Origin: Brachionus manjavacas
Taxonomy: Eukaryota; Rotifera; Eurotatoria; Ploima; Brachionidae
Length of the DNA: 64,000 bases
Assembly: GCA_019054805.1 (NCBI GenBank)
Contig: JAHQIY010000015.1
Span: 132,001-196,000, forward strand
Direction of reading: 5' to 3'
The position numbers and the translations under genes are program-made. The notes under the pieces are model-generated. The model was not told where the DNA came from and made no database searches. It saw nothing but the letters and a program-made list of their open reading frames with translations. Shown piece by piece: positions 1 to 64,000 of this stretch; position 1 is the stretch's first letter, and every line of letters begins with the position of its first letter.

Positions 1-2294
1 AAAATTGATCATAAGCTATAGCTACATTGATGGGTTCGTTTAATTTTTCGTACACTCTTTTAATGAAACAAAAAAATAATTAAAAAAAATCGATCATTTT
101 TGTCACCTTGTCACTTTGAAATTGCACCAAAACTAAATGTGTGAGCGTAAAATCCTTCAGGAATTAACAAACAAAAAAATAAAATAAAATAAATAAACGC
201 TCTAAACACTGTACTTTAGTTTATTATTTTTTAGTGACTTTTTCTAAGATGAGAATTGAGCTTTTTTTTCCCATTTTGAAAATCTTTTTATTATTTTTTG
301 TTTGTGTACTCTGTAATATTTAAAAATTCCATAGATATCTTTAATAAATTCACTAGTCTAACTATACAGAAACAGAAATCAATGCAATTTTTTTGCAAAA
401 TAAACTATTAAAAAATAAACAAAAAAAATCAGTGACATCAAGTTTAAAACTTTCAATATTTTGATTTAAACAAGGTCGAATTATCTTCTTTGAGTTTTTT
501 TTTAAAGTTATTTGACGCAAGGAAGACTCTGAAAATTGGGTTTGGGTTTATTTATTGTAGTTTGGTTCATAGTAATTTTGGACAAAAAAAAAAAAATACT
601 TGGCCAATTTGCACAATGAAGATCCTTCATAGTCGCCGACAGTGTAAGCTTTAATAAAACATCGTTTAGCTTCGTCCCATTTCTCCAATTTGGCATACAC
701 ATCACCCATAGCTACAATGAACCTAGAGTCATTAGGTCTGAGCAAGTAGGCTTGTTTGTAGTAGTACAGACTGTACGAATAGAGCTTTAGAATTTCGTAT
801 GTCTGACCGAGACCGTACCATGCTCTGTAATCTTTGGCATTTAGATCAATTGCATTTGTGTAGGATTGGATGGCAGAGGTGCTATTTTTTAGCTCCATAT
901 ACTCGTGTCCCATCAAGGTCCAAGCTTGCAAATAGTTTGGATTGAGTTTGAGAGCTCGTTTGAAGTAATTGACAGCTTTGTGATGCTCGTTTTGTAAACT
1001 GTAGTAGTTTCCAATGATGCAGCAACTTTCTGGCTTGTATTTGTCGATTTCACAAGCCTCTTGAGCCAAAATGGCCAGCTGAACATGCTCCTCGAGCACA
1101 AACAAAACATTCGAGTAAATGTCCATAAAGTCCAAATTGTACGGATCCAACTTGCGAATGTACTCGAACGTTTGCTTGCACTCTCTTCCCTCGCGAAGAT
1201 TATCGTAGCATTTTGCCATTTGTGACTTGATATAAATGCTTTTGGCAAAGCCCTTCTCACAATAAACTGTGTAAATGTTGAGTGCTTCATCGCTTAGACT
1301 CATTTCCATGTAGCATTGGGCCAAAAACAAGTCTTTGATCCAGTGTTGTGGCAAAGCGTTGTGATTCAATGAGTTGAGCTTAAATGAGTTGACAAAAAGT
1401 AATAAGAAGAAAATAAATTTTGAAAATTTCGATTTTAGAAAAGAGTAAAAGTAACAAAAAAGTAATCATCACTGTTTCAATTGATTTGATGAGAGCGGCC
1501 AACTCGAGCCATGCGCACCACAACGATGGCCTTTTTTTCACACACTCTATCAAAATATTTATGGCCTCGTCGGTCAACTTGAGCCTATTGAGCACAATTG
1601 CGTACACATAAAGACCAAATGCGTCCAATTGTTTCTTGTAGTATTTGGCGGACAATTCGGCACGTAGGCCTTGAAGACTGTCAAGAAAATTCGAGTCAAC
1701 ATTATCTTTTTGAATAGTTAAAGTTTGCATAGTTTATTTAGAGTAATTATAGGCAAAAATTTTAAATTCTCTTACTCAATAGATCGGACTTGTTATCGGC
1801 ATTTTTTTTTAGAATCGCCTAGAAGAGCAAACAGAAAATGATTGGAATTTTTCTTGTCAATTAAAAAAAAAAAAAAAGAACAAAATGTTACCATGTATTT
1901 AGAGTAAATGTAGAGAAAATAGGCTGGCTGAGATTCACATTCGGCCAAGTAAAAAGCAGCCCGTTGATACTCTTTTAGATTAAAGTAGCTTGTAGCTAGT
2001 TTAAATTTGACAAATTCTTTGCTACCCACAATCTTAAATATTGTCATTTCTCAAGTTAAAATGCTTTTTTTTTCTTTTTTCTCTTTAAAAAAATAATTCT
2101 ACTTGGTTAAAATCGATCTTAAGAGAATCTTCGCTCAGCGGAATCATGTCATCCATTGAATAGAGCATTTCCGAACACCATTTGTGAGAGCGAACAAGGC
2201 CCAAATAGTCGTACATCAAAACACACGATTGCAGCTCTTTGCCAATGTCCAAAGTGTTTGTTTTATTCAGGATCACTTTGTTGCTCATTTTCAA
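1..2294 (-). CDS. CDC23: CDC23 / APC8, TPR subunit of the anaphase-promoting complex (3' end outside window)
   Basis: Scaffold subunit of the APC/C ubiquitin ligase, which drives mitotic exit; nuclear/cytosolic. Exons read on the minus strand: 2294-2103, 2032-1892, 1818-1776, 1705-1473, 1378-600 and 56-1 (continuing past the left edge). Each junction is GT-AG and keeps phase, including a 43-bp mini-exon and a 543-bp last intron whose acceptor lies at 58-57. About 481 residues are visible of the roughly 600 usual for the family. Recognisable CDC23 blocks are a DGFGL-type segment (here LDAFGLYVYAIVL), CEIDKY, CCIIGNYYSLQ, ALKLNPNYLQAWTLMGHEYM, DYRAWYGLGQTYEILK and LLRPNDSRF, all in tandem TPR units. 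The start is at 2294; a second Met lies two codons on. The sixth exon continues the TPR after KLAK as VYEKLNEP, matching the family. The final TPRs must lie left of the window. Identification is very secure; the first exon's N-terminal 60 residues are poorly conserved, as usual. Confidence 0.95.
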
Positions 2295-2299
2295 TTCGA

Positions 2300-3510
2300 A
2301 TTAATAAATTTTTACTATTTCTAATTCTAACAATTCTAATAATTCAAATAACGACTCAAGTAGGTTTTTTCTATTTGAAAAATATCCCAGCTGAACAAAG
2401 CTTAGTTCACATTGTGTCTAGTTCTATATTTTTTGATTTTTTTTTGTTTTTGTTTTAATTTTTTTTTAATTTTTTTTTAATTTTTTTTAATTTTCTTTAA
2501 TTTTCTTTTAATTTTAATTTTATTTGTTTCGATTTTAGACACCAAATCTCAAGTCTATTTTTGGATAAATAATTATCTATAAGGATTAATTTAATTAAAC
2601 TGTCAAACAAATGTGTGTTCAGATACCTTATTTTTGATAGGAAAAAAAAGAAAAGAAAAAATATTGAGTGTAAAATAAGCTAAGAATTATTCGAAAAATG
2701 CCAATGATCTAATCACAATCAATTAAATAAATAAAAAAAAAAAAAATAATAAATATCTTTTATAGCATAAAGACACCAGAAAAATGGTTTAACGTTCATT
2801 TCAACAAAACCAAATTTGGACTACAATTAATAAATATTTATTTAATCAGACATTCGGAACAAAAAAACAAAAAAGCAAAAATGGGAATTTTTTAAATATT
2901 CAATTAAATTAGCAAATTTTCTATTTTAATCTAGACACATTAATATCTCTAAAAGACACAAAGCCAAAAATTAAAAAAAAAATTATTTATTCGAAATGAA
3001 ATCAATGCCTGTCGAATGTTTTTCTTTTTTCTTTCTAATAATACATCAGTTCTGAGTTCGAATTAAAATTTTCATTCTTCATTTGATTTTACTCAAACAG
3101 ATAAAGTCAGATAATGCAATGTAATCTAATCGAAATGAAAAAAGTTCACATCATTTCACCAAAAATCGATATTCAAGTATTAAAATAAATTAGTTAAAAT
3201 GTGTGATGTCTTAGGATCAATCTCAATTTTTTTTTAATCTAAACTGACTTTTGGCATAATTGTTTGTTTCATTCATTCAATTTGAAACGAGCATCATTTC
3301 AAAGCCAAGCGACTTGACTTGATTTTTATTCAATAAAAGAAATTCGAGAAGGTATTTTTGAAAACAACAAAAAAACAAAAAATAAATCAAGGCTTCCTAA
3401 TTCGTGCTCTACAATTGATCGAACCAACAACAACAGCAGCAACAGCAACAACAAAAACAAATATTTATAAATAAATTTTTTTTTTTAGATTGAATTTAAA
3501 AAAATGTTAT
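2300..3510. other. AT-rich intergenic stretch between CDC23 and the receptor gene
   Basis: No reading frame of substance on either strand. It holds poly-T/poly-A runs (for example 2440-2510) and, near 3425-3455, a CAA/CAG-like low-complexity run. It probably contains the CDC23 promoter and the receptor 5' region; a splice-acceptor-like tract ending TTTAG at 3524 lies just before the receptor ATG. Confidence 0.6.
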
Positions 3511-3529
3511 TTTATTTTATTTAGCCAAA

Positions 3530-5180
3530 ATGATGAATCGATCAAATCAAAGTGCAAAAATTCGATTAATGGACCTCGACGAGGTCCGAATTTTGTTCGG
3601 AATTATAATGGGTGCTTTGTGTTTTGTAACAATATTTGGAAATATAATTGTCATTTACAAGTACAGAAAAACCTCAATGGTAATTTTTATACAATTTTTT
3701 CATTTTAAAATAAAATTTATTCTATCTATCAAAATAGCTAAAATTTTATTTTCGATTGCTTTTAATTTTTAAATGCGTTTGAATTTTTGTTCAAGGTTGG
3801 CAATTTGTTCATCATAAGTCTTGCTTGTGCTGATTTAATAGTTGGTCTATTTGTTATGCCTTTGGCCACAGTGTATGCCATCAATGATGTGTGGATATTG
3901 TGTAAGTGAAATTAACCAAATAATAAAATATTTAAGCCAAAATTTAGCTAATTTTTTTCTCTTCTATTTTTATCTAATTAAATACTGTTAATTTAATAGC
4001 TGTTCCAGTGTGCTTGATTTGGCTAAGCGCCGACTACACAGCCAGCACTGCGTCCATTCTTAACTTGTTAACCTTGTCTTTGGACCGCTACTGGTCAATC
4101 ACGTCACCGCTAGAGTATTTGGGCAAAAGAACCAAATCGCGCGCCTTAATAATGATCAGCTTTGCATGGAGCATATCTCTTCTGTGGCTAGTGCCCATAA
4201 CCGGATGGCCTTATTTTTTCAACCGAGGACAACGAACAGTTGCCAAAGACAAATGCAACACTGAATACGACAAAAACATCTTGTTCAAAATGAGCACGGC
4301 AATAATTAACTTTTATATTCCTCTAATAGCCATGATAGCCATAAACACCAAAATCTACTTGGTCATTCACAAAAGATACCGCAATCCAATAATGCGCTAC
4401 TCGTCCATTGTGTCCAATGACATTGGCATTGTCAATAAACCAGCGGCGACTAATCGCGCCAAATCCCTAAGCATATGTTCCTCAATTGAAGAAGAAAAAT
4501 ACCCAACAAAAACTAAAACTAAAATTGTTCAACAAAAGTACGACTTTCAATACACACACCAAAAGGTATCCAAGCTATGTCGTTCCAAATCGGTAGAAAA
4601 CTTTCAATTTCAATCAAACGATTGCTTAGATTCCAACAAGGAAAACAAGAGTGACACTGAATGCAATCGGCATCATTTGAATCGCATAACATTTTGTTCT
4701 TTGTTCAATCAATTAACACAAGATTCGCATCAACAACAAAATCGAAAACACTTTATTCCGTTTATTTACGAGAAAAGCAGACAAAAGCCACAAAAAAATT
4801 GCCAAAGTCAATCTGTCCACTGCAAATCCAATCTGATCAATACAAACAAAGCTGCAATTAATCGCAAAGGGTTTATGAACAAACAAGAGAAGGCGTTCAA
4901 ACAATTGTCTTCGATTGTGATCGGATTTACGTTTTGTTTTACGCCCTATTTCATTGTTTTTCTAATTGTGGCCATTTGTGAAAATTGTGTGAGTGATGAG
5001 GTTTTTACGGTGACAGTTTGGCTCGGTTATTTAAATTCAACCATAAATCCTTTTTTGTACGCTTTATCCAACAAGAGAATAAAAAAAGAAAATAACAATC
5101 AGTGCAAAGTAAATACGACAACAACTAACGAGTTTTACCGCAGAAAGTCGCTCAGAAATGCACGAAAAAGTATTTGGTGA
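3530..5180 (+). CDS. Aminergic GPCR, histamine H1 receptor-like
   Basis: Seven-transmembrane rhodopsin-family receptor, plasma membrane. Exons 3530-3679, 3796-3901 and 4000-5180 give 478 residues. Seen in order: TM1 with GNIIVIYK; TM2 SLACADLIVG (Asp 2.50); TM3 WLSADYTAS with the amine-binding Asp 3.32, followed by DRYWSITSP; TM4 ending LVPITGWPYFF; ECL2 Cys in DKCNTEY; TM5 FKMSTAIINFYIP; a long third loop (about 180 residues, rich in Ser, Lys, Gln, Asn); TM6 FCFTPYF; TM7 WLGYLNSTINPFLY. The TM5 Lys/Thr/Asn pattern and the KC-T-Y...FK segment match vertebrate H1 receptors better than muscarinic ones, so histamine is the best guess for ligand and Gq coupling is inferred. Odd: the usual TM6 CWxP toggle Trp is Phe here (CFTP). 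Muscarinic-like or another biogenic amine receptor is the alternative. The start is the first of two adjacent Mets, five bases after an acceptor-like AG. Confidence 0.9.
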
Positions 5181-5215
5181 GCTTACAAGTGAACATCGGG
5201 ATTTTTTTATCTTTA

Positions 5216-5216
5216 A

Positions 5217-5249
<33 letters not shown>

Positions 5250-5250
5250 T
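5216..5250 (+). repeat. (ATT)n microsatellite
   Basis: About eleven ATT units just downstream of the receptor stop codon, in its 3' UTR region. Confidence 0.95.
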
Positions 5251-5489
5251 TGAATGTTTGTGAAAACAGATTGTAAAAAAATAAAATGTGTCTAACATTC
5301 TCATGGAATAATTTCTCTTTTCTTTTTTTGACAATGAATAAAGTTTAAATATTTTTCTTCTCAGTTTTGATCGAATTTTTAACGGTTTATGAGCTTTATA
5401 GAAAGATGCATGGCTTAAAAGTCAAAGCCTGCAAAAAGATCCAAACACATCCAAAATTCTTCTTTTAAATTAACCCACAAGTTAAATTA

Positions 5490-6035
5490 TTTAGCAGTGG
5501 TAGTAGAAAAAAAACCGCGGCATGAATATCGCAGAGCATGCAGAGCACATCAACAGTAGATGACGCCCTGTAGCAGTGACGAGATGTTTGTCAAGATTGT
5601 TCTTGAGTGAGTTCACTGTAGTTGAGTTGATGACATTGCCTGGTAGGAAAAAATTGTGCCTTGGATTAGAATATTTTACTATTTCGCGCCTGAAATGTCC
5701 TCTGTGACCTAGTCGTAGCTCCAAGCGTTGCGGTTAAGCGGACCAGTTTATGTGCTCGCTCTAAATTTGATCAGAGCTTAAATGTATGAATTATCTCGGC
5801 GAATACGCCGTATGGTTAGTGTAGTTAGCCCTAGTTTGCTGCAGCGATCTTCGTAGTTTAGGCCTTTGAACTCATGTATGGTTTTTGTGGCCCTTTGTTG
5901 TTCTTTTTCTAACACTTTTCTGTCTTTCTGGGTGAATGGGCTCCAAACTGAGCTTGCAAATTCCAAGTGCGGTCTAACACAACATGTGTAAAGCTTTTAC
6001 CAAAGTATGGCGTCTTTTAACGTAAAGGCGTTCTT
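5490..6035 (-). pseudogene. Non-LTR retrotransposon reverse-transcriptase C-terminus, decayed
   Basis: Read on the minus strand. A block at 6030-5778 translates to the conserved post-palm region of LINE reverse transcriptases: LYTCCVRPHLEFASSVWSPF, then KEQQRATK and CSKLGLTTLTIRR. A second block in another frame (5724-5580) reads NFFLPGNVIN and LKNNLDKHL, the usual C-terminus of Jockey/CR1-like elements. The two blocks are separated by a frameshift and stops, so the copy is dead. Its 3' end, on the minus strand, carries a CTACTACCACTGCTAAAT-type tail similar to the element at 9420-9660, which suggests related elements. The 5' portion of the element is missing. Confidence 0.8.
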
Positions 6036-6039
6036 TAAT

Positions 6040-6750
6040 GAGCTAAGAACCTTTAATTTATATCATCTATTATTTTATTGACTGACTATGGCATTTCAAT
6101 GTGAATTGTAAATTTAAGTATTATATTTAGTTTAATTAATTTCTTGTAAATTTGAAATTCTCTTTTTTTAGAGAAAAAATTTTTGCGTGATCTATCTAAA
6201 TGAATGAAAATAAAAAAATTTAAACTTAAAGATGATGTCAGTTTCAATGTCAAAAATATGAGAATATCAAATTGATAAAATTGAGCTTCTTTTTCTTTTC
6301 AAACATATAAAAGATTTATTAGCTAATTTTGTTATTTTTTATTGTTGTTTAAAATTTCTTTTTCGATAAATCACGAATTTGAGACTTTCAACCAAAGTTA
6401 ATTTCACATTTTTTTATCATCTCTTCATTATCTCTTTATGACCTCTTCATGACCTCTTTATGATCACAGGAAAAAGGAAGATAATCGACAAATAACAAAT
6501 ATTTATGCATACTAATAATGTCAAAAATTTTTTTTTTTTATTTCTAAATTGAAAAAAAAACGACAATGAAGGATTTTAATTGAATTCATATCATCTTTGA
6601 CATTTATCAATGCCTCTCAGACACATATTAATAGATATGCGACATATTAGACATGTCAAATACATTGACACAAAAAATAAAAACTAATCTAAAATATTTA
6701 TTTACTAAAAGCTAAAAAATAATAAATTTAATTCTAATTTTGATTAATTT
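6040..6750. other. Intergenic, nothing coding seen
   Basis: AT-rich DNA without a plausible frame. It includes an imperfect short repeat TCTTTATGACCTCTTCATGA around 6430-6465. The right end probably holds the 3' UTR of the HSD17B12 gene. Confidence 0.5.
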
Positions 6751-7820
6751 TTAATCTCGTTTCTGTTGTTCTTCTATTTTTTTAGCTTTTCGCAAAGCTT
6801 TAGCTCTGACGCCAAGCATCATGTTAAAAGTCATTTTGTCGACAAGAGCTGAAGGAACTACATCTTCATACAACCAGCCCTTAAAAATAAATCATAAAAA
6901 ATAATAAATATAATTAATTTTTGATTATTGATTATAATTTAAAATTTTTAATTCATTAATTAATTTTAACTTAAAAATAAAACCTGTAAATTGTGAATTA
7001 AACAACCATTGGTAACCGGTTGAGAATTGAGCGTAGACAAAGCACTTGCAACAAACTCATTTGGCGTTGGCGTCATGAAATTTCTGCGCAAAGCAGACAG
7101 TTTAGTAGAGACAAAGTAAGGACACAACGATTGTACAACGATTCCTTTTGATTTGTACTCAGTATTTAGAGCTCTTGAGAAAAAGTCCACATAAGCCTTG
7201 GAGGCCGAGTAAACAGTCAATAGAGGAGTTGGTATTCGGCCACTTCCAGACGCATTGTTTATGATCACACCTTTGCGTTTCTCTATCATTGATGGCAAAA
7301 CAATGGCGGTCATTTTGGTCACCGAAGTAATGTTACAGTTGATCATGTCCGAAACTGTTTTTTCATTATTAGCAAAAGCATCAAAAAATTCCGGATACGG
7401 ATAACTTACACCAACATTGTTAACCAAAACACCAATGTCTAAACCAGTCAATTGTTTCTTTATTTCGCTATAAATCGAATTTTGTTCACAAAAATCAGCA
7501 GCTATTATTTTAGTGTCGACTTTGAATTTTTCTTCGATTTCTTTGGCTTGATTTTTTAGCTTTTGCTCAGTGCGACTGATCAGAACTAGATTAAGACCTA
7601 GTTTGGCCAGCTTTTCTGCATATGCTTTGCCAATGCCATCAGTGCAACCTGTAACGACAGCCCATGAGCCGAATTTTTTTAAATTTACCGAACCATAGCC
7701 AATGTAAAATGTTGCCAAGTTGTTCAACAAACGGTAGGTATTTTTAAGCAAAGTGTAGCTAAATATGAACAGGCCAAAGTATTGAAAAAACGTGTTGAAT
7801 TTTTCGTCTTTGAACAACAT
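6751..7820 (-). CDS. HSD17B12: Very-long-chain 3-oxoacyl-CoA reductase / 17-beta-HSD type 12
   Basis: Short-chain dehydrogenase of the ER membrane that carries out the NADPH-dependent 3-ketoacyl-CoA reduction step of fatty-acid elongation; in animals also linked to steroid conversion. Two exons, 7820-6984 and 6879-6751, give 321 residues (human about 312). The first exon has an N-terminal hydrophobic anchor, the cofactor motif TGCTDGIGKAYAEKL, the NNVG motif, and the catalytic YSASK with its upstream Ser in NNASGSGR. The short last exon begins GWLYEDVVPS and ends in a basic tail KAKKIEEQQKRD; the family usually ends in a Lys-rich ER-retrieval-type tail. The donor (CAG/GTTTTA) is weak, but the phase fits and family homology resumes exactly after it. 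An alternative reading through the intron would end after a few residues and lose the C-terminus. Confidence 0.93.
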
Positions 7821-8058
7821 TTTGGAAATAAAAATGCTTTGTGATCGAAATAAAAATTTAGAATGAGCACATTAAAATTCAAAAGATTTGAATAAAATAT
7901 AATATAATTTATTTGCTTTTGTTCTATAGCTAAGAGCAAAACTTTTTAAATTTTTACTTTGTCAAAAAATAGAAAAAAAAATATTGATAATGTCTCTTTT
8001 ATTTAAAAGTAAGATTAATTTAATTTTTATATTTTTAAAAAACAAAAAATAAAAAAAT

Positions 8059-8753
8059 CTAATTCAACTCGCTAAATGTTCTTGGTGGAGGTCGCTCTGG
8101 TGCTTGTAACACTGTTATCCTTCGGTACATTTCCTCTTTTTTTTCGATTTTGACCCAAGATTCTTTTTTGAAAAATCCCTAAGCAAAATAAAAATTATTT
8201 TGTTTTTTTCTTGGCTTTAAATTTAAATTAAAAAAATTAGATACTATTAAATAAAGAACAGCTGTGATTAAGAGGTTAATGCCTGGCAAAATTGTTGACA
8301 AACTAAACAAGCATGGTATGCCGAGTACAAAATACATAATGCTCCTTGGCAAATAGTTTACATAAAAACAACCCAATTTAGAAAGCAAATTTGCAAGAAA
8401 GTGTTGATAAGGCCGTGAGTGATTTGTTTGGGTCAGATTTCGAGAGCTGGGTGGCCTACCACTTTTGGGATATTCGAACACAAAAACCAGAATTGACAAT
8501 ACTCTTAAATTTTAAATTGTAATTGAGATAAAAATTGTTTTAAATTAAATTACAATGCATGGATGCCGACTGGCCACCAAAAGTATCTTCCAATTACAGC
8601 CAAAAGTCCTCCGATGAATAGAACTTTAGATGAAAAATTGAAAAAGAAAATAGATTTTAGATTTTTATTTTATAGAAAGTCTGTGAAATAATTACGCGGT
8701 GCCGTTATGATACCGTGCTGATTGGCAAAAAAAGACCATAAGATACTAGCCAT
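8059..8753 (-). CDS. CYBA: p22phox, cytochrome b-245 alpha chain
   Basis: Membrane partner that stabilises NOX-family NADPH oxidases and docks the organiser subunit for superoxide production. Four small exons, minus strand: 8753-8696, 8623-8554, 8503-8245, 8178-8059; all junctions are GT-AG and phases 1, 2, 0 close to 168 residues (human 195). The protein starts MASILWSFFANQHGII, parallel to the family's W-x-x-x-x-N-E/Q start, then LLFIGGLLAVIGRYF (TM), VLSILVFVFEYPKSGRPP (TM followed by the hallmark EYP-x-x-x-R), YVNYLPRSIMYFVLG and a further TM pair. The last exon has ESWVKIE, matching the W-x-x-I-E after the last TM, and APERPPPRTF, a proline-rich segment like the SH3-docking site. No single exon shows much alone; the assembled order makes it convincing. 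A NOX catalytic gene is not in this window. Confidence 0.88.
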
Positions 8754-8759
8754 TTTTTG

Positions 8760-9415
8760 AGCTTAGAAATTTACATTCACTTGGGATTAAAAATATTTAA
8801 TTCGTGCAAATTTATTTATTTTTTTATGTTAAGCTTAGTTTTTTAGAAACATAACCAACTCGACAAAACAATAACTTTTATTTTGTTCGTTGGCATTAAT
8901 TAAAAATCATGCTAAGAAATTCGTGACTTTTGAAAATCGAAATTTTTATTTTTCAAAGTCATAGTTTGACAATATTTATTTATAGTTCTAGTCTAGTTTA
9001 ATTGTTATTATTAATTAAATAAATAAAGGAAAATTGAAGCTAAATATTTAATGTAAATGACTTTTCGGCTAATCGAATATATTTTATTTTAAACGATGTA
9101 TTTTTATATGAAATTAGAATAATAAAATGTTAGCTTTTAATTTTAAAATGATGTGTTGACGATAATGATTTTTTTAAAATTCATTTAATACTTTTTTTTT
9201 TTAATTTAATCTTATAAAAATTATTTTTTGATATTTGATGATTTTTTAAAATTAAAATAAAGGTCTATTTTTTTTTAAGATTTTTTGTCAGCATATAAAA
9301 GTAGAATATTTTATTTTAATCTTATCGTAAAAGAAATAAAAATTAAATAAACTTTTTTCTCAAGTTCAATTAGTCAAATTTATAACCACTTTTGGCCTCA
9401 TAATTTTAAGTTAAT
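8760..9415. other. AT-rich intergenic stretch
   Basis: No frame or repeat structure recognised. It lies upstream of CYBA and probably includes its promoter. Confidence 0.5.
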
Positions 9416-9419
9416 AAAT

Positions 9420-9660
9420 TTAGTAGTAGTAGTAAATTCTGCAACCCTAACGGGTAAAGCTTCTTCGAAGCTATGGCAGTAAATTAGACTGTTTCTTCAA
9501 CCATTTGTCCAAATTAATTTTGAAGTTATTAATTGATTCAGAATTGACGATATACTGAGAAAGACTATTCCAAACATTAACTATTTGGTTTGTTGAGAAA
9601 TAATATGTCCCATGAATTTTTAAAATTTTGCTGATCTGATCATTTAAAAAAGGATACCGT
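9420..9660 (-). pseudogene. Non-LTR retrotransposon 3' end
   Basis: On the minus strand the stretch 9625-9478 encodes the C-terminus of a LINE reverse transcriptase: GTYYFSTNQIVNVWNSLS, then INNFKINLDKWLKK and a stop. The stop codon lies at the edge of a hairpin (AGCTTCGAAGAAGCT, 9472-9458), followed by a short 3' UTR and a tail of CTACTACTACTAAA. This looks like a genuine 3' terminus of a truncated insertion; about 50 codons remain. Confidence 0.75.
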
Positions 9661-9833
9661 ATACCCTCGTTCGATTATGCTGCACCACAAGTTAAGACAC
9701 GCCTTTGGACCATGCACCAAAGTACATCTCTCCAATGCTATACTATTGTTAACTTTGAGCGCATGCTCTAAAAGCGTAATCACGCGTTTAGGTCCGCATC
9801 AAACACTGGAAGCCTTAGGTTTAATGCGTCATC

Positions 9834-9974
9834 AAGACACGTTTTAAACGCTAAAAATAAAAATATAAAAATGATTTTTTTAATATTTATTTAATATTTA
9901 TTAATCTTTGGTACTGCACCAAATGCATAATTCAAAAAAATAATTTTTTATTTTTTGCTTTAAAAACGTGTCTT
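9834..9974. mobile_element. Fold-back (MITE-like) hairpin element
   Basis: Imperfect inverted repeat: AAGACACGTTTTAAACGCT at 9834 pairs with the stretch ending ACGTGTCTT at 9974, and similarity extends about 45 bases inward as AT-rich arms. A third, shorter match, TTAAGACACGCC, lies at 9692, so the real element may start near 9690. No coding capacity, as expected for a non-autonomous DNA element. Confidence 0.6.
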
Positions 9975-9999
9975 AATTTTAGTACTTAATCAGTATTTC

Positions 10000-10720
10000 A
10001 TAATCCTATATATTTCATAAATAAGATAAGATTTATGAAATTTAAATAGATCCTAAATTGCATATTAATTATTTATTGCGCATGAAAGACTAATGCCTGC
10101 TCTCACATTGAATAATTAAAAATGTTTAGGTTTCCCTTTTTCTTGTTACTGAAAAATGCGACTAGATAATTTGCAAAAAGAAGAAATTATTCATTATTTG
10201 TTTTATCTTTTGGAAATGTCAATAATACAGTAAGCCTAGAAAGTACATTACAATAAATAGTCCAAAAATTTTTAAATAGTGAAAATTTGAAATAAAATCT
10301 ATAATCATATAATACAAACTAACATATATGATTTAATAGAATATTTTTTAGCTTTCTTTTGATATTTAAATTGCCAACAATAAAAAAACTTCTAACCACT
10401 CCAAAGCTCTTTTTAAAAATACAAAGATAAAATTCATAATATTCATTTTTTCTAAAATTTTTCCACACATTGACAATTCCTGGAAATTTTTTTGTCACAC
10501 AATGCTTGAAATGTCCTATTTTATTTTTTGCACATATTTTTTACAATTCATGTATTATTTTCGGCTTTAAAAATCGAAGCTTATATTGAGTTGTACCATT
10601 TCGTTGATTTTTCCATAAAAATGGATAAAAAAAAACTGAGGCGCAACAGTGGCAAATAATTGGGCTGTTGAAGGATAAGACAAAATCTCAACAAGAAATA
10701 GCTGATTTAGTTTTTGCTTC
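10000..10720. other. Intergenic, nothing recognised
   Basis: AT-rich, no convincing frame. A short stretch near 10620-10730 (ATGGATAAAAAAAAACTGAG and following) resembles the beginning of a small reading frame but stops quickly. Confidence 0.4.
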
Positions 10721-10725
10721 GAGAC

Positions 10726-12730
10726 TTACTGAATTATTATACCTTTAAAAATTTCATAATTAATTTCATAATCAAATTTATGATTAATCCATTCAGCTAA
10801 ACTAAGACAAAACTGTCTGGCATCATCACTAATCACAAACCTCTCCAAATTATAAATGAATTTTTTAATTTCGATAAGCAAATCTTTGTTCGAACAATTA
10901 TCTCTTTGGCAATTCAAGAAAAGCATGAATGCGGGTTTCAGTATTTGCAAATAAGTTTCAACAAGCTCAATATTAACTGGATAATCATATTGTTCAAAGG
11001 CTTTTCTATAATAGTTTAAAAAACAATATGAAAAGTTTATGATAAATTATTAATTGACCTTATATAATTTTTACCTATCGGTTGCCCCCTTAACGCTCTT
11101 CACCAGTAAATAAGCAGAATACCATCTTGTTAGGTTCTGTAAACGCACTCGACACTCATTCTCTCTGAAAGTGTGGCTAATGCGAATTGATCGTTTAAAA
11201 TTATCGTTAGACACACTGATATCCTCTAATAAATTGAAAAGCTCCGCGTGATTATCGATCGCATGTTTAAAAGGAAGATTCAACTAATGGCAAGCATTTA
11301 TTTTAAAATCCTGGTATTTTGTTTGAGCTTAAGATTTTTCTTGTCTATTTTATTTTAGAACGTTAATAAATCAACGTTTGACTCATTAACACAATAATCA
11401 TCGCCAAAAATTACACTTTGATCCAAAAGCTGACCAAAGAGTTTCACCAATGAAAAATCTTCATTATCTAAATAAATAATTTAAAAAAAGGTCAGTCAAT
11501 TTTCCTATAAGAACTCACATCTTTACTATTTTTTTCTGTAGTCGAAACTATTATTGGTTTATTATATGTCTTCAATAGCTATATGAATGTTCTCCGGGCA
11601 ATGACCACCTTTCTTTCGCTGCATGTCAATTACTCTTAACTTTAACTGTCTTTTTTGACTGAATTGAATTTGAACTGTCTATTAAAATTAAAGTCCACTA
11701 GAACAGCTTCTAGTGCAATAAAATCTGCATTGACTCGATTTGTCCAGATATCTTCAACTAAAGATATATTTGCAGCATGTTTCAATTTCGATTCAATGTG
11801 TTTAAAGAATTAAACCATAACTTTCGTCAGCATTACGTTTCGAAATGTGTGGTATGTTGAGATCATGATGCTTGAGTCAAAGATATCCTTGAAGCATGGA
11901 TTTAAAAGCTACATAAGACTATCATTTGCCGAAATGAAATATACTAGTTTCAAATTGTTCTCGCTTAAAACTACTTTCGCATTTTTGTAAATTGTCGGTA
12001 AAAAACTCAAAACGCATGTGCTTAGCTGATCCTGAGTCTTTTAAGGTTTTATAAAATTTCCCAAGTCTTTCAACGGTGCAAGGCGAACTGTCTGGCATAC
12101 CTTAAATGTAAATATCAAGTTGAACTCATCTGATACAGGACCTTGAAGTTGGTTTCAACGTTGTGAAAATGAGTGTAAGGAGTTATTTTTTCGAGGTTTT
12201 GCCTAAATATAAATTTCAACTTATATTATTTTAATTGGGATTTACGATACAAAGAAGTAAAGAATTTTTTCAAGATCAAATGAGATTTCTTTAGTATCTA
12301 TATGAATTTATATTTACCAAAAACAAAAGTTCTCTTAAGGAATTTATTTCAAGTTGACATTTCAAGCATTTGGTCTAAAATAAACTTAACGAACACAATA
12401 GGTTCAATGAGCTTTTGCTTGGTCTTTGACATTATTTTGCGAAAAACATCTTTTTGAACGCCAAACGGAACTTATTCAGGACTCGAAAAAACTAATTGAC
12501 TATTAACCTGCATAGAAAGATCTTGTTTCAAAATTGGCGCGACCAGTTAAAATTTCGAAACAACAAAATGTTGAGAACCAAGTACTATAAGGGTTGGTAA
12601 GCGTTCTGCTTTTTTTCTTGTCTGGATTACTAATCGAAATTAATGACTTCGGTCTAAATTTTCTTTTGATTTTTAGCCTCAAAGCAATTAGTGTTGTTTC
12701 ATTTTGATTGAATGAAACTTTCACAACTTC
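10726..12730 (-). pseudogene. Decayed hAT-family transposase
   Basis: Several minus-strand blocks in shifting frames look like one hAT transposase. A block at 11815-11670 reads KLKHAANISLVEDIWTNRV, matching the T-D-x-W-T region after the first catalytic Asp. Block 11630-11560 reads MQRKKGGHCPENIHIAIED. Block 11283-11071 reads AELFNLLEDISVSND and LQNLTRWYSAYLLVK, the region with the conserved R-W. Block 10950-10726 follows. Between 11560 and 11340 a GTGAGT...TTTAG intron-like gap joins STTEKNSKD to NEDFSLVKLFGQLLDQS. Stops and frameshifts show that it is inactive. Terminal inverted repeats and target duplications were not identified. The 12724-12503 frame (73 codons) may be its N-terminal part but has no recognisable BED finger. 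Confidence 0.55.
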
Positions 12731-12739
12731 CCCAACATC

Positions 12740-13580
12740 ATACGAAAATTAATAGAAAATTGCCAAATAATTAAATCGCACGGAAAACTACTTTCATTTT
12801 ATTTTAAAATAACGTTCTATTTGACTTCTTTTAACTCGTCTTCTTTGACTATATATTCTAGTCCACAGAATCTTTGCTTAGCAGCTTTAAAATTTTTATT
12901 TTCTGGTTGTTCAACATCAACTTGGCATGATGCATCCAAAACAAACGAACTTTAGTCACTAACATTTTTTTAATGGTTTGATTTTTGGATATAAAGCTAT
13001 ATATTCTAATAAGAAAGAGATGAATTAGAGGTCAATGATTTAAATTTAGTTAAAACTGTAAAAGGAAATGATTGTAATAAATTTTAGATAATTTGATAAA
13101 ATTGATCATTATTTTGTATGCAAAATAATTTATTTTGATTCAAAATATTCAAATATTATTGGTTTACTATCTCTATCTCTAGTTCAATTTCGGCTAAATT
13201 AGATTTTTTTATTATACAAGGTGCTGGAAGTAAACATAAGAATTTTTTTAAATTTTAAATCAAATTTTTATTTTAAAAATGCTCAATTAATTTTTAAAAA
13301 AACGTGAGTTTTTCATGTATTCAGGTGAGGCTCTCAGGTTTAGAACCTGAAAACCTGGTACGGTCAAGTCCAATTAGCTGCCCTGAGTGTATTAAAGTTA
13401 AGGGCGGCAATTTTAAATGTTAAAGAATATTATGTTTTTAAATTTTGTTGACATTTTTTTTTTGATAAAATATAAATCACTCTTTTTTTGCGATTTTTTC
13501 ATTTCTATTTTTTTTAATCCAAGTTTTTGTAGTTTTACGATAGAAAAATTTTCTTCTGAATAAAATTCAAACAAAAAAAT
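12740..13580. other. Non-coding stretch with one GC-richer patch
   Basis: Mostly AT-rich. Positions 13320-13415 stand out by higher G+C and contain two short self-complementary segments (CAGGTTTAGAACCTG, and GCTGCCCT pairing with AGGGCGGC). It is not a tRNA by eye; it may be a repeat terminus. Confidence 0.4.
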
Positions 13581-13584
13581 TATT

Positions 13585-13651
13585 TTTGTTTCTGGGAATC
13601 CGTGCTAAAAATTATTTTTTTAATTTAGCAGCACGGATTCCCAGAAACAAA
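13585..13651. repeat. Perfect 22-bp inverted repeat (hairpin)
   Basis: Arms 13585-13606 and 13630-13651 are exact reverse complements over 22 bases (central part GGGAATCCGTGCT) around an AT-rich 23-base loop. It lies just 3' of a reverse-transcriptase fragment read on the minus strand. Confidence 0.9.
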
Positions 13652-13674
13652 CCTTATATAAAAAAAAAAATTTA

Positions 13675-13930
13675 CTAAGTTTTTAGACATATTGCATATA
13701 TTCTAAATAAAAGAGGACTAATTACTGAGCCTTGAGGGACACGTGCAATTATTTGGTATTCTTCACTCAAGTAGTCATTCACATTTACCTTAAATATCTT
13801 AGAGTTTAGAAAGGAAATAAAATACCCTAGGATGTTAATCAAATTTTCGCTTTTTGTTTTGAAATCAAGTTTTATTTTATTCAAAATTTTTTTTTCAATT
13901 TTCAAGTATACTTGTTTGGTTTTATTTAAT
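13675..13930 (-). pseudogene. Non-LTR reverse-transcriptase palm fragment
   Basis: A 76-codon minus-strand frame contains FKVNVNDYLSEEY followed by the diagnostic VPQGSVISPLLFRIY, the region just before the YxDD box of LINE reverse transcriptases. The frame ends before the catalytic box, so this is a truncated fragment. Confidence 0.85.
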
Positions 13931-13934
13931 TTGC

Positions 13935-14520
13935 TGCGGATACTTAAAAAATGAATCTGTTTAAACTATATTTGACACTATTTATAAATTTGTTTTTGTT
14001 AATTAAAAATAACCCTATTTTCAGAATTTTTGTTTTCTAACTAATAATTTTTTTTTTTTTTTATACATTATATTCGTAAAAGAATAAATTTTAAATTTCA
14101 AAATTCAAAATCTCCTTGCTTTGATTCAAAAATTCGAAACAAAATTCAAAGAATCATATCAAAGTTTTCATTTAGGCTCTAGAAAGAAAAAATAATAATT
14201 AAAAAAAAATAATTTTACCCAATTTTTTTTTTCAATGAAAACTAAATCTTCCTTGACAACTAAATCAAGACTTTGAGAGGAAAACTCTTCAATTTTGGCA
14301 GAAAAAAAATTAATTAATTGTCTAAATTGTTTATTTCTAAATATTTTGGAGTTAAAATTTGGAAAAAAATTAAAATGATGAGCTGAATTACGAAAATTGA
14401 ATAATAATGATAATAATAATAATTATAATAATAGTAATATTTAAAACTAAAATAACATATTTCACTGGTTTTCAGGGACAAAAAAAAAAACAAAAAAAAA
14501 AACAAAAAAATAAAAAAAAA
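13935..14520. other. AT-rich stretch with simple repeats
   Basis: Contains AAT/ATA microsatellite-like DNA around 14400-14440 and an A-rich tract (14480-14520, AAAAAAAC-like units) just beyond the zinc-finger stop codon. No gene seen. Confidence 0.5.
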
Positions 14521-14524
14521 GCAA

Positions 14525-16947
14525 TTATTTTAAATGATTTCTTTTGTGAAGTCTTAAAATACACAAATCGACTGTTTCAAATGCACATTTGGAACATCTA
14601 AAGGCCACTATAGACTCGTTTACTTTTTTTTGCTCATGGTCGTCATGAGATGAACATTTTTTGTCCATTTCTCTGAAATTAATCATTTCCAAAGTGTCCT
14701 CTATTTTTTTATCTAGACTAAAGTTGAGCTCGTCACTTTCACTGGACGAGTCAGAGTCCTCTTTGGAATCGTCGCTGCAGAAGCTCTTGCGAAACCTGAT
14801 CGAATTGTTGATTAGAGCCAGACTTCGACTAATCTTGGTCTCGTAGTCCAATGCCGCGTTTATAATCGACGTGTTTATCGAATAGTCGAACTTTTCATTT
14901 TTGACATGGGTCCACATGTGAGACTTGAGAGATGGCAGATGATAGCACACATACAAGCACAAACCGCACACGTACTGTTCACAGCCATCGTTATTTGCCA
15001 ACAACTCCAACAGTTTGATCATGTCGCAATTTTTCTTACTCACATTGGTGAACAAAGACAAATTGGTAACATTGAGATCATTTGGCAAAGATTCGATAGC
15101 TGACGGAGGTGGCGGCAGTGGCGACCTCGGTGGTGATGATTCAGCAGTTAACTCCTTATTTTTTTCACCATGTTCGCTTTCAAAGTGACTTTTGAGCAGA
15201 TTTAAATCTTCAAAGTATTTAAAAAAACACAGCTTATTTTCATGCTTATGATAGCCGGACATGGGCCGCTCACTTGGACACAAATGACACATGTAAATTG
15301 CATAATGTTCATCTAATGTTTTGTCATTGTTGTTTTGGTCAGCACATTGATCGACACATTGATCGACACATTGATCAACACATTGGTGTGCATGCATGTC
15401 CTTGACAAACATGTGACACAAATGACACACAAACGTGCTGCCCTTGACACCATCGTCTTGTTCAGCTAATTTGTTCAACAAAAGACAATCATCGTCGTCC
15501 TCATACAGACTGCTTACCACACTAGTCTCAATGCGACACTCTTGCTCCTGGTTGTTGAGCAAATTTTTAATTACTTCCTGTTGTTTTATATTGTTCATGT
15601 TTATCTCGTCCTGGATTTGAATCAATTGGTTTACTTTTTGACTTGTTTTGCGCTTTTTGCGCATCTTCGGCTCCTTGCTACTACTACTACTACTACCACT
15701 ACTACAAGCTACTTTGTTCGTTGTGAGACTCTTTCTCTTCGAAGGTTTTGCCTCTTTTTGTACAGACTCAGTTTCGCGTAGCTTTTCGATCACTTCCAAC
15801 AAAGCGCTGCATATGCCACCACCGGTTTGGCGCACTTGTTCACTCTTGCCACTCTCGTTTTGCGCCTTGTCCGCTGTCTGACTTATGGGAACTTGCAGTG
15901 AGCGAATTGTTTTTCGGCTCGTATCTGCCTTTAGTGTTACTATAGGCTTACCGGTCGATTCAGCAACTGAGATCAAAGATTGAAGAGAGAGAGAGAGAGA
16001 GAGAGAAAAAAAATTATAATTAATTAAAAAAAATAAAACAAAAATAAAACAAAAATAAAAAAAAATAAAAAAATAAGAAGATTATTTTTTTATTTGAATA
16101 AAAAATAAAATTTACTTCTGTTGTGGTCATTTATTGGATAGGAGAGCTCTCGGTGACCAGAATGCTTCCATAAATGAGCTTTTATGCTACGCAAAGAATC
16201 GTATGTACAATTGCAAAGGTTACAAACGTAGATGCTTTCATTTTCGCAATAATGGTAGGGAAGCGATGTAAATTGGGCGAAATTCGATGACGAGCCGGTC
16301 AACTCCGACGAAGGAAAAAAAGCTAATTGCTGACTTGGACCGAGAATACTTGGTGTCAAGTTAATCAGTTGCTCATTTTTTAGCTCATAGAAATTGATCG
16401 GCTCTTCCAACTGATACACTGTTTTGAACACACACGAATTGCTGTTACTGCTGTTGTTGTCGCTGTTTCTGCTGTCGCTGTTGTCGTTTGGTTTTGCCAA
16501 AGTTTCTGGTTGCAAAAAAAAAAATGAAAATGCAAAGAAAATATAAAATTTATTTTTTGTTTTTTAATAAAAAAAAAAAAAAAACAAACCATTTTTATTT
16601 ATTAGATTCGTATTAGTGTTTATGATGGGTGGACTGGTTACCGTAGTTGGCTGTGGTGTGAGTTGTGGGTTGCCGATTTTTGACGATATGTCTTTGAGAT
16701 TGAATACGGTCATCGATTGAGGAATGCTGATTGTCGACGAGCAGATTTTTTTGTTCTTGGCAAAGCTTAAAATCGAGCTTATTTTCGAATTGAGAACTAC
16801 TTTTGCGTTCGTAGTGTGAACGCTCAAGTGCTGCTTTAGAAAGTCTATGGAGTTGAACAGTTCGCCGCACACTTCACAAATGTATTTCAGATTGGCGCCG
16901 TTGGTTGAGCCAATGTGTATTGTCTGCTGCTTTTGAGATTGAATCAT
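14525..16947 (-). CDS. C2H2 zinc-finger protein, possibly ZNF507-like
   Basis: Probable nuclear DNA-binding protein of 729 residues from exons 16947-16590, 16505-16116 and 15966-14525 (phases 1 and 1). Fingers seen in order: YICEVCGELF...LKQHLSVH (exon 1); YVCNLCNCTYDSLRSIKAHLWKH (exon 2); and in exon 3 FVCHLCHMFVKDMHAHQC (degenerate), YMCHLCPS...H, a long K-S-H-F-E-S-E-H finger, YVCGLCLYVCYHLPSLKSHMWTH and FRCSKCAFETVDLC...HKRNH. The widely spaced fingers and the H-x-W-K/T-H ends resemble ZNF507-type proteins, but I could not confirm orthology. The linkers are Ser/Glu-rich with a basic KRKSLTTNK...KMRKKRKTS stretch that may be a nuclear signal. A Cys-rich tandem DQCV repeat precedes the fourth finger. 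Confidence 0.8.
15335..15385 (-). repeat. Coding 12-bp tandem repeat (VDQC)n
   Basis: Four near-identical 12-base units (GATCGACACATT on the plus strand) encode V-D-Q-C repeats directly after a Cys/His finger remnant. A coding minisatellite. Confidence 0.9.
15983..16008 (+). repeat. (GA)n microsatellite
   Basis: An uninterrupted GA run in the second intron of the zinc-finger gene; on the coding strand it forms a pyrimidine-rich tract near the acceptor. Confidence 0.95.
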
Positions 16948-16949
16948 TT

Positions 16950-17755
16950 GTCAGATCATTAATTAAGAGATCTAAATGAGATATGTTGGCTTCAAAAAAA
17001 CTACTTTCAAATTATGAAACAAATGTGGTAAATTTCGAAGAAAAACATGGATAATGTGATTGCTCTAAAGTATATTTCAAATTATGCTTGTTTCAATTTG
17101 AATTCAATGCGTTCAGTTATTTGATTCAGAAATCAAATGTGTATATAGAATAATTTAAAAAAAAATAAAAAAAATAAAAAAAAAATAGAAAAAAAAGGTA
17201 ATATAGAATTTTGTTCAAATTATCAATAGTCTATCAATTTTGAAAAAGAAAACTAGCTGTGGAGCGTATGCTCGTTGTATGAAAAATCAAGTCCATTAAA
17301 ACAAAAAGATATGCACAAAATTGAATTGAAAAATTTTTTTTTCATATTTATATAAATTAAAGTTAAAATTGATTTCAAGTTGATTTTTAATTTGCATAGA
17401 TTGGAGTATGAGTTAAAAAAATTTTTCTTCTTACAAAATTAATTTTGTCCAAAATAAATTTGAATTTTTTATTTGGTGAATGTTTTTTGTTATTTGTTTT
17501 TGTTTTTTCTATTAGATAGTTAAAAGTGAATTTAAAGGCAAGACGCTTGCAAACAAATAATTTAATTGAATTTTTTGTAATTTATTTAACAAATCTAGAT
17601 CAATTTATTTATTCATTTATTTATTTATTTTTTTATTTGAGACAAGCTAAAGCTTATTCAAATTAAAAAAAATATAAAAAATAATAATTAAAACAAAAAA
17701 GAATAAAATAGGAAACGAAGAAATTTTTGGGTAGCAAATACACAAGAAAGTTGAA
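16950..17755. other. Intergenic, upstream of zinc-finger gene
   Basis: AT-rich. It contains a GAGCGTATGCTCG hairpin at 17262-17274, of the type seen beside AT-rich tails elsewhere in the window, and a TTTA-rich run at 17600-17640. Confidence 0.5.
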
Positions 17756-17764
17756 TATTTGATA

Positions 17765-18220
17765 AATCTTGATTAGAAATCATCTTTATACTCTTCCACC
17801 AGTTTGAATAAAGATGTTATATTCGGTTTAAGTATATTGAAGGCTTCTTGGTGCATAATATTGTGGAAGGCATTAAATTTTAGATTCAAGATAGATCCAA
17901 CTGCTGAGATTTGAATTACTTGTATTTTTTTTGATGTTAGCTTTTGAGAAAGAATTTAAACAAGGAAGAGAATAATCTAAAATTGATCCTATTAAGGATT
18001 TGTGTAAAGATCTCGTAGTGTTTTGGGATTTAGATTCAAAAATATCTTATTTTAGATATACTTAATTTTATTACCCTTAAGATTTGCATTACAATCTTCT
18101 TTTGACTCATCTACCACTGGGCTAAATCCTCTATGTATGTCTTGAGTCAATTGTAATTTCTAGAAATTTAATTTTTGCTTCACTATTTAATTTACTACCG
18201 TAAACCTTGAGCTCGATTGT
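17765..18220 (-). pseudogene. Non-LTR reverse-transcriptase fragment
   Basis: On the minus strand, blocks read IELKVYGSKLNSEAKIKFLE then ITIDSR (the LGI-type segment after the YxDD palm), LHKSLIGSILDYSLPCLN, IMHQEAFNILK and LVEEYKDDF. Frames shift between blocks. The last two blocks resemble those at 38740-39040, indicating related elements. Confidence 0.7.
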
Positions 18221-18269
18221 TTTAAGATGAGCCTATAAGTTGATTTGACGACCAAAGTAAATCTAGATT

Positions 18270-19600
18270 AAAGCTTTTTTTTTTTTTTTGGTCTTTGGTC
18301 CCAATTGGCTTTTTTGAAATTAAAATTTTTACTCGTGTATTTATGTGTAATAATTACTGAAAGTTAATTAAAGCAAAGTAAAAAAAAAATATTTTCAAAT
18401 AAATAAAAATTGATTAATAATAAAACAAAGTTTAGTTTAAACAAAAATCTTAAATTAGATTTTTTTGTTAATTTTAACTTTTATAGAATTATTTGAATTT
18501 TAAGAATAAAAAAATCAATTTTTTTTTAATAATTGATGCGATGTGACTTAATGGTCAAGTTGATTTTTGGTCAATGAATTCTGAAGTGTTTTTTAAAAAA
18601 TCTATCAGCAAAAAAATCAAAAAAGAAATTACTATTTTAATTTAAATAATCAACAAACTTTAAAACAAAATTCTCCATTTTTATCTCATTATTAAATTAT
18701 TCAATTTTTTTTTTCTCATTTTAATAATCAATTTTATTTCTTGGAATTTTGCAAAAATAAAAAAAATAAAAATTTAAAAGAAAACTTTGTTCAACTAATT
18801 AATCAGTTTAAATTTTTTTTTAATATGCGAAACTGTTAAACTCGATTAATTGTGCATTCCATAATACTGCTTCACAAACAAAACTCAATACAGATTGCTG
18901 AAAAAAGATAAATAGATTTTCTAAGTAAAATTTGTTTTCAAAAAAAGAGAGTCTGAAAATAAGTTTAAGAGTTCTTATTGCAACAAAATTGGCTCAGACT
19001 CGAACAAAAACATTTTGGCAAACGCCAAACACTTCTTAAGTCATTGCCATAAGAGATCTTAAAAGTCGACAATTAGCTTCAATTTTCATTTGCACAAATC
19101 TCAAATTTCACCAAGTAGAATCCAATTCAATTCGATTCCAAGACAGCCCAATCTTTTATCTCTCTCTTTCTCTCTTTCTCTCTTTCTCTCTTTCTCTGCT
19201 TTTCTCTTACTTTTTCTCTCTTTCTTGGCTAATCCATCATTGTATATCTATTAATTATAATAAATTAAACTTTTGCATAAGCTTGAGCTTCGATTTATGT
19301 GTACCTTGAATTGAGCATTATTTCAAAGCTTTTTTTTTTTATTTTTACGCAAATCATTTTATTGAGTTCAGAAAGAGAATAGAAATTGGATTGGATTGAG
19401 CATGCCGTATTCGATTACTTAATCGATTTAGATAGTTCAAACTCCTCAATTGGAATTTCCCATCATTAATTTTTTAACTTATGGTTAGTTGAAAAACGAT
19501 TCCCAATTGAATTCTATTAGCAGATTTTCTACTTAACAAAGGCCTTTAAAACTACCAGCAAAGAAACTCTAATTAAAATCATTTTCTCAGCTAGTTATAT
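18270..19600. other. Intergenic stretch
   Basis: No gene seen. Contains a TCTCTTTC pyrimidine repeat at about 19155-19225. Positions 19300-19600 are likely promoter and 5' leader of the next gene. Confidence 0.5.
19155..19225 (+). repeat. CT-rich simple repeat
   Basis: Tandem TCTCTTTC units, slightly degenerate, on the plus strand about 400 bases upstream of the next ATG. Confidence 0.9.
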
Positions 19601-19621
19601 ACTTTACGTTTAGATTCTAAA

Positions 19622-20667
19622 ATGCCCCGAGGATACGAATCTGTTACGCGCCGCTCACGATACTTAAGCTCCGATCTGGACGAGTACTCGTCGAGAGCGG
19701 CGGCCCGTTCGATCCAATCCTCACAATCGCCAGTCAGGGACGAGCCAACTTCAAACGACTATTTCTACGATTTTTACGACCCTGATCAAGCGCTCAAATC
19801 CAAATGGTTGGACAATAGTCCGCGAATGTCTCGTATGAGAGAGAACAGACAAAAAAGACTCATTAATAAATTAGAAGTTAATAGATAAATTTTATTTTTA
19901 ATAAAAAAAAAACAATAAATAAAAATATTCTTATTTTTCTTTTCTTTTTTTGTTGTAAAGCAATTCGAATTGTGGGACATGGAACAGGAACAAAAGCAGA
20001 AACAGTACGAACTAGCCCGAGAGCAGAGATACAAAAACATTATGGAACGACTCAAAAGCCAAGAGTTTTGCGTAAGCCAAATGAAAAAAAGACACGAAAG
20101 CGATTTGGAAGCGTCCAGAGACTTGGAAACTTACACCAATGAGCATTTCTATGTGGACGCTTTGGATGACGCGAAAAAAGATGTCAAGGGACCGGTGACT
20201 CAGTACAGAAAATTTCAAGTAATGATAGAATAAAATAAAATGAATTTTTTATTGATGATGACACGCTTTTTTTCTCAAAGTCTGAAATGGAAAACAAGCT
20301 AAAAACACTTGAGCACGATATTCAAACTTTGAATCCCAGAAACAGGATCGAACTGGCTATTTTGCCCAGAATCGAAAGAACAAGAGAAAAGTATTCAGTT
20401 GAGCCGGAGGTGTTCACTAGAAGCGGAAGACGTGTCCTCAAACGACCTAATTTGAAAAGTTTTGAATCGGCTGGTACCGAGACCGATAAATTGCTAGCTA
20501 GAGTCGAGGAATCGTTCAGAGAGCCGACCAGAAGACTCAGAAATTTGTTTGTGGACGCCGATCGACCAAAGCCCAGACCCATAATTCATATTGACGATTC
20601 GAACAAGACTTTAGCTAGCTTGTCAAAGAAAACAGTCAACTTCAATGAAGAAATTGAAGCTAACTGA
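19622..20667 (+). CDS. Coiled-coil protein of unknown family
   Basis: Three exons (19622-19876, 19961-20218, 20281-20667), all joined in phase 0, give 299 residues. The first exon is Ser/Arg/Tyr-rich (MPRGYESVTRRSRY...SRAAARSIQSSQSP). The second is a charged, Gln/Glu/Lys-rich helix (WDMEQEQKQKQYELAREQR), probably coiled coil. The third is basic and ends VNFNEEIEAN. No signal peptide, membrane segment or catalytic motif is visible. Codon use is clearly protein-coding and far richer in G+C than its surroundings. The first donor (GAA/GTTAAT) is weak, but phase and continuous helix support it. I do not recognise the family; a cytoskeletal or muscle-filament-type role would be only a guess from composition. 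Confidence 0.75.
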
Positions 20668-20669
20668 AT

Positions 20670-22770
20670 TATCTAAATTAGATTAGATATTTTATTAAAT
20701 TATTTTTTTTTTTTTTCTAATTTTTAAACCTTTAATAATTAAATTGACGCAATTATTTGTTTTATTTTTTTGTTTTTTTTTTTTGACTTTAAACACATTT
20801 TCTCTAATATTATTTCAAAATATTTATGTCTTTATTTAAAAACAAAAATAAACCTAGAGTACATTATTTGAATTTCGTTATTATTTTTAATTTACAATTT
20901 TGTTTTATTCGAAAAAGAAATTATCAAAAACAAAATCATTTTTTTCTAATTGATCTTTAATTTATTGTTCTAAAATCTTTATTTGAAAATGTTAAAGACA
21001 AATCTGAAATCCACATTGAGATATCCAAATTATGGCTTTAAATGATATTTTAATATTATTTAAAATATATTTTAGCGAAAAAAAGTTTAATTTTGTATTG
21101 CAAAATTTCAAAATATTGATCAAAATTTTTATTTACTTTAGATAAAAATATATTTAATTTTCTTGCTAGATAAAGATTAAAAATATCATGTTAAATAAAG
21201 TTCAGTCATTTATTTTTTTAAATTTGATAAAAATACATTTAATAAAAATCTAAAACCAAAAAATTTGATTCGAAATTTACATATGATCATTAATTTCTAT
21301 TTATTGGATTTAATTAGTCTTCATATTACTAAAGACATTATCCTGCTGATAAACCTTGGGTGTATTGCTAAGGTCATAAATAGATAACACTTGTTGTATA
21401 AATCAATCAAATTGTTCTGATTATTTATTTGCAAATATTCAAAGGCTTTGATATTAGAAGTTTTCTTGTTGATTGATTTATCTTTCAATTGCTTTTAATT
21501 TAAATTAAATTTTTACCAAGAAGTAAATTTCATTGAAATCATTGAAAAAAGCGCTTGAGTCCATTGAAAGAAAGATTATATCATTATCTATTTATTTTTA
21601 GATTTTAAACATTCAGATTGATCGAAGATTGAAAAAAAAAGATATTGAAATTTCACTTGCCCAAAAAAAATATAAGTTTTTTGTAATATCATTTAAAAAA
21701 TTAAAACATTGAAATATTTAATTTTTTGAAAAAATTTTTACAAAATCTGCAAATATCAAATTAATATTATTGAATATTGAGTGCTTGAATGTTTCAAACG
21801 ACAACATTGATCTCTTCATCACAAAGCTATTCATCAGTCTTGCATAAAAAATCCAATTATGTCATGCATTTTTTCACCATTTGCTGTTTTTGATGCTGGT
21901 TCAATCAGATTTCAAATTTCCAGAGCCACTTTTCTTAAATTTCAATTTTTAATAATAAAGTGAATTATGAAAAAAAAAAGAACCTTATTAGCATCAGATA
22001 ACATTTTTTTAGCATTCTATGATGAAATGCATATAAACTATACTTTCCTAATAAATTGTTGATTTCAATAAGGTTATCAACTTCAAACTTAAATTTAAAT
22101 AATTTAAATATCGGGAGAGTGAAGTTGGGAACAGAGCAATTTTTAAAATTCTCAAATAATATTTTTAAATTAATAAAAAAAAAATCGTTTTTATTTTGTG
22201 TTTAAAAATTTTTTTTTAACTTTTTGGTTTTTACATAATAAAATACAATTGTAATTATTATGTTTATGATTCTTGATGTCAATTTTTTAATAGTAAATTA
22301 CATTGCCATATGATGATTTACTTTGGGAGCCTTAAAAATGCTACTGGTATGAAGATTTGAAGGAATTTTTATTCTTTCTTATAAGACGAAGCCAAGTTCA
22401 GAATTTTTGTATTAAAAAAAATTTAAATTTAATAATCTTTATTAATTTTTAATAGATAAAGTATTTTAAGTCTAAAAATCAATTCAATTTTAATTAAGAG
22501 ATTGCTAAAATCCAAATTTATAAATTTAAATTAAATTAGAAATACATGTAAAAATAGTGAAATTTATGCGAAAAGCTTTAGTTAAATAATTAAATTATCT
22601 ATTGAGTAGAAAAAAAAAAAACAATTTTTCATTTAGTGGAAAAAAATACAAAATTCGTTTTGATCTATAAAAAAAAATGTAAAAAATTTACACCTGCGCA
22701 CACTTTTTGGTAATTAGAAACGAGAGAAAAATAAATCATCAAGAGAATGTATATTAAACTGAAAACTCTT
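20670..22770. other. AT-rich intergenic stretch, 2.1 kb
   Basis: Read on both strands without finding a gene, RT block or clear repeat. Poly-A/T runs only. The right end is the 3' flank of the EPLIN-like gene. Confidence 0.55.
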
Positions 22771-22772
22771 TT

Positions 22773-25700
22773 TTAATTAGCTGCAGTTGTTTGCGCATTT
22801 TGCTGTGGTGGCAACCATTTGCGCTTGTAATTCTCTAGGCCGAATCCTTCGTCATAGTTGCCATTTCGGGCAAACAATTGTAAAAAATGTGGCGTGCAAT
22901 ACAAAGTTTGTTTTAAAGACGAAAAGTTACCCAACCTTTAAAAAAAATATATTAATATTTAAATTTAAAAAAAAAGTTTGTTTTAATTTGTAAATTCATG
23001 CGATAAAAAAAAGGGCCGTGGGTCAAACAAAATCGTGCAGTGAATAAAAATCATTTTAAAACTAGAAGAAAAAACAACACTCAACACAAAACTTAAAACC
23101 TATTACTAGAAATTTAGTGTGCGCAAGGAGTTGTTGTTTTTATTTTGGTTTTGGTGAAAGCGATGGATTTGGCGATAGAAGCTTTGGTGTTGCAAGGCCC
23201 TTTGAACTGCTTGGACTCTTTGGACTCAGCGCCGCTGATGACTTTGTGCCCGAACTCAAGGATGCTGGGCTTTTGACCGATGGAGACAATTGTTTTGTCT
23301 TTGGACTGTTGGTTTTAGATGATTGTTGTTCATAATTGGTGTCTACGACAATTAGTCCAAGATCCTTAGCTGGTGCACCACTCTTGCATTTATTAGTTTG
23401 GTGAAATTCAACTGAAGGCGAACTTAGTTTTAATTAATAAAATCAAATATTTTTTTTTAGGTGCCAATTAATAAATTCAAACAAAACAAGCCTAGAACTG
23501 CTTAATCAGAACGATTTTAATTCATTAATTAATTAACAATTACCTGTAATAATTATATTAATAACATTAATTTTTATTTTTAACTCAATTACATTCTATT
23601 TTTTTCTAAAAAAACATCATTTAATTTTAACCAAAAATTATTGTGTCAATATGGAAGTGTTTTTAAATTTTTAAATGATCAAATGATCGTTAATAAATCG
23701 TTTTTTCTAAGGCTAAATTCGTCAACAAAGTTGTGTTGAAGAAGTTGTGGTATTTCACTATTTATTTTACTAAGAGTGATTATATTATATTTGAAACATG
23801 TTTAAGTTGATTTACAGGTAATAGAATAAGAATTAGTGATTAATGTAAACTGGGTCTTACTTTAGGGGACAGTTACAAGTGGTGCATTTAAAGCAAGCCT
23901 TATGATAGACTTTTTTATCGGCTTCAAATTTTTCCATTGCATAGACGGTTTTGTCACAAATGGCACATTTTTCGCTGCTATGACCATTTTGACCATTCTG
24001 ACCATTTTGACCATTTTGACCGTTTTGACCATTTGAAACAGTTGTCAATAGACCGTTGGCATTTAGTTTGCCAACTTGTTTGCTGGGAGGCTGTTTGGCC
24101 GAATTTTTTTCCTTGTTTTGATAAGCAGGACTTGTTGAAGAAGTGAATTTTCTGGGCACATAGTTCATTTTGGACGATGAAGTCTCAATTTTGGCCGCTT
24201 CTTTTTCTAAGTTCAAAAATTTTTGTTTCAAATTTTTGGCATATCCTTGCGGTGGTATTATCTCTTCTTCGGCATAGTGAGCATTTATGCTGCTCTCCAC
24301 TGGCTGTGATTCAAATCTTTAAAAAAAAGAAAATTTCTTCAACTAAAATAAAAAAAGAAATCTCTAAGAATTTAAAAATCAATCGGAGTGAATTTTTTTA
24401 TTAGAAGCAATGTCATGCATTTATTGGCGATTGTCTAATGTCTGAACAGACAAAACAAAGACAAGCAATGTTCACATTTGTTCACATTTGTTCACGTTTA
24501 ATTAATAATGAAGTATACAAAGTATAACTTAAAAAAATTGAAAATAGAAAATAATTTTCTTTTGTCCCAAATTCTGTTTTACTTAATTTCATCTAAATTA
24601 ATTCCTATTTGTAAAAATCTAATTAGACCATCGCCAATTAAAATATCTATTCGACTGGAGTCGACCAAATTAGAGTTTTTTTTTTTTTATTTAGATTTTC
24701 TAGATGAGAAAATAAGTTTATTTTAAAGAAAAAAAAAATCTAGAAGTTATCAAGAAGTTGTCTAGAAGTCATCTAGAAGTCGTCTAGAAGAGAGTTGAAA
24801 TTAGAAAAGCAAATTTTGGTCAACAATTTTTTGAATAGACACTCGTGTGCATTGTGGTCATCATTTATAAAAACATAAATAGGACAAACTAAAAAAAAAG
24901 AAAGTTAAGTGAATGCGTGCATTTCACTTACACTGTTTTGACCGGTGCTTGGCCAATTTGGCTTATAAAATCTTTAGGCGGTGTGACCATTCGTTTAACT
25001 CTATTATTCGACTCAGCCAAAGACTGTTCGAATCTGAGCAAAAAATGAAATAAAATGTTGTACGAAAAACAAGGCATTGTGAAATTGATTTCAAATTGAG
25101 CAAAAAAAATTTGGCCGAATTTTTAAAAAATCAATAAAATGTCACAGCAATAATAAAAAAATTTCCTTGACTTTTTTGAATTATTTGAGAAGTAAAGTCA
25201 CAAAAAAACTAAATTTCTGTTATTATCTAAATTGTCCAAAAGACTAGAATTTTTACTCAGTGATTGGTGTCTGATTTTTTGTCTTAATGACACATGAAAA
25301 AATTTAATTTTAGACTAAAAAATTTGAAGAAAAAAGAAAAATTTTGTTGCCAAAATTTTACGCTCAATTTGTCTAAAAAAATTTCACAAGACCAGAATTG
25401 TTTTTTGTTTATTTTTTTTGTTTATTTAAATTAAAATTTGATCATTCAAAAAAAGTGCTCACTTTTTTAGCGTGTTCTTGGCTGCACCCTTGAGCAAAGC
25501 TAGCTCGTCTTCGTAGACTTGTTGGTGGCACTTGTCTTGTTCGTTGTGGTCAATATGGTCTATTTGATGATCGTATTGATCTAGTGTGTCTTGTGGCGGC
25601 GGAGTGAACGCTTTGAGAGCCTTGCGTTCCCAATTCTCCTTGTTTGTGGTGTCAATATTCTGCCATTTGCTCAAGAGGTTTCTGGCAGTGCCGACCAAAG

Positions 25701-28700
25701 GCACATCGTCTTCGCTTGGCGACACATGTCTCTTTAAAGCATCAGGACTCAAATCCTTAATGTTTTCAATGGACTTCCATTTGGCCAGCAACGACTTGGC
25801 CAATCCTTTGCCCTGCAGTTCACTCGTTTCGCTAATACTAGTCTCGTTGGCATTGCTATTAGACGCTTGGTCCAAATACTGTTTCATTCGGTTCTTGGCC
25901 AGGCCGGACTCGGGCACAAACTCGTCCTTGTTGTACGCGCTGGTGTCGACCGATGGCGTCAAAAGCAATGATGACTCGGCGGTGTCTGTCGATTGCTGCT
26001 TGTCGATTATGATGTATTGACGCGGCTCCATTTGAGGCGGCGGCGTGAACTCCTTAAGCTTTTTGATAGTTCGATCGGGACTCGAACGTTGTCCGTTTGA
26101 TTGTTCCAAATTTTTGAACAAACTCAAGCGTTCTTTGGCGATGCCGGCCGACGATCCGTTCTTGATCAAATCGAGTTCTTGATCGGCCGTGCCGAACACA
26201 GACGGCGAAGAAAGCGCTGTCGGATCGCTGAATAGAGCGAGGCGCGATTTAGCGATGCCTTTTTCGGTCAATTCGCCTTCAATGGTGATGCCACTGCGAT
26301 CAATCGATCGTTGACGAGCACCACCTCCACTGTTAAATATGGCCGCTGTTTGTCTAATTGAGCCGGCCGATGGCAACGCCTCTTCGCTCCGATCCGACTC
26401 ACGGATCACATTTTCGAGTCTATCGGGCGTCTTTTCCTTGAGCACTCGCTTCAATATGTCATCGCGTGGCGGCGTTATTGACTTTTTGCGGCGCACATCG
26501 TCACCACTGGTGGTCGACAACGGCGAACTAGGCGAGTTGAATATTTGTCGACGGCTCTTTATGTAGCCGGCATCTGGCATCGCCTCCTCCACTCTCTCGT
26601 ACACGCTGACCACGTCGGCCGCTCTAGCCATCGGCTCATTTTCGATCTCGGCTCGATCGGCGCCCTCTCTCGGCGGCGTTATCGCTCTGATCGGCTTCGG
26701 CTCACTAGTGTCCGTCTCCGCAATGCTGATATTCTCAAACTTGGTCTTTACATTGTTCAAGTCGGCAAAAGGCATCTTATCGAGTCAACAACAAACAAAA
26801 ATTATTCTATTTTACTTGATGGAAGAGAAGAAGAAGTTAACAAAAAAAAATAACAAAAAAAAAAAACAAAAAATGTTGGAAAAATAAAAAAGGCAAAAAT
26901 TAATTGAATTAAAGGTACTAACAATATCTTTGTTTCCATTTTTGGTTGCATTTTCTTCTTGCTCTTCGTGTTCGTTAACAACAACACCTTCTTCGAACCT
27001 GGAAAAAAGAAGCATTTTATTTGAGAGAATAAATGAGAGAGAGAGAGAGAGAAAAAGAGAGTTAGTAATTGAGATTTGGTTTTAGTTTTAGAAAACATGC
27101 TCATTGCAAATTGGAAGCAAACGAACTAAAAAAGTAAGCAGACAACAAAAACAAAACAAAAAAAAAATAGAAAAATCAAAAACCTATTTTTTTCTTGATT
27201 TAGAGAGTCGTTGTTTGGCGATGAAGTGGAAGAAGAAGGAGCGGACGAGACTGACGAGGCCGAGAGCGATGCCGCGTCGTCCACCTGCGATTCGTTCATG
27301 CACATGGAATCGGCATCAATCGACTTGAGTCTACTCATGTCTTCCATCATGTCCACTGTGGTCACTAAAAGCTCTTCGGTTTGATTGTGTTCTCTATCAT
27401 CACTGTTTAAAATCCAAGCAAAAACAAAAAAAAAAAAGACAAAAAATAATTAAATCACTGCAAACACATGCTCATGATCAAAAAATGAAAAAAAAAAACA
27501 AAGTTAAGTTAAATACTGACTTGAGAAATGTTTGCTTTAGTTTTTCGGATGGCTGAAGTTTTTCGACTTTTTTCAACTCGATCAAGTCGTCCTCTTGTCT
27601 GCTCTCGAACATGTCGCGGATGTTCCTCAAACGTTCAACGTTGTCTTCGGGTACTACACAAAACATTACAAATTAGAAGTCGTTGAGACTAAGACAGAGA
27701 CAAGACTGAGACTGAGAGAGAGTAAGAGAGAGAGAAAAAGAACTAAAAGTGAATGAGCGCGTGTGCTTATAAATCCACTAGCTAGCCAATTTATTATGTG
27801 TGTTTATGTTTGCTTAAGAAATTGAATCCGTTAGAAAAGGAAATGTTGAACTGTAAATATTGTATTGAATCGAATGACCTGTTAAGTGTTTAATTAGGAG
27901 AGAATAGTTTGAATTTTTTGTTGTGGTTGTGTTTTTTATTTTTGACTAAGCGGAGATAGATAGATAGATAGATAGATAGATCGACGGGCGATTCTCTGTT
28001 AGCTTTGCATTAAAAATCTAAATCGCTCTAAGGCCAACTTTAAAGCTAAACAAAAATTTACTCTAGCACTATTTATTCACTTAATTGAACAAACTAATTG
28101 TTCTTTCTACTTTTCAATACGCTTTTCTCTCATTTTTTTATGTAGTTTTTCATTTTTGAATCAAATCATGGAAAAATGGAAAAATAGAAAAATAGAAATT
28201 CGAACTCACTTATTACAAGCAGTAAACGTGTTGGTTTTTTTGTTTGTTTGTGTATGAAAAAATAGAGAAAGAAAAAAAGATTGATATGCAAAGCTAGCAC
28301 CGGTCAACCATACGAAACCAAAAAGATTCTAGCAAACGGAAAAGAAACGCTTGCTTGCTGCTCAAGTCATGTATAAAGTCAAGTTTATTTTGCAAGTTTT
28401 ATTTTTCTCGGCTGAATGAGGACAATTATTAGTCTTGAATAAGAATATCTCTCGCTGGCACCCAAAATAAAGCAATGTAAAATAAAGATAGAAATTAATT
28501 AAAAAATAAAACAAAAAAAGATTCGCCGCCTCTTAATCATTCAAAATCATCATATTCATTCACTCAAATCTACGAATTTATTTACTAAACGAAACTTTTT
28601 TTTTCAAGAAAAAAAAATAAAATAAAAGTGCAACGAAGGAAAGAATTTTAGTTCGACCAAAAACACTTTTAAATCAAAGACAAACAAACACAAGTACTAA

Positions 28701-31700
28701 AATTGAAATTAGAAAAATCCAAAATTAAAAGCCTAACAAAAAACTGAAAATCTCAAAATTAAAATTTTATAAAGACTCTTATTGTTTTTTTTTATTTCTT
28801 TTTTATTTCTTAAAGGAGAAAAAAAAATGTAACTACCACAAAGGTTTTCGTAAAGTGTTATTTCTTTATTCGATTCGAATTTTATCGCAACTCAAACTAG
28901 CATTATTAATTTTTAAATAAGTTTTTTCAATTAATTTAGAAGATTGATCAGCATTTGATACAACAATTTTTTTACTTTCTAAGGGTTATAAATCGAAATT
29001 CGAAGACATCCTACAAGAACCAGTTATAAGTTATAAGCTCATTTCTTTCTAGTTGAGTTTATGATATGCAAAAGTAGCAATAGTTTACAATTACAATCCG
29101 AGACAATAAAAATTATGAAATTATGAAACTTGAACTGAACAAAACAAAAACAAGCTTTGACTTTGAATTTCCAAGAAGAGTTCTTACTTTAATTTAAAGA
29201 AGAATGAAACTTGGAATATAATGACAGGAATCAATCAAAATAAATTCGCAATTAATTTCATTTACTTGTACTAAATGACAGTTTTATTTTGAGCTTTTTA
29301 CCTTTTGATTTTTGATTTTTGTTTTCAATAATTGCAACATCAAGAGTGAAAAGAAAGCGAGATCGGTGCCCTCCATAGCTTTTCTACTTAGTACATAAAA
29401 CAAATATAATGCCACCATAAGACAAATATATTTGCACAATGAGCTTGCTCTTCTTTTCTTTTCTGTTTAAGGATAAAAATCAAGAAAAGATAAATGGATT
29501 TGGATTTGCGCAAGTTGAAATTATTTTCTATTGAAACATTACCTTCGAGAAAATTAAAAAAAAAACTAATTTTACTTATTTTTTTTTTTCAAAAATATAT
29601 TTTATTTAAAAATTAATTTAAAAAAAGGCTTTGAGCTAACATTCGAAATGAGCGCATTTTGTCCAGTAAAAATTTAAAAAATAAACACACGTAATTTAAG
29701 TTACATCATTACAAATAATTTTTTTCCTTTTTCCTTATTTTCTATAGAGACATGACCTATCGAGAAAATTAAAAAAGCTGTGATGAGATTTTAAGACCAA
29801 AATAAAATAGACCAACTAATTTTACTTAATTTTTGTTTATTGAATAAAAAATAGGTGTTTGGTTTATGAGGAAAAGGCCGAATCTTTGTGTGTGTCAAAT
29901 AACACTTCAACCAAAAAGACTACGACTTTAATAAATAGTTTTTTTTTTCTTAACATAGATATTAACAACGACGACAAAAAGAGTACAATTTTTGTGTATC
30001 TAAGGCTGAAAAATTTTCCTAATAATATTTCTTAACGCCAACAACAAAACACACTTTTTTTTCTCCTCTAATCCTGGTACAAAAAACGGCTTAAACAAAA
30101 ATGAAAAAAAAAAAACAAAAAAAAAAGCACTTAAATGTCTCCTATGAAAAGAAAAAAAAGTTTAAACTTTTAAATTTATTTTCAAAAAACAAAGCTCTGA
30201 ATGATCACAGCCTTTTAGATTTTTTGTTTAAAATTAAAAAGGTTGTTTTTTTTTTCTTCTAAATAAGCATGACTTACTAATTCCGTCGACGGGATCAACG
30301 ACAGTGTCGTTTTGGGCATAGGTTTCGGGCGAATCAAACACGTCCACCATTTTGAAAATAAGATCTAAAACTTGAATAGAACAACTTTGAATTGCTTACC
30401 AAAACGAAAAGAAAAAAAAAGTTTAAATGAAAAATGAAAAAAAAAAAAGCGTTTGATAAAATAAAGATAGAATAAAAAACTAATAATCATTTTGAAAAGT
30501 GTATTCGAGATCGAACTTGGAATTTAGAAAAGAAGAGAGAACAGAAATGAGCAAGATAGCTAAGCTAATAATTTATTATTTCGAGATAATTCTTCTATTT
30601 CATAATAATCGGTTCTAGCAGATAGTTTTCTTTGTGAATGCTTAAGCCAGCCCAGTTTGTAGCACTAGAAAAATGGAGGGCGCTGCTGCAGAATATTCCT
30701 GATTAAATTAAAGTTCAATTCAATCAATCACTAAGTAATTCGGGCAGCCTACGCACAATTATTCACTTTTTTTTCTCTTTTTCTTTTCTTTTTTCGTTCT
30801 GTTTAGTTGGCTTAAAGGTTGTGTGGTTCGAATAGCCGAACGCATAAATTATCGATTTGACCAGTTAATTTATTTGTATTTTTTAGATCAAATCATAATT
30901 TGCACGCTTTCAAATTTGGACAAAATCTCTACTAACCTTTTGATTGAGTTGGTTTATGATGCTCTTCGCCGACCTGATCCCGCTCTTCACTGCATTCTTC
31001 TATTTGAAAAAATAATTAAAAAAAAAACACTATAAAAAATAGTTAAAATTAGTTGAAAAAATTGTCTGGTTAATTGATGTTAAAAACTAGAAAAAAAAGA
31101 GCCTCAAAGTATTAAACTGAAAAGTTGTTCAAAAGTTTTTTTTATTTTTAAATGGAACAAAAAAAAGATTTTGATTTTTTTATTTTAAATTTTTTTTTCA
31201 ATTCAGACACTCATTTTGATGCTTATCAAACCGTGTTAAAATCCCAACTAAAGTCAACAATTTTTGCACACTTTTGCAGATAACAAAAAAAGTGAACATT
31301 TGTGCACTAAATTTAAAATCAATTTAAAATAATGCTCAAAATCGTTTTGTTGCTGTTGTTGTTGTTTTTGTCTTATATATTATTATGTTAATCCTTAACT
31401 TGATAGTATGGCAAATATCAATGATCAATGATCAATGATCAATGATCAATAATCAATGATCAATTATCAATGAGTAGATTAAATCACCTTTTTCTACATT
31501 AAAACTTTCAATCAGAGAAGAACTGTCAACAAACTCTTCTCTTTCGATAAACAAAGAAGAATCGGGCACATCGGCCCAGAATAGATCATGGTCAACTAAA
31601 TTAGCAGCGTCCACAGCATTGTTAAATGTGTTACTGATTAATGAATTAGTTGCTTGTCTGCTAGTATGACTGCTACTGTGTGTGCTACTAGTCTCACTTT

Positions 31701-34700
31701 GGTCTCTAAACTCCAAATTGAAACAACTAGTGGAGGTTTTTTTGGTCATACAAGAAGGGGTTGTGTGTGGCAGCAAATAGTCGGACGAGTCCGTGGACAC
31801 ATTTGACGAATTGCTCGACGATTTGAGCATTTCTTCGGGCGCCTCTTCAATCGGGGCCAGATAAGAGCCGAAGCGATTGAACAAAAAGCCCGTTGACGCA
31901 TATTTTTTGATCGGTTGAGCCTGATGAACTATTGTGTAGTAGTCGTCTTCGTTTTGTTCTTCTTCGTCGTCTGTATACTCGTCATAGTTGAAGTCTTGAT
32001 CGAAGTCAATGTCGTCGTTGTCATTGTGATTGTCATTGTTGTTGTCATTATTGTTGTTCTGGTCGTGGTGGTAATGGCCAAAATTGTGTGATTGCTGAGT
32101 GTGAATAGCCATGCGAGTTTGATTGTTTCGATTGCGAAAGTTTTCGTCCAAATTTCGCTCTTGTTGGTCAAGGTCACACTTTGTATCGTTCGAACTCATG
32201 TCAATGGACTTTATTTTAAGATTAATGTCATTGATTTTTTGCTGTAGTCGATTGATTTTGTCCAACTTTTGCAATATGCTAATGCTAGTCTCGTTTTTGT
32301 TGTCGGTCAATTGGCAAATTTCCTCATCGGTCTCAAAATCGATGTCCAAGTCAAAGTGTTTGTCGTCACTGGTGGACGACGAGTGCGTCAATTGAGGCGA
32401 CAGAGAAAGGCCCGAGTCGGTCTTGGACTTGACGTGTTCGTCTTCTTCGTCCAAGCTCTCTTTGTCTCGGTTGATAATGTTGTTCTCGTCTTCCGAATCG
32501 GTGAGCGAACACGAGGACAATGTGGACTCTAGGCTGTCGGGCGTGAACAATTCTCTTGGATGTGCGCTCAAATTTGGATTAGACTTTGGCTTTTGGCTTA
32601 TAGGCTCAAACACGTAGTCACTTTTATACGAGTTAATGGTCGATTGAATTGAGGGCGCTAGCGACGGTGTCGATTTAAAGAACGCTCTATTTGCCAATGT
32701 TTGTTGCAATAGTGACTCGCTCGTTTCAGCGTCCAATTTGATTAATGGACCCTTTGTTTGCGACAATAGCATAAAACTATTTTGACTCATTATTCATCCG
32801 CTCATCAACAACAACGAACAAAAAAAGAAGAGCTAATCAAATCACATACAAAGAAGATCTATCTTTTTTTTTTGGTTTTTTTTTGGTTTTTTTTTGGTTT
32901 TTTTTTGGTTTTTCAGTATTTGTATCTAAGCTAATATTCTAATTTTACAAATTGAAAAAATAAAAACGAGACAAAAAAAAAGGTCAATTTTAAACAAATT
33001 TAAATCCAATTAAAAGCACATCACATTGTAATTAAAACTAAAAATTAAGAGAGTACATTTTTTGCCAACATAATACCATTTATTTGAACAATTGTTCTAC
33101 CTTTTTCTATTGTTACATTTATTATATGCAATTTTATTTGAAAATCTGAAACTCAAATGGCTCATTAAATCAGTTATGTCTCTTTAGTTCGTTTATGTGA
33201 CTTAATCGTGCCAGTAGTCGTATTCTTTTCTCAAAGATAAAGCCACGCATGCATTTAGAACAAGTTAAAAAATCTTCATTTAAGTCTCAGATTATCAGAT
33301 TGCTTTTTTTTTTTGTTTTAACTTTATCCCTGTCTTTTTTTTGTTTGAAAGAGACCAAGTCTAATTAAGTAAATAGGAGAGAAATTTTTTTGAGAATTCA
33401 TTTTTCTTTAATCTTTGATAAAAAATGAATGCATAGTTTTGTTCTCTATGTTAAATGAAAAAGCGTTCACTATTAGAAGAGAATGGCGCATATCAAATGA
33501 ATAATCTAGATTAATAGCCAAAATGGTGAGAGAGATTTAATTAAGGCCCAAATTAAACTATGGGATCATCATAGAAAGAACAAACTAAATTTGACTAAGG
33601 ATCTTTGCCACACATAACTTCTATTCTATTCGAGTCATTTAACTAATGAAGAATCAAATTATAGGTGACTACTATGAGACGACGTTTTGCTATTGTGCTA
33701 ATAAGAAATCGTCGTAATCAAAATAAAATAGCTGATGCCGAATCCCTCCAAGAAATGTTAGAACAATTAGAAGCAATTAAACAAAATTCGCTTAGAAAAT
33801 TATATAATGAAATTAAATATAAATATATATATTTTTATGTGTGTATGTGTGTGTGTTATTAAAAGACCTTTAAGCAGAAATGATTGAATTTTTATATTTC
33901 CAAATATTTATTCTTTTTTTATTGTTGTTGTTGTTGCTAATAAATCGCACTTTTTAAAGCCCGAAGAGTACCGTTGTAGCACCTTATATGCAAAAAGTAG
34001 AAAAAAAAAAGCTAATTAAAATTTTGACCTTTCAAGAAAATTGCATAATCTTGAAAACCAACCTGGCTCAGTTTCACCACTGGATACAAATTAAAATAGC
34101 AATTAACTTGTTGTAAAAAGCTGTTCACTTTTAATTTTACCACTAAATTAGTAAAATAAAATAGAATTTTATTTTTTTGCTCATTTTATTAATTAAATTA
34201 AAAAGATTTTTGAGTCAAAAAATTGATGCTGAAAAATTTTCTAACACACGTACCATTCTGATCGCTCATAGACTCTTCACTCAAATCTCACAAAGCCTAG
34301 TTCACAGGTGAATACTTTTTATTTTTCTAGAATCAAAAACGTCTCATTTGGTCAAACAATATCATCTAGCACTTGACCCCTAAATTTTGTAACTCAAATA
34401 AACTCAAAAAAAAAAAAAGAAAAACAGATAAATCTGAGCCCAAGTTGATTCATATCGACTCAAATCTTGTTTTTATTTTTTCTCCCATTTTTTTATTGTT
34501 GTTGTAATTAATACGACTGCTCCAATTTTTATAAGTTAATTTAAATTAAATTTAGTCTTAACAAAACAACTTGTCTTAGTTTAAAATTTAAAAAAAGATT
34601 GTTTAAATTGATTAAAAAATAATCCCAAAAGTCTTGTCAATTTCAAAGTACAGGTATGAAATTTGAAATATTTAATCAACTAACTAACTAACTGTAAACA

Positions 34701-36870
34701 AAATGAAAACTAGGTTGGCTTGTAATTTAATACAACACCGAGACCATAGGCCTAAAAGTAACACAAAATAACACAAATTCGTTCGTTATGGCCAGTGACG
34801 CCATTAATATTATTTTGTTGTAGCTTTTCTATAAAGATTAATGAGGCTTGGCTCGCATCAATATCCACGATTCACCTGAGATGCTTAATTGTGGCCGTGG
34901 GACTTTTTTATCATTTAGAATTTATGAACTACAGCAATAACAACACCAACGTAAAAAAATAAAAAAAATAAAAAAAATAAAAAAAAATTGATTTTTTTGT
35001 TGCTTCAAACTCTGTACACCTCATGAAAAATCAAGTTCTATTTTTTTTTTAATATAAAGACAATTTTTTTTTTGAGAAAAAAAAAGAGAATTAATTGACA
35101 AGTAATAATCGGGCGCCACCGATCACAAAAGAAAAATTCGACATAAACTAATATTTGACTAATATTATATTAATATCTAAGGTATCTTCATAGCAAACAA
35201 ATCTTTGCAAACAACTGCATCAAGATAGCTTAGCATAAAATACCTGTAGTGCCAATTGTGCATACGTTTGGCTCAGAACACCACTAGATTTTTTAATTAA
35301 TTTTTAAAATCGATTTTTTTCTTCTAAAATTAAATCGAGAATAATAAATTTTATGTGTGTTGGAATGAAAATAATTTCAAATGTCAAGCATTAGCAATCT
35401 AGTAGAATTGACCTAGAGGCGATCAAATAGAACAAAACAAAAAGGTGTTTATTTTTTTTCCATATAGACTTTTAAAAAGATATCACGCTGATTCTTAAAA
35501 AAATCAACAGAGAGAGAGAGAGAGATAAAAAATGAGACGTGATTTAGATTTATGCAGCAATTAAACAAAATAAAAAAAAAAAACGAGAAAAAAGCCAAAA
35601 TTTTTTTCTAGATTTTCTAGTTCAAGATTGTCGATATTACTTAAGAACGAAAAAAATTAATTAAAATACACAAACATTTAAAGACAAAATAAGCTAATTG
35701 CTGATTTAATAATTTTAGATTAGGCAAACTCAATACACACACACACTCACACACAAACACACACAAACACAACGGTCTCTATTTAACAAAAAAAAAAGAA
35801 AAAGAAAAAAATCTAATTAACTTTTGATTTAATTTCAAAACAACAACTACAAAAAAAGAAAAAACCCTTGAACATTTTTAGTCGATCGACCCAAATGGAT
35901 CGCGTATCTGGGTTAAAATGTGTGTCAATCAGCAGCATGAAAGCAATATGCAGCTAAATTAACGTTTTATTGCCAACAATAAATACGTCTCTCTTAGTCC
36001 CAACCATTTATCCAACCAACCACAAAACCAACCACAAAACCAACCAACCTATCTATTTAGTTTGTTGAACGCTTCAAAAGTTTCCCATCATTAAAATGTC
36101 TATCTACGCATGCATCTATCAATCTGAAGCTATTTGCTAGACCCAATGGCAACTTAGTCTTTTGGCTGATTTGGATTAATTTAGCTCTTCGAGCTGCTTG
36201 GCTTGTCTATAAACAACAAAATTGACGAAAACGAAAGCCTACCTATTTAATGACTAAATGGCTTCAGAAACATTTTTTATTTTAAAGGAAAGCTTAAATT
36301 TTTGAACAAAATTGGAAAAATTAATCTGAACATATTTAACCAAACAGTAGCAAGAGCAACAACGACCATAAAAACAAAATGTGCTAAAAGCATCTTACTT
36401 TTGCCAAAAGTGATATCTTTGTGCAAGAAAAAGCTCGACTCGTCTTGATTATTTGCCAATATTTGACTTGTTATGTGAGCGTTGACTTTGGCCAAAAAAA
36501 GCTCGGTCCGGTCCACTTGTGGCTCGTCTTTCAACAACAACAAAGCATCGTTCTTGGTCTCCGACGAATCTAGAGACGATTAGGATTAGATTACACGCAA
36601 ATAAATGCGCTCAACTTATGTCATTTACTTGTCTAAAATTTTTAATTCTAAATTTTAAACTAATGCTCAAACAAATTTAGACTTGGATTTACTTGATGAT
36701 CGCTCTGTTGGACAAAGCTTGCCGCTTCCAGCTCGCTTCTCATCTTAAACAATAACAACAAAAAAAAAGTTAAAAATTATCATCAACAAAACCGAGAGAA
36801 AAAAATGGGTCAATCAACTGAATTTTACTTTATATCCACAATCGCAATCAATATCGATCAGCTCACTCAT
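22773..36870 (-). CDS. LIMA1: EPLIN/LIMA1-like LIM-domain actin-associated protein, alternative ends
   Basis: Cytoskeletal protein; EPLIN homologues bind and bundle actin filaments at junctions and the cortex. Common exons (minus): 27653-27521, 27402-27184, 26998-26923, 26775-25463, 25033-24932, 24316-23861 and 22935-22773, all GT-AG with matching phases. With the 30350 first exon it is 844 residues; with the 31488-32790 exon 1254; with the distal set 906. Near the common N-terminus, VERLRNIRDMFES parallels the RLKMMFE segment of EPLIN. The middle carries nine G-x-A-K-like repeats and five TPP motifs. The single LIM domain begins CAICDKTVYAMEKFEADKKV and continues HKACFKCTTC; it is completed by YCTPHFLQLF and GNYDEGFG, the signature of EPLIN-type LIMs. 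A coding GQN tandem repeat precedes it. Alternative first and last exons are listed separately. Orthology to EPLIN rests on the LIM domain; the rest is divergent. Confidence 0.85.
23140..23422 (-). CDS. Alternative last exon of the EPLIN-like gene
   Basis: Open frame of 283 bases, acceptor ACTAAG/TTCGCC at 23424-23423, in phase with the LIM-half donor at 23861 (CTAAA/GTAAGA). It encodes a hydrophilic tail with repeated S-P and K: KTNSPKTKQLSPSVKSPASL, ending SPNPSLSPKPK and a stop. It has no Met of its own and lies between the two LIM half-exons, so the simplest reading is an alternative 3' terminal exon. It would give an isoform with only the first half of the LIM domain, 40 residues longer overall than the LIM-complete form. 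The higher G+C than flanking DNA supports coding. An internal exon of a separate small gene is less likely. Confidence 0.65.
23979..24035 (-). repeat. Coding 9-bp tandem repeat (GQN)n
   Basis: Five to six GACCATTTT-type units on the plus strand encode repeated Gly-Gln-Asn directly before the LIM domain. Confidence 0.9.
27954..27981 (+). repeat. (GATA)n microsatellite
   Basis: Seven GATA units inside the 2.6-kb intron between the proximal first exon and the first common exon. Confidence 0.95.
27985..30270. other. Large intron of the EPLIN-like gene
   Basis: Between the common acceptor at 27653 and the proximal first exon. AT-rich, no further in-frame exon recognised, no transposon block seen. 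Confidence 0.5.
30278..30350 (-). CDS. Proximal alternative first exon of the EPLIN-like gene
   Basis: ATG at 30350 opens MVDVFDSPETYAQNDTVV followed by DPVDGI, then donor ATTA/GTAAGT in phase 1, which matches the common acceptor at 27655-27654 to give GIIPEDNVERL. Short but compact, with a strong donor. This is the smallest of three alternative N-termini. Confidence 0.65.
31410..31470 (+). repeat. Short tandem repeat (AATGATC)n
   Basis: Seven to eight near-perfect 7-base units just downstream of the big alternative exon's donor. Confidence 0.9.
31488..32790 (-). CDS. Large alternative first exon of the EPLIN-like gene
   Basis: Open for 434 codons from MSQNSFMLLSQTKG to SFNVEK, then donor AAAG/GTGATT in phase 1, the same phase as the other two leaders, so it should join the common acceptor at 27655-27654. 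The protein is acidic and Ser-rich: TDSGLSLSPQLTHSSSTSD, a short coiled stretch (LQKLDKINRLQQKIN), an Asn/Asp run near residues 235-255, and the better-ordered QPIKKYASTGFLFNRFGS. No known domain. It could instead be an independent gene whose later exons I missed, but no stop or poly-A context follows and the phase match is exact. Confidence 0.65.
32863..32913 (+). repeat. (GGTTTTTTTTT)n tandem repeat
   Basis: Four 11-base units, about 75 bases upstream (on the minus strand) of the large alternative first exon; on the coding strand it is A-rich with periodic CC. Confidence 0.95.
32915..36390. other. Intron / intergenic between alternative promoters
   Basis: AT-rich. Contains (GA)n near 35510-35526 and a CA-rich microsatellite at 35734-35770. 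A 65-codon plus-strand frame at 33665 is not convincing. No transposon block recognised. Confidence 0.5.
36399..36870 (-). CDS. Distal alternative 5' exon set of the EPLIN-like gene
   Basis: Three exons, 36870-36829, 36738-36693 and 36569-36399, give MSELIDIDCDCGYK / KRAGSGKLCPTERSS / NSSETKNDALLLLKDEPQVD and on to FFLHKDITFGK, then donor CAAAA/GTAAGA in phase 1. That phase again matches the common acceptor at 27655-27654. The middle exon must use the second of two AGs (ATGAG/AAGC) to stay in frame. The stretch DRTELFLAKVNAHITSQIL is probably helical. No known domain. The set lies 9 kb upstream of the first common exon, so the link rests on phase and gene order only. Confidence 0.55.
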
Positions 36871-36879
36871 TGTCGCGTT

Positions 36880-38735
36880 GACTGTTTAGAAGATCTAAAA
36901 TTTCATATGACACAGTTTTTTAGTTTTTTTTTTTTTTTTTGTTGGTTTTATTAAATTATAATAAAAAGAAAAAAATTTTTTTTTTTTAATTTCTATTCCA
37001 TGCTTATGAAAATAGAATGAATCATACACATCTTTTCTTCTTCTTTTTAGTTTTTAGTTGTTGGTTGTTGTTGCTGTTCAAACGCTAATGAACATTTCTA
37101 GTTTCCTCGTAGCGATTAGAGAATTCGCTAATTAAATATTAACTGTTATTTGAACTGTATGCCTTGATTTAATCTGGATAAATAGCGTTTTTTTGTTGTT
37201 GTGTCTACAACCAAGTCACCAACAACTAATGCTAGAGCAAATAGCAAAAGTATTTTTGTGTCCTAGTCGATGGACACAAACTTCCTAACGAGAATTCTAG
37301 TTTAGAGCACACTTGGGAGTCCGAGTGACTTTTGTGCCAGCGAACAAAATGCTTTTCTTAAATTTTGGTTTTTCAAGTGAATAATTTAGCTTAGCTACAC
37401 AAACGGAATAGACTAGGTTTTGTCGCCAAAAATTTTTTAGCCAGCTTGAATTCACTTGAGAAGCCAGAGCAAAAGAAATGTGGCAAAATGAATGCATTGT
37501 TAAAATAACTGCTAAAACGATAAATTTTTTTTATTTTCACTAGCACTACTTTTGTTCTGCGCGTTGACTATTTGATCATGAAATATTTTCCATTAGTTTT
37601 TTCTTTCTTATTTTTTTTTGTTGATTAAGTTTTTAGTGAAAAATTTGCACGAATATTTTGTTTGAAAATTGCTGCGCACATATAAACTCTTTTCTTAATT
37701 TTGATCCTAAAACAAAACTAAATTTAAAGGCCACTCAAACTTTGCATATCCCTGAGACTTACCGAATCATTTTTTTTCCATTATAAAACACTTAACCTTT
37801 CCGTATCATATTCAGTTTAAATATTTTTTTTAAATAGTGACCTTTTGTCGTCATTTTTGGCTCATTCAAGAGCTCAAAATCCTAACCCAAACAAAATTCC
37901 AAATATCTCAATATCCTGTTTTCAAAAAAAAAATCAAAAGAAAAAAATCATCAAATATTATTTAGCTTTTGAAAATGCTAATTTTATTTTTTTCAAAATT
38001 TCCAAAATTTGTTTTAAAAACAGATACTTAAAAAAATACCTTTGTTTTTCTTTTGAAAAAAAAATATTTCTAATTTTCTAAATGTACATAGAAAGCTAGT
38101 ACTATTGATCAAACACTTGCTGAATTCGAAATTAAAAAACAATGAATTCAGAGGAATTTTTTTAGAATGACATGAAGGTGCTGTAATTAAAGTCCAAGCT
38201 GATTATGGTAAAAACATATTTGGTAAATCTATGTTAAGTCTTTGCTAGAAGCCGAAGCAAACGAATTTTGCAATTTTTTTCCAATCCTCTATTATGGTTT
38301 GCATGTTTCAGAGATAATGCAGAATTTTGAAAATGCTTGATTTAGATTTAACAAATTTGTTTTCACCATAAACAGCTTTAAATTTATTTACACCGCCAAC
38401 TAATGGCATCTTGAAGTTTGTGGTCAATTTTTGACGCTCAAAATTATTAAATTAATTGTCATTTTGTAAAATGATATAAAATTATAAGTGTATAGGTTCA
38501 TTTTCGGATTTAAAATCTTTTATTTAATCTAGAGGTAAACTCTGCAAAAGTCTGCAAATAATCACATACTTAAAATGTTATCATTTAGATGGTGTGCACT
38601 CTGCAATGTGCACTTTCAAATTACAGAGCTTACCTTAAGATTTAACAAAATATGTTTATCCAAAAATGAACAATTTAATAATTTAAAATTGATGTGATTA
38701 TTTTGAGCATCGAAAATCGACCATAAACTCCAAAA
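36880..38735. other. Intergenic stretch
   Basis: Probably the distal promoter region of the EPLIN-like gene at the left. The frames at 37297-37497 (minus) and 37845-38081 (plus) are low-complexity and show no family signal. Nothing else recognised. Confidence 0.45.
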
Positions 38736-38739
38736 TGTT

Positions 38740-39040
38740 AAATTTATTTGGTTTTAGATCCCATTTTAAATAAGAAATGGGGCCTAAAACTACAAGCTAT
38801 TCAAAATTGACAAGCAGTTGGATCCCTCCATTATTATGCACCAAGAAGCCTTCGATCAACTTAAACTACTAACAGTCTCAAATCGACTTTTTGAGTTGAG
38901 CGAGAGAAATGTCAGGACAGGATTGAGTCATTCAGTTCGAATGATCTCCAGACTGGTGGAAGAATATAGAAAAGGTTTCGAATCAAGACATATCGAATAT
39001 CAAACTCCATTGTGTAATTGCTACCATACAAATTTCTGAT
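38740..39040 (+). pseudogene. Non-LTR reverse-transcriptase C-terminal fragment
   Basis: A 73-codon open stretch reads IIMHQEAFDQLKLLTVSNRL, LFELSERNVRTGLS, LVEEYRKGF and ends CNCYHTNF with a stop. The MHQEAF and LVEEY blocks match those in the 17765-18220 element, so this is a related insertion that kept a fairly clean frame over the last 70 codons. Confidence 0.6.
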
Positions 39041-39059
39041 CTCTCCTGAACTATCAAAC

Positions 39060-39615
39060 ATTTAAACATGTCCTACCTCTAGCTATTTCGACTTGTCGTT
39101 TTTAAAATGCTTTTTATTAATTAGACTTATTTGTTGTTTTCTTTTAATTTTTTTTTTTCATATTTTGAAATAGATAAAAATATAAAATTAATGTAATTTA
39201 CAAAAAAAAATCTATAACAAAACATAATTCAAAACTTAGTCGTGTTATTTTGATGCCAAACACGGCACAAACTTCACAAACCCCAAAAGTTGTACACTGT
39301 AAAATCTAAATGATGATTCTATTAATTTAATTGGAATTTTTATCTTTAATAGAATTTCTGAAAAAAAAAAAAGTAAATATTTTAAAAGAGTTTTTATTTG
39401 ACGATTAAAATTATTATTTTATTCTATGTCTAAATGCAATGAATATTAGTAATAAAAAGGTGAACACAAAAAAAAATGAAAAAAAAATTGAAAAAAAATT
39501 GAAATAAAAAATTGAAAAGTGGGGTTATTGTCTTGAACAATCGAAATTGAAAATGAACAAGCGGAATTTAGTCGAGAGTTGAAATTGGAAAAAAAAATTG
39601 ACAAACTAAATGACT
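39060..39615. other. Intergenic stretch, 3' of V-ATPase C
   Basis: AT-rich; GAAAAAAAATT-like repeats at 39475-39515. No gene seen. Confidence 0.5.
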
Positions 39616-39623
39616 AAATTGAT

Positions 39624-40988
39624 TTAGTATCGATTATTTTCCAAAAAATCCAAATTAAGACTAAAGTACACATAGGGATAATAGTCAGCCGAGTTGCTCA
39701 TTAAGCCCGGAATTTCCATCGCATTGCTCAACTAGATAAAACAAAATGTCAATAGCCATTTAAATGCTTGTTAGATTACAAAATTACTTCTTTTTTGGAC
39801 AAGTCGGTTGAGGCGCTGAGATGTGCGTACATGCTGTCGAACATTTCGCGCAGCTTTTTGCCATATTTCTTCTGTGGCTTGATGATAATGGCCTGAAAGT
39901 TGACAGGCAAGCCGTATCTGAGCAAGCTTTCGACAAAGACTCGAAGCGCCTTGATGTGAATCCATGCCATGAACGACTCGGAAAAGTTTATTTTCAGCCA
40001 TCTGACCAAAGGCCCAAACTTGTCCTTCTTGTTTTGCTCCAGTGTTTTCAATTGCTCGTTGTCTTTGCTGATGGTGTTTTCGTCATACTGAAAATCTCTG
40101 ACCATGTACTTGCGGTCGCGACACTTCATTTTGAATGTGTCGACCACTTTTTGAAACATGGTCACGTTCACCATCACCTGGTCGCCTTCTTCGAACAATT
40201 TCTTCGACGATCTTGGCACCACATATTCGCACAGTGTCTCATAATTGGCGAACCATTCGTCCTGACAACTCCTTTGTTCAAATTAAGAAGTAAGAAGCAA
40301 AATTTGAATTTTAACTTTGAGATTTGAATGAAAAAAAAAAAGTTCAACAAAAAGTGTCTCACTTGGCAATCACAACTATGAGTGTTTGCAGGTATTCCGA
40401 GTTGAGCACAAAGTCCTCTTTTTTAAGTATGTCTCCCAGGTTACGCGTCAACAAACTTCCACTAAGTACAAAAAAAATTGCTCACTATTTCTTTTTGAAA
40501 ATAAAAAATTACGTCTGTTTCTTTTGCAGGGCAGTTAAGGACTGTTTGATGGAATTGTAGGCAGTCGATTTGCTTTTTAAATCATTTTCTATCTGAGACA
40601 CTTGTTTGGATATTGTTTCAGCAATCGATTTGAGAGCTTGTTTAGGCGGATACTTGGCATGGTCCCATTCAAAATTGGTCACATATGTAAAGCAGTCGGC
40701 GTTGTTGGCCATCAAGTTCTCGGCCAATTTGTCTTTTTCGTGCTCCAACACCTCACTAAAGTACTGGGCTACTTTGCGAGTAACCGATTCGATGAACGTG
40801 TCCATTTTGGCCAGGTCGTCCGACAGTCCGAACAGATGGTCCAAAGTGCCCACTTTTAGATTGGGAATGTTGAATTTGAACACACTGGAGTAGGCCGAAG
40901 CTGTTTTGCTCACTTTCTCCCAAGATTCTTGCGGAGTCTTTTCGCCAGGAACCGAAATCAGCCAAAAGTTGTCCCCATTCGAAGACAT
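39624..40988 (-). CDS. ATP6V1C1: V-type proton ATPase subunit C
   Basis: Peripheral V1 subunit that links the catalytic head to the membrane sector and governs reversible V1-Vo assembly. Exons 40988-40513, 40461-40363, 40271-39788 and 39731-39624 give 388 residues (human C1 382). Family blocks run from end to end: [143 protein letters not shown], and a last exon with YYPYVYF, which is the conserved end. Complete and apparently functional. I cannot tell C1 from C2 beyond noting that invertebrates usually have one gene. Confidence 0.97.
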
Positions 40989-40999
40989 TTTAAATCTTT

Positions 41000-42175
41000 G
41001 AAATTGGTTGTTGTTTTTTGAAGTTTAGTTTAAAAAATGAATGATAAGCGATTTCAACTTGAAATCATAAAACTAGTTATATCTAGTTGGATAGAGTCTG
41101 AATAGATCAAGAATTTATCAACTGAGTGAGTGAGTGAGTGAGCGGGTGATTTTGAACAAGAAATAAAGAGAGATGATGTTATAAACTAGAAAAAAAAATA
41201 AAAAAAAATAGATTTTTCTAATAATTTATTTTATTCTCTTTTTTTTGTTCAAGTATTAATTTTATATGCATAGGTTTGATTGCAAATTATTTTGATTTTT
41301 GTCTCAGCTTATGTCATTTGATTATCAATCGAATGTGAAACCTAAAGAAGGCTTTTATCACATGCGACGACTCTAGGTTCAAAACAAGCCAGTCTTGTGA
41401 CCCAGCCATTTTTTTTCATTTTCAATCAAGTTTTAAATCAAAATTAAGTTTACATTTGTGGTTGGAATTTTTCATCGTGTTTTTGACAAAAAAAATTAAT
41501 TTTATCGTTTACCGTTTGTTTTACAACTAGTTTTATTAGCATACAAAAATTAATGAAATTAATTCAATTTTTGAAAAAAAATTTTGAATGAAAACCAATT
41601 GAGCTGAATTTTTATTTTGTTGTTGAAAGGCTTTTGAAAAAGAAATTTTTTTTTTAATTTTGTTCCAAAACGCAAAAATAAAGATTTTTGTTTTCGCTAG
41701 TAAATATATGCTTTTTTTGTCCAACAAACTTATTTTTGAGTTTATTAAATTGCCTTAACTATTTGCTGCAATAATTTTAAACACACGTGGCGTAAAATTT
41801 GGCTTATTCTAAAATCTTTTGTAGAGGCTTTTGCCTCCAATATTTTATTCGAAAATAATCTAATTTAATCAATATACTGTACACACTAAGCCTTTAAAAA
41901 AAAAACGAAATTCATCAAATACTAATAATACCAATAGCTCAAAGCTAATATTATGCATGATCAGAAGATTTATTTGATTTCAGCTTTCGAAATTTTTAAA
42001 TAAAACGTCTCTTAAACAATTTTAAATGATCCGAACAGCACTTGGTTAGAAAATTTTGAGTCAATCTCAAGTGAGACCGATACACTGATGATCAAACCAA
42101 AAAATAGTCAAGTATGGGTTCACTTTTTGAAATCTTTAAAACATCTTCAAATCAAAAACCGTCACTAAAGAAATA
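41000..42175. other. Intergenic, V-ATPase C promoter side
   Basis: Includes a (GAGT)n run at 41122-41142 about 135 bases upstream of the V-ATPase C start. Otherwise AT-rich without a recognised feature. Confidence 0.5.
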
Positions 42176-42179
42176 AAGG

Positions 42180-42690
42180 CCAGCATTTTTCGAACAGAAG
42201 TCTTAGTAGTATTGTTGTGTGGGTGTGCAGATTGGATAAAAGCAAAACAACTCGAGCATTCATTTAAAAGCTTTGTGACAAAATGCTACAGCAAAGTGTT
42301 CAATATTAGAAAGAGCTGAAGAACATCAAACGGAGAACTCTTAAAACAGGTCAAAATTGACAATTCAACGCAAACTATTCATATTCAATATTGATCATAA
42401 CTTTAGGAAGCATAACAAAGAAAAAAGTGCAAAAGTTGAGCCTATAGTAATTCACGATTGCGTTTTGTGTAAGCCAGCAGAGAGACACCAAGGAAATTTC
42501 AAGAAAAAATGGCAAAACATCGTGATCATTGTATGCAGACTAAATCTAGTGCAACTAACAAACCAAGAGCCATCATAAATCGATAAGATGGGGGACAAAA
42601 CAAAAGAGAGATTTGGCGAAGAGTAAGGTGGACTTCTGCGGAGGCTCGGATTAGTTTAAGTCGATTGATGATAATCATGATAGCAACAAT
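42180..42690 (+). pseudogene. LINE reverse-transcriptase C-terminus, decayed
   Basis: Plus-strand frames give LLCGCADWIKAKQLEHSFKS, KCYSKVFNIRKS and NGELLKQVKI, the thumb/connection region that in craniofacial-style LINEs reads LLYG-x-E-W-x-L. Later blocks read RHQGNFKKKWQNI, parallel to the basic G-R-P-x-K-x-W-x-D-x-I end of such proteins. Stops interrupt the frame. The element class differs from the Jockey/CR1-like fragments elsewhere in the window. Confidence 0.6.
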
Positions 42691-43104
42691 GGCCTATTTT
42701 TAAAAATTAAAAAAAAAAAAACAATTTTCAAATTTATTACTTTTTCAAAACCATTTTAAATAAAAATAGTGAATTTTTTGAATATTTTTTCAAACCATTT
42801 GAGAAAAAATTTAAACTTTAAAAAAATTAATCAAATTAAACAAAACAATAATAAAGTTCAATAAAATAACAAAAAAATGTAAATTATTTGATTTTACTTC
42901 AGGCACTGTGAATTTTTGAACAAAGGAGAAGAACAAAAATTTGCAAAAATCCTGCAACTTTTTGAATTTATTCTTTGTTCCAAAATTATCAATGCCTTCA
43001 GAGCGTAAATATTATGTTGATTATTCTCTTGCGATCTGGATAAAAGAGCACATGAAGTTTGATAATGGTGCATTTATTCATGAGGGTGAAAAAGCTTTTC
43101 GTTT

Positions 43105-43330
43105 ATTGGTTACGTAATCATAAACATCGATGCAGGAAGACTGTGAACACGAAATAGGATGCATGAAATTGTTTAATGGGTATAAGCAGTGTTGGCTCTT
43201 TGATTACGTAATCATAAACATCGACGCAGAAAGACAGTGAGCATGAAATTGTCCAATGGGTATAAGCAGTGTTGGTTATTTGATTACGTAATCATAAACA
43301 TCGATGCAGAAAGACTGTGAACATGGTCTA
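43105..43330 (+). repeat. Three tandem copies of an ~80-bp unit
   Basis: The sequence TACGTAATCATAAACATCGA recurs at 43111, 43205 and 43285 (spacing 94 and 80). Units share AATGGGTATAAGCAGTGTTG. The first carries an extra 14 bases. The second and third contain the 12-base palindrome GATTACGTAATC. Confidence 0.9.
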
Positions 43331-43349
43331 GAAGGTAATTGAAGATGTG

Positions 43350-43775
43350 AAGCTACTATGTGTATGCTGCATCATTACCTATTCACAGAGCTAGTTTTGA
43401 AGTTAAAGGAAGAAAAGGTTTTTGATTTTTTCATTTTGTTGTGGAATTTCACAAATCTCTCAACTTAGTAAATTTAAAAAAAAATTATTTACTTATAAAA
43501 TTTTATTTAAAAATGATAAAATTGGATTGATCAACAAAATTCTAAACATTCGTGTGGTTGATTGAAAAAGAATGAGTCGACCAAAATTAGAAGACAAAAA
43601 GAGTGTGTACTTGCAGTGAGAATTGATGGAAAAAAAAAACAATTGCTGAACAATACAGACAAATAATACATTTATATTAACTAAAAAGCAGGAGGAAATA
43701 TAAGAAAAAAAGTTGTTGTTTTTTTTTGTTTTTTTTACAATGATTGATATTAACAAGAAAAAGTGTTTGGTTTTA
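43350..43775. other. Intergenic, 3' of first NF-YA gene
   Basis: AT-rich with poly-T runs; nothing recognised apart from the likely 3' UTR at the right end. Confidence 0.45.
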
Positions 43776-43782
43776 ATGTTGA

Positions 43783-44450
43783 TCAGTTTTTTTTGGGACC
43801 GGCCGCAAAACGGCCACCTTGACCTCGCACCCGATTCATTGCGTGCTTGTGTCTTGACTCATGGAGAAACTTTTTTTGTCTATTTTTGGGTATGCGTCCC
43901 TCGTTTTCGAGTTTGGCTCTGGCTTGACGTCTCTTCAAAATTCTATTATACTGTTTGGCATTGACGTAAAGAGGCTCTTCTTCGCCAAGTTCACTTTCTG
44001 GCGTGTCACCACTCGAAACCGATGATGATTGGACAGTTTGCACTGGTGTAGACGAGTCCACTTCGGACACTAGTTGATTAGAGACGTTGACACGCTGCAG
44101 CTGAGGTGAACCGTTCGGATTGTTCGACGGTATCATCATGAACACGTTGCTCGAAGCGCCATTGCCAGACTGAGCATTCTGTGAAGTCTGATTGAAGCCT
44201 GACGGGAGCTGAATTATTTGTGGAGTTCCGTTCTGGTCCGAGTTTTGGACGAGAATGGCCTGTTGGCCATCGGCAAATTGGATTATTTGTCCATGTGCAA
44301 ATGAGCCTGAGCTGAAAGACTGGTTCGGCTGAGCGAACAGGATCTAGAAAAACAAAGGATTGGTAATTAGTGGGTTTATTTTGAACGGGGAGAGTAGAAG
44401 AGAGTAAAATTTTTGTTTGACTTTACTTGTTGGTTGCCAATTTGTAACAT
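43783..44450 (-). CDS. NFYA: NF-YA, CCAAT-binding subunit (copy 1)
   Basis: Sequence-specific subunit of the heterotrimeric CCAAT-box transcription factor; nuclear. Exons 44450-44427 and 44343-43783 give 194 residues (human about 347, so the Gln-rich activation region is much reduced). The N-terminus MLQIGNQQ leads to a Gln/Ser/Asn-rich region with [17 protein letters not shown], a segment also typical of the family. The conserved core is complete: [20 protein letters not shown] (A1, NF-YB/NF-YC contact), then [20 protein letters not shown] (A2, DNA contact). The linker has one residue more than in the vertebrate and yeast proteins I know. The core is not interrupted by an intron here, unlike copy 2. 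The start is the first Met; only a few bases separate it from upstream CCAAT boxes in inverted orientation. Confidence 0.96.
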
Positions 44451-44485
44451 TATTCAATTGAATGAATAGGAAAATTTAATTCGTT

Positions 44486-44503
44486 AATTGGAAAGCGCCA
44501 ATT
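44486..44503. promoter_or_regulatory. Inverted pair of CCAAT boxes upstream of NF-YA copy 1
   Basis: AATTGG at 44486-44491 and CCAATT at 44498-44503 form a perfect 6-bp dyad separated by six bases, 36-53 bases before the NF-YA start codon. CCAAT is the NF-Y recognition core, so feedback on its own gene is possible. Whether this lies in the promoter or the 5' UTR is unknown. Confidence 0.4.
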
Positions 44504-44509
44504 AGATTT

Positions 44510-46240
44510 CGAGTTGCCAGTAGACGTATGAGCAAGGAGGTGTTTAGGACGTCTATTAGTGTTTAGACAGTTTTGATCTCGGATTGGTAGTGAGTGAAAT
44601 ATTTTGCTTTGTGGATTGCTTCAATTTCGCCAAATCTCGTTCGCCAATTGAGTCGAACTTATTTCTAATTCGTTTAAAATTATGAATTTGTGAATTTAGT
44701 TGAAAAATGATTCGAGAATCTACACTAAAATAAGAGGTTAAGTTCGTTAGCAAGCACTACTAGAATTTTTGAATAATTTATTACAGCTTTTGGAATGGAG
44801 GATTCTTGGCCAATACTTATTTGCGCTTGTCGATCACCTCTTCTTGTCTATTATGTTAAATTTTGTTCACATATATTATTTTTAGTTGTGACACATTTTT
44901 TGTCCTATTAAAAACTAAAAACTAAAAATTCATTTTAAATAAATTTTATTTTAATCCATTAAGCTATTTTTTTTTATTTAAATTGTTCAACAATATTGTT
45001 TTTAATTCAAAAAAATTTTTCTCTTAAATTTTTTCAATCGATTTTTGGCATTAATGAATTAGTAGCCGCGAAAGTAAACATTGATTAAGTTTATTTTGCA
45101 AGGTTCTTTAAGAATGCATTCAAAGAACAAATATTGGTTATTAAAATAAAAATATTTTCCGAAAACAATAAATTATTTACAGCGTGCTAAAAATTGTCTT
45201 GTAACTTAAAATTAAAATTTATTCATTGGCAAAATTTTTATTTGATGATTAACTCAAATGTTTAGAATCTTTATTAATCTTTTCATTCATTTAAATTTTT
45301 TTTTATTTCTTTAATTATTGATCATTTGAATAATCTTATAATAATCAAAAAACAAAAAGTGATTATTCTTTAATATTTAGATTTTTCATTGAAAAAAAAT
45401 TTGAATATCAAAAAATATATTCAAACTTTTATTATTAAGCAATTATTAATAAATGAATTATAGTTAAAAATTTTAAATGAATGAAAAGATTCAAATTAAT
45501 GTTGATTTGTCAAAAAAAATAAAAAAAAAACATTTAATCGAAGATGAAAATGTATTCATGAAATATTTATATATTTTTTAAATTGGCAAGTTTAAAGTTC
45601 ACATCAAATTTTAAGATAAAAGCGTTTATCCTGATTAAATGATAATTCTTGATCAGTTTAAAAATAAAATGACATTAAAAACTATCAATAATTAAAATAG
45701 CTCATGTTAAGTTAGTTCAGCAATTCAAATGCATAATCTATATTCATTCATTCAGACTAATATAATTGATTGAGCCACTTTAACAAATTATAAATGTTAA
45801 ATTATTAAATTTTTTGTTTGTAAAAGATTCCATTTTTTTCTAATTATTTTGAAAGAGCGTAAGCTCGGTTAGAAAACTAAAAAAATATATTCACTAAAAA
45901 ATTAAATACATAAAAGTTGAATAAAAAGGGGTGATTTACAATTTTATAAATGAAAATAAACTTTACTAAAAATTTGATAAAGTTTTAAAAAATTGAGACT
46001 TTTAAAATTCTAAAATGTAAAAACATAAAAACAAAATATTTGTATCACTAATACCATATAAGTTTAAATGTTTGTATAATTTTCATTAACGTGTGTAGAA
46101 TAAAAAATGGCACAAAAGTTAAGTATAATTTGCTTAAAGAGTGGACAAGACCTTTCCCAATTTTTTTCAAAAAAATTTATAATCAGCTTGATCTCAGCTT
46201 TTAAATAAATAAAAATTAAATAATAAAGCGGAATTTTCTA
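44510..46240. other. AT-rich intergenic stretch
   Basis: No gene seen on either strand. A GAGCGTAAGCTCG hairpin at 45855-45867, followed by an A-rich tract, resembles the retroelement-tail hairpins at 53727 and 53923. Confidence 0.5.
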
Positions 46241-46249
46241 CAAGTGATT

Positions 46250-46830
46250 GTAAAAAATGTACGAAACCATCATTAGAGTTTTGTACAACTTTGCTAAAAG
46301 TAACCAAAATTTGCCAAAATCTGATGTTGTAAGGCGATTCACTTTGTAGAAGTAACGTTGGCAAATGACTGGAGAGTGTAAAGAGAAAGTATGTTAAAAA
46401 ATTTGAAAAAAAATTAATGGTCTGGTCTGATTGGTTTTTTCACAACTCGGAATAAGCCAACCATTTTTTGTACCCAGTGGTCTAGCGGTCAATCAACATG
46501 TCTAGCTTGGAAAGTGTATTAAGAAACGACTTGAACCATTGATTGAACTTTAGCATCATCTCATTATGCGAATATGGTACATAATTATATAATTGAAGAT
46601 ATAATTAAAATCTTCAATTTACGTAATTATAAATTGAAGAGATTTGGCAAAATTTGAAAGCTAAAGTTTATGAGGGTGAATGAAAGGCCAAAATTCTTAA
46701 GCAACTCGAAAACAAAATTCGCACTTGCCCAAGCAACATGGACCCAAAGGTTGTTCAAGACCATGCCAGAACTGTTCGCTCTAGGCTCCATATTATGCGT
46801 TGTCATGGAGTTCAATACCTAAACTGATAT
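46250..46830 (+). pseudogene. Tc1/mariner transposase remnant
   Basis: Plus-strand blocks in shifting frames: FFVPSGLAVNQHV and LGKCIKKRLEPLIEL (the central Tc1 segment after the second catalytic Asp), then IWQNLKAKVYEGE, KILKQLENKIRTC and SNMDPKVVQDHARTVRSRLH ending with a stop near 46820. This matches the C-terminal third of Tc1-type transposases. Frameshifts and stops make it inactive; terminal repeats were not located. Confidence 0.75.
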
Positions 46831-46834
46831 TATT

Positions 46835-47455
46835 TTTTCAAAATTGGCGAATTCAGTTATAATAAAAAAAAATTTAAATCCTTTGTTTAATAAAAAATTA
46901 TTTATTATCAAGTGATTAGTGAAAATTAATTCTACACCCGTTATTAACAAGAGGAATTCCATTTTGTTCAGCACGGCATATTTGATTAATTTAAATCCAT
47001 TTATTTTATTTCATCAATACTTAAAATTTAAATTTAAATTGTCTTGCTGAGGTCAAAGATAAATAAAGAGAGAGATCTCTTGACTGATGTAGTTCAGTCA
47101 AGAGATGGTGGAAATTAGACACGCTGTTTTACAAAGAAAACAATCTGGCTTTTAGTTTTCAGTAAAAAATTAAATTAATTTATGTGGCCTCTTTATTTAA
47201 TCTGGAATATCGAAAGTCGTGTATTTTATCTTCAATAGCATAAAATTTAAAATAAATTTAAGGATCATGATTCTCTTAACTAAAATGTTTATATACAGAT
47301 GCTGTCATAATACTTTGCATATAATTCTTTATTTGAGGAATATGCTGTTTTACTTTTATTTTCGTATGTTTAGTTTGACCAATATAATACAAATTTTTAA
47401 CATTTCAATTATTATTATTATTATTCAATAATAATAAAACTCATGTAACCATGCC
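46835..47455. other. Intergenic between two element remnants
   Basis: AT-rich; contains an inverted pair around 47070-47108 (AGAGATCTCTTGACTGA and TCAGTCAAGAGAT). No gene recognised. Confidence 0.5.
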
Positions 47456-47464
47456 ATTTTTGTA

Positions 47465-48120
47465 TTGAAAGAAACAACTCTTAACTACATCAATAAAGGC
47501 TTTGGATGTAGGATAGCATCTTTAGATTCAGAAAAGGCCTTTGACAAAATATGGCGTAATGGCTTATTCTATAAATTATTAAAGAGACTGCATACTTCCT
47601 ACTGGGTATTGCTTAGGATCTATTATAACTCAGCACTAGCTGTTTTATCTCTTCCAAATAATCTAACAACAAAACTCTTTAAAATTGAAAATGGTGTAAA
47701 ACAAAATATTTGTGGATCTTATGGGAATAAATGGAGAATAAAATTTAACGCTAAAAAACAAAAATTGTTAACTTTGGCATTCAATTATTTAAGTCTGTAT
47801 TTCACCTTAATGGATCCGAACTTAAAGAAGCAAATCAGTTAGAATACATAAGATTCATTATAGATTACAATCTTGACCTTAACACACAGGCAGTTGTAAA
47901 TTTTAAAAAAGTTCAGAGCAGCTTTTTTGGAATTTCGTATCTTCTGCCTAAAAATAGTCCTTCCTCTTCACCTAAATTCAAATCAATTATTTACAAAACA
48001 TATTGCTTATCTAAATTCACATTTGGTCTTGAGGCTCTCACTCTCAATTCGACCACAAAGGATTCAATAATAATAAGAAAGATACAATTAAATATAATTA
48101 TCTATCATCACAATTTTTAA
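47465..48120 (+). pseudogene. Non-LTR reverse-transcriptase fragment with internal deletion
   Basis: Begins with LDSEKAFDKIWRNGLFYKLL (the D-x-x-K-A-F-D-x-V palm motif with the first catalytic Asp), continues TTKLFKIENGVKQ (equivalent to the VPQG region), then jumps to WRIKFNAKKQKLL with no YxDD box, so the catalytic centre is deleted. A second frame carries EANQLEYIRFIIDYNLDLNT and KFKSIIYKTYCLSKFTFGLE, the usual downstream segment. Non-functional. Confidence 0.85.
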
Positions 48121-48124
48121 AATA

Positions 48125-49540
48125 TATGCTAAATGAAAAATAAACTAAAAGAAAATTAAAGAAAATCTTAAGATTAATCTGATTTGTAATGATGGTATAT
48201 CTGATTCAATTTGGTTATGTCTTTGCAATTTAAAATTAAAACATTACAGAACTCTCCTAAATGAGCTAATTCAAAATAAAAGAAATGCATGAATTTTGGT
48301 CCAAATTATCTTGCTTTCAAACTTTCATGTCTTTTTCTATTTTCGAACTAATGTTCCTTGTTTATTTTTATAATTTTATTTTTAGGTAATAATTTTTCAT
48401 TTTTAAAAAAATCTTAAAAAGAAAATGAATTTTTTTACTTCTCCTTAAAGGAGGTTAATTCATTTCAATAAATAACTAAATACTGAAATTAACCTTTAGG
48501 AGATCATTTAATCACTTGTAAAGTTAAAAAATTCTATTTTTTGATCCATTGAGGCGACGATTTTATTTATAATGAATTTAACTGAGCCCACAGCACCAAT
48601 ATTTTCACTTTTGTAACTAAATTCTATTAAGCATTTATTATATAAATGGAGTTATTTTAGCACAGTGTGTGTGTGTGCTTAGATTGGTAAATTTTTATTC
48701 TAACTTGAATCATATTTTTTAAGGAATTTATTTTTATCATAGATTTTATTTCTTTTCTTTTATTTATTTTTTAATTTGTATGAACCAAGAGCATTTGACT
48801 GAAAGGAAAAACTAAGATCCATTCCTAACTGCCAGTGTAAACCTAACTATATTTTAAATTAAAAATGCTAGATTTGTAAAATAAACTGATTCAAATATAA
48901 AAACTGAAATCTATCAGAGAAAGCTTATATTTTTCAATTAAAAATTTATCATTTTTAATAATTGTCTATATTTTGCTCGTGATTTATACTATGATCACAT
49001 GAATTCCTTAATTCAATTTTCTAAACTAGCAATATTGCGATAAAAAGGGTTTAAGGTTGAAAAATTTAATAAAATACCCATTATATGCAGTTTTTAAGAC
49101 AAAAAAATCGAGTTATCCCATCTTGGAACTCAGTAGTTAGACTATTGCGCACAATTTTTTGTTTAATAGTTTAATTACCACATAGTTTTCCACATTACTC
49201 TACATTATCTTCTAATGGAGTCTTTTGAGGAAGTTGTCAGCTAAGCCGATTTAGTTCTGGCTTTGTTCTTTAAAGAAATTGGAATTGAAATCAATTCGGA
49301 AGGTAAAATTTTATCATAATTAAAAGTATACAAGTATGTATGCAAAATATTAAGATAAAATATATCAATTAGGCAATAATTTTTCTGGTCTTAAATAAAA
49401 TAGTCAATTTCTCTAGTCCTTTTTGACAGTAACTCGGCAAATTGAAGTTTCAGATCATATTTTAAGATCAAAGCGATCATTTTAAATTTTAAAACTTAAT
49501 TAATTTAATGATTTTGATAATTTTTAAAAAATAGATTTTA
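48125..49540. other. Intergenic stretch
   Basis: AT-rich. An imperfect inverted repeat lies at 48441-48506 (TCTCCTTAAAGGAGGTTAAT against the reverse of ATTAACCTTTAGGAGA). Otherwise nothing recognised. Confidence 0.5.
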
Positions 49541-49552
49541 AAAATTACTGGA

Positions 49553-49846
49553 CATAATAATAATTGTCTCTATTCTATCCTAGTGGATAATGGGGAGGCG
49601 CTCATCTCCTTTTGATGTCCCTTTTTGAGCAACGGTTCCGATCTGACACAGAGGCTACTGCATAGAGCTGGTCATCTACACCGAAATTATTACTCAGCCG
49701 TAACTGGTGCCCCTATATTTATGATGAAAGAGGTTTAAACATTCGCCCCGTATAGCAGAGATATTTTGATGATTATTTCACCGTCAGCGGGTTTTGAACC
49801 CTCGATCCTCTGCTTGCATGACTAACACGCAAACCATTCGGGGCTC
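49553..49846 (-). mobile_element. tRNA-derived SINE with target-site duplication
   Basis: Read on the minus strand the element starts GAGCCCCGAATGGTTTGCG, carries an A-box-like D-arm segment (TGGTTTGCGTGTTAG) and a B-box GGTTCAAAACC at 49800-49790, then a unique body of about 230 bases, and ends in an ATT repeat (49565-49553). ATTACTGGA occurs on both sides (49544-49552 and 49847-49855), a 9-base target-site duplication. The body matches the sequence at 53371-53480, so the element is repetitive. Confidence 0.75.
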
Positions 49847-49859
49847 ATTACTGGATTTC

Positions 49860-51395
49860 AGTTTCATAATAAAATTAAATTAACATCTAAATGATTGATA
49901 TCTAATTTATTTAACAAAAGAGATTCAAACTATAAAATTATTTTATTTTTTGTAGAAATTTTTAGAAAAATTTTGTTAAATAATAATATGACATTTTATT
50001 ATTTGACCTTTTGATCTTGATATCAAACTTCAATTTGCCAGCTACTCAGTTTTTTTTTGCAAAATAGATTAATAATGGCAAATTGAAGTTTATGATCAAA
50101 TGTAAATTTCAAATCAAAATTTTTAGTTTTTGATTTAAATAAAAAGACATTTTCATCAGTTTTTTAAATATTAAATCTATATACTTTATTAAAAATGATT
50201 TGTTTAATCTTTAATTAAATAATTTTATTATATGAATTTTTATCTGGATTTGAATAAAATCTAAATAAATATTTTGAAATTCTGCAATACAAAATTTAAC
50301 TTTGTTTCGCTGTAATGTTTTTAATTAATATTGAAATAACATTTGAAGCCAGAATTTGGACGCTTTAATGTGAATTTAGAATTTGTCTTTAAAAATTTCA
50401 AATAAATACTTTATAAAAATCATAAAAAAATATTTTTTTATTTAATTAAGATAATAAACATTTTGTGTTTAGTTAAAAACTATTTAAAAAAAATTTTTTT
50501 CATCATTTTTATTTAGATTTTAATCTATTGAGTTTTGATCATGTGATCATGATCAAAACTTCAAGTTGCTATTTATAATTTTGATTCCGAATAGAAGTTT
50601 ATCAAAGGAAAAAATAATTTTTTCTTTTATCATAAGAAGTTTGCAATATTTCTGGTTAATAAGTATATTTCATTAATTTTTGCACATCATGTCAACCGGA
50701 AGCTTTATTAATTTCAATTTAAATCTTAACTAAAAATCAAAATTAAATAAAATTAAAAACTGATAATGAAATATTGTTCAAAAATAAATTAAGAAAAAAT
50801 AAGTGATAAAAAAATAAACTCAAATTACCCAAACATAATTAAAAAATTGTTAGTCATCAACCCATCTTTATTTGAGTATGAATATGTTTTTTTTTTGATG
50901 AATCTTGTAAAAAAAAAATCTTTATATTTTCTATTAATCTATTTTGATTTTAAGATAACGCTAATTTTTAAAATTTTACAAAAAAGTCATCAAAGTTAAT
51001 AAAATGTTTCCTTTCAATTAATTAATAAATTAAATATTTGTAAACATTTATTTTGTTCAACTTGATAAAATGAAAATCAAAATATTTCCTTGTTTCTGGT
51101 TTAAAAAAGAAAAACAAAATGTTAAATTGACTAGAACTATTTATTGCATTATGTTGTATTTTTTGAAAGTAAAAATAAATTCGACATTATAAAAGAATTT
51201 GTCTCGATATAAAACAAATCAAATGATCCAACAAAAAGTAAAGTGACACCAAAAGCCTAATACAACTCTTGAACTAATTACAATTATTAGTATTCTTAGT
51301 TTTAACAATTTATTGATAAAATAGTACACAAATTTACATTTTCTCAAGACACAAAAATAAAAAATTAAGAGAAAATTTTTATTTATTTTTGTTAT
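49860..51395. other. AT-rich intergenic stretch
   Basis: No gene or recognisable element on either strand; the right end is the 3' UTR of NF-YA copy 2. Several imperfect GCAAATTGAAGTTTNNGATCA-like segments (49440, 50030, 50080, 50550) hint at an old dispersed repeat. Confidence 0.45.
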
Positions 51396-51401
51396 CGCTA
51401 T

Positions 51402-52186
51402 TCAATTGATTTTTTTTGCAAAGCGTCCACCTTGGCCTCTAACCCTATTCATGGCATGTTTATGTCTTGATTCATGCAGAAATTTTTTCTAAAAAAAAAA
51501 TAAAAGTAAATTAATAAAATTTTGCTCACTGTGTTGCTTTAAAGACAAACTTTTCGAATCCTCGGTATGCGTCCAGCATTCTCCAACTTTGCCCTAGCAA
51601 CCCGTCTCTTCATAATTCTGTTATACTGTTTGGCATTGACATACAGCGGCTCCTCCTCGCCAGCCTCACTACTCTCAGTCAGCTGTTCACTTGGAACATT
51701 GTTCACCAACGAACTAATATCACTAAAACTATGAACATTTTGTCTTTGGCTAGCAGTTTGTCCGTTGGACGGCATCATCATCATTATGTTGCCATTGTTT
51801 GTACATATCTGTTGACCCTGACCTTGGATCATGTTCGCCGACAAAGGAATAACTTGACACATGGAGTTTAGCTAGCTAAACATTTATTTAAAAAAATAAT
51901 TTAAAATTGTTACCTTGGTGTCCTCCTTGCTGGTCAGGGTTTTGAACAATTATGGCTTGTTGGCCGTCGCCCAGTGACACTATCTGACCATGAGCAAACC
52001 CATTTGACATCGATTGTTCATAACCTAACTTTAAGAATAGTTTACTTTTCCAAATTTTCTCCATTTTTTCTCTAAACTCACTTGTTGATTATGGTTGATA
52101 ATGGTGCCCAGTTGGGCATAGGTTTGAGAATTAGAGTCAAATTGGTGTTCGTGTTCATTTTTGACATCGTGATGCTCCTGTTCCAT
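51402..52186 (-). CDS. NFYA: NF-YA, CCAAT-binding subunit (copy 2)
   Basis: Second NF-YA paralogue. Exons 52186-52082, 52028-51914, 51852-51551 and 51488-51402 close in frame to 202 residues. The N-terminus is acidic and His/Gln-rich (MEQEHHDVKNEHEHQFDS); the middle has FAHGQIVSLGDGQQAIIVQN, which aligns with copy 1. The core is [20 protein letters not shown] (A1), then GRIPRIRK / [20 protein letters not shown] (A2), with an intron exactly in the linker. That intron and two further upstream ones make four exons against two in copy 1. The linker again has one residue more than usual, as in copy 1. The frame is open upstream of the chosen Met to 52240, but no earlier ATG exists. The third exon's acceptor is CAAG/TTATT; no better one keeps phase. 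Confidence 0.94.
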
Positions 52187-52320
52187 TTCTCTATGTTCAA
52201 AAATTTCAAATAAAAAATGAATACACTCAAATCGAAGCAAATATTAATTGCATTTTTTTACAGAAAAAATTAAAAAAAATTTAAAATAATTCTAAAAAAA
52301 ATTCAAAAAAACAAAACAAA
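52187..52320. promoter_or_regulatory. Short divergent promoter region
   Basis: Only 134 bases separate the start codons of NF-YA copy 2 (minus) and the acidic protein (plus), so the two probably share a bidirectional promoter. No CCAAT or TATA element stands out. Confidence 0.5.
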
Positions 52321-52953
52321 ATGAAACCTAATAAAAAGTTAAAAGTCGATCAAGTAATAAGTTCACTGTTGAATTCGGACAGCGACTTCGATGACGATTC
52401 GTTCGAGGAAGACAGAAACAAAGCGCAAAAGACACCGCTCAAGTCAATCGAGAATAGACTGGAATGTTCAAAGATACCAGCACCAATTGAGCTAAAGACA
52501 ACAAGTCACGAAGAAAAGAGAATTGATGAAAATTTGACAAGCAGTGAATTGGAGAGTGAGGATGATGAGATGCCGTTGAGTGTGATGTGTGCCAAAAAGT
52601 CCAGGACTTGTTCGGACAGTGATGAAGATGTACCGCTGTCAGTTTTGCTTTCGAAAAAGACCGAACATAATCGGCAACTTTTAGCTTCAAAACTAAATGA
52701 ATTGGACAAAAAATATGACGAGTGTAGAAAAAAATTGTTTGAAAATAGGTGTTGTTTTTTCAAAGGTATACACGACTATTCTAGTGTTGAATGTGCCTTG
52801 GAATTGGGCATTGACAACAAAGAGTTAAGTTACGTGGACGATTCGGACTATGAGGAATTGTCCGAGGCTCAAGTTCCATCTTCTCCTATACTCATTTTGG
52901 AAAGCAATTTTTGCCTAGCTGTCAAAAATTTAAAACGAAAAATGCAATTATGA
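52321..52953 (+). CDS. Acidic protein of unknown family
   Basis: Single-exon frame of 210 residues with normal coding composition. The N-terminal half is highly acidic and Ser-rich (SLLNSDSDFDDDSFEEDR; SSELESEDDEMPLSVM), with a duplicated motif: DDEMPLSVMCAKKS and DEDVPLSVLLSKKT. A basic coiled stretch follows (LLASKLNELDKKYDECRKKL), then a C-terminal part with three Cys and a second acidic patch. Looks like a nuclear, chromatin-type acidic protein by composition only; no domain recognised. Head-to-head with NF-YA copy 2. Confidence 0.75.
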   Translation: MKPNKKLKVDQVISSLLNSDSDFDDDSFEEDRNKAQKTPLKSIENRLECSKIPAPIELKTTSHEEKRIDENLTSSELESEDDEMPLSVMCAKKSRTCSDSDEDVPLSVLLSKKTEHNRQLLASKLNELDKKYDECRKKLFENRCCFFKGIHDYSSVECALELGIDNKELSYVDDSDYEELSEAQVPSSPILILESNFCLAVKNLKRKMQL

Positions 52954-52959
52954 TTTTAG

Positions 52960-53365
52960 ACAATATCAGGTAAATTTTTATTCGAGTGTAGACAATTTTT
53001 TTTTCTAATTTTCATCAGTATTATTATTAAATTTTTTTAAATAAATAATTTTTATTTTTTCATAGCATTTTTTCTTGATTTTTTTTCTTGATTCCCTCAG
53101 CATCAACAAAAAAAAAGAAACAAATTTAAAAGAGGAAATTGTTTCTGTTTGATTAATTTATGTTCATTTTATTCAAATAATAGAGGATAAAAGTATAAAA
53201 TATTCTCAAATACTATCGATTAATGTTTTATTCAAATATTGTTTGAATCACGAGCTTTAGCATCCATATTGAATGAAGTTTTTTTTTTGCTTTAATTTTT
53301 TTTATTTTTGAATGATTAATATTGAAAATTACTCATCGACATTTAGAGAATATTCAACATCTTCT
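52960..53365. other. 3' flank of the acidic-protein gene
   Basis: AT-rich, no feature recognised. Confidence 0.5.
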
Positions 53366-53370
53366 TTTCC

Positions 53371-53640
53371 AGCACCGTTTTGAGCAATGGTTCCGATCTG
53401 ACACAAAGGTTAATTCAAAGAGAGATCATATATGCCGCAATTATAGCCAAGTCTAAACCGGTTGCCCTTTTTTAAATGAATGGCATTTAAAGCTATGATA
53501 TCTTACTTTTTCTTCTTTCTTTCCTGGACTTAAATACTTTGCAAATGTCACCTCTTACCCAAAAAAAATGGAAAATCCTCACCGTTGTTGGACTGCTCAT
53601 GCTTACTCCTAGTTCGGCTTGAATCGGTTTGGTTCAAAAA
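53371..53640 (-). mobile_element. Second, decayed copy of the SINE
   Basis: Positions 53371-53480 match the 3' body of the 49553 SINE (GAGCAATGGTTCCGATCTGA against GAGCAACGGTTCCGATCTGA, then GACACA-AGG and further patches). Downstream to 53640 the match fades; a GATTCAAGCC segment on the minus strand may be a relic of its B-box. Confidence 0.6.
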
Positions 53641-53644
53641 AAAA

Positions 53645-54475
53645 AAAAAAACTTATAAGATAATAATTTTATTTTATATTTCTTTTTTTTTTGTTTTTTG
53701 AAACATTTTATTTAAGCTTGGCAAAGGAGCGAAAGCTCGAGCCAATATTTATTTATTTATTATTTATTTAAATAAAGACGTTTATCCATTCACCTCTTAC
53801 AATTTTATCAATTTTAATTGTCTTATTATTATATTTTAACTTATTTTAAATTTCTTATAATAATTTTTCTTTACATTTTTATTTTATTTTGTCTTAATTT
53901 TTATTTTTTTTTTAATCTGAAGGAGCATTAGCTCGATACAGAAAACAAATAAATAAATAACCAAAAAAAAAAGCTTGTAAATAGCGACCTTAAAAAAATT
54001 GAGACTTAAAGGATAGTGAAGTTGTGAGCAGTCTTTGGCAGCAGAGAAATTTTGTTCAAATAAAACAGAAAAAAAATTGTAGTAATTTGAGTCTCATATG
54101 GATTTTGAGCCATTTATATTTATTGATAAACTTTATGATTATTTTTATTGATATTAAATTTAGTTATTTCAGGCAAATAGTTAATGTATCAAATATTTTT
54201 AAGATAATAAATAGAAAACTAAAAAACAATAATTTAAAATTCAACATTCAATTTTTTTTATTGATTGCACAATTAACCTCACAAATCAATAATCAATTTT
54301 CAATATATTTTTTAATTTTATGTTGAATATTTTATGTATGAATTTTATATTTGAAATAATCATAATATTTGACAATTCTTTTTTTAATATTACAAAACTT
54401 TATTAAGTAGTCATATTTTTGGTTTTTGGTCTATGTCTCCTGAAAAATTCAATTATACAACAATGATATCGAGTA
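53645..54475. other. AT-rich stretch with two retroelement-tail hairpins
   Basis: Hairpins GAGCGAAAGCTCG (53727-53739) and GAGCATTAGCTCG (53923-53935), each followed by TTTA/AAAT-type tails, look like the 3' ends of short-truncated non-LTR insertions. No reverse-transcriptase coding remains beside them. The 100-codon frame at 54024 is low-complexity. Confidence 0.5.
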
Positions 54476-54489
54476 GCAAAATATTGCTA

Positions 54490-54850
54490 TTAGTAAAATT
54501 TCTTTCTCACAAATCATGGATATTAAGAAATAAAAACGCTGTCGAATATTTATAATGCACTAGTAGGGTCTATAATTGATAACAGCTTGTTCATCTTTAG
54601 TCTTGCTTCACATTTTAACTTTCATAAGTTACAAGTATCTCAAAATATATCCTTTAAGTCAATATGACACAGAAACGTGGTTAATAGATGGACTAAACGA
54701 CTATTTTTAGATAAAAAATTAAGGATAACGAGAATTGAGAAATCTGTTATATTAGCGGAAATCTACGCAAATTGATATTTTCAAAAATTAAAAAAAAACA
54801 TATCTGAATGAGACTAAAAAAAGTAACAATTGCTTTGAGTAAGTTTTTAA
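54490..54850 (+). pseudogene. Non-LTR reverse-transcriptase fragment
   Basis: A plus-strand block reads YNALVGSIIDNSLFIFSLAS then HKLQVSQN, parallel to LHKSLIGSILDYSLPCLN ... KKIQVIQI of the 17765-18220 element. Stops and frame changes follow. A short, decayed C-terminal RT piece. Confidence 0.5.
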
Positions 54851-55089
54851 AACAGATCTCTTATCCAAAATTAAACCCTTTGATTAAAAATGAACGCGAT
54901 TTCATCAAACTTCATTTTGAAAAATTCGGCTTAATTGGGCAATGTGAATTTTCATACAAACCTTCCTAAATTTCCATAAAATAATACTCTTTTTCACTTT
55001 TAAAATTTGCTATAATTAAGCTGAATTGAATTTGGAAGTGAAACAACGTGAAAATCTGTTTGTTCGTGGAAAATATGCGCTTCCAAAGG

Positions 55090-55800
55090 CACCATTTACA
55101 CGCTCAAAGTCAACTTTTCGCAAGACATTGTCACTTTGACCAAAGAGACGCGCAACATGAAGTGGCTGGTGTCCAGAGTACCATTGTCCATTGTGAACAA
55201 GAACCACACGGCCAGACAAATGTAACCGTATGCCATTTCACTGATCGAAAAAGTGTCCACTTACAAGAGAATTTGGGAGCGCATCAGCGAAAAGTTAACT
55301 TACCAAGTGCTAGTCACTGGCATGAAAAAGGATATTCAGTTGTTGATATCCGAAATGTGTTCGGTGGTATCAGACTCGCACAAATTGGAGTCGATTGTGC
55401 AAAAATTTGCTGACTGCATTTACAATTTTAGGGAAGAAGTTTACGAATACGATTGAAGTACGATGCATGTCATAAAGACGTATTGAGCAAATTTGGCTCA
55501 TTTCTTGGCAACGAGCTTCAAAATTTTCACTCAACAATTGCTAAATCCAGATAGGATTTGGAAAGTCAATCGGAGGAGGCCTCGAGTACATCAGAGGCAA
55601 TCAGTGTCATAACATATGTCCAGTCATTGAAGTGAAAACTAAAAGATTGGGAGCGAAAAGTCGAAGCTTATAAATTCGCTGAAAATCCTTGAGCGTCAAC
55701 GCTACCAATTTTCGTCTAACTGGTTGTTCACTCACTAAATCCTGGAAGAGTGGGGCGCTTTCAATGAAATGCGCAACACAGCAAACCAGATAGCATTTCT
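55090..55800 (+). pseudogene. Cytoplasmic dynein heavy-chain tail, broken intronless copy
   Basis: First block, 55094-55455: YTLKVNFSQDIVTLTKETRN, MKWLVSRVPLSIVNKNH, then an in-frame TAA, then PYAISLIEKVSTYKRIWERI and VTGMKKDIQLLISEM. This follows the DYNC1H1 tail closely (NL/MKW..RVPL.IVNK, P.AISLIE.V.TY). Second block, from 55456: KYDACHKDVLSKFG-like, ESQSEEASSTSEAISVITYV, then WERKVEAYKF, EWGAFNE, with frameshifts; this is the segment that in the intact protein lies roughly 200 residues further on. No introns, an internal deletion, and one clean stop in an otherwise conserved frame point to a retro-copy or segmental relic. The motor domain is absent. Confidence 0.85.
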
Positions 55801-55804
55801 GCAG

Positions 55805-56190
55805 ATTTCTGTCTTAAAACATTTTACTAATACTATTTTTGTATCTCGTGCGCGGTTTCCCGCACTATGCTGCAGTATTTTTTCTAATATTTTTAATTAA
55901 ATTAAATTTTAATTTATTAAAAAATGAAGATTTTTTTCCAATTTGTATTTGAAATTCACAATACGTCTAAAATAAACAATTAAAAAATATTTAATCATTT
56001 AGCTAAAAAAAATTTACTTTCATAAAATTAAACAAATCGTTCGGGCCTAATTTATTAAACAAATCGTGTGTAATAAAGATAAAGAAAATATTTAAAAATA
56101 ATAATATACAGACTTTTAAATAAATTTTTGACTTTTAACCAACTCTGATTAAAAATAAAAGATTAATTACAGAATACAAATTTAATTTTA
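55805..56190. other. Intergenic stretch
   Basis: AT-rich; nothing recognised. Confidence 0.5.
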
Positions 56191-56196
56191 AAAAAA

Positions 56197-56555
56197 TTGG
56201 GATTGTGAAGTTCGTTTCAATTCGATCATTTCAATTCAGAAAAACTTGAATAACTTTTTTACTATAAGAGATAATTCAGTTCTGTAAAATGCTTAATTAT
56301 ATGCAACTTTGCATAATACAACAATATATGTCTACAAAAAACTCAGCAATTTTCTGCATTTTGAACCCCATTAAAAAGTATTCCAATCAAGTGTGCAATT
56401 ACATTGCAGAGTTTTTGCAGACATATTTTTTTTGATTAAGCAAAGTTGCTTAACCATTAAGCATTTTACAGAACTAAATTATCTTTTTTAGTAAAAAAGT
56501 TATTCAAGTTTTTATGAATTGAAACGAACGAATTGAAATGAACTTCAAAACCCAA
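56197..56555. mobile_element. Fold-back element with ~150-bp arms
   Basis: The left arm, from 56197, and the right arm, ending at 56555, are reverse complements with only scattered mismatches over about 130-150 bases. Landmarks: AAAAACTTGAATAACTTTTT and GTTCTGTAAAATGCTTAAT occur in the left arm and, reverse-complemented, in the right. Ends are TTGGG and CCCAA. No coding capacity; MITE-like. Confidence 0.85.
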
Positions 56556-56559
56556 CAAA

Positions 56560-56895
56560 ATTTAGTTTTTTGGAAACTAATATACGAAATTAATTTTAAT
56601 GTTTAATTTTTGTTACTCCAAATAGTTAAATTGTTTTCAGAAAAAGAAAAATAGTTAAGCACTCGCTTTTTCTATTAAAACCTTTCTTAGTCTCACTTCA
56701 TCAACAATTTATTTTTCTATTTTTTAAAAAAATTTACGATTGAAAAATAAAACTTCTGCTTCACCACTAAAAGCTGATACTAAATTAAAGAACACTCTTT
56801 ATAACAAAATTCTTAATTTAAAATCTTACAAAACTTGAGTTTAATTTAATTAGTATAATGAAAATTTTTTTAAAATAAAAAAAAATCATTAAATC
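56560..56895. other. Spacer between two elements
   Basis: AT-rich; nothing recognised. Confidence 0.5.
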
Positions 56896-56899
56896 CTTA

Positions 56900-57725
56900 A
56901 ATGCACCTGCACCGGAAATCAAAATTCGTTACACTATTTGGTTATAGGGGCAGGTTTTACCAATTCACGAGGATGCCCTTTGGACTGTGTATAGCCACTT
57001 ATGTCCAACAATCACTTTTAAATTGTGTCCTTAAACTTATTAGGAGGTATACAAAATATACCTGCGGACACTTGGACGATCTTATTATTGTACACCCGGA
57101 CTAAAACACTCATAAATCAGTCCTGAATCCGATCAAAAATATTAATTTCCAGGGAGCAGAGTGGGGCGGTCTAGGGATTACCAGTACTAAGAAGTCCATT
57201 TTAGTTTCCGACCCTGAAGCCCTAATGAGAGTTAGAGTGTATCTCAACTATTACTCAGGGTATGCTGGGAAGGTTGGTCCGCTAATAAACACCTTCCTGA
57301 AGATGACCATCTCCACCAGTAAGGAGTACTGGTGGTATATTAGCCTGGTCATTCACATTGACAGACTTAAGTTTAGGAAATACCCAAGAAATAATAGGAC
57401 GTGGTATCCCGATGCTTCAGAGTATCAATTGGGGTCGGTCGATGGCGACTCGGGTAGGGATTTCTCAGTTGCTGCCCCCCACAGACTCTATCCTTTTTAA
57501 TGAAACAGCAGCTTCGTTGCTGCCCTTTATTTTGGATTCCCTGGAAAGATTGAGAGACAAGTGAGCTCGTTTTTACTCCAGTTGGAGAGAATCCATGCAC
57601 CGATTCTTCTCCCTGAACCTGATGGTGAACTACTATAGACCGATCAACAACATTAGCGTTTCGTACTTGCCTTCTGCCGACAATCCGGCAGACAAGCCTT
57701 ACAGAATTACTAAATTGATTTGACC
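56900..57725 (+). pseudogene. RT/RNase H fragment of an LTR- or DIRS-type retroelement
   Basis: G+C is higher than in flanking DNA. The frame from 56901 reads GYRGRFYQFTRMPFGLC (the typical F-x-R-M-P-F-G-L palm segment of Ty3-like RTs), then a catalytic box HLDD in place of YxDD. The next frames contain FQGAEWGGLGIT (connection), WYPDASEYQLGS (RNase H first Asp) and, near 57650-57690, SYLPSADNPADKP (the end of RNase H, like Y-x-P-G-x-x-N-x-x-A-D). Frameshifts separate them. DIRS-type versus Ty3-type cannot be decided without integrase or recombinase, neither of which is visible. Confidence 0.75.
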
Positions 57726-58088
57726 TCATTAATATTGTTTTATAACTGTTTCCTTTTTAGCTGATTGTTATCGATCGGGAACATTTTATTCTCAAAAAGC
57801 TCATAATAAGCTTTATTTATAATTTGATTTTTCTTCTATAACTATAACAAACAAGAAAATTAGTAAATTTCGGTGATACCGAGAAAATGGTAATTAAAAC
57901 AGTAAATTAAATAATGGGTTATTATCTTGAGGGAGGATTTCGAGGAGAAAGTCAATTTAAAAAAATTTCGGATATTTATGGTGTTTCTTGTGTAGAGCTC
58001 CTGTGAATATTAATACAAGATGGAAAAGAAACGATGGACATTTCAGGACGAAAGTAATGGCAAATGCTTTCACTCATTAAAACGGGAA

Positions 58089-58705
58089 GAAGATTAAAAA
58101 AACATATAAAATGTTAATCTTAAAAAACAAAACATAAAGAAAAAATTGAGATTTTAACTCTGTAAAAGAGTGAAGTAAAACATAAATTCGATCATAATTA
58201 ACTTAAATTGTGACTAAAACATATACACTTTTTGCTAAATGTGAATAAAACATAAATGACTAAATAAATTATTCAAAAAGTGATTAAGAATACCATGAAA
58301 AGAAAAATCGAATGGATTTTTTATGGCTAAATTCAACTCCGGTATCGAACTCGAGTTTTATTTAAACCAATTTCCGAAGGCTACTTCCTCTCATGGAAAT
58401 TTAAACAAATGCTCTATATGTGAAAGCAATATGGATGATCATAAAATTTCCTTTAAAATTTCATAAAATTAAATTAAAATTTCATAAAATTCACCTTTTT
58501 TATTGATCAAATTGACTTTTTTTTTATACTTTGTATAAATTTATATGTTTTGGATCACTTTTTGATAAATTTAATTTATGTTTTATTCACAGAATTTAAA
58601 AATGAGTTTATGTTTTGATCCACATTTTTATAAAATAAAAATAGTTTTATGCTTGATTCACTTTTTATATGTTTTAGTAACATTTTATATGTTTTTTTAA
58701 TCTTC
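58089..58705. mobile_element. Fold-back element with subrepeats in both arms
   Basis: A perfect 28-base inverted repeat (58089-58116 against 58678-58705, containing AAACATATAAAATGTTA) bounds a 617-bp unit. Inside, both arms carry several copies of a motif close to GTGAATAAAACATAAA in opposite orientation, three or more per arm at about 35-45 base spacing. The centre (about 58300-58500) is unique. The architecture resembles Foldback/Galileo-type DNA elements. Confidence 0.7.
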
Positions 58706-58949
58706 ATCCATTAAAACGTCTCAGTTACGGTAACCTACAATAAAATTCAAATTTATTTCAATTTTGTCGAATGGCGTAATATGCAGCAGTGTATTTTAAC
58801 ATCAACACGACCGAGATTTTTGGCTTCTGAAAATCAAATGATTTCAAAGAAACTCAAGTCCAAAACTTCTAATCTGAGAGAGCTTTTTTCACTAATTATT
58901 TTCACATTTGAATTATCCTATCGAAATAATTTTTATTTAAGATTAAAAA

Positions 58950-60060
58950 GATACGACTAATAAATCATATGAGAATGCAAGAAAATTAGAAAGTCTTTTC
59001 AAACATCGATTTCAAGTAAGTTGCGAAATGAGAATTGATACTGATGCAACTAAATTGTTTTTTGACTACTTACTTTGTAAATGTAAAAAAAAAGCGACTC
59101 AAGGCTTTATTCACGATATTGAATCAAATCCGATATGTTTTGTTATGTTTTCTGAAATTCAATTAAAAATTTTTGGCCTACAAAGGTTTGTTTAATTTAT
59201 AATTTGATTAGATAAAAATGTAGGCGATTATTGAAAGCAAATTCAGTTTGGTTTTATGATTCGACCGTTAAAGTTATCAATAAATAAGGTGACCATAAAA
59301 ATATTTTGTTACATAGCTTGGTTGATCACGATTTTATTCGGATTAAAATGGTTTCAATAAAGGACTTTGTATAAAAGCCTAAATGACAACGTGAGTAAAG
59401 GCTTAAAATTGTCGAAAATTCTACTGGAAGCTAAGCGATTCAGTTATTTTAAAAAACCATATATTTAGGTCACAGTTTTTTCATGGGCAAATCTTAATTC
59501 ATGCATGTTTGCATTTAATCAAATCCAAATGTTGGAATATTTTAACAATTTGTCACTCTATTATAGAAAAAAAAGAAACCATTGATATAAAAAAATTAGG
59601 TAAAACGGTGATTAATCTTTTCTCAAGACATTTTCTAAAAAATGTAATCGACGCAACTGATTTAGAGCTAAAACATGCAAAAGAAAATAAAACTTTTTTA
59701 ACTGAAAAGTATCATTTTCTCTTCATCAATTCTTCTAACCCTATCATCAAAATGTATGGAGGACTGTTGCATTATCTCCTGGAATTTTCAAAAAACAAAA
59801 AGAGAGAAATAAACAAAAAGTATATGAAAATAAACTTTTAGTTTATCAATTGATTAGAAAATCTGTGAACGAAAGATTCTCCTTTTACGCCATATTTGAT
59901 TACCTTCTACAAGATTCAGAAGAAATGAAAACAAAAACTTTTTTCGGAGTCTTTTTAATAACATTAAAAAAAAATCCATCTTGTTCCATTATAGTCTGGC
60001 TAATTAATAAACAAGTTTTACCCGAAAAAAATCGACTATCAAATAACCATGTTTAATCGT
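58950..60060 (+). other. Broken open frames of unknown origin
   Basis: Several plus-strand frames form what looks like one damaged protein: 59509-59841 (110 codons, KSKCWNILTICHSIIEKKET and ending KKYMKINF) and 59850-60056, which continue each other with a frame change, and an earlier block near 59100-59160 (GFIHDIESNPICFVMFSE). The composition is Lys/Ile/Phe-rich. A later Cys motif SSICSFCSKKNFEDYVHACK lies at 60228-60290. This may be a transposase relic; the family is not recognised. Confidence 0.35.
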
Positions 60061-60499
60061 GGTTTAAATTTTTAAAAAAAATCTATTCTTAAAGTTAATA
60101 AGTGATTGTAGGTCAATGACTTTAATATAGCAATGAATATACGACTTCATACTATTTCTATATTAAACATTCTATAAGATAAATTAAATGCATTATTTGA
60201 ATCTAAAGAAAATGGGCAAAGTAAAAATTTTGCTCGATCTTCAATTTGCTCTTTTTGCTCAAAAAAAAATTTTGAAGATTATGTTCATGCATGTAAAGTC
60301 TGCATGTAAAACTGTTAACTTATTGATAAAAAAAATGAAATCCTTTTTTAAATTGTGAATATTTAAAACATAAAACATTTTAAATAATAAAACAATTTTT
60401 AAATTTATTAAAAACAATTATTTAGATATTGATTTATTTTAAAATATTAATCGCATTTAAAATTGAACAATTTTATATTTAATTTTTAAATCAAATCAT

Positions 60500-61125
60500 C
60501 AGTCTCTAGATCCAAAAGCTGGCGCAAGTTACTTATAAAAGCCTGTGAACAACTTTTAATCTTTACTTTTTCCTCTTCAATCTGCATTTGGCACAGGTTC
60601 AACCATGGCCTCAATAGCTCTCACTATGTCTTATCCAAGTCTACATTGGCATTCAACAAACCAGAATAAAACATCAAATCGTTGCACGGGTCGACCAACG
60701 CCAAAAGCTAGTCCTGACCACTAGCTGAAAAAAAGGCACCAATCGTGTCAGCTAACCCGATCTTAGTATCAACTGGCCGAGGTTGCGCATCATCTCAAAT
60801 TTGTTCCCATACTTGATCTCAGTTACACACTGAACTCAAGGTAGCCAGTGGCAAGCTTTGAAATGTGCAAATTTAGGCTGTGATCAATGGAAAGTTGTAG
60901 GAAAACTGGTTGAACATGAGCAAATATTTGCTCAACAGTTTCAAATTGGGCTTGGTCTCAAAGCACTCGCTCTTTTCCATTAAAATTCTTAAAATGTAGC
61001 TCCACTCTTTTTCAATCTCGACTAAAGCCTTCCATTCTTTGACACAATTTATGCAGGACGTCAACAGCTCAAGTTTTGGTTCGCTCAGTTTTTTGACAGA
61101 AAATGTTCATCTTCATTGTCCTGCA
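60500..61125 (-). pseudogene. Decayed coding-like sequence of unknown family
   Basis: G+C content and minus-strand frames (ELLTSCINCVKEWKALVEIE, LKLLSKYLLMFNQFSYNFP, KYGNKFEMMRNLGQLILR, LALVDPCNDLMFYSGLLNAN, LNLCQMQIEEEKVKIKS) look like helical coding DNA split by stops and frameshifts without splice sites. It may be an intronless relic of a large helical-repeat protein, comparable in state to the dynein piece at 55 kb. Family not identified. Confidence 0.4.
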
Positions 61126-61576
61126 AAAAGGACTGCAATGTTGTTGTTTTAGTTTGACTTGGATGAATTTTTGACTCAGTGCTGGTTGGGCACCAAGCTG
61201 TACAACAGTTGAATGTAAAATTAAAAAATTATGATCAAAGTAGAATTTATGATCAAAAATCTGCAAATCTGTTTTAATGATTTTCTAATGCATTTGGTGC
61301 TTTGAAGATTTACAGAGACTAAATTAGAGTGGTACAAAGTTTGTATCAGCTGATTCATTTTGCAGAACAATTTTTAGACTCAAAGTAAAAAACAACCCAA
61401 AACACCCAAAAGCACACTGATTACTTTTCAGATAGACTCCTAAGCTGATTATATTTTTGAAAAGAGCATAAAAATATCTACAAGTAAATGTAGTTTTTAT
61501 GTAAAATGTTTTTATTAAATAATATGATTTTGACATTAAAAATCGAAAATACAACTTATTTTGCTCTTCGACAATA

Positions 61577-61700
61577 CAGTCGAACCTCGATATAACGAGA
61601 CCCCATATAACGAGCTGTATTGCCGGAACCGATTACAAGCAATAGAAAAAGAAATAAAAATTGTTACGATACAACGAAAATTTGATAGAACGAGCTGCTT
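61577..61700 (+). mobile_element. pogo/Tigger-like transposon terminus
   Basis: CAGTCGAACCTCGATATAAC followed by GAGACCCCATATAACGAG is the typical terminal-repeat sequence of pogo-type DNA transposons. Further AACGA units continue to about 61695. No matching right end or transposase was seen. Confidence 0.7.
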
Positions 61701-61704
61701 TTAA

Positions 61705-62490
61705 AAAACTGCTTAATCATTAAATCAAAATTTTGAGTCTCTTTTAATATATTCTATATCTTGATGTTTGTTTGAAGATTGTTTTAGCCATCATTTATTT
61801 TTTGAGTTTACTTCTTGAAAATGAATCATCTTTTTTTTTCGATTTTAAATGGCAAATAATATTATTCAATTTATAAAAACTGCATTTTTCCTAGTAGATT
61901 TCCTAGTTGATATTTTTATGCTCTATTCAAAAATATAATAAGTTTTGGAATGCACCTGGAAAGTTATTTTCATTCGAAATTTAAAGATGGTGAAAATGGG
62001 TGTATATTAAATTTCAGATAATTAGGAATACATGAATCAAAAAAATTTGAACTTTTAGAAAAATTTTGGCGATTTACACCCGGTGTTGTTTTTTTGCAAT
62101 CTTGATTGGGGTTTATTTTTCGCTAACCCATTAGCTCAATACAGATAAACATTCTAAAAATAAAGAAAAAATTTATATCTACTTGGATTAACTTTTATTA
62201 AATTTAGGAGAACAATCATATTAGTTCAAAAAAAATAAATCAAAAAACTTCTCTCTAGCAATTTAGAACTGTGACATAATTGAAATGTAAAATTAAAGTA
62301 CAATGAGATTTTGACAGTGTTTTAAATGAGGGAATAACTTTTTTAATTAATTTTCATTCAATTAACATTGATAATTTTTTTTTTTAAATTATCTAATAAA
62401 TTTAATTTAACAAAAATAAGACAGTTTCTTATTTTTTTGACCAAAGAAAAAATTTTGAATAATTTTTAATAGTTGAAAAAAAAATTAAAT
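61705..62490. other. Intergenic stretch
   Basis: AT-rich. A decayed version of the GAGCATTAGCTCGATACAGA tail hairpin occurs at about 62125-62145 (CCATTAGCTCAATACAGA). No gene recognised. Confidence 0.5.
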
Positions 62491-62495
62491 TTAAA

Positions 62496-63425
62496 TTAAT
62501 AAGAGTTTTTTATCTTGGCTAAAATTAATTTAATCAAAAATAAGGTTCTAAAATTAGAGTTCAATTTTGGATCCATGATATCAAAATCATATTTTTGCAT
62601 TTTGGTCAAAAAAATGTCACAATTGATTGATGCAGCCAGAATTGGTTTAGCATTTCCAGGTATTTTGGTACTTAGATTACGGGCAGATCTAATATGATCA
62701 TTAGCTCTTGAGCACATTTCAAATGCTAAGTCTTTGAAATTTTGCCGCTTTGGTCTCAGAATTCTTTCGCTAAAATTGAACAAATCTTGTTGAGAAATTT
62801 TATGCTTTAGCAATAAATCCCTAGGCAAATAGTAGACCATTTGAGTTGGCTTTTTGAGAATATTCTTAGTCACGAAGCAGAGAAATTGTGCTTTGCCGAT
62901 GTGATTTGCCGCATGGTCACAATCCACATTATTGATTCCCAAGCAATTGAACAAAATGTAGTTCAAATTGGCACAATCAGCAAAACTCTCTAGCTCGTCA
63001 AAACTTTTAAATTGCTGAATAGATAAAAAAATTTTCTTGGCATCAATAAATCGACTAAATCTTGCTTTGGAAAGATTAAAATATTTTGCCATTAGATAAA
63101 TCTCTTGAGCTATTGGATCATTGAAGCTTGTTTGTTCATTTTTTTTTACTGAAGCAAATACTTTGTCTATTTGATCTTTCCAATAGAACAGCTTTGCATC
63201 TCCGACCCGACTGTCTATGGCCGACTTACCAACATTTGCTATTTCCATACTAAAAGCTTTAAGGGTAAATGCCGGCCGAAGTACTTGCTGTGGTGTCAAT
63301 AAAGTAGTCAAATAAGAATCATAATCGTTGTTTTTAACTAAATCAATGCAGTATTGAAAATTGGTTTGCCTAGACGAATAGCGCACAGTATTCAGTGTAA
63401 ATTTGACAAATCGTCTAGATAACAT
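62496..63425 (-). CDS. NDUFAF6: NDUFAF6, mitochondrial complex I assembly factor
   Basis: Squalene/phytoene-synthase-fold protein needed for early assembly of complex I; mitochondrial. Single exon, 309 residues (human 333). The N-terminus MLSRRFVKFTLNTVRYSSRQ is basic and Ser-rich, as expected for a matrix-targeting presequence. Then YCIDLVKNNDYDSYLTTLL, AFTLKAFSMEIANV, FYWKDQID, the conserved DHAANHIGKAQFL, PRDLLLKHKISQQDLF, LAFEMCSRANDHIRSAR and FDIMDPKL. The Asp-rich DDxxD catalytic motifs of true synthases are absent, as in the family. An AG lies immediately before the ATG. Intact and probably functional. Confidence 0.94.
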   Translation of the reverse strand: MLSRRFVKFTLNTVRYSSRQTNFQYCIDLVKNNDYDSYLTTLLTPQQVLRPAFTLKAFSMEIANVGKSAIDSRVGDAKLFYWKDQIDKVFASVKKNEQTSFNDPIAQEIYLMAKYFNLSKARFSRFIDAKKIFLSIQQFKSFDELESFADCANLNYILFNCLGINNVDCDHAANHIGKAQFLCFVTKNILKKPTQMVYYLPRDLLLKHKISQQDLFNFSERILRPKRQNFKDLAFEMCSRANDHIRSARNLSTKIPGNAKPILAASINCDIFLTKMQKYDFDIMDPKLNSNFRTLFLIKLILAKIKNSY

Positions 63426-63429
63426 CTTA

Positions 63430-64000
63430 ATTTATTTTTAATAAATTTTTTTTTTAAATAATTTTTTTTAAAAATTGGCATGTGAAAAATACTGCCATCA
63501 AAATTTTCACTTTATCTAAGATTTCATTTTAAAAATAACATGTTAATTTCAATTTTTTTTTAAATTAATCCCAATTTCAAAATGAAAAAAATAACTTTTT
63601 AGGCTTCTAAGTGGCTTCGTTAGATAGAAACCACTTTTTACCTCAATTTTAAATATAAAATTTTACAAGGCATTTTGAAAAAGTGTCCTCCTTACCACCT
63701 CATACTCGAATCTAACCAACGCACACTCAACGAGGACACAACTTGTAAAACACATAATGTGCTTTTAAGTATAAAAAATATTTAGATCAATCGTACAAGC
63801 TTTTTTTTGTTCAGATTTTATTTAATCGAGTCTCACTTAGTAGATGACTTAACAAAAAATTTTATAAAAAAAATTAGTTCATTAAATATTTAATAAATGA
63901 AAATAATTTTTTAGAGAAAAGAAAAATTTTAATAATTGAGTAACACGACTGAAACCAATAAATAGACTACTAAAATAATAGAATTGTCTTTAAATAATTA
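63430..64000. other. Right-hand flank
   Basis: AT-rich; probably the NDUFAF6 promoter at the left. A slightly GC-richer 100-base patch at 63680-63770 shows no frame. Confidence 0.45.

Follow-up and report, generated by a model that had tools for sequence, protein, structure and literature searches.

The locus raises the question of whether a single gene for an actin-regulatory protein can be entered through more than one coding 5′ end. For the window (the whole stretch of 64,000 nucleotides of Brachionus manjavacas DNA that was analysed), an earlier note had proposed an EPLIN-like gene in which three sets of 5′ exons, here called leaders A, B, and C, feed one acceptor at 27653 from three promoters. 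The analysis supports a single gene of the EPLIN class that could have two or more coding 5′ ends. The features are listed in Table 1.

Table 1 Coordinates of the gene's features in the window
Feature	Coordinates	Strand	Description
Leader C, exon 1	36870-36829	minus	first coding exon; donor GTAAAA; alternative end 36840 in window-excluded run
Leader C, exon 2	36743 or 36738 to 36693 or 36683	minus	frame varies between chains
Leader C, exon 3	36569 (or 36558)-36399	minus	donor GTAAGA, phase 1
Leader B	32790-31488	minus	434 codons, acidic, predicted coiled coil; donor GTGATT, phase 1
Microsatellite (ATCAATG)8	31417-31473		directly behind the donor of leader B; contains stop 31455 of the read-through frame
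Candidate cassette exon	30999-30937	minus	63 bases, between leaders B and A; phase 1 in and out; donor GTTAGT
Leader A	30350-30278	minus	ATG, 24 codons plus 1 base; donor GTAAGT, phase 1
Common exon 1	27653-27521	minus	entered in phase 1; encodes PEDNVERLRNIRDMFES
Common exon 2	27402-27184	minus	
Common exon 3	26998-26923	minus	
Common exon 4	26775-25463	minus	seven whole motif copies and most of the eighth, which continues in exon 5
Common exon 5	25033-24932	minus	
Common exon 6	24316-23861	minus	ninth motif copy and first part of LIM domain
Candidate alternative 3′-terminal exon	23422-23140	minus	S/P/K-rich; in phase with exon 6
Last exon of the 844-residue model	22935-22773	minus	rest of LIM domain, NYDEGFG tail, stop

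Gene prediction

The gene finder learned from the window together with another 200 kb of this genome, and a retrained version left the window out (mean intron lengths of 300, 600, and 1500). A first self-trained version was abandoned after it had drifted towards spurious short introns; since the second self-trained version still learned weak donors, a generic splice model was adopted. As a linear finder cannot represent alternative first exons, its runs show only that pieces are compatible with one another.

Identity of the gene and its common exons

The name EPLIN-like, given in the earlier note, was right. Only the join of 23861 to 22935 yields a whole LIM domain, which matches the Pfam LIM model over its full length (1-58) at 45.7 bits (cut-off 22.9), whereas the portion in exon 6 alone reaches 24.7 bits; this join rests on homology because the gene finder never made it unaided. 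Among 34 PDB matches to the LIM domain with its NYDEGFG tail, the best was EPLIN (2d8y, E = 1.2e-23), with an alignment that continues beyond the LIM domain through NYDEGFG, and the second-best was LIMD2 (2lzu, E 2.6e-20), in which a 72-residue LIM piece was matched that comprises LIM and the start of the same tail. LIMD2 is not known to have a long actin-binding region. According to an excerpt of PMC3305314, members of the EPLIN class carry a motif of 22 residues that adjoins the LIM domain on its C-terminal side, and the class definition also includes F-actin binding and bundling. The present LIM domain is of the EPLIN kind, EPLIN and LIMD2 being its two best matches of the 34, and the 22-residue motif is apparently present, to judge from the alignment through NYDEGFG. 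By sequence resemblance, the gene belongs to the EPLIN class (LIMA1-like) of actin regulators, and the genome search gave no sign of a second copy: in 114 Mb of the own genome, at E up to 1, leader B and the 438-residue exon matched nothing but themselves. The seven common exons form one open frame, which contributes 820 residues behind each leader. The first common exons had a best E of 0.6 against PDB.

The common region contains nine copies of G-x-[AI]-[KR]-x5-[FYW] (26775-23861, minus strand; residues 237-672 of the 844-residue model). In 2000 shuffles, searched with a pattern allowing x4 or x5, the mean was 0.06 copies and the maximum 2, an excess that is inflated because the pattern was chosen after the copies were seen. 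The motif had no Pfam match and is possibly an actin-binding repeat; five TPP[RKP] motifs occur in the same 844-residue protein.

XIRP2 belongs to the same EPLIN LIM class (excerpt of PMC3305314), and its Xin repeats were not found in the present protein. Against the printed Xin repeat consensus, GDV(K/Q/R/S)XX(R/K/T)WLFET(Q/R/K/T)PLD, the nine copies scored -4 to 18 and had no Pfam Xin match, and they were rejected as Xin repeats; Pfam Xin gave no match on three pieces of the common protein (E up to 10) and none over the cut-off in the genome. The best scores against the consensus fell outside the nine copies, at residues 631 and 31, where the sequence is suggestive of Xin-like sites; the top score was reached by 97 of 1000 shuffles and the second by 12 of 1000.

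At the 3′ end, a candidate alternative terminal exon (Table 1) lies within the intron by which the LIM domain is interrupted. It has a held-out coding score of 18.6 and a weak acceptor (-0.2, 8th percentile in the generic model). Used as a terminal exon, it would give a protein of 884 residues that lacks the NYDEGFG tail and the latter half of the LIM domain. The gene ended there in the generic-splice run, and with 23411-23140 in the window-excluded run, while the self-trained HMM run placed 23422-23243 before 22935 as a 180-base, 60-residue insert.

Within the window, no RNA family at gathering score and no tRNA was found. Two NF-YA-type ORFs lie close together at 43783-44343 and 51539-51871 (minus), the former with a Pfam CBFB_NFYA domain and the latter judged by eye, as a possible tandem duplicate. 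Between these NF-YA-like genes, ORF pieces at 47438-48120 (plus) resemble, by eye, a decayed non-LTR reverse transcriptase. One long ORF at 62496-63431 (minus) encodes a squalene/phytoene synthase-type protein (Pfam SQS_PSY, 102.6 bits), which we take to be perhaps NDUFAF6.

The leaders

Leader B is clearly coding, with a held-out score of 150.8. Its ATG stands 3 bases after an in-frame stop, and the start may lie instead at the second ATG (32772; 428 residues), as in the self-trained, the generic-splice, and the window-excluded run with a mean intron of 300. The N-terminus of 434 residues and the open protein of 1254 residues claimed earlier were rebuilt exactly from this leader. The donors and lengths had been listed in mismatched orders: 31488 belongs to 434/1254, and 36399 to the leader of about 86 residues.

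The stretch running from 31487 to the stop has a neutral coding score (-1.5 with the window in training, 0.3 held out), so the end of leader B rests on the donor and on the microsatellite behind it. No donor other than 31488 scores above 2 between 31620 and the stop of leader B. A natural C-terminus at 31455 is unlikely because the reading frame enters the microsatellite, which supplies the stop. Donors of at least 5.6 within the last 33 bases were found in 0 of 28 terminal exons of the gene finder, a count to be read with the caution that the program could be biased against such ends. With its nominal stop in a microsatellite and 31488 as the only good late donor, leader B is probably spliced onward from 31488.

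Leader B is acidic, as the earlier note had described it, and searches against Pfam (E up to 0.1) and PDB (E up to 1) returned no family and no match. Its share of D+E (18%, net charge -44) is, however, little above the 17% of a 615-residue stretch of the common region, and a coiled-coil helix is predicted. An AlphaFold model from the single sequence, mostly of low confidence (mean pLDDT 45), contains one long helix at residues 155-233, in which ten-residue blocks from 171 to 230 have pLDDT values of 66 to 95, and I/L residues follow a heptad pattern at residues 172-196. Because of this predicted coiled coil, leader B could dimerise the long form of the protein.

For leader A, the 24-residue N-terminus and the 844-residue open protein were likewise reproduced exactly. 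Its coding score is 11.1 with the window left out of training, and first-exon candidates as good as this one numbered 2 in a background of 394 strand-kb (model trained partly on the window), which corresponds to 0.05 expected in 9.2 kb. The donor ranks at the 10th percentile of 70 trusted sites in the self-learned splice model and at the 62nd of 40 in the generic one. The encoded peptide is acidic (26% D+E, net charge -6).

The third exon of leader C, ending at 36399, is clear (coding score 13.1, window left out of training); among trusted sites, its acceptor ranks at the 3rd percentile in the self-learned model (70 sites) and at the 52nd in the generic one (40 sites). The leader's ATG stands 15 bases after an in-frame stop. 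An 86-residue leader and a 906-residue protein, as proposed earlier, can be obtained, but other chains compete with the one that yields them. When chains with one or two introns were enumerated, two had 86 residues, and the higher-scoring of these (36870-36829, 36738-36693, 36569-36399) had a summed splice score of 11.2; among 569 open two-intron chains to 36399, the best scored 13.9 and gave 84 residues, and the self-trained gene finder picked a chain of 91. Leader C is therefore given as about 84-91 residues, of which the first 30 or so are provisional. It is acidic (18% D+E, net charge -7) and matched no Pfam family. No motif common to the leaders was found, and the C-B, A-B, and A-C alignments were no better than most of 500 shuffles.

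Joining of the leaders to the common exons

As the earlier note had stated, the donors 30278, 31488, and 36399 all close in phase 1, and common exon 1 is entered in the matching phase. The phases of 75 trusted introns elsewhere are distributed 25/29/21, i.e., 39% are phase 1, and by a simple product three phase-1 donors alone have a chance of about 6%; with 29 of 75 trusted introns in this phase, phase agreement alone is weak evidence. Acceptors farther upstream than 27653 are ruled out by a TAA in the same frame at 27675; AGs inside the exon were outside the scoring. The leader introns would be long for this genome, at 2.6, 3.8, and 8.7 kb: the longest trusted intron, out of 40, has 1,814 bases.

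A candidate cassette exon between leaders B and A (Table 1) was absent from the exon sets of the earlier note. Its acceptor scores 4.3 and its donor 5.2 in the generic splice model, no exon as good occurred in the 394 strand-kb background (model trained partly on the window), and its inclusion would lengthen leader B by 21 residues (455/1275). The coding evidence is modest: the score of 8.3 with the window in training drops to 4.5 held out, where a different frame reaches 4.9.

Joins varied between the gene-finder runs, although phases and ORFs fit two or more first exons on one acceptor. In the self-trained run, B and C were separate genes, A was omitted, and the common part began at 27666; in the generic-splice run, A was joined directly to 27653, B with 30999 formed a separate gene, and C was again separate. 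Without the window in training, a mean intron of 300 gave B-30999-A joined, with the leaders apart from the common exons and the common part again beginning at 27666, and mean introns of 600 and 1500 gave a single chain C-B-30999-A-27653. The exon anatomy is mostly solid, unlike the transcripts, whose junctions are predicted.

Proposed gene model and alternatives

The reading we favour, with confidence somewhat better than even, is that of an EPLIN-class gene in which at least two alternative 5′ coding ends are spliced in phase 1 into 27653. Transcripts from leader B (434 or 428 residues) or leader C (about 84-91) would be spliced to this acceptor in phase 1, as would, probably also, transcripts starting at leader A (24 residues); behind the acceptor would follow the region of the nine-copy motif and then the C-terminal LIM-EPLIN domain. 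Separate promoters would set the place and time of each form, and the N-terminus would alter the binding partners, both as for human EPLIN-alpha and -beta. Leader B would contribute an acidic region along with the predicted coiled coil. The interpretation in the earlier note is supported in part: more than one coding 5′ end is possible, but the three promoters are a prediction, and leader A fits equally as an internal exon.

On this last point turns an alternative that we regard as possible though rather doubtful, namely a linear 5′ region starting from B (or C), in which 30999-30937 and an internal A are phase-1 cassettes, included or skipped, and the N-termini differ more by splicing than by promoters. 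The open stretch before the ATG of leader A offers acceptors at 30394 (score 5.3) and 30364 (3.1), both fitting phase 1, so leader A could just as well begin at either of them as an internal exon; all three window-excluded runs took B-30999-A from 30394, and any combination of cassettes stays open because all boundaries are phase 1. Against it, the coding score of leader A drops on upstream extension, from 11.1 (30350-30278) to 7.3 (30394-30278), and the generic-splice run made A a first exon. The step from C to B is a further obstacle. In a scan of phase-1 exons with acceptors of at least 3, it needs acceptor 32528 or 31844, the former at the loss of 262 bases of leader B with a coding score of 21.0, and the held-out chains link C to B solely by way of very short exons (11 to 28 bases).

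It is improbable that B (with or without 30999) or C constitutes a separate upstream gene. Such a gene would stop at 31455 or, after 30999, at a TAG overlapping the donor (30934), and the self-trained and generic-splice runs indeed predicted a complete gene made up of B and 30999-30932, with that TAG as its stop, and set C apart as a gene of its own. However, stop 31455 falls in the microsatellite, the TAG forms part of a good donor (GTTAGT, 5.2), and all upstream donors fit 27653 in phase 1. Least probable of all is a common exon that serves as first exon from the in-frame ATG at 27666 (MFCVVPEDNVERL...), 13 bases before acceptor 27653, which would then be unused or a further alternative: this start, which can coexist with the other models, was picked by the self-trained run and the window-excluded run with a mean intron of 300, but short-mean-intron runs favour it by construction, a pyrimidine-rich stretch (by eye) lies about 27 to 87 bases before 27653, and the acceptor itself scores middling (42nd percentile of 40 in the generic model, 21st of 70 in the self-learned model).

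Comparison with known EPLIN genes

EPLIN connects cadherin junctions with actin, and work on its promoters is reportedly due to Chen et al. 2000. In human, EPLIN-alpha and -beta arise from two promoters, which place a short or a long N-terminus before the shared exons 4-11, and alternative N-termini are described for human and mouse and a single isoform for zebrafish (excerpt of PMC11084159). By analogy, the present arrangement would be of a known kind, since alternative EPLIN N-termini are already known in human, and the surprise is modest because the human two-promoter case is known. Both human/mouse EPLIN (LIMA1) and the present gene have one LIM domain with the NYDEGFG tail. Another shared trait is a similar motif: human EPLIN carries one of the type LKxMFE shortly after its alpha start. 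In contrast to the two promoters there, up to three leaders occur here, with junctions predicted from sequence; the LIM domain is C-terminal instead of central, and, unlike human/mouse EPLIN, the present protein has nine copies of an extra motif and the gene a 434-residue leader with a predicted coiled coil. New here are this predicted coiled coil, the nine-copy motif, and the candidate 3′ exon cutting the LIM domain. Among the matches listed from the open-licence literature, as far as their excerpts reach, no paper deals with alternative first exons of invertebrate EPLIN.

It is unlikely, though conceivable, that all of these features come together in an EPLIN gene that swaps both of its ends, with several promoters selecting between unrelated N-termini, one of them a dimerising coiled-coil leader, an alternative last exon removing half of the LIM domain, and a core of nine motifs. 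If several N-termini are indeed exchanged at a comparable position in this gene, this would point to a switch that either is older than the vertebrates or was invented repeatedly; if the switch point is truly the same in human and here, alternative EPLIN N-termini would predate vertebrates. Such a gene would offer a small model of N-terminus function, and the novelty, if borne out, would lie in the age and number of EPLIN N-termini.
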